Shown here one piece after another: positions 1-25,594 of a stretch of DNA of 25,594 bases (position 1 is the first letter of the stretch; each line of letters opens with the position of its first letter). The stretch spans positions 1-25,594 of IMG/VR virus record IMGVR_UViG_3300032086_002762, one strand, 5' to 3'. The notes below the pieces were generated by a model. The model did no database searches and was not told where the DNA came from. It was given only the letters and a program-made list of their open reading frames with translations. Source of the DNA: a virus. Both the position numbers and the translations under genes were made by a program.

Positions 1-2
1 AT

Positions 3-1211
3 CATTATCGTATGTTGTTTTCTACAAAAGAGTTTACGTTTGCGCAAAGAGAGCGCAAGATTACTGTATACACAGATGTGACTGTAGAAGCTACAGGTTC
101 ATATAGTATTGTGACAGGATTGACAACGATTACAGCAGCATTGGGTGTACCAAGATGGGCAGAAGGAAATGTTGTAGAGATAGATGGTACAGAGTATGAT
201 GTATTGTATAATGAACCCGCTAATGATACACAGTGTTATATTATCGGGAATGTAGCTTTTGGTACTCCACAGTCGATACGATTTAAAAATAGATTTATTC
301 GTTTGCCTACAGATTGCATTGCGCTTCTTCAAGTTGGCAGAAGATCTATGGAGATTGCTCCCACAGATGTAGGTAGATTTATTCCTCTTACAAGATACGA
401 AGATGAGTATTACAATCTTCCTTTAGATGAGGTAAACATACCAAACTATTGGGTAATACAAGATGACTTTATGTTGACTGCTCCCAATGCGGCGCCATCG
501 GTAGCAGCTTTTACTACAGCTACACCAGGTTTTGGGATTCGTACTGTACGAGTAGCGCAAACATATTTAAAGTGGCAAAAGAATGGAGAAGTATTTGAGG
601 TTGAGTCAGGTTTGTCTGCATTTTCTGATCCGATTACATTACAAGATGATGAGATTTTGAATGTATCTTTTCCTGCATTGCCTGATTCGAAACCATATGC
701 CAGACGTATTTACATTGTAGATGCAAGTGATACTCCTACATTTGATGGAGTATACAGAGTGATGGAAGTAGATCCCAATTTTTCTTCTACACAAACAGTA
801 TTATTTACATTGGAAAGTTTTGAAAATGGTACGTTTGTTTTGGAGAATAATCGATATGAATACCCAGAAGGATATAGACAACAACTCCGATTGTACCCGA
901 GACAAAATGAGGACTTCCAACTATCTTGTCGGTACATTTATATTCCTCCACGATTGCAAGAAGAAACCGACACACCAGAACTTCCTACAAGTCATCATCT
1001 TGTATTGGCATATGCTTGTTTGATGGATGTACTTACAAAGCATGACAACAACACGCTTGCAGGAATATATAGACGAAAGTATGAAGCTGAAGTTGTAAAG
1101 CTGGAACAAAGATTTCTTACACAAAAGCCTCGTAGATTTGTCAAAGGATTTATGAAAGAGAGTGGTGTTGATACTGTACCGATGTGGACTCCATTGAGAC
1201 GAATACCATGA
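3..1211 (+). CDS. Head-tail adaptor / connector-like protein (5'-truncated by window edge)
   Basis: This is probably the head-to-tail adaptor that joins portal to tail (P22 gp4 / T7 gp11 type). The reading frame stays open to the left edge. The first ATG is at 12, with no ribosome site in the 11 bases before it. The visible N-terminus starts directly at strands of the type that follow the N-terminal helices in such adaptors, so I infer the true start lies upstream. A beta-rich middle is followed by a C-terminal part of the adaptor type: the pattern RLYPRQNEDFQLSCRYIYIP, then PPRLQEETDTPELPTSHH and a helix containing ACLMDVLTKHDN. In this family that section packs as a helical bundle around the portal. 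The stop overlaps the next start (ATGA). The next gene looks like a tail nozzle, which fits this role. Family assignment comes from pattern recall and is not verified by search. Confidence 0.7.
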   Translation, partial: HYRMLFSTKEFTFAQRERKITVYTDVTVEATGSYSIVTGLTTITAALGVPRWAEGNVVEIDGTEYDVLYNEPANDTQCYIIGNVAFGTPQSIRFKNRFIRLPTDCIALLQVGRRSMEIAPTDVGRFIPLTRYEDEYYNLPLDEVNIPNYWVIQDDFMLTAPNAAPSVAAFTTATPGFGIRTVRVAQTYLKWQKNGEVFEVESGLSAFSDPITLQDDEILNVSFPALPDSKPYARRIYIVDASDTPTFDGVYRVMEVDPNFSSTQTVLFTLESFENGTFVLENNRYEYPEGYRQQLRLYPRQNEDFQLSCRYIYIPPRLQEETDTPELPTSHHLVLAYACLMDVLTKHDNNTLAGIYRRKYEAEVVKLEQRFLTQKPRRFVKGFMKESGVDTVPMWTPLRRIP

Positions 1212-3289
1212 ATGATACCAATACAAAAGTTGATGTACTGAAAGGACAGTTTGAGAACTATCCACAACCAGCTGACTCTTTGATGGAGTTAATAAATTGG
1301 GAGGTTGATCAGTATACAGGAGGATGGACTAATAAGATTGGCTACGAAATGTACAATACAGGTAGCAGTACATTCCAACCTTTTGTATTGAACAAAGTGG
1401 ATAGTTTGTTTTATGTACAAAGACATCAAGGCGCACAAGATTCTATTCTGTTTGAGCAAAATGGAGTTTTGTATCACTTGAACGATTTTCAAAGCACATT
1501 ACAAATAGAAGCATTGTCTACAAATAGAACTGTACCTTTATCTTCAGAAGTAGGTACACAGTATTGTCAAGTTGGTAGATTTATTTTGTATGCTAATGGA
1601 TATGACAGACCAAGCAAAAGCACATTGTGGCCGATTACATCATATGTTTTGTCGAACTATCTTATTGAATATCCATTGGGATTTGATTCTCTTCCTCCGG
1701 CTCCTGTAGTTTGGAATGTAGAAATGGATCCTACACAAACAGCATCAGGAAATAATAGTGTGTCTATTTGGTTTTTGACTGATGATGAAAGTCAAAAAGG
1801 TTTAGGGAATGCTACAGAAAATGCAGAAAATAAATATAAGTATAAGATTACTTTTGTAAACCATGCAGGAGCTGAATCTCCTATTAGTACAGAAAGCAAT
1901 ACAGTATTGTGGACTATTGGAGCTTTATTTAAGTTTCGTTTTGCTTTGGCAGTAGAAATTCCTATTGGCAATAATGATGTGATTGCTCGTAGGATTTACC
2001 GTACAAAAAACTTTGCAGATAATACAGGGAATGATGGAGATACATATTATTTTGTAGCAGAGGTCCCCAACAATAAAGATGATTTTTTTATAGATGATTT
2101 GCCTGATTCAGGATTGGGAAGTGAAGCTCCTAATGATTCTGATAGTATTCCATTTCCATCTATGAGATGTAGATACTTTGGTTTGTATAAAGATTGTTTG
2201 TTTATTGATGGTGGTAGAGATAATGATTTGACATTGTTTTATAGCTATCCAGCACAACCAGATAGGTTTACAGCCTTGTCATTTATTACGTTGGCTCATC
2301 GACAAGGCGGAGGACTTACAGGATTATTTTCATATTTTAATCACATGTTGATCTTCCGCGAATATAGTATTGACATTGTTCGTGGTGATTTTCCGAACTT
2401 TCGTGCAACGAATCTTACACAGTACATTGGTACTACAGCAACCAATAGCATTATAGCTGTAGAAGGATTAGGCATTGTATTTCTTTCGTATGATGGAATC
2501 TACAGAGTCAATATAAATTTGGACTACAGTGATCCTAATGTGGAAAACATTACTCCACATTTACGAGATACATTTGAGCGTATAAATAAAGATGCGTTGA
2601 CAAAAGCTACAGCAGTATATAGTAAGAAACGAAGAGAGTATATTGTACATTTTCCTATTGATGGAAGTCCTGTAAATAACTATGGTCTTGTGTATCATAC
2701 AGATAAAGGTTCGTGGTCAGTGCGTGAAAACATTCCTGTTGGTCATTTTATTGTGAATGCAGGTGGAGATGTTTTGTTTGGGATGAATGATGATGCGCTT
2801 ACAACCAATGATGAACATGGTCTTATGGTATTATCTCGTAAACGTACAGCTGGTTCTACAGTGATTGCAGATGTAATGACAGACAATGCGCCATTGACTT
2901 CTACAATGCGTTCGGCTTGGTTGGATTTGGGAGATCCCTCAGTAAAGAAGAAGATTCATAGTGTGTATCTTTTTATTGCTACAGGAGGAGACCAGGATAT
3001 TTCTCTTTATTACTATATGGATTTTGATTACAACAATGAAGAACAAACATTGGCATTGCGTCAACAGCGTCCAGACTTTGCAGATCAAAATGTATATGAC
3101 AAAGTATTTTTGGATGATGAAAAGTATTGGGAAGAACCTTTGGTCACAACAATACGATATGATGTACATAGTTCTGCATGTTCGTATTTTCAATGGAGAA
3201 TCAGTACACAGGCAGATGTTCATGTGATAGGATATGCCATAGACTTTACAACATCAGGTATGAGAGTCATACAAGGTAAAAAGCTATGA
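1208..3289 (+). CDS. Tail nozzle / tail-tube B-like protein (T7 gp12 / P22 gp10 type)
   Basis: The product is 693 aa if it starts at 1208, where ATGA overlaps the adaptor stop. An in-frame ATG at 1184 would add eight residues but is less likely, because coupled ATGA starts recur downstream. The N-terminus (VDVLKGQFENYPQPADSLME) and the middle carry patterns usual in podovirus nozzle/stabilisation proteins: a GLYKDCLFIDGG strand, a FYSYPAQPDRF segment, then LTGLFSYFNHMLIF and GIVFLSYDGIYRVN. These look like repeated beta-propeller blades. In the virion such a protein forms the distal tube through which DNA exits. The length is near that of T7 gp12 (about 790 aa). I see no enzymatic motif. Role rests on motif style plus gene order after the adaptor. 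Confidence 0.7.
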   Translation: MNDTNTKVDVLKGQFENYPQPADSLMELINWEVDQYTGGWTNKIGYEMYNTGSSTFQPFVLNKVDSLFYVQRHQGAQDSILFEQNGVLYHLNDFQSTLQIEALSTNRTVPLSSEVGTQYCQVGRFILYANGYDRPSKSTLWPITSYVLSNYLIEYPLGFDSLPPAPVVWNVEMDPTQTASGNNSVSIWFLTDDESQKGLGNATENAENKYKYKITFVNHAGAESPISTESNTVLWTIGALFKFRFALAVEIPIGNNDVIARRIYRTKNFADNTGNDGDTYYFVAEVPNNKDDFFIDDLPDSGLGSEAPNDSDSIPFPSMRCRYFGLYKDCLFIDGGRDNDLTLFYSYPAQPDRFTALSFITLAHRQGGGLTGLFSYFNHMLIFREYSIDIVRGDFPNFRATNLTQYIGTTATNSIIAVEGLGIVFLSYDGIYRVNINLDYSDPNVENITPHLRDTFERINKDALTKATAVYSKKRREYIVHFPIDGSPVNNYGLVYHTDKGSWSVRENIPVGHFIVNAGGDVLFGMNDDALTTNDEHGLMVLSRKRTAGSTVIADVMTDNAPLTSTMRSAWLDLGDPSVKKKIHSVYLFIATGGDQDISLYYYMDFDYNNEEQTLALRQQRPDFADQNVYDKVFLDDEKYWEEPLVTTIRYDVHSSACSYFQWRISTQADVHVIGYAIDFTTSGMRVIQGKKL

Positions 3290-3897
3290 GCAAGAAGTGG
3301 ACTGAAGCATATCCAAGAGACAATGCGATTGCAGACTATAAGGAGTTTAATCGCGGGTACAACGCATTTAAAAGTTCTTTTAATGGTGGCATTGATAGAA
3401 CAATGACTCCTTCTAATGCTTTTGATAGAGATGAAGTTAAGACTCGTGCATTTCATGCAATGGCTATATTGCGCAGAGAAGATATGGAAGTACTTGAAGA
3501 TTCATCCACAGGTGCTACGATTGGAGATTTTCGAGGGCTTTCGTATAATACATACAATGGTGGATGGGTGACTGTAGATGAGATTGATTTGACTATCTTT
3601 AAAGATGGAATGCTACATTGGGAGTTTTCATCTCATGTATACAACAATACATATTATGCCGAGAATCCAAAGTCTGTATCAATACGTTTGATGTTTGATG
3701 GTGTGGAGGTATGTTCAGCATATAAACTTCCAGAACCGATTTCTACATTTCGTATGGTTTGTGATTTTCCGATTACAGCATCTCCTAATAAGGCAGTAAT
3801 ACAAGCGCGTTCTGTATCGGCAAGTGATACAGAGAATCAGAAATGTTTGTTTTCGTTATTGGCAATGCAACATTTATTTATAGGTAGGTGGAGATGA
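3286..3897 (+). CDS. Putative tail-appendage protein 1 (unknown function)
   Basis: A 203-aa protein that I do not recognise as a named family. The start at 3286 overlaps the nozzle stop (ATGA). The N-terminal 60 residues (KWTEAYPRDNAIADYKEFNR, then a Phe/Asn-rich stretch and GGIDR) look like an attachment segment. The C-terminal half is beta-rich (DEIDLTIFKDGMLHWEFSSH, VSIRLMFDGVEVCSAYKLPE), as in jelly-roll virion decoration or spike domains. It is the first of three consecutive genes of similar size and style, all joined by ATGA overlaps, between the nozzle and the ejection proteins. That position suggests a tail accessory or receptor-contact role, which is inference. No catalytic motif is visible. 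Confidence 0.6.
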   Translation: MSKKWTEAYPRDNAIADYKEFNRGYNAFKSSFNGGIDRTMTPSNAFDRDEVKTRAFHAMAILRREDMEVLEDSSTGATIGDFRGLSYNTYNGGWVTVDEIDLTIFKDGMLHWEFSSHVYNNTYYAENPKSVSIRLMFDGVEVCSAYKLPEPISTFRMVCDFPITASPNKAVIQARSVSASDTENQKCLFSLLAMQHLFIGRWR

Positions 3898-4712
3898 GTA
3901 GAATCACAAATAATAATCCTCCCCAACGAGGCCAAAAGCTTACAAGCACAGATTTGAACCAAGTCTTTACAGATGTAAACAATGCATTTCCTATGGATGG
4001 AGACAATGTTCGGAATGAAGGAATCGATCAACCTGCATTTAATCTTGCAGGCACATCGGGAAAGTCTGGTATTATATTGATTGCAGCAGATGATGATGAA
4101 ACATCAACACCAACAGTTGTAAATGCCAATACTGCTTCTGTTCCTCCATTTGATGTACCTGTAGCAATACAAACCTGGAGTACAGGTATTGTACCATTTA
4201 ATGAAGATAAGATAATACGAGTGTATTGGCAGTTTGAAAATGAGATTTTTGGAAGCGCAGCACAACCTATTACAGCAGACACAAATGCTACAGCATGGGC
4301 TGTATGGTTAGAGTGGCAGTTATCAAGTGGAGGAGCATGGAATCCTGTACCATTTCAAAGTGATTTTGAAGATATTCTTGTTTCTCCAGCTATATATGGT
4401 GCATCGACATTAAATACTTATGGATGTACGATTGTGAATCATGTATATATACATCAAAAGTCAGGGACAACAGAATACGATTTTCCTCCTGATAGGACAA
4501 AGTATGGATCTTGGTGGTTTCAAGCAGACCAAGATTATACTATTTATGGTTTACGGTTAATGTGTAGAGGATTGATACAAAATTTTTATAACTCTACTCC
4601 TGTGAATCCTCCTGCGTCAAATGCTTGGAAACTTGTATTGTCTCCTGTATCTACACATCAGATTATAGTTAATGCAAGTCAGATGGCATATATGATAATG
4701 GAGGAACAATGA
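3894..4712 (+). CDS. Putative tail-appendage protein 2 (unknown function)
   Basis: A 272-aa protein. I chose the ATG at 3894 because it overlaps the previous stop as ATGA and is preceded by a purine-rich AGGTAGGTGGAG. An in-frame GTG at 3888 would lie inside that sequence. The N-terminal segment PQRGQKLTSTDLNQVFTDVN, followed by DGDNVRNEGID, is of the kind seen at the base of phage fibre and spike proteins, where an N-terminal module anchors a trimer to the tail. The rest is beta-rich with many Trp, Asn and Thr (WAVWLEWQLSSGGAWNPVPF), suggesting an exposed jelly-roll-like domain. It shares position and size with its two neighbours and may be distantly related to them. The virion location is inferred from context. 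Confidence 0.6.
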   Translation: MSRITNNNPPQRGQKLTSTDLNQVFTDVNNAFPMDGDNVRNEGIDQPAFNLAGTSGKSGIILIAADDDETSTPTVVNANTASVPPFDVPVAIQTWSTGIVPFNEDKIIRVYWQFENEIFGSAAQPITADTNATAWAVWLEWQLSSGGAWNPVPFQSDFEDILVSPAIYGASTLNTYGCTIVNHVYIHQKSGTTEYDFPPDRTKYGSWWFQADQDYTIYGLRLMCRGLIQNFYNSTPVNPPASNAWKLVLSPVSTHQIIVNASQMAYMIMEEQ

Positions 4713-5365
4713 GTATATTATTTCCCAAGACATGGACTGCTGAAAAACTACAAGCACAAGATGTACGAAACAATCTTGATGCAATGCAAGAGAAGCAACA
4801 TAAACTAGGTAGTTTGGATTTTCAGTTGGCTACAGCATGGATTGACACACATCATATAATGCAAGGTAGGTATTCTTCTACAGAGAATCTTGCTACAAAT
4901 GTGAGTGGAGTATTTGGTGGTAGAAACAATGGCGCATTTTTTAATCGTACATCATACTGTACTCGTTGGATAAGTAAAGGTACAGCAGGGAATACTCGTA
5001 AAATATACATTCCATACACAAATATAACGTTTGATATACTTCGCCCATGCACATTGTTTTTTCAATGGCATATGATACATCAATCAAAAACAGATGGAGA
5101 TGGGACTACAGGAACTACATTGTTGCATACAGCATTAAATGATGAACAAGTTGTAGGAAATGGTATAGACCATATTGTAGCAGAACAACCTTCTGGCTCT
5201 CCACATAATGTATTGGTTGATGGAACACGAACAACAAATGGTTTTGTATTACAAAACATACCCAATCAAGTAAAAGAATATAGTATAGGATTAACAGGTC
5301 AGTCATCCGTTGGAAAATGTATGAATGTAAGCTGGTCTGTTTCTCTTGAATGTTTTTATATGTAG
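4709..5365 (+). CDS. Putative tail-appendage protein 3 (unknown function)
   Basis: A 218-aa protein. The ATG at 4709 overlaps the upstream stop (ATGA) and follows a good GGAGG 4-8 bases earlier. The N-terminus MSILFPKTWTAEKLQAQDVR, then NNLDAMQEKQHKL, parallels the 'K-L-x-x-x-D-(L/V)-N' anchor of the preceding protein. Here it is followed by a beta-rich body with WIDTHHIMQGRYSSTENLAT and ECFYM at the C-terminus. I infer a tail decoration or fibre-type virion protein made in fixed ratio with its neighbours through translational coupling. No enzyme or sugar-binding motif is recognisable, and the family is unknown to me. The next gene starts nine bases after its stop, with the Shine-Dalgarno AGGAG overlapping the TAG. 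Confidence 0.6.
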   Translation: MSILFPKTWTAEKLQAQDVRNNLDAMQEKQHKLGSLDFQLATAWIDTHHIMQGRYSSTENLATNVSGVFGGRNNGAFFNRTSYCTRWISKGTAGNTRKIYIPYTNITFDILRPCTLFFQWHMIHQSKTDGDGTTGTTLLHTALNDEQVVGNGIDHIVAEQPSGSPHNVLVDGTRTTNGFVLQNIPNQVKEYSIGLTGQSSVGKCMNVSWSVSLECFYM

Positions 5366-5374
5366 GAGAATAAT

Positions 5375-6166
5375 ATGCCTTTAGATCCCTTTACATTATC
5401 TCTCATTGCCGGAGGTTTGAAAGCAGCAGTCCCTGGAATCATTGGTGGAATCGGACAATATGGTGCTGCACAAGATTTAAAGTTAAGTCCTAGTCAGCGT
5501 AAACGATTGTTGGAGTTGGAAAGACTTCAGGCTCGTAATGCTTTGGGTATGACAGCAGATGAACGAGAGTTGTATCGTACACAGGCAATGACTCCTGTAC
5601 AAGCGGCAGAACGAGAAGCAATGGCTCGTATGGGCGCATCCCAACAGATTGGTGATATAGGACAAGGAGCGGCATTTCGTCAACAACAAGCATTGCTTGA
5701 TACAGGGAAAGCGGCAAGAGGTCAAGTATCACAGGCAGTAGCAGAGCGTGATGCACAAGTGGCTCAACAACAAGCAGAAGAGATTGCTCGTTTACAAGAA
5801 CAACAACAACGAGTAAAGATAATGGAGCGTCAAGCAGTATTGTCTGCATTAGGTGGAATAGCAGAAGGTGGTTTGGGTGCAGTAGAACTTGGTGCAGAGA
5901 AAGCAGCAGCAAAAAAAGAATATGAAGAAACATTAGAAAAAATGGAAGGAGCGGGAAAAGTTGTAGCAGAATCAACTCGTGGTATTTTGGGCATAGGCTC
6001 TTCAGCAGGTTCTTCTATAGGTTCTTCAGTAGGAAAAGCAGCGGTAGAAAATACACGAGCTACAAATGCTTCACTTGGTGGTGATGGAAACAGAGCCGTA
6101 GAAAATATGGTATCAAATGATGAACTTGAACGTCTTATACAAATGATGCTTACACAAGGGTATTAA
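5375..6166 (+). CDS. Internal virion / ejection protein (T7 gp14-like position)
   Basis: A 263-aa protein with SD AGGAG at 5364-5368. Residues 8-35 are hydrophobic and Gly-rich (LSLIAGGLKAAVPGIIGGIG), a potential membrane-interacting segment. A Gln/Ala/Glu-rich helical centre follows (residues about 40-155, for example QQQAEEIARLQEQQQRVKIM). The C-terminus is Gly/Ser-rich (GSSAGSSIGSSVG). Small podovirus ejection proteins such as T7 gp14 have this architecture: a hydrophobic head plus amphipathic helices that insert in the outer membrane during DNA entry. It is the first of three consecutive genes of rising length (263, 568, 2330 aa), matching T7 gp14-gp15-gp16. Sequence similarity to T7 gp14 is not evident by eye, so the assignment depends on composition and order. 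Confidence 0.65.
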   Translation: MPLDPFTLSLIAGGLKAAVPGIIGGIGQYGAAQDLKLSPSQRKRLLELERLQARNALGMTADERELYRTQAMTPVQAAEREAMARMGASQQIGDIGQGAAFRQQQALLDTGKAARGQVSQAVAERDAQVAQQQAEEIARLQEQQQRVKIMERQAVLSALGGIAEGGLGAVELGAEKAAAKKEYEETLEKMEGAGKVVAESTRGILGIGSSAGSSIGSSVGKAAVENTRATNASLGGDGNRAVENMVSNDELERLIQMMLTQGY

Positions 6167-6167
6167 A

Positions 6168-7874
6168 ATGTCTTTTGAATCAGCAAGAAGAATACTTGCT
6201 TCTTATAAAGAAGGAAATGCAAATCGCATTAAGATGAGTATTGAAACAGCATACAATGAAGCATTGATGGCATATAAGTCAGAAGAGGCGGCTAGAGAAG
6301 CTGCTGTAGAAATGTTGAATATTTATCAGAAATCTTTTGATGATTATGTGAAAGAACTTTCTCGTTCTCGTAGAGATTTTATTAAGGGAGAGCGCAAAGC
6401 AGTACAAAAGTCTCTTCAAGATAGAGAGAAAGTTATTCGAAAAAATCAACTTATAGAGATACAGAATAAACGTGAAGAACGAAAAGTAAAGAATAGAAAT
6501 GCAAGGACAATGGCTCGTGATGAACAAAAACGAGCGCAATATGAGTTAGACCAAGATGCATTAAAGCTACAAGGTGCTGAGTTTGAGACTCCTGCTGCTA
6601 TGAAAAAACTAGAAGTAGATGCAAAGAACAAGGCTCGTAAAGTTGTTCTTGCTCATGATTTAATGAATAAAGGAAATATAGAGTCAGAAATGTTTTTTTT
6701 AGAGTCAGCAATCAAAAAAGGGGCAGGTGATAGTGAGATTATAGTAAGAACAGAAAATTTAATTCGCGAACTTAATAAAACTTTTCCAGAAGAATCTTTA
6801 ACAGAAACAGGATTTAGTGGTGATGAAGAAAAGTTATATCCATATCGAAAAGCAGATTTAGGTCATAGAATACAAAAAAGGCTGAAGTTTTTTCCTTTAG
6901 AACCTGAACAAAAAGATTTAACTCCTAAACAAAAAAGAGCATATAATAAAGCTGTAGAAACATTGTATACAGTTATACCTGGTGCTGAATCATCGGGGTT
7001 TTTTCAAAAAGTAGCGGATGTTTCAGAAGATGATGTAGCCCAAGCATTTCAAGACGAAGTAGCAGCACGCATGCAGCAAGATCCCAAACGCGCAAAAATG
7101 ATACGTAGACGTGCGCTTGTTTCCACACCATTGGAACCAGATTATATACCTACACCATTGGAAGAAGTTCCAGAAGAGTATGTACCTGTGGGGGCAGATG
7201 CAGGAAATTTGAGACAAGCGGCGGCTCCTGTATTTAATGCATTACGTGATGATTATCAGATAGATGCACAGGAACAAGAGCAGTTGACTCCTGAAGCGAT
7301 GGGCGCATATCGTGAGCTTCAAGACTTGGCAAGAACAAATCCGACTGTAGTCACAAGAGAGGAAGAGTTATTGTTGGATGAGTTGGCACTGCAAAGACAA
7401 CTTCGTATATTACAACAACAACAATATGTTGGAAAGATGCGTCCACAGATGCAGAGCTATGAGCAAATACAAAGACGAGCGGCACAGATTGCAGAGCCAA
7501 GCAGAGCAAAACAACAGGGACAGGTTTCTCCTTTAGACCAAAAGTATTTTGCAGTAGAACGAAAGGCTTTGGATTGGTCTGAGTTGGATGATACTCAGAT
7601 ACGAGACAAGGGAGAGCCTGAGAAGCTGGGATTGTTGTACTATCAAAAGATGTTTGATCCATCGACAAAAACATTTCGAGATGGTAAAACATACGGTGAT
7701 GTTGTATCGCAGATTGAACAACAGTTTGAGAATGATCCAGAAGGACAGCTGAGAGCGCAAGCATCTTTTGTGAGTAGAGCAATGGCAAGAGAACGTGCGG
7801 CGGCTCCATTGGTATTACCTGATGGTCAGAAGAATAAAGATTGGTTGCAAGCATTAAAAGATTTCGGAAAATAG
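6168..7874 (+). CDS. Internal virion / ejection protein, coiled-coil rich (T7 gp15-like position)
   Basis: A 568-aa protein starting one base after the previous stop, with AAGGG about 9 bases upstream. Residues about 40-150 are strongly charged and helical (ERKAVQKSLQDREKVIRKNQ, then EIQNKREERKVKNRN), a long coiled-coil signature. The C-terminal half is Gln/Glu/Arg-rich with helical segments (LLLDELALQRQLRILQQQQY). No membrane segment or enzyme motif is visible. In T7-like phages the middle ejection protein assembles with the largest one into the periplasmic DNA conduit. Position and composition fit that role, but this is inference. The gene is followed after one base by the 2330-aa gene, so the two are almost certainly co-translated. 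Confidence 0.6.
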   Translation: MSFESARRILASYKEGNANRIKMSIETAYNEALMAYKSEEAAREAAVEMLNIYQKSFDDYVKELSRSRRDFIKGERKAVQKSLQDREKVIRKNQLIEIQNKREERKVKNRNARTMARDEQKRAQYELDQDALKLQGAEFETPAAMKKLEVDAKNKARKVVLAHDLMNKGNIESEMFFLESAIKKGAGDSEIIVRTENLIRELNKTFPEESLTETGFSGDEEKLYPYRKADLGHRIQKRLKFFPLEPEQKDLTPKQKRAYNKAVETLYTVIPGAESSGFFQKVADVSEDDVAQAFQDEVAARMQQDPKRAKMIRRRALVSTPLEPDYIPTPLEEVPEEYVPVGADAGNLRQAAAPVFNALRDDYQIDAQEQEQLTPEAMGAYRELQDLARTNPTVVTREEELLLDELALQRQLRILQQQQYVGKMRPQMQSYEQIQRRAAQIAEPSRAKQQGQVSPLDQKYFAVERKALDWSELDDTQIRDKGEPEKLGLLYYQKMFDPSTKTFRDGKTYGDVVSQIEQQFENDPEGQLRAQASFVSRAMARERAAAPLVLPDGQKNKDWLQALKDFGK

Positions 7875-7875
7875 T

Positions 7876-10800
7876 ATGGCTCCTCCACGTAGTAAAGAAC
7901 AGATACAAGCAGACATGGATGCGTTGTTGCAGAAACAACAGTCTGGAGAAATCGATTTGGCTAAGTATAGTCAAGACTTGGGTTCTCTTATGCAAGAGAT
8001 GAATCTTATTATTTACAAGGAAACAACTCCTCCAGAGCCTGATTATTTTGAAGGGCAAAAGTTTAAAGAACTAGAAGTAAAAGATACTTTAAAAGATGTA
8101 GCAAAAGGATATGGTGTTGAGGCTGAAAAAGAAGTAGGAGAATCTTTACCTATAGAAGAAGCTTTTGCACGAGGCAAAGCGCGTGTTGAAAAAGAAATAC
8201 TTCCTCTTCGATATAAAACAGGAGAGCGTGTAGATTACATGGAAGGACTTGGGATAAGTGATGTTGTTGATCCGATTAAAGGATTGATACGAGATCCCCA
8301 AACAGGAAAAGTACGTAAAGGTACAAAATTTGAGTTATTGAAAGAAATACCATTTCGTCAACGTTTGATGACAAAAACGCAAGAACAACGTGTACAAGAG
8401 CGATATGAAAAATCTCAAAGAGAAAAAGGTGTTTTAGATTCTTTGTCTGATTTAATGGTTGAGGAGATTGTTTCTGAACCGATTGCAGAGGACTCATTTT
8501 TTGGTAATGTATATCCTGATGAAATGGTGACTGTAGTAGAGAGTCCCTTTGCTACAGGACTACGCGCAGGATTGAATACAGGTTCTGCTGTCATGGCTCC
8601 TATGGTTCGATCAATAAACAATATGATTGGATATTTTACAGAGGCTCCTGTTTCGACACGCAAAGCAGCGGGGTATGAAAAGACAGAGATTGAAGGAATG
8701 GGTGCTCAAGCATTAACAAATGCTTTATTGGGACAAGGTGTTGGTACTCAGTTGGCAGCACAATCATTTCCTCCTGATGAAAAATATGATGGTCTTTTTA
8801 ATATAGCTACACAAGGTAGTTGGGGAAATCTTTTGGCGTTAGGTGTTTCAGAAATCGGTGTTCCTATTACTCCTTTTGGTGAAATATTAAATATACCAGG
8901 TAAGTCTCTTGCAAATCTATCAAAAGTGGCAAGGCAGAATGCTAGAATATTAAGCAAAACAGCTAAAGGACAACGAAGAATAATGGCGATTACAAATCCT
9001 GTAGAAGCTGTACGTTATTCGGGTATACGTTCAGAAATAGATGAAGCATTAAAAGCAGTTGAACAAGGAAAGACTGTAGCCGATCTTGAAAAAGAGATTG
9101 TAAAAAAAGGTGGAGTATTAAAGGATAATACTCTTCGTGCGAAGAATGCAGAGTTTGTTGGAGATGTATATGCTGCTGAAAAAACAGCACAAGAAATAAT
9201 CAAAAACGCAAAGCGCACAGGAAAAACAGAGATTAAAGTAGAAGATGTTCCTGAAGAATCTCCTACATTAAGAGATATGTTTACAGAAGAAAAGCCTCTT
9301 CCTTTAAAGATGTTTGAAACAAAAACAAATAGATTAACAAATGTTTTATCTAAGACAACAGGAACAGGTAAGAAAGGAGTAGCTATTCTTCGCAATATGA
9401 AGAACACAGCTGACGAAGTAAGCAATGCAATCTTAACAGGTAAGGCTCCTGTAAAGAATAAGAGTCTTATAAACAGAGCAATAAATGTATCAAAGATAAT
9501 GAACTATAATATGTGGGCATTGGCTTCTGATATTGTTTCAAAAACGTTGTTGCCTACAGTAAAAGAAGCACAACGATTGTTGTTAAAGTCCTCCATTAAA
9601 CCTTTAACTCCAGAAGAAATAATAAAGATTGGAGATGCTTGGAAAGATTTAGATAATGCAAAAGTGTGGGATAAAGTAGACCAAAGTTTGTTTAAAAAAC
9701 CACAGCATATTTATCAATCTACAAGAAATGCCGTAGCAGAAGTAGCAAAAGATACAATGCTTCGAAACTTTACAGATGATTTAATCTATCAATCTAGTAC
9801 GGTAGCTGTACCTGTAAAGAATCTCAAAACATCCACAGGAAGAAATACTCCTGCTTTTGATGATTACAAGTTTGAGATGAATCAAATGTTGACATCAACA
9901 ATAGATAAATCTTTATCACATACGTTGACAGACTCTTCTGTCAAAAAACTTTTGCAGTATGAACGTTCAAGTGGTTTGACAATCTCTCCTACTGTAAAAG
10001 AAAAGATACAAGCTGGTACACCGATTACAAAAGAAGAATACAATCTACTTGTTGACCAAGTATCAGGTGAACTTGCTATAGATTTTTTGGGTGGTGTTCG
10101 ATTACAACAAGGAACATTGACAGCGCAACGTGCTCAGTCTCTTTTAGAATCAAGACAAGAACTGATTCCCGCAGGAAGAACAGTAAGTACATTTAAGTTG
10201 GGGTACAAAGAACTTGCAAATGCATTACGTTTTACACTTAAAGATACTCGTGTTGGTGATTGGTTTGGTGTTGGTACAAGATTAGACCAAGAAGTACCTG
10301 TAATGTTTCAGCGTTTTAATCAGGCAATGCAAGATGCAAATAGCTCCGCAATGTCTCAGGTCACAGAAAGATTGACTAGAGGAGTACGTGATAAGACTGT
10401 TGATCCTACAATAAACTTTGATGAGAACTTGGCATATTACACACAGGTAAGTCAAGACTTGGAAATAAAAACAATGGGTATGTCTCCACGACAAGATGTA
10501 TCTTTAGAAATAAGTCCAACAGAACGTTTGGAGTTTGTAGGTGATGTAGATTACAAAAAGTTATATGCACAAAAATTAAAAGATTACGCAAGTTCTCGTG
10601 AAGAAAAATTAGAAGATTTGGTTAATCTTCGTATGGCAAAAGACTTAGATAAGTTTGAAGCAAATGTACAGAAGTCTTTTAATGAACTAGAAAAAACTTT
10701 TTCTAAAGACTTAGATAGTATAAACAAACAGTATGTCCGAGATTTGTTTTCAGCTAAAGCTAGAAAAGAAGATTTTGAATCAAGATTAAATGTACAGTAT

Positions 10801-13800
10801 GCAAATGCTTATGAAAAGTTTGAAGCAAATGTACAGAAGTCTTTCGATGAACTAGAAAAAACTTTTTCTAAAGAGTTAGATAGTATAAACCAACAATATG
10901 GGCGAGACATATTACAAAATAGAGCTAGAAAAGAAGATTTAAAGTCACGATTAGATGTACAGTATGCAAATGCTTATGAAAAGTTTGAGGCTTCTTCTGA
11001 CAATGCACGTCAAGTAATGCAAAGAAAGTATGATAGACAAGTAGAAAAGTTGAATAAATATTTCAATCGAAGATATATGGAGCTTACATTAAAGCAAAGA
11101 AATGTTGTTAGTGATTTTAAAACAAAGGCTACACAAATCACAAAGCGATTTAAGTTTGCAAAACAGCGTAAAGATTTACAAAAAACTTATGAAAATTATT
11201 GGGATTTAATATACAATACTCGTTTGCGTGAAGAAAAATGGCTTGAAAATAAGATTGCTAAAAAAAGAAATGAATTTTTTGATAAGCTAATAAATGATTC
11301 TCCAGAAGCAATAAAGAATACAAACACAAAAATATTAGATGCAATCAAACAAACAGAAGAAATAGAAAGAAAGTTTGATGATGCTATTCGTACACATAAG
11401 ATTGAGTATAGAGAATCAAAAAAACTTCTTGATGAAACAATAGATGTAGAGCGAGATAGATTTTTTAATGAACTTGCTAATAATGTTTCTGATTCTCTTG
11501 AAAGAACAGAAACCAAAATACTTTCTGAAATAAGTCGCATTGAAGAAATAGAAAAAGGTTTGGATGTTTCTGCTAAAGAACAACAAAATATGTTGATTCA
11601 ATCAAAAAAACTTCTTGATGAAATAATCAATGCAGAACGAGATGCATTGTTTAAAGAGTTTGAAAACTATGCTACTTCAGAAAAATTTGATAAGTTTAAT
11701 GAAACAACACAAAAGACATTAAAAAATATACAAGAACGTATTGATATACGTGTACAAAAAAATCAAGAACAAGCAATAGCACGAAGTGAAAAGGTAGCAG
11801 CGCAACGTCAAACACAAATATTGGCAGACAAGTACGGTAGAGATAATGTCAATGACTATTTAAAGTCACAAGGTATAGAGCCTACATATGAAAACATTGT
11901 AGAAAGTATCGATGACATTACACAAAACATTGAAGTAGCATCTCGTCAAATGCATCAAATGAAAATATGGGAAGATGTGATTGATGATTTTTTTCAAGCT
12001 CCTTCTGGTAGTAAAGAGATAGCAAAGGTTTCATTGCGTGATCGTTGGCAGGATAATCTACGTTCTCTTGTAAGAAGAGATTCTGGAAAACCTTTTTGGA
12101 CTGAAGGAAACATTATTCCTCTTACTTTAGATAACTATCGAAAGATGATTGCTGTTCTTCGGGAAAAAGATGGATCGTTAAAAAAGTATGGATTGGCTGA
12201 AGTAAAGTTGTTACCAGGGAGAAAAGAGTTGTACACATTACCGTTGGTAAAAAAGATGGTAGAGATACAACGTACATCTAACATGAACGATACAATCAAT
12301 CAGTTTATAGAACAATCTCCTGAGATGTTTTTGCAGCTGCAACGTAGACATCAAACAACACTTGGGCTTACAGCTACAAAACAAATCGCTGATAAGTTGG
12401 TTGTAGATATACAGAACACTACAGCAAGAGCTATAGAGAAAGGTTTGTTGTCAGAAGATGTTTTGAGCGCGGTAATACCTCGAATACGTGAAGTGTTGTT
12501 TGATGGTATGATGGCTGATATTTGGAAGAACAGTAGCCGAGAAGTGCAGAAAATATTTTTTGATAAGTATCTTCGTACTCTTACAGAAACAGGTAAGCCT
12601 ATCATTACAGACATGAATGAATTTGTATTGCAAATGTATAATACCAATGTATTAAAGAGTGATACTTTTCAGAAGGTAGAGAGGCAAGTACAGCGTATTT
12701 TAAATGATACACAAAAGATTATTAAAGGAATACGAGAAGGAAAGCCTCAAGATTTTAAGTACAACATAAAGCAAGGTAGCAAAGAAACATCTATTACAGT
12801 AGATGCAGGTTTTGCTCCAGCTCCTGTAGGAAGGGAGTTAACAAAAACAGAAGCAAAAATCTTTCAAGATTTAGAGAAGGCTTTACCTTCTGTTGTAGAT
12901 TCGATGCGCAATGAATACTTGAATGCGATTACTTTACGTGGTGGTGGAGTAATGGATGGCTTATTCAGCCAACAGATGAATGATTTAAACGCCATGATGA
13001 GTTCGTATGGATTGTCAGCTGATACATTGGTGGACAATATAAATAGAATCTCTCCTCGTTTTGAGTACATAGGTAAACAAAATGTGGCTCTTATATTTGG
13101 AGATATGCATGCAGACTCTATGCAAAAGATTATTGAGATTAGCAAGAGTGGAAAGGCACAAAGTATATTAACAGAGCTACAAAAACGTGCAGCAAATTTA
13201 AATGCTCCGAGTGGTTCTACTCAGTTTTGGGGCGCATATATGGCAGAGATGTTTTCTGTATTGCGCAGAGGAGCAATCGCACAAATGTTGGGTGGGTTTA
13301 TTCTTCCGGCATTTCGATTTTTTGGTATGAATAGTTTTTCTTCTCCCATTATTTTTGCAACAAATCTTGGTGCAGGAGAAATGAAAGCATCAACGATTAC
13401 AAAGTTTTCGGGATTGGCTACAGTAGCTCCTTTTATTACCTTTCCAAAAACACAAGTGTTGGGTAGTAGAATGAAAAGCAATCGTTATCTAAGAGCACCG
13501 GATGAAGAGATTATTATTAGTCAAGCAGAAGGAGCATTGAAAGATTACACAGCAAAAGAACTGCGAGAGATTGATGCATACTATGGAGTACAAAATAGTA
13601 TGTATGATGCAGAACTGCAGTCATCTCAGTTTAATCGTTTGTTGATTGATATAAAGGCGACAGCATCAGGATATAAGAGAACAGGACTATTAAAAGATGT
13701 AGTAGATAATCTTTCTCCGAGTGGAAAAAATATATGGGCAGAGTGGTCACAAGCACAAGATGCACAGATGCGTAGATTTGTATTTGTGGATGCTTTAAAA

Positions 13801-14868
13801 AATGGAGATAGTGTACCACAGGCAGTAGAGAAAGCACGAAGAAGTATAAATGATTATGGTTCATTGACTCCATTTGAAAGAAGGTATGTAGCAAAGTCTA
13901 TATGGTTTTATAGTTTTATGAGAACAATGGGTACAGGTGTAATCAACTCTGTATATAGAGCAGTCTTATCAGGAAAGACTTCTCCTGCATTAAAGTTTTT
14001 ACAGATACAAGATCGATTAAATAGAGAGACTTTGCAAGATTATGAGTCTAGTACCAATGCGATTAAGGGACGAGTGTTTAATATATTTACAGGCACAATG
14101 GATGGTGTAAATATGTATGCAGGTGGAATGATGAATCCACAAATGCAGATGTTTGATTTAATGTCCAATGCATCTATCTATATGTTGTTTGCAGCAGATA
14201 AACTTACAGGACAAGAGAGACGTTTGGAAGCAAGTTTGTTTAATGCATCGATGTCTTTTTTGGCACAGATGGGGAAAACAGGATTGCAACAATCTCCGTT
14301 GGTAGGACTCGGTATTGAATCATTGGAAGCAGAATATGGTAGAGGTATACCATTTCCTTCTGAACTTATATATAGAGCAGAAGCAGAAGGAAATCTACCA
14401 GAACTAATAAAAGCATATGGATTAGTAGAAAGAACTCCTACGCCAGGTAGACCATTAACGAGAGATGGAAAGTATTATGATTTTCCCAAAGATGAAGCTG
14501 GTATTGCAATGCGTAGAAGATATCTTATGCATCGATTGTTGGGATTGACAAGTTTGAATATTGTTTCGGATGTGGGAGGTTTTTGGCAAGGAGCGCAATC
14601 AAGAGGATTGAAAGAGTTTTATCGTGCATCGATGTTTGCTGAGTCTGATCCAACGATTACAACTCCTCGAGGAGAAGAGATTCCTTTGGAAACAAGAACA
14701 AAGTATTTAAAAAGTTTGAATAAACAACAACTAGAAGGTTATGGTAATCTATGGTTTTCGTTGTATCTTTCAGGACTTCTTACTCCATTAAAAGATCAAC
14801 CTATAAAAAAGAATATAGATTATGGACTTCGAGCATTGGAAAATGATTTAAAGAAAAAGAGAAAGTAA
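7876..14868 (+). CDS. Giant internal virion / DNA-ejection protein (T7 gp16-like position), 2330 aa
   Basis: The largest gene of the window. It begins one base after the coiled-coil gene and ends directly against the next ATG. Layout: a helical N-terminus (residues 1-45); Gly/Ala-rich, mildly hydrophobic stretches around 235-350; a lysine/glutamate coiled-coil region about 905-1330 holding two internal repeat families (55 aa and 62 aa, listed separately); a hydrophobic stretch about 1798-1840 (AIAQMLGGFILPAFRFFG); and near 1993-2002 the motif DYGSLTPFER, followed by a WFYSFMR segment. I recall a closely similar DY-x-x-LTPFER / FY-x-x-R motif from very large phage 'polyvalent' and ejection proteins. 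I see no transglycosylase signature like that of T7 gp16, and no virion RNA polymerase motif of the N4 type. It probably forms the main trans-envelope DNA conduit. The length is far above T7 gp16 (about 1318 aa). Confidence 0.7.
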   Translation: MAPPRSKEQIQADMDALLQKQQSGEIDLAKYSQDLGSLMQEMNLIIYKETTPPEPDYFEGQKFKELEVKDTLKDVAKGYGVEAEKEVGESLPIEEAFARGKARVEKEILPLRYKTGERVDYMEGLGISDVVDPIKGLIRDPQTGKVRKGTKFELLKEIPFRQRLMTKTQEQRVQERYEKSQREKGVLDSLSDLMVEEIVSEPIAEDSFFGNVYPDEMVTVVESPFATGLRAGLNTGSAVMAPMVRSINNMIGYFTEAPVSTRKAAGYEKTEIEGMGAQALTNALLGQGVGTQLAAQSFPPDEKYDGLFNIATQGSWGNLLALGVSEIGVPITPFGEILNIPGKSLANLSKVARQNARILSKTAKGQRRIMAITNPVEAVRYSGIRSEIDEALKAVEQGKTVADLEKEIVKKGGVLKDNTLRAKNAEFVGDVYAAEKTAQEIIKNAKRTGKTEIKVEDVPEESPTLRDMFTEEKPLPLKMFETKTNRLTNVLSKTTGTGKKGVAILRNMKNTADEVSNAILTGKAPVKNKSLINRAINVSKIMNYNMWALASDIVSKTLLPTVKEAQRLLLKSSIKPLTPEEIIKIGDAWKDLDNAKVWDKVDQSLFKKPQHIYQSTRNAVAEVAKDTMLRNFTDDLIYQSSTVAVPVKNLKTSTGRNTPAFDDYKFEMNQMLTSTIDKSLSHTLTDSSVKKLLQYERSSGLTISPTVKEKIQAGTPITKEEYNLLVDQVSGELAIDFLGGVRLQQGTLTAQRAQSLLESRQELIPAGRTVSTFKLGYKELANALRFTLKDTRVGDWFGVGTRLDQEVPVMFQRFNQAMQDANSSAMSQVTERLTRGVRDKTVDPTINFDENLAYYTQVSQDLEIKTMGMSPRQDVSLEISPTERLEFVGDVDYKKLYAQKLKDYASSREEKLEDLVNLRMAKDLDKFEANVQKSFNELEKTFSKDLDSINKQYVRDLFSAKARKEDFESRLNVQYANAYEKFEANVQKSFDELEKTFSKELDSINQQYGRDILQNRARKEDLKSRLDVQYANAYEKFEASSDNARQVMQRKYDRQVEKLNKYFNRRYMELTLKQRNVVSDFKTKATQITKRFKFAKQRKDLQKTYENYWDLIYNTRLREEKWLENKIAKKRNEFFDKLINDSPEAIKNTNTKILDAIKQTEEIERKFDDAIRTHKIEYRESKKLLDETIDVERDRFFNELANNVSDSLERTETKILSEISRIEEIEKGLDVSAKEQQNMLIQSKKLLDEIINAERDALFKEFENYATSEKFDKFNETTQKTLKNIQERIDIRVQKNQEQAIARSEKVAAQRQTQILADKYGRDNVNDYLKSQGIEPTYENIVESIDDITQNIEVASRQMHQMKIWEDVIDDFFQAPSGSKEIAKVSLRDRWQDNLRSLVRRDSGKPFWTEGNIIPLTLDNYRKMIAVLREKDGSLKKYGLAEVKLLPGRKELYTLPLVKKMVEIQRTSNMNDTINQFIEQSPEMFLQLQRRHQTTLGLTATKQIADKLVVDIQNTTARAIEKGLLSEDVLSAVIPRIREVLFDGMMADIWKNSSREVQKIFFDKYLRTLTETGKPIITDMNEFVLQMYNTNVLKSDTFQKVERQVQRILNDTQKIIKGIREGKPQDFKYNIKQGSKETSITVDAGFAPAPVGRELTKTEAKIFQDLEKALPSVVDSMRNEYLNAITLRGGGVMDGLFSQQMNDLNAMMSSYGLSADTLVDNINRISPRFEYIGKQNVALIFGDMHADSMQKIIEISKSGKAQSILTELQKRAANLNAPSGSTQFWGAYMAEMFSVLRRGAIAQMLGGFILPAFRFFGMNSFSSPIIFATNLGAGEMKASTITKFSGLATVAPFITFPKTQVLGSRMKSNRYLRAPDEEIIISQAEGALKDYTAKELREIDAYYGVQNSMYDAELQSSQFNRLLIDIKATASGYKRTGLLKDVVDNLSPSGKNIWAEWSQAQDAQMRRFVFVDALKNGDSVPQAVEKARRSINDYGSLTPFERRYVAKSIWFYSFMRTMGTGVINSVYRAVLSGKTSPALKFLQIQDRLNRETLQDYESSTNAIKGRVFNIFTGTMDGVNMYAGGMMNPQMQMFDLMSNASIYMLFAADKLTGQERRLEASLFNASMSFLAQMGKTGLQQSPLVGLGIESLEAEYGRGIPFPSELIYRAEAEGNLPELIKAYGLVERTPTPGRPLTRDGKYYDFPKDEAGIAMRRRYLMHRLLGLTSLNIVSDVGGFWQGAQSRGLKEFYRASMFAESDPTITTPRGEEIPLETRTKYLKSLNKQQLEGYGNLWFSLYLSGLLTPLKDQPIKKNIDYGLRALENDLKKKRK
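10651..11010 (+). repeat. Tandem 165-bp (55-aa) coding repeat in the giant ejection gene
   Basis: Copies begin at 10651 and 10816, with a partial third from 10981, all in frame with period 165. At protein level they span about residues 926-980, 981-1035 and 1036 onward. Shared blocks are KFEANVQKSF, ELEKTFSK, LDSIN, ARKEDFESRL / ARKEDLKSRL and VQYANAYEKFEA. The two full copies are nearly identical at DNA level at both ends and differ in the middle (for example RDLFSAK versus RDILQNR). This indicates recent in-frame duplication of a coiled-coil unit, so homologues may vary in copy number. Confidence 0.9.
11266..11760 (+). repeat. Degenerate 186-bp (62-aa) coding repeat in the giant ejection gene
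   Basis: A second, older repeat family directly downstream of the 55-aa one. Copies start at 11266, 11452 and 11638, exactly 186 bases apart, with the third copy partial. Aligned blocks are RNEFFDKL / RDRFFNEL / RDALFKEF, NTKILDAI / ETKILSEI, EEIERKFD / EEIEKGLD and ESKKLLDETID / QSKKLLDEIIN. Conservation is at protein level more than DNA level. The unit is an amphipathic helix-rich segment, so the region is probably an extended rod grown by unit duplication. Confidence 0.85.
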
Positions 14869-15249
14869 ATGGAACATTATAAACTTGTAGAGCATTTTGA
14901 TGTATCGATAGATACAACATGGAATGGGTTTGAAATAATGCCTACACAAAGAGAGATACGCAATGTTCCTTTACTTACAGGTACGTTCTCTGCGCTTACA
15001 ATCTTTGGAGATACATTGAGTGGTGCAAATAGTTTAACAGTCCGTATTACAGAAGATGTGGAAGGAGATCGATGTATCATTGGAGATACACAGGTAGGAT
15101 TGTGTCAAGGTATTACGACATCAACAAAGACTTCTTCGGTTATAAAGATTGAGATTGATGTTGCAGATACTTGGCCTACAAAGGTTTGGATAAAAACAGA
15201 TACGGGTACAGTAAACATCCGAGAAATAAAGATTACTTGGAGAATATAA
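14869..15249 (+). CDS. Small beta-rich virion-associated protein (unknown)
   Basis: A 126-aa protein whose ATG follows the stop of the giant ejection gene with no gap. Only a weak purine tract (AAGAGAAAG) lies upstream. The product is almost all predicted strand, alternating hydrophobic and Thr/Asp residues (SALTIFGDTLSGANSLTVRI, SSVIKIEIDVADTWPTKVWI). This suggests a compact beta-sandwich such as a decoration, fibre-base or adaptor domain. It is linked by a TAATG overlap to the next fibre-like gene, which suggests a common structure. I do not recognise the family. Confidence 0.6.
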   Translation: MEHYKLVEHFDVSIDTTWNGFEIMPTQREIRNVPLLTGTFSALTIFGDTLSGANSLTVRITEDVEGDRCIIGDTQVGLCQGITTSTKTSSVIKIEIDVADTWPTKVWIKTDTGTVNIREIKITWRI

Positions 15250-15518
15250 TGATACCTTCCAATGTTGATGCATTTGGTTCTGGCTCTGGAGCATTTGGAG
15301 GAAACACAAAAGAGGCTGACTTATCGTCACAAATCAATGGTGTTTCACAGAGTTTTGTGACTCCTGATGCGTATAATACAAACACGTTGGTGATATATTA
15401 CAATGGAGTCCGACAAAGAACAGGGGTAGAAATCACTGTAGTCGATGCTCGCACATTCACAACATCATTCGTACCAGAGACAGGAACAGTATTGGTCGCT
15501 GTGTACGTACCTTTATAG
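15249..15518 (+). CDS. Small fibre-adaptor-like structural protein
   Basis: An 89-aa protein. The frame is open further upstream to an ATG at 15171, but I chose 15249: it forms TAATG with the previous stop and has GGAG at 15239-15242. A Gly/Ser-rich N-terminus (FGSGSGAFGG) leads into a beta-sheet section with TPDAYNTNTLVIYYNGVRQ, TFTTSF and VLVAVYVPL. I know this layout, 'TP-x-AY-x-x-x-T-L-x-(V/I)-YYNG-V-R-Q ... TFTTSF-x-P-x-x-G', as common in short phage fibre or tail-tip proteins. The C-terminal part of the following 289-aa protein has a comparable pattern (VMVFRNGLLIEQV ... TTTVTFGAQP), so the two may share a fold. Host-contact function is inference. Confidence 0.65.
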   Translation: MIPSNVDAFGSGSGAFGGNTKEADLSSQINGVSQSFVTPDAYNTNTLVIYYNGVRQRTGVEITVVDARTFTTSFVPETGTVLVAVYVPL

Positions 15519-15526
15519 GAGCTAAC

Positions 15527-16396
15527 ATGGCTATTCAACTCGTTCGTAATCAGATTGTCGATTCTATTATTAATGTCGATAAGCTGGACAATAATGCGGT
15601 ATCATACGCAAAGATAAACTCTTCTGATATTGAAACCACCCTTACAGGTGGCTCATCTAAACTTGCTTCTGCTGCTGCAATCAAGACATATGTAGATGAT
15701 GCAGTTACAGAAGTCACGTATCAAGCTGGTGATGGTATTGATATCAATACATTAACTTCACCTGATACTCTTTCGGTAGACTTGGCTACTTCTTTGCCTG
15801 GTCTTTATTTTGATACCAATAAACTTTCTGTACTTCTTAAAGCAGAAAGTGGAGGAACAATCAGCAAGGATGCAAGTGGTCTTTACATTGCTGACTCTGC
15901 GATTGGAAATGCAAAGCTGGCTAACTCTAGCATTTCAGGTGTTGCACTTGGTTCTAACCTTAATGCATTGACTGCCGGTGATGCGATCTCTATGACATCA
16001 TACAATGGTTCGGCTGCTGTATCAGACTTGACTCTTGTACTTGATGGATCAACTCTTTCCAAATCAGGAAGTGGTGTTAAGGTAGCTGACTTGGGAATCG
16101 ACACAGCACAGATTGCTCAAGCAGCTGTGACTGCTCCAAAGGTTTCATTCTCTCCACAGCTAGATCCTCTTACAATCCAAGCGTCTACTGTAGCATACAA
16201 CTTGTCTACAGAGGTTCCTTCTGGATGGGAAGGCGGAGTAATGGTATTTCGCAATGGGCTTCTTATTGAGCAAGTCAACTCTAACCCAAGTGGAGTTGAT
16301 CAGTATTCCGTAGCTACAGCAAACGGAACAACAACTGTGACTTTTGGTGCACAACCAAGCACTTCTGACAACTACGTAGCTCGTTATCTTGCTTAA
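15527..16396 (+). CDS. Repeat-rich tail-fibre-like protein
   Basis: A 289-aa protein with SD AGGAG at 15518-15522. The N-terminus (MAIQLVRNQIVDSIINVDKL) and the pattern SSKLASAAAIKTYVDDAV are typical of phage fibre shafts. The middle carries shaft-like repeats (IADSAIGNAKLANSSISGVA, then GSNLNALTAGDAISMTSYNG, VADLGIDTAQIAQAAVTAPK). The C-terminal about 90 residues form a beta head domain (VMVFRNGLLIEQVNSNPSGV, TTTVTFGAQP). Composition rich in Ser, Ala, Asp and Leu with few charged runs suits a trimeric fibre. It closes the virion operon and is followed by a strong terminator. Receptor binding is the expected role of such proteins but is not shown here. Confidence 0.7.
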   Translation: MAIQLVRNQIVDSIINVDKLDNNAVSYAKINSSDIETTLTGGSSKLASAAAIKTYVDDAVTEVTYQAGDGIDINTLTSPDTLSVDLATSLPGLYFDTNKLSVLLKAESGGTISKDASGLYIADSAIGNAKLANSSISGVALGSNLNALTAGDAISMTSYNGSAAVSDLTLVLDGSTLSKSGSGVKVADLGIDTAQIAQAAVTAPKVSFSPQLDPLTIQASTVAYNLSTEVPSGWEGGVMVFRNGLLIEQVNSNPSGVDQYSVATANGTTTVTFGAQPSTSDNYVARYLA

Positions 16397-16416
16397 TAAA
16401 ATTTAGTGTATTGTAT

Positions 16417-16463
16417 TGCTCTCTATGTGTTATTATAATGATGCGTAGAGAGCATTTTTTTTT
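16417..16463 (+). terminator. Rho-independent terminator after the virion gene block
   Basis: A perfect 9-bp stem TGCTCTCTA (16417-16425) / TAGAGAGCA (16446-16454) can extend inward with wobble pairs. It is followed directly by nine T residues (16455-16463). It lies 21 bases after the fibre stop and just before the ribosome site of the next gene, so it should lower transcription into the lysis/small-protein cluster. Confidence 0.9.
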
Positions 16464-16472
16464 GAGGTCGAT

Positions 16473-16706
16473 ATGACAAAAGAAGAATGGATGAGACATA
16501 TACTTGGTCAAGGCGGTGCATTAACTATTGCATGCGCTGCATTGTGGTATATATCACAACTGTATGTTGATCAGATTGGAATCATGATGAAGCGTTGTGA
16601 TGATGATAGAATAATGTACCAAGAACATATGGAAAAACTATCACAAAAACTAGATACAATCTCTCATGATGTAAGGACAATCAAAGATGCCCAAGCAGAT
16701 AAATAA
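16473..16706 (+). CDS. Small single-TM membrane protein, holin candidate
   Basis: A 77-aa protein with GAGG at 16464-16467 right after the terminator T-tract. Residues about 13-38 form one hydrophobic helix (GGALTIACAALWYISQLYVD) after a short charged N-terminus. Residues 40-77 are hydrophilic and predicted coiled-coil (HMEKLSQKLDTISHDVRTIK). A one-helix membrane protein with a soluble helical tail close to an amidase is typical of small phage holins or spanin-like partners, so a lysis role is plausible. No lipobox or signal-peptidase site is seen. It could instead be an unrelated membrane protein. Its end overlaps the next gene by 20 bases. Confidence 0.6.
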   Translation: MTKEEWMRHILGQGGALTIACAALWYISQLYVDQIGIMMKRCDDDRIMYQEHMEKLSQKLDTISHDVRTIKDAQADK

Positions 16707-16998
16707 AAAAGCAATGAAGTGCAACTCTCCTCGTGCATTGCGCAAAGGAGAACCTGGTTATGGAAAGAAGAAGAAGGTGGTACTTGGATGCAAAGCTGGT
16801 AGACAAAAGCTAATCAAGTATGGAGCCAAAGGATATGAGCATAACTATTCCGACAGCGCAAAGAAGTCATTTCGGGCTAGACATAAGTGTTCTTCTGCTG
16901 GAGATACATTGTCTGCTCGTCATTGGGCTTGTAAAGATTTATGGCCAAGTGGAAAGAAAACCAAAAATCCTACAGCCAAAAAGAAAACTCGGAGATAA
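16687..16998 (+). CDS. Small very basic conserved phage protein (KKSFRARHKC type)
   Basis: A 103-aa protein extremely rich in Lys, Arg and Gly. The start at 16687 is supported by AAGGA at 16673-16677. An alternative ATG at 16714 lacks a clear ribosome site. The pattern KKSFRARHKC...SARHWACKDLW, with conserved Cys, Ser, Arg, His and Trp, matches a small basic protein I recall in many aquatic phages and other viruses, of unknown function. The charge suggests nucleic-acid binding, either DNA condensation or a minor head component, but there is no direct evidence. It sits among four other basic small genes, and the next start follows after one base. Confidence 0.65.
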   Translation: MPKQINKKAMKCNSPRALRKGEPGYGKKKKVVLGCKAGRQKLIKYGAKGYEHNYSDSAKKSFRARHKCSSAGDTLSARHWACKDLWPSGKKTKNPTAKKKTRR

Positions 16999-16999
16999 T

Positions 17000-17179
17000 A
17001 TGTCTTGTGGTTGCAAAAATAATATGTCAAACAAGTACGGAGGTAATATGTACGGAAAAAAGAAATCAACAAAGAAGCAAAGCTCAGGTCAGAAAGCATA
17101 CGCGACAGTTAAGCCAAAGAAAGGTGGCATGAGAAAGCCAAGTGTTTCTTTTAAAGGCTACAGCTACAAGGAATACTAA
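17000..17179 (+). CDS. Small basic Cys/Gly/Lys-rich protein (unknown)
   Basis: A 59-aa protein. The frame is open upstream across the previous gene, but the real start is very likely the ATG at 17000. It follows CGGAG at 16990-16994, and the sequence after it becomes characteristic. The product begins with MSCGCKNN, a close Cys pair, then Asn/Gly/Lys repeats and an aromatic tail (FKGYSYKEY). No known domain. The Cys pair near the N-terminus could bind metal or form disulfides, which is inference. The stop TAA shares its last base with the next ATG (TAATG). Confidence 0.55.
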   Translation: MSCGCKNNMSNKYGGNMYGKKKSTKKQSSGQKAYATVKPKKGGMRKPSVSFKGYSYKEY

Positions 17180-17364
17180 TGCATAATATAAAGATTGAAC
17201 CTGCAAGTTGGGTAAAAGTATTTGCTTTGATTGCAAAGTTGGTTCAGTATGCCAAAGGTGGTTTTACTCCAGATGAAAAGCAGGAACTAATCTCTGATCT
17301 TCTGGACGTGTTGGGTATATTAGCCAATGATATTGGCGAGGATATATCACATGCCGAGAGGTAA
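17179..17364 (+). CDS. Small helical protein upstream of the endolysin (unknown)
   Basis: A 61-aa protein coupled to the previous gene through TAATG, with AAGGA about 6 bases upstream. It is mostly predicted alpha-helical and amphipathic (SWVKVFALIAKLVQYAKGGF, then DEKQELISDLLDVLGILAND), with an acidic C-terminus. There is no long enough hydrophobic stretch for a confident membrane helix, so I do not call it a holin, though its position next to the amidase makes that worth noting. Its last 14 bases overlap the start of the amidase gene. Confidence 0.55.
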   Translation: MHNIKIEPASWVKVFALIAKLVQYAKGGFTPDEKQELISDLLDVLGILANDIGEDISHAER

Positions 17365-17773
17365 GAGAACTATCCGCAAAATAATCGTACATCATAGTGC
17401 TTCTCCTGTATCGACAACTGTAGCTGACATTGATCGTTGGCATAAAGAACGAGGATGGAGAGGCATTGGGTATCATTATGTGGTATTGGAACATGGTGAG
17501 ATTGCAGAAGGTAGGCATGTAAATAAACGTGGTGCGCATACTTTACATCATAATACGGACAGCATTGGTATATGTGTCACAGGAAATTTTGAGAACTATC
17601 ATTGTCCAAAGCCACGTTTCGATGCGCTTGTACATTTTATTAATGAGCTCATTGATAAGTATGACTTGGATTGGACAAAGGTACATTATCATAAGGAGTT
17701 TGCGAATACTGCGTGTTGTGGAAAGTTTCTTATTGACCAGCTGATTCAATATAGACGTGGAAATATATGTTAA
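17351..17773 (+). CDS. N-acetylmuramoyl-L-alanine amidase endolysin (Amidase_2 / T7-lysozyme fold)
   Basis: A 140-aa zinc amidase predicted to cut the bond between N-acetylmuramic acid and L-alanine in peptidoglycan and so lyse the host. The motifs align by eye with T7 lysozyme: IIVHHSAS with zinc ligand His14 (T7 His17), GIGYHYVV with catalytic Tyr41 (T7 Tyr46), NTDSIGICVTGNF, and HKEFANTACCGKF with ligands His114 and Cys122 (T7 His122 and Cys130). The T7 catalytic lysine 128 corresponds to Thr120, as in many PGRP-type amidases. I chose the ATG at 17351, which has GCGAGG 9 bases upstream. The ATG at 17327 has no ribosome site. There is no signal peptide, so a holin would be needed. T7 lysozyme also inhibits RNA polymerase, but nothing here shows that. 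Confidence 0.93.
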   Translation: MPRGKRTIRKIIVHHSASPVSTTVADIDRWHKERGWRGIGYHYVVLEHGEIAEGRHVNKRGAHTLHHNTDSIGICVTGNFENYHCPKPRFDALVHFINELIDKYDLDWTKVHYHKEFANTACCGKFLIDQLIQYRRGNIC

Positions 17774-18057
17774 AAACATTTTTGGCACGTCATTTAAAAC
17801 ATGGTCAGTTGAAGGCTGTGGCACGTAGAGCAGGTATACATGCCAACTCTGTGTACGCATGGAACAAAGGTAGGAATCAGCCTAATGTTATCTCTTGCAT
17901 ATGGTTTTTTCGTGCCATTGCAGAGTACACAGGTAAGAACTATGAACTATTATGGATAGAATATATTTATACATTGGAGGGTAATAAAGATGCCGATAAA
18001 AAAGTACAAGAGTGGGTACAAAGTCTCAGGAACAAAGACAAAAAAGCCGATGAGTAA
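17767..18057 (+). CDS. HTH (Cro/C1-XRE type) DNA-binding protein
   Basis: A 96-aa protein overlapping the amidase stop by seven bases. Residues about 12-65 resemble a Cro/C1 helix-turn-helix: GQLKAVARRAGIHANSVYAW with the turn near RAGIHANSV, then NKGRNQPNVIS and a helical stretch ending in YTLEG. The C-terminal 25 residues are highly charged. It probably regulates phage transcription, though an unusual site for it inside the lysis cluster means it could instead bind nucleic acid in another role. The final 68 bases overlap, in another frame, the following 44-aa gene, whose strong ribosome site lies inside this coding sequence. Confidence 0.65.
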   Translation: MLKTFLARHLKHGQLKAVARRAGIHANSVYAWNKGRNQPNVISCIWFFRAIAEYTGKNYELLWIEYIYTLEGNKDADKKVQEWVQSLRNKDKKADE

Positions 18058-18124
18058 GACCAAAGCAACGAAACAACAGAAAGCAATCTACGCAAACAAG
18101 AAGAAGAAGAATGGCAAAAGATAG
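17990..18124 (+). CDS. 44-aa basic protein nested over the end of the HTH gene
   Basis: This gene starts at the ATG 17990, preceded by the strongest Shine-Dalgarno of the area, GGAGGG at 17976-17981, 8 bases upstream. The product is very basic (PIKKYKSGYKVSGTKTKKPM, then QQKAIYANKKKKNGKR). A Lys-rich peptide with a '(K)QQKAIYA-x-K' end is a pattern I recall in small proteins of aquatic phages, function unknown. It overlaps the HTH gene by 68 bases in a different frame, and its stop overlaps the next ATG by 14 bases. The strong ribosome site and the recurring pattern make it likely real despite its size. Confidence 0.65.
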   Translation: MPIKKYKSGYKVSGTKTKKPMSKTKATKQQKAIYANKKKKNGKR

Positions 18125-18440
18125 TTGCTATAAGAAAGTCAAGAGGTCTTATAAAAAGTTTCCTTCTGCACGAGCAAGTCAAGCGATAGCCAAGTGTCGT
18201 AAGGGTAAGGGGAAGGTACGCAAAACAAAAGCAGGTACATCCTTGAAACGATGGGAAAAGGAAAAGTGGAAAGATACAAAGACAGGCAAGGCATGTGGGG
18301 CAGGAGGCAAAACAGAATACTGTAGACCTACCAAACGTGTGTCAAGCAAAACGCCAAAGACTGCTTCACAAATATCTCCAGCTAAAAAACGTGCTAACAT
18401 TCGAAGGAAATCCCAGGGGAAACGTGCTAAGAAAGTGTAG
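18111..18440 (+). CDS. DUF5872-type small basic protein
   Basis: A 109-aa protein rich in Lys, Arg and Cys, with a purine-rich AAGAAGAAGA run just before the ATG. The pattern CYKKVKRSYKKFPSARASQA, AKCRKGKGKVRKT, LKRWEKEKWKDTKTGK and ACGAGGKTEYCRPTKRVSSK is, as I recall it, the DUF5872-like family found in phages and large algal viruses. Its function is unknown. Conserved Cys residues and basic charge suggest a zinc- or nucleic-acid-binding virion component. It is the last plus-strand gene and overlaps the convergent nuclease gene by 14 bases, with no visible terminator between the two transcription units. Confidence 0.75.
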   Translation: MAKDSCYKKVKRSYKKFPSARASQAIAKCRKGKGKVRKTKAGTSLKRWEKEKWKDTKTGKACGAGGKTEYCRPTKRVSSKTPKTASQISPAKKRANIRRKSQGKRAKKV

Positions 18441-19020
18441 GTAAGAACGGAGCTTCTTTGTATACTTTTGCTGTGTGATACTGCATCCTGTCATGTAGTC
18501 TGTATTCAATCTCATCCGAGTATTTGTCTACGATATCTTCCAAAGTAGGAATCGGTTTTATTTTTCCGATGAATCCAAAGACTTCTGATTCTTTCAGGAA
18601 GCGTACTCCTTCTGAGTTTACTCGCGTAGGTTTGCGCATTGTGTATCGTGCTTTCACAGCTGATGTAAACATGTCTCCATTGTACCAATAGTGTGTATTG
18701 GTAGGAAGATCAACGTACACGATATAGTTGGGAGAGTATACCAAGTACTCTGCATATCCCATACTTGCGGTCTGTATAATCTCGGCAAAGAACGTAGGGT
18801 ATTTGTCTCCGCAATCGGCAGACTTTACTTCGATGGAACGTATATCATTTCCAAATTCAACAAGTATATCGAATGGAGTATCGGGATGTTTAGGTAGGTA
18901 GGCGTGTAGATGTCCAAACGCAAAATGAGAAAGTAAAGAATGGCTGTGATTGTTTATACAGTCAATCACAGCCATTTCGGTTTTGATACCTTGGAGGAGT
19001 AGAGAAGAGAAGTTAGTCAT
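18427..19020 (-). CDS. PD-(D/E)XK-fold nuclease
   Basis: A 197-aa protein. The frame extends upstream to 19176, but I chose the ATG at 19018-19020, which overlaps the end of the primase gene by eight bases and implies translational coupling. The nuclease signature is Glu15 in GIKTEMAVID, then Asp51 in DTPFDILVEF, and the E-x-K core Glu64-Val-Lys66 in IRSIEVKSAD, flanked by strands as in the restriction-endonuclease fold. A metal-dependent DNA cut is therefore likely. The role could be resolving recombination intermediates, degrading host DNA or primer removal, which cannot be told apart here. It ends 14 bases inside the convergent DUF5872-type gene. Confidence 0.75.
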   Translation of the reverse strand: MTNFSSLLLQGIKTEMAVIDCINNHSHSLLSHFAFGHLHAYLPKHPDTPFDILVEFGNDIRSIEVKSADCGDKYPTFFAEIIQTASMGYAEYLVYSPNYIVYVDLPTNTHYWYNGDMFTSAVKARYTMRKPTRVNSEGVRFLKESEVFGFIGKIKPIPTLEDIVDKYSDEIEYRLHDRMQYHTAKVYKEAPFLPTLS

Positions 19021-21229
19021 CAGAGGGGGCGAGATACCATCCAGACTTATTCTTTCCATTACGTCTACAACGCTTGCCATTGTTTTGTAGCTGGCATCCA
19101 AGACGCAATAGCAATGCAGGATAATAGTTCTCGTAGTTGGAAGGTTTGATTGAAGTAGATGCATATACTGTATCAATCATCTCTTGGATTGTAAAGAATT
19201 TTCCTGCCTGATTGATAAGGTATTCATCTACCATTGTTTCATGTATACCTGTCACAGCACGAGAGGAGTTCTCTGCGGAGGATAATGCCTGTTCTTCTGG
19301 AGTAAGCCACCATTCCTCTCCAGCTTGCAATCGATGAACAGCCTCTGCCCATAGTTGATCACGATGAAGTTCAAGTAGCTTTGTGGAATAACCCATGTGA
19401 TTCTCTTTGCTCTTACATTCAACGAACCAATACCTACGAGAACCTGTTTTGTCTTTGAAGATACCGACATCATCGTCATTGGTAGAGCCTGAGAACACAG
19501 CAGTACGGGGTACTTTCACTTCGTGCTTCGTGTACGCTCGTCTGAATGTATCATACTGCTCATCCAAGAAGTTCTTTACAATGTTTGCATCCTTCTTGGC
19601 TAAGTTGGCAAGTTCTGCCATCTCATGAATCCATGCAGTACGCAGAATGGATCGACCATCCTTCTCTCCGATGTTGATCTGAGAAGAGTTGTACCATGAG
19701 TAGCCTGTAATGGGACAACATCCGGCCATGATTCGAAAGAACGTACCTTTTCCATGTCCTTGTCCAGCTTTCAATGTAAGCATGGTGTCCACTTTGCATC
19801 CAGGCTTTAGTGCACGAGCCACAGCGGAGATTGCCCATTTGCGACCATATATTCTATTGAGTTTGTTGTCCTCTGCTTTCATGTAGTCAATAAGGATGGT
19901 GTCTAGTCTCTCTTCTCCATCCCATACTAGACCATTGAGATAGTCTGTAAGAGTATTGCGTGTGTCCCGTACACATGCCAAGAGGATAGCATACTGTACA
20001 TCTTTCAGGTTTACTTTGCGACCATGAAAGTATTTCCTACGCATATCATTCATGATTTGTATTTCCATTGCATCAGTCATAGCATCTCCTTTGGAGAAAC
20101 ACTTCTGCCTTATCTCGCAAAACCACAGGTCTAGGTTCATTTGTTCAAGAACAATAGACATGTTGTCGATGACACACAATACTTCCCATTGGGTATGTCT
20201 ATCTAGGTAGTTTATTTCAAGACCATTGTCACTACCCACACAGTCCATGTGGGTGCGCAGTTTATTGACACACGTCAATCGATAGCGTGATAGCCCAAAG
20301 GCATTCGTGCTTCGATGGATGAATGCACTACCCATTGTTCCAGAACCTGGAGCATAGCACTGATACTTGCCATCTCTTTTGGGTAGATTGTACCATTGTT
20401 CGATGTACCATTCGAAGGTACGTGTTTGTCCATCGTGTCCCGTAATCGGATAGTGAGCAGGACAAGTGATTACTCGGAATCTATCAGAAGTAGAATGATT
20501 AGAAGCAAAAGCATTATCTGTACTTGGAGCGACAGTATTGGATTGTGTGGGTAGTGTACGAGTATCGGGTACAATAGACATAATGGAGTTGACGTCAATC
20601 ATTCCTCCATCCCCACGAGATTGCCAAGAATGTACTTCTCTGTCGATTCGTGTGCATGGATAGAACCAAAGCCGAGAGGGATCTTTTGTTTGTATGTCAT
20701 TTTCAGGAAAATATGTACACATGTATTGCCATATTTTTTTGTACATATTGGGCGTACATGGTTTGCTGAGGGGTATAATAACTCGGAATGCATTGGAGCC
20801 ACATTTGTTTGAGTAGGAAGAATAAGCATTATAGCATAACCCACTATTCATTAGGCGTTGAAACACAGACTCTGTTTGTTCATTCGTTAACTTGTCCATA
20901 TCCATAATGAATGCATTAATATGCTTCACGTTTTTTATGGAACGAGAACCATTTTTATTTGACCATGTGACCGGACAAAAGAGGGGAGCATCGAGCTTGC
21001 CAAGTTCTATTATCTTGCCTTTGCTATCTGTCTTTGTGGCCATGTTGGATGTAATCAAAAACTCAAGCTGGCCAGCTTGTAGTGTAGTTTCTACTGCATT
21101 GGATAGAGCATTTGTATAGTGCCATCCTTTGTTGGGTGCAGGATGACGTGTAGCTTTTATTTGCATGTCAGCTGCTTTAATGTTGTCAGTTGTAATGTAC
21201 TGTGATATATTGTCTTTACTAATAATCAT
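19013..21229 (-). CDS. Primase-helicase: AEP-like primase fused to VirE-type SF3-like/AAA+ ATPase
   Basis: A 738-aa replication protein with AAGGAAA before the ATG. The N-terminal half resembles an archaeo-eukaryotic primase: hydrophobic-D-x-D in NAFIMDMDKL (Asp110, Asp112), then GSNAFRVIIPLSKP and DPSRLWFYPC. The C-terminal half (about 425-610) matches the virulence-associated E family: LNGLVWDGEERLD, Walker A GQGHGKGT (489-496), Walker B-like AWIHEMAE (Glu536), sensor-like FSGSTND and an arginine-finger region GSRRYWFVE. The tail 690-738 may be a small winged-helix. The protein should synthesise primers and unwind DNA at the phage fork. The Walker A has Gly where Ser/Thr-Thr is usual (GKGT instead of GKST). 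I infer that it starts replication, possibly at the motif array near 25 kb. Confidence 0.88.
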   Translation of the reverse strand: MIISKDNISQYITTDNIKAADMQIKATRHPAPNKGWHYTNALSNAVETTLQAGQLEFLITSNMATKTDSKGKIIELGKLDAPLFCPVTWSNKNGSRSIKNVKHINAFIMDMDKLTNEQTESVFQRLMNSGLCYNAYSSYSNKCGSNAFRVIIPLSKPCTPNMYKKIWQYMCTYFPENDIQTKDPSRLWFYPCTRIDREVHSWQSRGDGGMIDVNSIMSIVPDTRTLPTQSNTVAPSTDNAFASNHSTSDRFRVITCPAHYPITGHDGQTRTFEWYIEQWYNLPKRDGKYQCYAPGSGTMGSAFIHRSTNAFGLSRYRLTCVNKLRTHMDCVGSDNGLEINYLDRHTQWEVLCVIDNMSIVLEQMNLDLWFCEIRQKCFSKGDAMTDAMEIQIMNDMRRKYFHGRKVNLKDVQYAILLACVRDTRNTLTDYLNGLVWDGEERLDTILIDYMKAEDNKLNRIYGRKWAISAVARALKPGCKVDTMLTLKAGQGHGKGTFFRIMAGCCPITGYSWYNSSQINIGEKDGRSILRTAWIHEMAELANLAKKDANIVKNFLDEQYDTFRRAYTKHEVKVPRTAVFSGSTNDDDVGIFKDKTGSRRYWFVECKSKENHMGYSTKLLELHRDQLWAEAVHRLQAGEEWWLTPEEQALSSAENSSRAVTGIHETMVDEYLINQAGKFFTIQEMIDTVYASTSIKPSNYENYYPALLLRLGCQLQNNGKRCRRNGKNKSGWYLAPSDD

Positions 21230-21235
21230 TTTGTT

Positions 21236-21289
21236 TCCTTGTGATTGTTATTTGTGTTGTGTGGGAGAGGGTGTGGTGTCCTCTCCCAC
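21236..21289 (-). promoter_or_regulatory. Hairpin leader before the primase gene
   Basis: A perfect 10-bp inverted repeat, GTGGGAGAGG (21261-21270) and CCTCTCCCAC (21280-21289), with a 9-base loop. On the minus strand it overlaps the last codons and stop region of the ribbon-helix-helix gene and precedes a C/A-rich stretch and AAGGAAACAAAATG. There is no T-tract, so it is not a classical terminator. It occupies the same junction position as the hairpins of the other minus-strand leaders. Confidence 0.7.
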
Positions 21290-21505
21290 TTTGTTTTCTA
21301 GTGATGTAATACGATCGTCAAGTTCTGACAAGTCATATCCGGCATCAACGATGTTGAGCATCATGAGATTCTCTGCAATGAATAGACCAAGTGCATGTCT
21401 CATGGCCATGACCATCGTGATTCCCTTTGCTTTTGCAATCGTATTGAAGGTTTGGTATGTCTTTGCATCCATCTTAATGGGATATACTTTGCGTTCTTGT
21501 TTCAT
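21248..21505 (-). CDS. Ribbon-helix-helix-like small protein, putative regulator
   Basis: An 85-aa protein. The ATG at 21505 overlaps the previous stop (ATGA) with AGGAG just upstream. An N-terminal strand (ERKVYPIKM) is followed by two helices (DAKTYQTFNTIAKAKGITMV and MAMRHALGLFIAENL), the order of a ribbon-helix-helix DNA-binding domain. The C-terminus is acidic and Thr/Pro-rich. It may autoregulate the operon or control copy number before the primase, which is inference. The first five codons are identical at DNA level to those of the SWIM gene at 22001. The hairpin before the primase lies in its 3' end. Confidence 0.55.
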   Translation of the reverse strand: MKQERKVYPIKMDAKTYQTFNTIAKAKGITMVMAMRHALGLFIAENLMMLNIVDAGYDLSELDDRITSLENKVGEDTTPSPTQHK

Positions 21506-21759
21506 TTTTTCTCCTGTGGTGTGGTAATGGATGTTGGTTTGTGCGCACGAAGCAATACATGTTCGATGGCATCGTGCATTGTGGAATGTTTCGTAGCCTC
21601 AACCATTGTGGGAGTCTGCTCTAATACATGAGCATATCCGAGCTGTGATACAGTATTGAGCACGACAAAGTATCTATCATGCTCTTTATTGTTAACTACA
21701 ATGTGTGTTGGATGGTGCTCTACCGTCCATTCGGGATAGAGCGAGAATAGATTAATCAT
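21502..21759 (-). CDS. 85-aa hypothetical protein
   Basis: The ATG at 21759 is chosen over the longer open frame to 21960. It overlaps the SWIM gene stop (ATGA) and has AAAGGAG 7 bases upstream. The product (NLFSLYPEWTVEHHPTHIVV, RYFVVLNTVSQLGYAHVL, ending TPQEKK) is a small alpha/beta protein with no family I recognise. It sits in the middle of a chain of three translationally coupled genes (SWIM, this gene, ribbon-helix-helix), which suggests the three act together. Confidence 0.6.
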   Translation of the reverse strand: MINLFSLYPEWTVEHHPTHIVVNNKEHDRYFVVLNTVSQLGYAHVLEQTPTMVEATKHSTMHDAIEHVLLRAHKPTSITTPQEKK

Positions 21760-22001
21760 GTAATCTCCTTTTGTGTGATGTACTCTCGTACAAGTTTCTT
21801 GTGATAACAGTTCTTGCCATACGTGTATGCTTGGCATAAGCATATGACTCCCCAACCTGGATTGGAGAGACGTTTCACTGCATGTGTATGAGGAGGATTC
21901 TCCCCATCCCATTGGATGTGTATGGTCACCAGCTTGTTCTTTGTAGTTGGATGTGTCCATTCATCTCGTACATGTGATACAATCTTACGTTCTTGTTTCA
22001 T
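21756..22001 (-). CDS. SWIM zinc-finger protein
   Basis: An 81-aa protein consisting mostly of a SWIM-type zinc finger. The ligands C-x-C-x8-C-x-H are Cys54, Cys56, Cys65 and His67 in ICLCQAYTYGKNCYHKKLV, preceded by the usual strand-rich lead-in (THAVKRLSNPGWGV). SWIM fingers mediate DNA or protein binding in helicases, transposases and recombination regulators, and stand-alone phage copies are of unknown role. The start follows AGGAG, and the upstream region holds leader module A. It shares its first codons (MKQERK) with the ribbon-helix-helix gene. The stop overlaps the next ATG. Confidence 0.75.
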   Translation of the reverse strand: MKQERKIVSHVRDEWTHPTTKNKLVTIHIQWDGENPPHTHAVKRLSNPGWGVICLCQAYTYGKNCYHKKLVREYITQKEIT

Positions 22002-22010
22002 GGTCTTATT

Positions 22011-22072
22011 CTCCTGTGTGGTGTGGTGTAGTCTGTTGTAGACTCAAAATGTGGCATGCATTACACATGCCA
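22011..22072 (-). promoter_or_regulatory. Two-hairpin leader module A (before SWIM gene)
   Basis: In minus-strand order: hairpin 1 TGGCATG/CATGCCA (22072-22066 and 22058-22052), then CATTTTG, hairpin 2 AGTCT-ACAAC-AGACT (22044-22030), a G-free ACACCACACC stretch and AGGAG. A 39-base block spanning both hairpins is identical to module B. Confidence 0.8.
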
Positions 22073-22078
22073 AGTAGA

Positions 22079-22267
22079 CTATCGAAGTAGTTGTTCGATG
22101 TGTTTGTAGATGGTTGGCATGCAGTCTTTGCATACCAACTGAGCAAGATGTGGGTATGATGACATATGTGTACGAACAAGTTCGTATGATTCCAAGTCAT
22201 CGCATATCATCTCTTCCAAGATCAGAAGAGTTAGTATATCATGTTGATCTTCTGTGGTGTGATACAT
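22079..22267 (-). CDS. 62-aa hypothetical protein
   Basis: The start at 22267 is set by AAAGGAG 5-11 bases upstream. The protein is acidic at the N-terminus and helical (DILTLLILEEMICDDLESYE, then THMSSYPHLAQLVCKDCMPT). A C-x-x-C at VCKDC is the only notable motif and could bind metal, but it is isolated. The leader before it is the short form (one hairpin plus the C/A-rich spacer). No family recognised. Confidence 0.55.
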   Translation of the reverse strand: MYHTTEDQHDILTLLILEEMICDDLESYELVRTHMSSYPHLAQLVCKDCMPTIYKHIEQLLR

Positions 22268-22271
22268 GGTG

Positions 22272-22306
22272 TCTCCTTTGTGGTGGTGTTGGTGGGGTTA
22301 TCCCCA
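22272..22306 (-). promoter_or_regulatory. Short leader with GGGG/CCCC hairpin enclosing the upstream stop codon
   Basis: TGGGG-TTAT-CCCCA (22293-22306) forms a 5-bp, GC-rich stem whose four-base loop, read on the minus strand, contains the TAA stop of the methyltransferase-like gene. It is followed by a C/A-rich ACACCACCAC and AAAGGAG, like the other leaders but without the second hairpin. Confidence 0.65.
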
Positions 22307-22864
22307 TTGGTCTGCCATCGCTTGTGCAATGCCAAGAAATGTTTTGGATCGTTTTGTCTTGGAACGATGCAGTAATGTCCAAGAACCTTCGCATGGTACA
22401 ACGTTGGTAGGTTGTAATGGGGACAATCCTCGCGTCCACAGTAGTGTGCGCTTGGAAAATGGATGTCCAAAATGATATGGTTGTATCACTTGCGAAGGAG
22501 AAGGAAGTTTAAAAATGCGTAGAGGAGTTGGATTCTCTATGCATACTTTTGCAATGGGTGCTGTCCAAAGTCTATCGAAAAAGACTCTGGCTTCAAAGCC
22601 TAGCTGCAATCTTTTGGGATCGGGCTTGCCAGGTATTTTGAACAACCTATTGGCTCCAGCTCGTGACAAGTAAGTGCATGGTGGGAATGCAATAAGCATA
22701 TCCCAATGTTCTCTTAGCAATACTTTTATGGCATCATCTTGGATGTGCCATTCGGGATTGTCTCCTGATGTGGCGAGTATATCGCATGAGTATGCTTCGT
22801 GTCCCTTATCGCGGAACGCTTTGCATACTCTTTGGGATTCCTCACATGCTATAAGTATTTTCAT
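22298..22864 (-). CDS. Cytosine-C5 DNA methyltransferase-like protein
   Basis: A 188-aa protein. The ATG at 22862-22864 is chosen because it follows AAAGGAGACAAC and begins the family-typical MKILIACEESQRV. The longer frame to 22915 would run through the leader. Signatures are the N-terminal SAM-type GEESxxV-like strand, SCDIL, the motif PPCT (61-64, AFPPCTYLSR) with the potential catalytic Cys63, IENP (109-112), and a late HPFSKRTLLW. These match a compact phage family related to C5 cytosine methyltransferases. A classical target recognition domain is absent, and ENP replaces the usual ENV, so activity on cytosine is probable but unproven. No partner restriction gene is seen. The likely role is DNA self-protection. 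Its stop lies in a hairpin loop. Confidence 0.75.
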   Translation of the reverse strand: MKILIACEESQRVCKAFRDKGHEAYSCDILATSGDNPEWHIQDDAIKVLLREHWDMLIAFPPCTYLSRAGANRLFKIPGKPDPKRLQLGFEARVFFDRLWTAPIAKVCIENPTPLRIFKLPSPSQVIQPYHFGHPFSKRTLLWTRGLSPLQPTNVVPCEGSWTLLHRSKTKRSKTFLGIAQAMADQWG

Positions 22865-22869
22865 GTTGT

Positions 22870-22930
22870 CTCCTTTGTGGTGTGGTGTTAGTCTTGTAGA
22901 CTCAAAATGTGGCATGCATTACACATGCCA
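22870..22930 (-). promoter_or_regulatory. Two-hairpin leader module B (before methyltransferase-like gene)
   Basis: Minus-strand order: hairpin 1 TGGCATG/CATGCCA (22930-22910), CATTTTG, hairpin 2 AGTCT-ACA-AGACT (22902-22890), AACACCACACCAC, AAAGGAGACAAC, ATG. The loop of hairpin 2 is three bases, shorter than in the other modules, with an unchanged stem. Confidence 0.8.
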
Positions 22931-22936
22931 AGTAGA

Positions 22937-23119
22937 TTATGCAGACAAATCTTTGCTACGTTTATCGTACATGTCTTTAAGTTCATCAGATTCTTCTTCT
23001 GTTAGTTCAAAGTCAGATGTTGTTTCTTGGTGGCATTGCGGAAAGTCTGCCTCGCCATATTCCATGTACTGTTCTTGCATAAGATTCAATAGGTACTCAA
23101 ACGCTTCTTGCATTTTCAT
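22937..23119 (-). CDS. 60-aa acidic hypothetical protein
   Basis: Starts at 23119 after AAAAGGAGACAAC. A second in-frame ATG is two codons later. The protein is helical and strongly acidic (EAFEYLLNLMQEQYMEYGEA, then FELTEEESDELKDMYDKR). The acidic, DNA-like surface would suit a small inhibitor of host proteins, as is common among phage early genes, but nothing specific supports this. No family recognised. It is flanked by leader modules C upstream and B downstream. Confidence 0.6.
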   Translation of the reverse strand: MKMQEAFEYLLNLMQEQYMEYGEADFPQCHQETTSDFELTEEESDELKDMYDKRSKDLSA

Positions 23120-23123
23120 GTTG

Positions 23124-23195
23124 TCTCCTTTTGGTGTGGTGTTAGTCTTGTTGTAGACTCAAAATGTACCAACTAGATGTATAGTCTAGTCGGTA
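23124..23195 (-). promoter_or_regulatory. Two-hairpin leader module C (before 60-aa gene)
   Basis: Hairpin 1 differs from modules A and B: an 11-bp stem from 23067+100 region, precisely 23167-23177 with 23185-23195, seven-base loop. The pair 23171/23191 is A-C on the plus strand but U-G in the minus-strand RNA. It is followed by CATTTTG, hairpin 2 AGTCT-ACAACA-AGACT (23159-23144), AACACCACACC and AAAAGGAG. Confidence 0.8.
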
Positions 23196-23215
23196 TGTGT
23201 GTTAGGCTTTCAAGT

Positions 23216-24061
23216 TTACTTTGCGACCTGAAAGTATGCGTAGGCTCGTGCCTTACGAGCTGCATGCAAGGTATTTGTAGCACCATGTAGCTTCTCGTTG
23301 ATGTGTTTGTTATTGCCTTTTCCTGAACATGCCATGCATGTAATACATTGGTAGGGTAGACCATCCTTATCTGTCTTGTCAGAGGATGCCAAGCATCGTA
23401 TGCCTTCTGTGGGTTCAACATCATCATAGACTAGGAAGGTATTCCATCCCTTGTCTATCGCTTGTTGTCGCTCCAATGCAGAATCTACAGATGCCATACA
23501 AATATCTTTGTACTCATGTTCTGTACGCCATTGATGCGTATATCCGGTAAATGACTTCGCATATTTCAAAAGCTCTTGCCATACCCATACAGGTACAGCT
23601 GCGGGATCTCCAGCGCTACCAAGACGTACTTCAAGACCTTTGACAAGTTCTTGTGATAGGCTCATGTCAATAGGATTCTGTCCTTTGGTACTCTTCCAAT
23701 GTGATGTAAGGTTCGACCAATTGACATAGCATCCATTGCCTCCGTTATACTTACAGTCACCACATACACTAGGTGATGCAGCTTTGTAGTTATCGAATGG
23801 CTTAGTAAAGATAGGAAGGATGGCAACTTGTACCATCGCTCCCGTTTTGCTATTCTCTGAATCCTTTGCAAAGCCGCTCATGGTGACCATGATAGGAGTC
23901 TCATTGTCTAGTAGGGATATACCCTTCCATACAACAACGCTTGTTTTCATCTTGTATGCTTTTGCAATGGCCTTGTTTAGTCCCTTGTTGATATGTTGTC
24001 GGAGTAAACGTGCGCCGTTCACAAGTTTGCGGCTTGCAATAAGTTCGATTGTATCTTTCAT
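23216..24061 (-). CDS. Conserved Cys-rich phage protein (DUF7227-like), function unknown
   Basis: A 281-aa protein starting after AAAAGGAAACAAC. It carries the pattern GFAKDSENSKTGAMVQ (63-78), then CGDCKYNGGNGCYVN (Cys100, Cys103, Cys111), RLGSAGDPAAVPVWVWQELL (146-165), TGYTHQW (172-178), and a C-terminal QCITCMACSGKG (Cys239, Cys242, Cys245). I recall this whole arrangement from a widespread phage/bacterial family of unknown function, I think called DUF7227; the name is from memory. The two Cys clusters may bind zinc or an iron-sulfur cluster. A radical-SAM-like fold is possible but unproven. It lies in the early operon behind leader module D. It may act in nucleotide or DNA modification, which is only suggested by the methyltransferase-like neighbour. 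Confidence 0.7.
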   Translation of the reverse strand: MKDTIELIASRKLVNGARLLRQHINKGLNKAIAKAYKMKTSVVVWKGISLLDNETPIMVTMSGFAKDSENSKTGAMVQVAILPIFTKPFDNYKAASPSVCGDCKYNGGNGCYVNWSNLTSHWKSTKGQNPIDMSLSQELVKGLEVRLGSAGDPAAVPVWVWQELLKYAKSFTGYTHQWRTEHEYKDICMASVDSALERQQAIDKGWNTFLVYDDVEPTEGIRCLASSDKTDKDGLPYQCITCMACSGKGNNKHINEKLHGATNTLHAARKARAYAYFQVAK

Positions 24062-24066
24062 GTTGT

Positions 24067-24134
24067 TTCCTTTTGTGGTGTGGTGTTATCGTCATAGTAG
24101 ACGCAAAATAGTAGTCAGTTTTGTATCGTGACTA
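24067..24134 (-). promoter_or_regulatory. Two-hairpin leader module D (before 281-aa gene)
   Basis: Hairpin 1 TAGTCA/TGACTA (24134-24112, 11-base loop), then CTATTTTG, hairpin 2 CGTC-TACTAT-GACG (24103-24090), AACACCACACCAC and AAAAGGAAA. The stem of hairpin 2 has a C-G closing pair where modules A-C have A-T. A 39-of-40 base block is shared with module E. Confidence 0.8.
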
Positions 24135-24145
24135 GGATAGGCATA

Positions 24146-24388
24146 CTAGAAAATATCAAAGATTGTATCGACAGAATCTTGGCTGTCGATACAATACCAT
24201 GTAGATTCCGTAGCATCTATTAGATAGACCTTGTCCATCCCTTTATCAATCTGAATTATGTATTGAAACATGAATAAATCTATAAGGGTTTCATCATACT
24301 TTGTACATGCATACAGCTGTTGTGTTTTTTCCTTTCCGTATTTTTTTATTTGGGTACGAAGTATTTTTATGATGTCATTAATAGTCAT
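24146..24388 (-). CDS. 80-aa hypothetical protein
   Basis: Starts at 24388 after AAAGGAAACAAG. The N-terminal helix is basic (MTINDIIKILRTQIKKYGKE) and leads to a mixed helix/strand body with an acidic end (DSQDSVDTIFDIF). No recognisable domain. Codon use and the leader type match the rest of the minus-strand operon. It is one of the first genes transcribed if the operon promoter lies in the non-coding region beyond 24.6 kb, so a host take-over role would be typical but is inference. Confidence 0.6.
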   Translation of the reverse strand: MTINDIIKILRTQIKKYGKEKTQQLYACTKYDETLIDLFMFQYIIQIDKGMDKVYLIDATESTWYCIDSQDSVDTIFDIF

Positions 24389-24392
24389 CTTG

Positions 24393-24460
24393 TTTCCTTT
24401 GGTGTGGTGTTATCGTCTTGTTGTAGACGCAAAATAGTAGTCAGTTTTGTATCATGACTA
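24393..24460 (-). promoter_or_regulatory. Two-hairpin leader module E (before 80-aa gene)
   Basis: Hairpin 1 TAGTCA/TGACTA (24460-24438), CTATTTTG, hairpin 2 CGTCT-ACAACA-AGACG (24429-24414), AACACCACACC, AAAGGAAA. Compared with module C the loop is the same and the outer stem pair changes from A-T to C-G on both sides, a compensatory change. Confidence 0.8.
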
Positions 24461-24471
24461 GGATATATCAA

Positions 24472-24582
24472 TCAACGTGGGGACATATCAATCAACATGT
24501 GTATTTGAATGAAAGCTACATTGAGAACGAATAACATTGTCGCAATGATCCAAAGTATATCCTCGGTTTTTAAGGTTTTCAT
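24472..24582 (-). CDS. 36-aa single-TM membrane peptide
   Basis: A very short gene read directly from the minus strand: ATG at 24580-24582, TGA at 24472-24474. The ribosome site is AAAAGGAAACAAA, of the same form as for the larger genes of the operon. The product has a short charged start (MKTLKTED) and a hydrophobic helix (ILWIIATMLFVLNVAFIQIH), then a short tail ending MSPR. It is probably an inner-membrane peptide made early. The function is unknown; superinfection exclusion or host membrane modulation are possible. The leader hairpin upstream (module F) and lack of any other gene here support it being real. Confidence 0.6.
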   Translation of the reverse strand: MKTLKTEDILWIIATMLFVLNVAFIQIHMLIDMSPR

Positions 24583-24586
24583 TTTG

Positions 24587-24658
24587 TTTCCTTTTGTTGT
24601 GGTGGTGTAGAATAAACATAAAATGAGGATATGATAATCAAGTGACTATCATACCCTC
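24587..24658 (-). promoter_or_regulatory. Leader module F (first gene of the minus-strand operon)
   Basis: A 12-bp stem, 24625-24636 with 24647-24658 (10-base loop), is the longest of the leader hairpins. The pair 24629/24654 is A-C on the plus strand but U-G in the minus-strand RNA. It is followed by CATTTTATG, an ACACCACCACAAC stretch and AAAAGGAAA. The second small hairpin of modules A-E is missing. Hairpin plus ATTTT could act as a weak terminator or attenuator. Confidence 0.7.
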
Positions 24659-24952
24659 GTAAATATGTACGCTGTAATAATACAACATACGAGTAAATAA
24701 TAACACACACACACCGCGCTTCATATCCCTAGGGACTTTATCCCCTAGTCTTCGCTTGTAAAGGCTATGTAATAGAGGCTATCGATATAAACTATCTAAG
24801 TGTATTACAGGACACTAACGCTAATTTGTTATTGGTTCTGAGAGAGAGAGAGAGAGAACAAGAACTTTTATGAAAGTATTTTGTCCATGGTTTTAATATA
24901 CACCGATAGTATAGAGCCGTCAAATCTTTTTTTTCACTTTTTTTTTTATCTT
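24659..24952. other. Gene-free region upstream of the minus-strand operon, left part
   Basis: No ORF with a ribosome site was found. Contents: a CTAGGG/CCCTAG inverted repeat (24729-24734 and 24743-24748) containing the 8-bp palindrome CCCTAGGG, a (GA)9 tract at 24840-24857, and T-runs near 24927-24948. The sequence CCGATAGTATAGA (24903-24915) resembles CCGTATAGTATAGA (25112-25125). A promoter for the minus-strand operon is expected here, but I could not find a convincing -35/-10 pair. Confidence 0.5.
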
Positions 24953-25427
24953 TGTTCGCGCTATGTTCACGCGTGTTCTTTGATGATTATTTTTGTTCAT
25001 AAAATAAATTTTAAAGTGTTCATATATATAGATGAAAATGAACAGTCATGAACACTAAAAGAACACGATAAAAAACTCTCTATATATAGACTCTTTTAAT
25101 ATATTTTTATACCGTATAGTATAGACTTATATACAAGTGTTCAAGGATGAACAAAGACAAACTTTTTTCAGGATTCTGTACGAAAGAAGGCAACGTACAA
25201 ATATTTAAATAAGTTGGTACAAGTGTTCGAACACTTATAGGAAGCGTCTATATTAAACAGTGTTCAAAAATATATCTGCTTTCCGTAGCTAAACAATGTT
25301 CATAAGTCTTTGCGTTTCATTGCGTAAAGGTTATCGTTATACCGAACAGTGTTTAATCGCTCCTTCTTTGCAAGAGATGAGAGGACAAAGACATGTAGGA
25401 AAGATGAACAGTGTTCAATACTGAACA
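24953..25427. repeat. Array of 18 TGTTC / GAACA half-sites (putative origin or operator array)
   Basis: TGTTC begins at 24953, 24964, 24974, 24994, 25017, 25138, 25224, 25261, 25297 and 25412. GAACA begins at 25040, 25050, 25061, 25149, 25229, 25344, 25406 and 25423. Many are extended to GTGTTCA or TGAACAC. About one occurrence would be expected by chance in 475 bp. Arrangement includes the palindrome at 25221-25236, TGTTCA-4-TGAACA at 25138-25153, and four copies of (A/G)AACAGTGTT(C/T) near 25256, 25344, 25406 and 25423. Such iterated half-sites in AT-rich, gene-free DNA fit binding by a replication initiator or repressor. Confidence 0.75.
25221..25236. promoter_or_regulatory. 16-bp perfect palindrome AAGTGTTCGAACACTT
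   Basis: Two inverted GTGTTC/GAACAC half-sites abut exactly. It is the most symmetric site of the array and a good candidate for the strongest binding site of a dimeric protein encoded by the phage. Confidence 0.75.
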
Positions 25428-25476
25428 GTGTTTGGAGTATTGCGCTCTTGGCATGTCAATAGCCGGCTGTGTTTGT

Positions 25477-25560
25477 TTTGGCACGCTCTTTGCAACTGCA
25501 AGAACCATGCCAATAGGGTTTGGCACGCTCTTTGCAAGTGCAAGAGCCATGCCATTAGGG
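25477..25560. repeat. Two tandem 42-bp repeats with long stem-loop potential
   Basis: Copies 25477-25518 and 25519-25560 differ at three positions (20, 28, 37 of the unit). Each contains TGGCA ... TTGCA-2-TGCAA ... TGCCA/T, so nested inverted arms. In the second copy GCTC/GAGC also pairs, giving one extended stem with a single bulged T. The 11-mer CATG(C/T)CA(A/T)TAG occurs in each unit and again at 25452 and 25577, so the pattern reaches the window edge and may continue. Confidence 0.8.
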
Positions 25561-25594
25561 GGAGCCCCAAATATGACATGTCAATAGATGGGGG

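Follow-up and report, generated by a model that had tools for sequence, protein, structure and literature searches.

Repeated two-hairpin leaders in a phage operon contain a compact pseudoknot that recurs at gene and tRNA junctions of other phages

The minus-strand operon of a 25,594-nucleotide viral sequence (IMG/VR record IMGVR_UViG_3300032086_002762; hereafter the window) carries six copies of a leader module, and in two of them the first hairpin is an H-type pseudoknot of ~28 nt that recurs in more than 120 viral-contig stretches plus named phages. The family is previously unnamed and is absent from Rfam 15 and from the literature searched. Whereas the full module plan is restricted to a small clade, the pseudoknot occurs phage-wide. 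Our tentative reading, to which we assign a probability of roughly 40%, is that the pseudoknot acts as a junction roadblock that shields the upstream mRNA at its 3' end, with the open, G-free leader starting the next gene.

We confirmed that the repeated two-hairpin leaders are real. Modules A to F lie on the minus strand ahead of the ATGs at 22001, 22864, 23119, 24061, 24388, and 24582, respectively, and a descriptor consisting of a stem of at least 6 pairs, ATTTT, a stem of at least 4 pairs, a Shine-Dalgarno sequence (SD), and ATG matched six times in the operon compared to 0.015 times per dinucleotide shuffle. The preliminary description of this DNA had located all six copies and their common plan correctly, including the partial form in module F, which lacks hairpin 2 but retains ATTTT-N2-GTNTA. 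Of modules A to E, for which it described a G-free run followed by AAAGGAG or AAAGGAA, B, C, D, and E carry AACACCACACC exactly, and A has ACACCACACC with CAGGAG. Single-sequence folding backed both hairpins of modules A to E, with strong z-scores for modules C (-4.5) and F (-5.1) and modest ones for A, B, D, and E (-1.6 to -2.3). Since A and B (93%) and D and E (89%) are near-duplicates, the six copies are not independent.

All features that follow are on the minus strand. The genes of modules B to F (22298..24582) encode a 36-aa peptide, an 80-aa ORF, a 281-aa ORF (phrog_2554), a 60-aa ORF, and a DNA methyltransferase (MTase, phrog_757). Module F serves the operon's first gene with a 15-bp hairpin 1 (24625..24658) ahead of ATTTT (24624-24620). 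In module E, the pseudoknot (24438..24465) begins 6 nt past the TGA of the preceding ORF and consists of S1 TATC/GATA, L1 C, S2 TAGTCA/TGACTA, L2 T, and L3 CAAAAC; it is followed by the linker CTATTTTG (24437-24430), hairpin 2 (CGTCT/AGACG, 24414..24429), ATAACACCACACC, AAAGGAAA, and the ATG. The module D pseudoknot (24112..24139), whose first base is 6 nt past the TAG of the 80-aa ORF, has the same stems, L1, and L3 with C as L2, and is followed by CTATTTTG (24111-24104), hairpin 2 (CGTC/GACG, 24090..24103), an A/C-rich leader, SD, and ATG. Against the family model, the E and D pseudoknots scored 33.5 bits (E-value 3.5e-7) and 31.6 bits (1.3e-6), respectively, both sequences being part of the training set. 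Module C combines an 11-bp hairpin 1 with a 7-nt loop (23167..23195), CATTTTG (23166-23160), and hairpin 2 AGTCT/AGACT (23144..23159). Modules B and A share the same TGGCATG-type hairpin 1 (22910..22930 and 22052..22072), followed by CATTTTG (22909-22903 and 22051-22045) and hairpin 2, which reads AGTCT ACA AGACT in B (22890..22902) and AGTCT ACAAC AGACT in A (22030..22044).

The other hairpins in modules A, B, C, and F did not match the pseudoknot model. Candidate pseudoknots in A and B (TAC/GTG, TGGCA/TGCCA) were rejected because fits just as good arise by chance elsewhere in the same 3.6 kb. Sequestration of the SD by a UCC before hairpin 1, seen in some folds, was likewise discarded because this UCC is part of S1 and C1 of the pseudoknot.

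A short gap separates the upstream stop codon from hairpin 1, so this hairpin is as much a part of the junction as of the leader that follows. In the window and in L003, a phage with a 77% identical primase, modules were found only at non-overlapping junctions, and an ATTTT-containing linker followed in every module. The earlier proposal that the phage reuses a single RNA device at junctions between independently translated genes is supported. The accompanying claim that module-free junctions are the translationally coupled ones requires amendment, in that two of them, between the MTase and a 62-aa gene and between an 85-aa gene and the primase, do not overlap and each have their own hairpin. 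As a whole, the earlier reading is partly supported; it missed the D/E pseudoknot, the stop-codon-linked position, and the clade limit of the plan.

The same descriptor detected six more modules in the L003 operon, compared to 0.01 per dinucleotide shuffle. These modules have compensated stems and swapped hairpins, so the structural conservation that had been sought in a related phage was found, with compensatory changes. The counterpart of module A hairpin 1 carries a compensated GGGATG/CATCCC stem, module C hairpin 1 has a counterpart behind the same upstream gene, and the site of module C hairpin 2 reads CGTATA/TATACG. Hairpin 1 is of the pseudoknot type in three L003 modules, one of which precedes the same MTase gene that has the TGGCATG type in module B, and two L003 modules lack hairpin 2 and retain ATTTT-N2-GTNTA. 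Because a MAFFT alignment of full modules misplaced the long-loop L003 forms, it was kept out of pair counting. In 46-56% relatives, a descriptor of the same kind with an added A/C-run requirement found no modules, and the A/C-rich leader is retained. Scans with narrow DNA patterns of the complete module matched only L003 and the window's near-identical contigs. The primase had no relative in a search of genome contigs, and a 2330-aa protein had no match among named phages.

In RNA form, the D/E pseudoknot reads UAUC-C-UAGUCA-N-GAUA-CAAAAC-UGACUA, and degenerate pattern scans yielded the phage-wide motif NNC-C-UGAGYA-N-GNN-…AAAC-UGCUCA. The family comprises S1 (NNNC/GNNN), an L1 of a single C, S2 (UGAGYA/UGCUCA or a covarying equivalent), an L2 of one nucleotide, and an L3 of ~7 nt ending in AAAC. 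D and E carry the CC, the A-U closing pair of S2, the G starting the S1 3' strand, and the final AAAC of L3; the search pattern itself dictated some of the family's invariants (CCT, G9, AAAC). At two S1 positions free of such selection, Watson-Crick pairs were present in 172/172 and 170/172 distinct contexts, compared to shuffle means of 82 and 75. Paired cells amounted to 97.8%, and the covariation score was 0.656 compared to 0.236 for shuffled and at most 0.133 for slid versions. When the variable stem positions were left unselected, 62 of 64 matches had complementary S2 arms.

Named carriers include phages of Rhodobacteraceae, Lactobacillus, Erwinia, Moraxella, Mycobacterium, and Synechococcus, as well as crAss-like phages, and a genome can hold up to 8 copies. 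The copies in Lentibacter phage ICBM1 and in the crAss-like cr7_1 are canonical examples, and Sioviruses infecting Lentibacter or Celeribacter have one behind their RNR gene. Among 11 pattern matches in bacterial genome contigs, a single one was genuine; the other ten, considered as hosts or prophages, were chance matches lacking S1. Rfam 15 gave no match within the window and nothing at the elements of four other loci (L045, L050, L055, and L100), even at E-values up to 5, and no description of the pseudoknot sequence or related motifs was found in the open-licence literature searched. The adjoining genes are diverse (RNR, DUF932, peroxidase, Hsp20), and no SSB gene was present among the neighbours sampled.

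The element is strongly oriented, with 117 copies in sense and 5 in antisense, and the spacer between stop codon and S1 has a mode of 5-7 nt with a sharp onset. A stop-codon readthrough pseudoknot was rejected since TAA accounts for 80 of 114 stops and the in-frame extension is short (median ~7 codons). In 9 of 11 cases, a tRNA behind the element (Asp, Ile, Asn, Cys, Lys, Gly, and Arg were found) starts 3-5 nt past it, and only a few nucleotides separate the end of the element in cr7_1 from the coding piece of a permuted tmRNA behind it.

Each module has the anatomy of a gene-junction cassette. Behind the stop codon and a short spacer come a stable RNA structure, a single-stranded AUUUU-type linker, usually a second hairpin, and a G-free, A/C-rich open leader that extends to the SD and ATG. 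We infer that the pseudoknot may stay folded just past the terminating ribosome and that the polycistronic RNA would be cut downstream, the cut being made in the linker by a host endonuclease or, in front of a tRNA or tmRNA, by RNase P. The pseudoknot would then block 3'-5' exonucleases and stabilise the upstream message, and the downstream gene would gain its own start from hairpin 2 and the unstructured leader. A tail of 3-5 nt before a tRNA would offer little grip to 3'-5' exonucleases. Of the RNase processing site suggested in the preliminary description, a role in processing or stability is among the best readings, whereas RNase III is not a good candidate, since it needs a long stem of ~20 bp and the module stems span 6-15 bp. 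Lactobacillus lacks RNase E, and Erwinia and Moraxella lack RNase J, which leaves PNPase, RNase R, the ribosome, and RNA polymerase as common counterparts. It is conceivable, if still short of probable, that the pseudoknot is a universal phage RNA device. One compact structure, spread among unrelated tailed phages whose hosts span many bacterial phyla and all but missing from bacterial chromosomes, would then set transcript boundaries at gene and tRNA junctions by acting on a component that every bacterium has (a 3'-5' exonuclease, the ribosome, or RNA polymerase).

Several observations weigh against the roadblock. The stop spacing and closeness to tRNAs could result from genome compactness and from staying outside the ribosome; the conserved C1, S2 identity, and AAAC exceed the needs of a mere roadblock and could reflect recognition by a specific factor; and the pseudoknot is missing from modules A, B, C, and F. 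The spacing could instead indicate a structure that meets the ribosome at the mRNA entry with the stop codon in the A site, blocking post-termination scanning or modulating termination and recycling, which would make translation of the next gene independent. A spacer of 5-7 nt is that of frameshift pseudoknots, and the confinement of modules to non-overlapping junctions fits as well. We nevertheless consider this role rather unlikely, because copies also precede tRNAs and the permuted tmRNA, an ORF stop or tRNA immediately upstream is lacking in 44 of the 172 contexts, and the predominance of TAA and the short extensions speak against readthrough. The conserved loop and stem identities would also be expected of a docking site for an RNA-binding protein that, like gp32, would begin binding at the pseudoknot and extend along the open leader, causing repression or protection, and the layout resembles the gene 32 operator, in which a pseudoknot is followed by an unstructured stretch up to the ribosome-binding site (PMC3014915). 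Such docking seems unlikely to us, since unrelated phages with no evident common protein, unrelated neighbours, and tRNAs would require a shared host factor.

A role at gene ends as a terminator, attenuator, or RNA antiterminator, with RNA polymerase as the target, would suit the breadth of hosts, all of which have this enzyme. TTTT within 15 nt downstream of the element is enriched (36 compared to 8.7), so some copies could be terminators, and modules A, B, C, and F, four of the six in the window, passed a loose intrinsic-terminator scan. However, D and E failed it, with a hairpin 1 stem of only 6 bp and a U-run of 4 that begins 3 nt past the stem; most copies have no U-tract (at most 3 T in the first 8 nt in 112/172); and the element lies inside operons and upstream of tRNAs that need transcription, making a transcriptional role improbable. 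The weak terminator plus promoter unit proposed earlier was not borne out, because the U-tract is only 4 long and 0-4 nt off the stem, and of 10 promoter-hexamer sites in the region (14.2 expected from shuffles), none lies between a module hairpin and its gene. Finally, the junction repeats could be cassettes kept for gene shuffling by homologous exchange, with little regulatory function, as suggested by the near-identical pairs A/B and D/E and by the differing hairpin-1 types in the window and L003 before orthologous MTase and 80-aa genes. Selection on RNA structure is shown by the strict orientation, by wobble pairs, and by compensatory changes in both S1 and S2. Recombination as the sole function is already hard to reconcile with the data, and we regard this explanation as very improbable.

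Structured RNA shortly behind stop codons is familiar from REP and other 3'-stabilising hairpins, although these are plain, unrelated in sequence, and bacterial rather than phage elements. PeSL cassettes of T4-type phages are likewise junction stem-loops, proposed to permit gene shuffling, but they carry early promoters and terminators, whereas no promoter was detected at the modules. The T2/T4 gene 32 leader pseudoknot has a one-nucleotide L1, a second stem of 6-7 bp, and a 7-nt L2. It shares with the present motif a phage H-type pseudoknot followed by an unstructured stretch and ribosome-binding site (PMC3014915), yet it binds the phage single-strand-binding protein whose gene it precedes. 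It serves a single gene and a single ligand, gp32, through an A+U-rich leader, while the motif described here has its own conserved sequence and occurs at up to 8 sites per genome, behind stops and before tRNAs, in unrelated phages. Cluster K mycobacteriophages likewise have repeated per-gene elements at translation starts, the SAS/ESAS, defined by GGGATAGGAGCCC and 17-bp inverted repeats, with the upstream inverted repeat in half of the copies; the ESAS repeats show no RNA covariation and are thought to be DNA sites (PMC3203893). The modules lack GGGATAGGAGCCC and their stems covary, excluding membership. The Coremin Xrn1-resistant RNA (BNYVV GUCCGAAGACGUUAAACUAC), for which exonuclease and ribosome blocking have been demonstrated, has a three-pair stem over a Y-starting loop and a spacer with UUAAACU in common with the pseudoknot, and is defined by a YGAD or YGNNAD loop, a GUUAAAC-type spacer, and a separate hairpin, hp2 (PMC10520033). 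Coremin RNAs belong to eukaryotic RNA viruses, stall a 5'-3' exonuclease, and use a distinct second hairpin where the present motif has a pseudoknot stem; since the loop here is 8 nt long and pairs downstream as S2, membership was rejected and we treat the apparent likeness as a lead.

If the proposed function is correct, phages would share an RNA part that, like terminators, functions in widely differing hosts. Such a part would permit concrete tests of how phage genes are unequally expressed within a single transcript and of how tRNAs are excised from phage messages while the neighbouring mRNA is spared, and synthetic operons would gain a compact stabilising element. With a covariance model of the pseudoknot, many phage junctions could be annotated at once.

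A candidate sigma70-type promoter for the operon (TTGACG-17-TATATT) lies at 24895..24923 on the minus strand, and similar sequences were spotted by eye 5' of the operon in relatives.

The minus-strand operon of the window (a 25.6-kb IMG/VR viral fragment, GC 38%) encodes small proteins, a 281-aa protein (phrog_2554), a DNA methyltransferase (MTase; phrog_757), an 85-aa protein and a VapE-type helicase-primase. Modules A-F lie on the minus strand before the ATGs at 22001, 22864, 23119, 24061, 24388 and 24582, respectively. The preliminary description had held that a two-hairpin leader recurs before most genes of this operon, and this observation was confirmed because a mechanical descriptor (stem, ATTTT, stem, Shine-Dalgarno [SD] sequence, ATG) matched six times in the operon compared with 0.015 expected per dinucleotide shuffle, with the qualification that A and B, and likewise D and E, are near-copies of each other.

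Two IMG/VR contigs are near-identical to the window and add no independent information. In L003 (primase 77% identical), the descriptor found six modules where 0.01 were expected. By eye, hairpin 2 occurs as AGTCT/AGACT, CGTC(T)/(A)GACG, GGTC/GACC and CGTATA/TATACG; at two positions both sides of the stem have changed. Hairpin 2 is missing in module F and two L003 modules, where only ATTTT-N2-GTNTA is left. The hairpin-1 type before the orthologous MTase and 80-aa genes differs between the window and L003, and modules have therefore been exchanged between junctions. The full module was absent from relatives with 46-56% identical primases and is thus restricted to a small clade, while those of these relatives that were read retained an A/C-rich leader ahead of AGGA and ATG. 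Long AC repeats directly precede AAGGATAACA-ATG in one relative (L034, about 523-563) and in others, which suggests that the A/C-rich open leader is a translation-start style across the wider family.

Hairpin 1 of modules D and E reads CCTAGTCA-YGATACAAAAC-TGACTA and has counterparts in loci L005 and L045 whose stems are altered yet complementary. A degenerate pattern derived from these forms matched 113 stretches of viral contigs, and the stems were complementary at pattern-free positions in 62 of 64 distinct matches; a broader pattern gave at least 120 matches. Across 172 distinct contexts, although their phylogenetic independence is incomplete, the bases immediately preceding CC paired with the loop, with Watson-Crick pairs in 172 cases at offset 1 (every one of the four pair types occurred; mean of shuffles, 82), 170 at offset 2 (mean of shuffles, 75) and 122 at offset 3 (137 counting G-U; mean of shuffles, 72). 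In an alignment of 40 without gaps, 97.8% of cells were paired, and the covariation score was 0.656 compared with 0.236 when shuffled and at most 0.133 in all slid versions. Since the search patterns themselves required CCT, G9, AAAC and the A-U pair that closes S2, and since the 172 contexts had been filtered for S2 pairing, only S1 offsets 1-3 and the 62/64 stem comparison are free of selection. On these comparative grounds, the element is an H-type pseudoknot, with S1 NNNC/GNNN (3-5 bp; 4 bp, TATC/GATA, in D and E), L1 C, S2 UGAGYA/UGCUCA, a one-base L2 and an L3 of about 7 nt ending in AAAC. A covariance model recovered D (E = 1.3e-6) and E (E = 3.5e-7), both of which were in its training set.

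Named carriers include Roseobacter phage SIO1, Lentibacter phage ICBM1, Celeribacter phage P12053L and Paracoccus phage ParKuw1, together with crAss-like cr7_1, Lactobacillus phage phiAQ113, cyanophage S-RIM4, Moraxella phage Mcat1, Mycobacterium phage Labelle and Erwinia phage Berlingot, the last with S1 paired only in part. Among the 18 records of carriers or relatives that were searched, 17 contained 1-8 matches and that of L007 contained none. The element is essentially viral: a scan of 84,980 bacterial and archaeal species genomes with the first pattern gave only 11 matches, with S1 paired in one (L169, 5 bp) and absent in ten, eight of which also had a broken S2. No Rfam 15 family matched the pseudoknot in the window or the elements of loci L045, L050, L055 and L100, and we found no description of the motif in the openly licensed papers searched.

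Flanking ORFs were sense on both sides in 117 contexts versus antisense on both sides in five. An ORF of at least 60 codons terminated no more than 40 nt upstream in 114 contexts (TAA 80, TAG 24, TGA 10), and in 12 more the element followed a shorter ORF with an SD; these mostly TAA stops and the shortness of in-frame extensions argue against readthrough. The stop-to-S1 spacer rose sharply at 4-5 nt and peaked at 5-7, and the SD start, where a start codon was present downstream, lay a median of about 20 nt past the element. Eleven copies lie upstream of tRNAs, nine with a gap of 3-5 nt, and in the crAss-like phage cr7_1 a permuted, two-piece tmRNA (cr7_1 20629-20985; L301 1130-1486) has one in its intervening segment, a few nucleotides ahead of the coding piece. 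Three pseudoknot copies also occur in a phage region of L100 that carries tRNAs and two Pistol self-cleaving ribozymes (3978-4030 and 4201-4263), both scoring over the Rfam threshold. In a subgroup not preceded by an ORF (L079 1254, L084 7124, L057 314), the element is followed by a shared CCGCAAGG...TTGACAA(T/A)TGTCAGTGG sequence and may belong to a larger non-coding RNA.

The element lies immediately beyond the ribosome at the stop codon, with most of the next initiation complex downstream of it, and could therefore remain folded during translation of both genes. Where a tRNA directly follows, cleavage by RNase P would produce an upstream message that ends 3-5 nt past the pseudoknot, a tail that would offer a 3'-5' exonuclease little grip. 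Among the hosts of carriers, Lactobacillus is not known to have RNase E, nor Erwinia and Moraxella to have RNase J, which makes a counterpart common to all hosts (PNPase or RNase R, the ribosome, or RNA polymerase) more likely. We therefore tentatively favor, at a probability of roughly 0.4, a 3'-boundary roadblock that stabilizes the upstream message. In the window, a cut within the AUUUU linker may leave an upstream 3' end guarded by the pseudoknot or hairpin 1, with hairpin 2 and the G-free leader providing a clean start for the downstream gene. In other phages, a general RNase E-like motif was not enriched after the element (32 vs 34).

A block that faces the ribosome is a less probable reading. 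Somewhat less probable still is a protein docking site resembling the gp32 operator: the T2/T4 gene 32 leader pseudoknot, described in 2010 as perhaps the sole viral example serving translational autoregulation (PMC3014915), has the same topology, and we do not claim that the element belongs with it. TTTT is enriched downstream of the element (36 vs 8.7), which would fit a transcriptional role, the least probable of these readings; the ten bases 3' of the element are G-poor (9%). Coremin (GUCCGAAGACGUUAAACUAC), a plant-virus RNA that resists exonuclease, has a three-pair stem and a UUAAACU spacer in common with the element but lacks S2 (PMC10520033), and this likeness may serve as a lead only. 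SAS/ESAS are repeated, start-linked elements like the modules here but, unlike the pseudoknot, show no covariation as RNA (PMC3203893).

Other features were observed in and near the operon. At the 22298-22267 junction, a short GGGG-ATAA-CCCC hairpin ahead of the next gene contains the MTase stop codon in its loop and is kept in L003 (about 3800) as GGGGATAACCC. The 3'-terminal part of the 85-aa gene, which precedes the primase, contains a strong hairpin (21261-21289) that was found in 14/14 loci with upstream sequence, with mostly different stem sequences; with its A-rich 5' flank, the hairpin resembles an intrinsic terminator for opposite (+) strand transcription. The long 5' UTR of both the window (24715-24698) and L003 (about 1037-1050) contains GGTGTGTGTGTGTT, whose predicted pairing with the A/C-rich leader of module F would occlude the start region of the first gene. 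Palindromes resembling TGAACACTGTTCA are numerous at 25000-25594 and also upstream of the operon in L003, L005 and L007, and may be replication iterons or operators.
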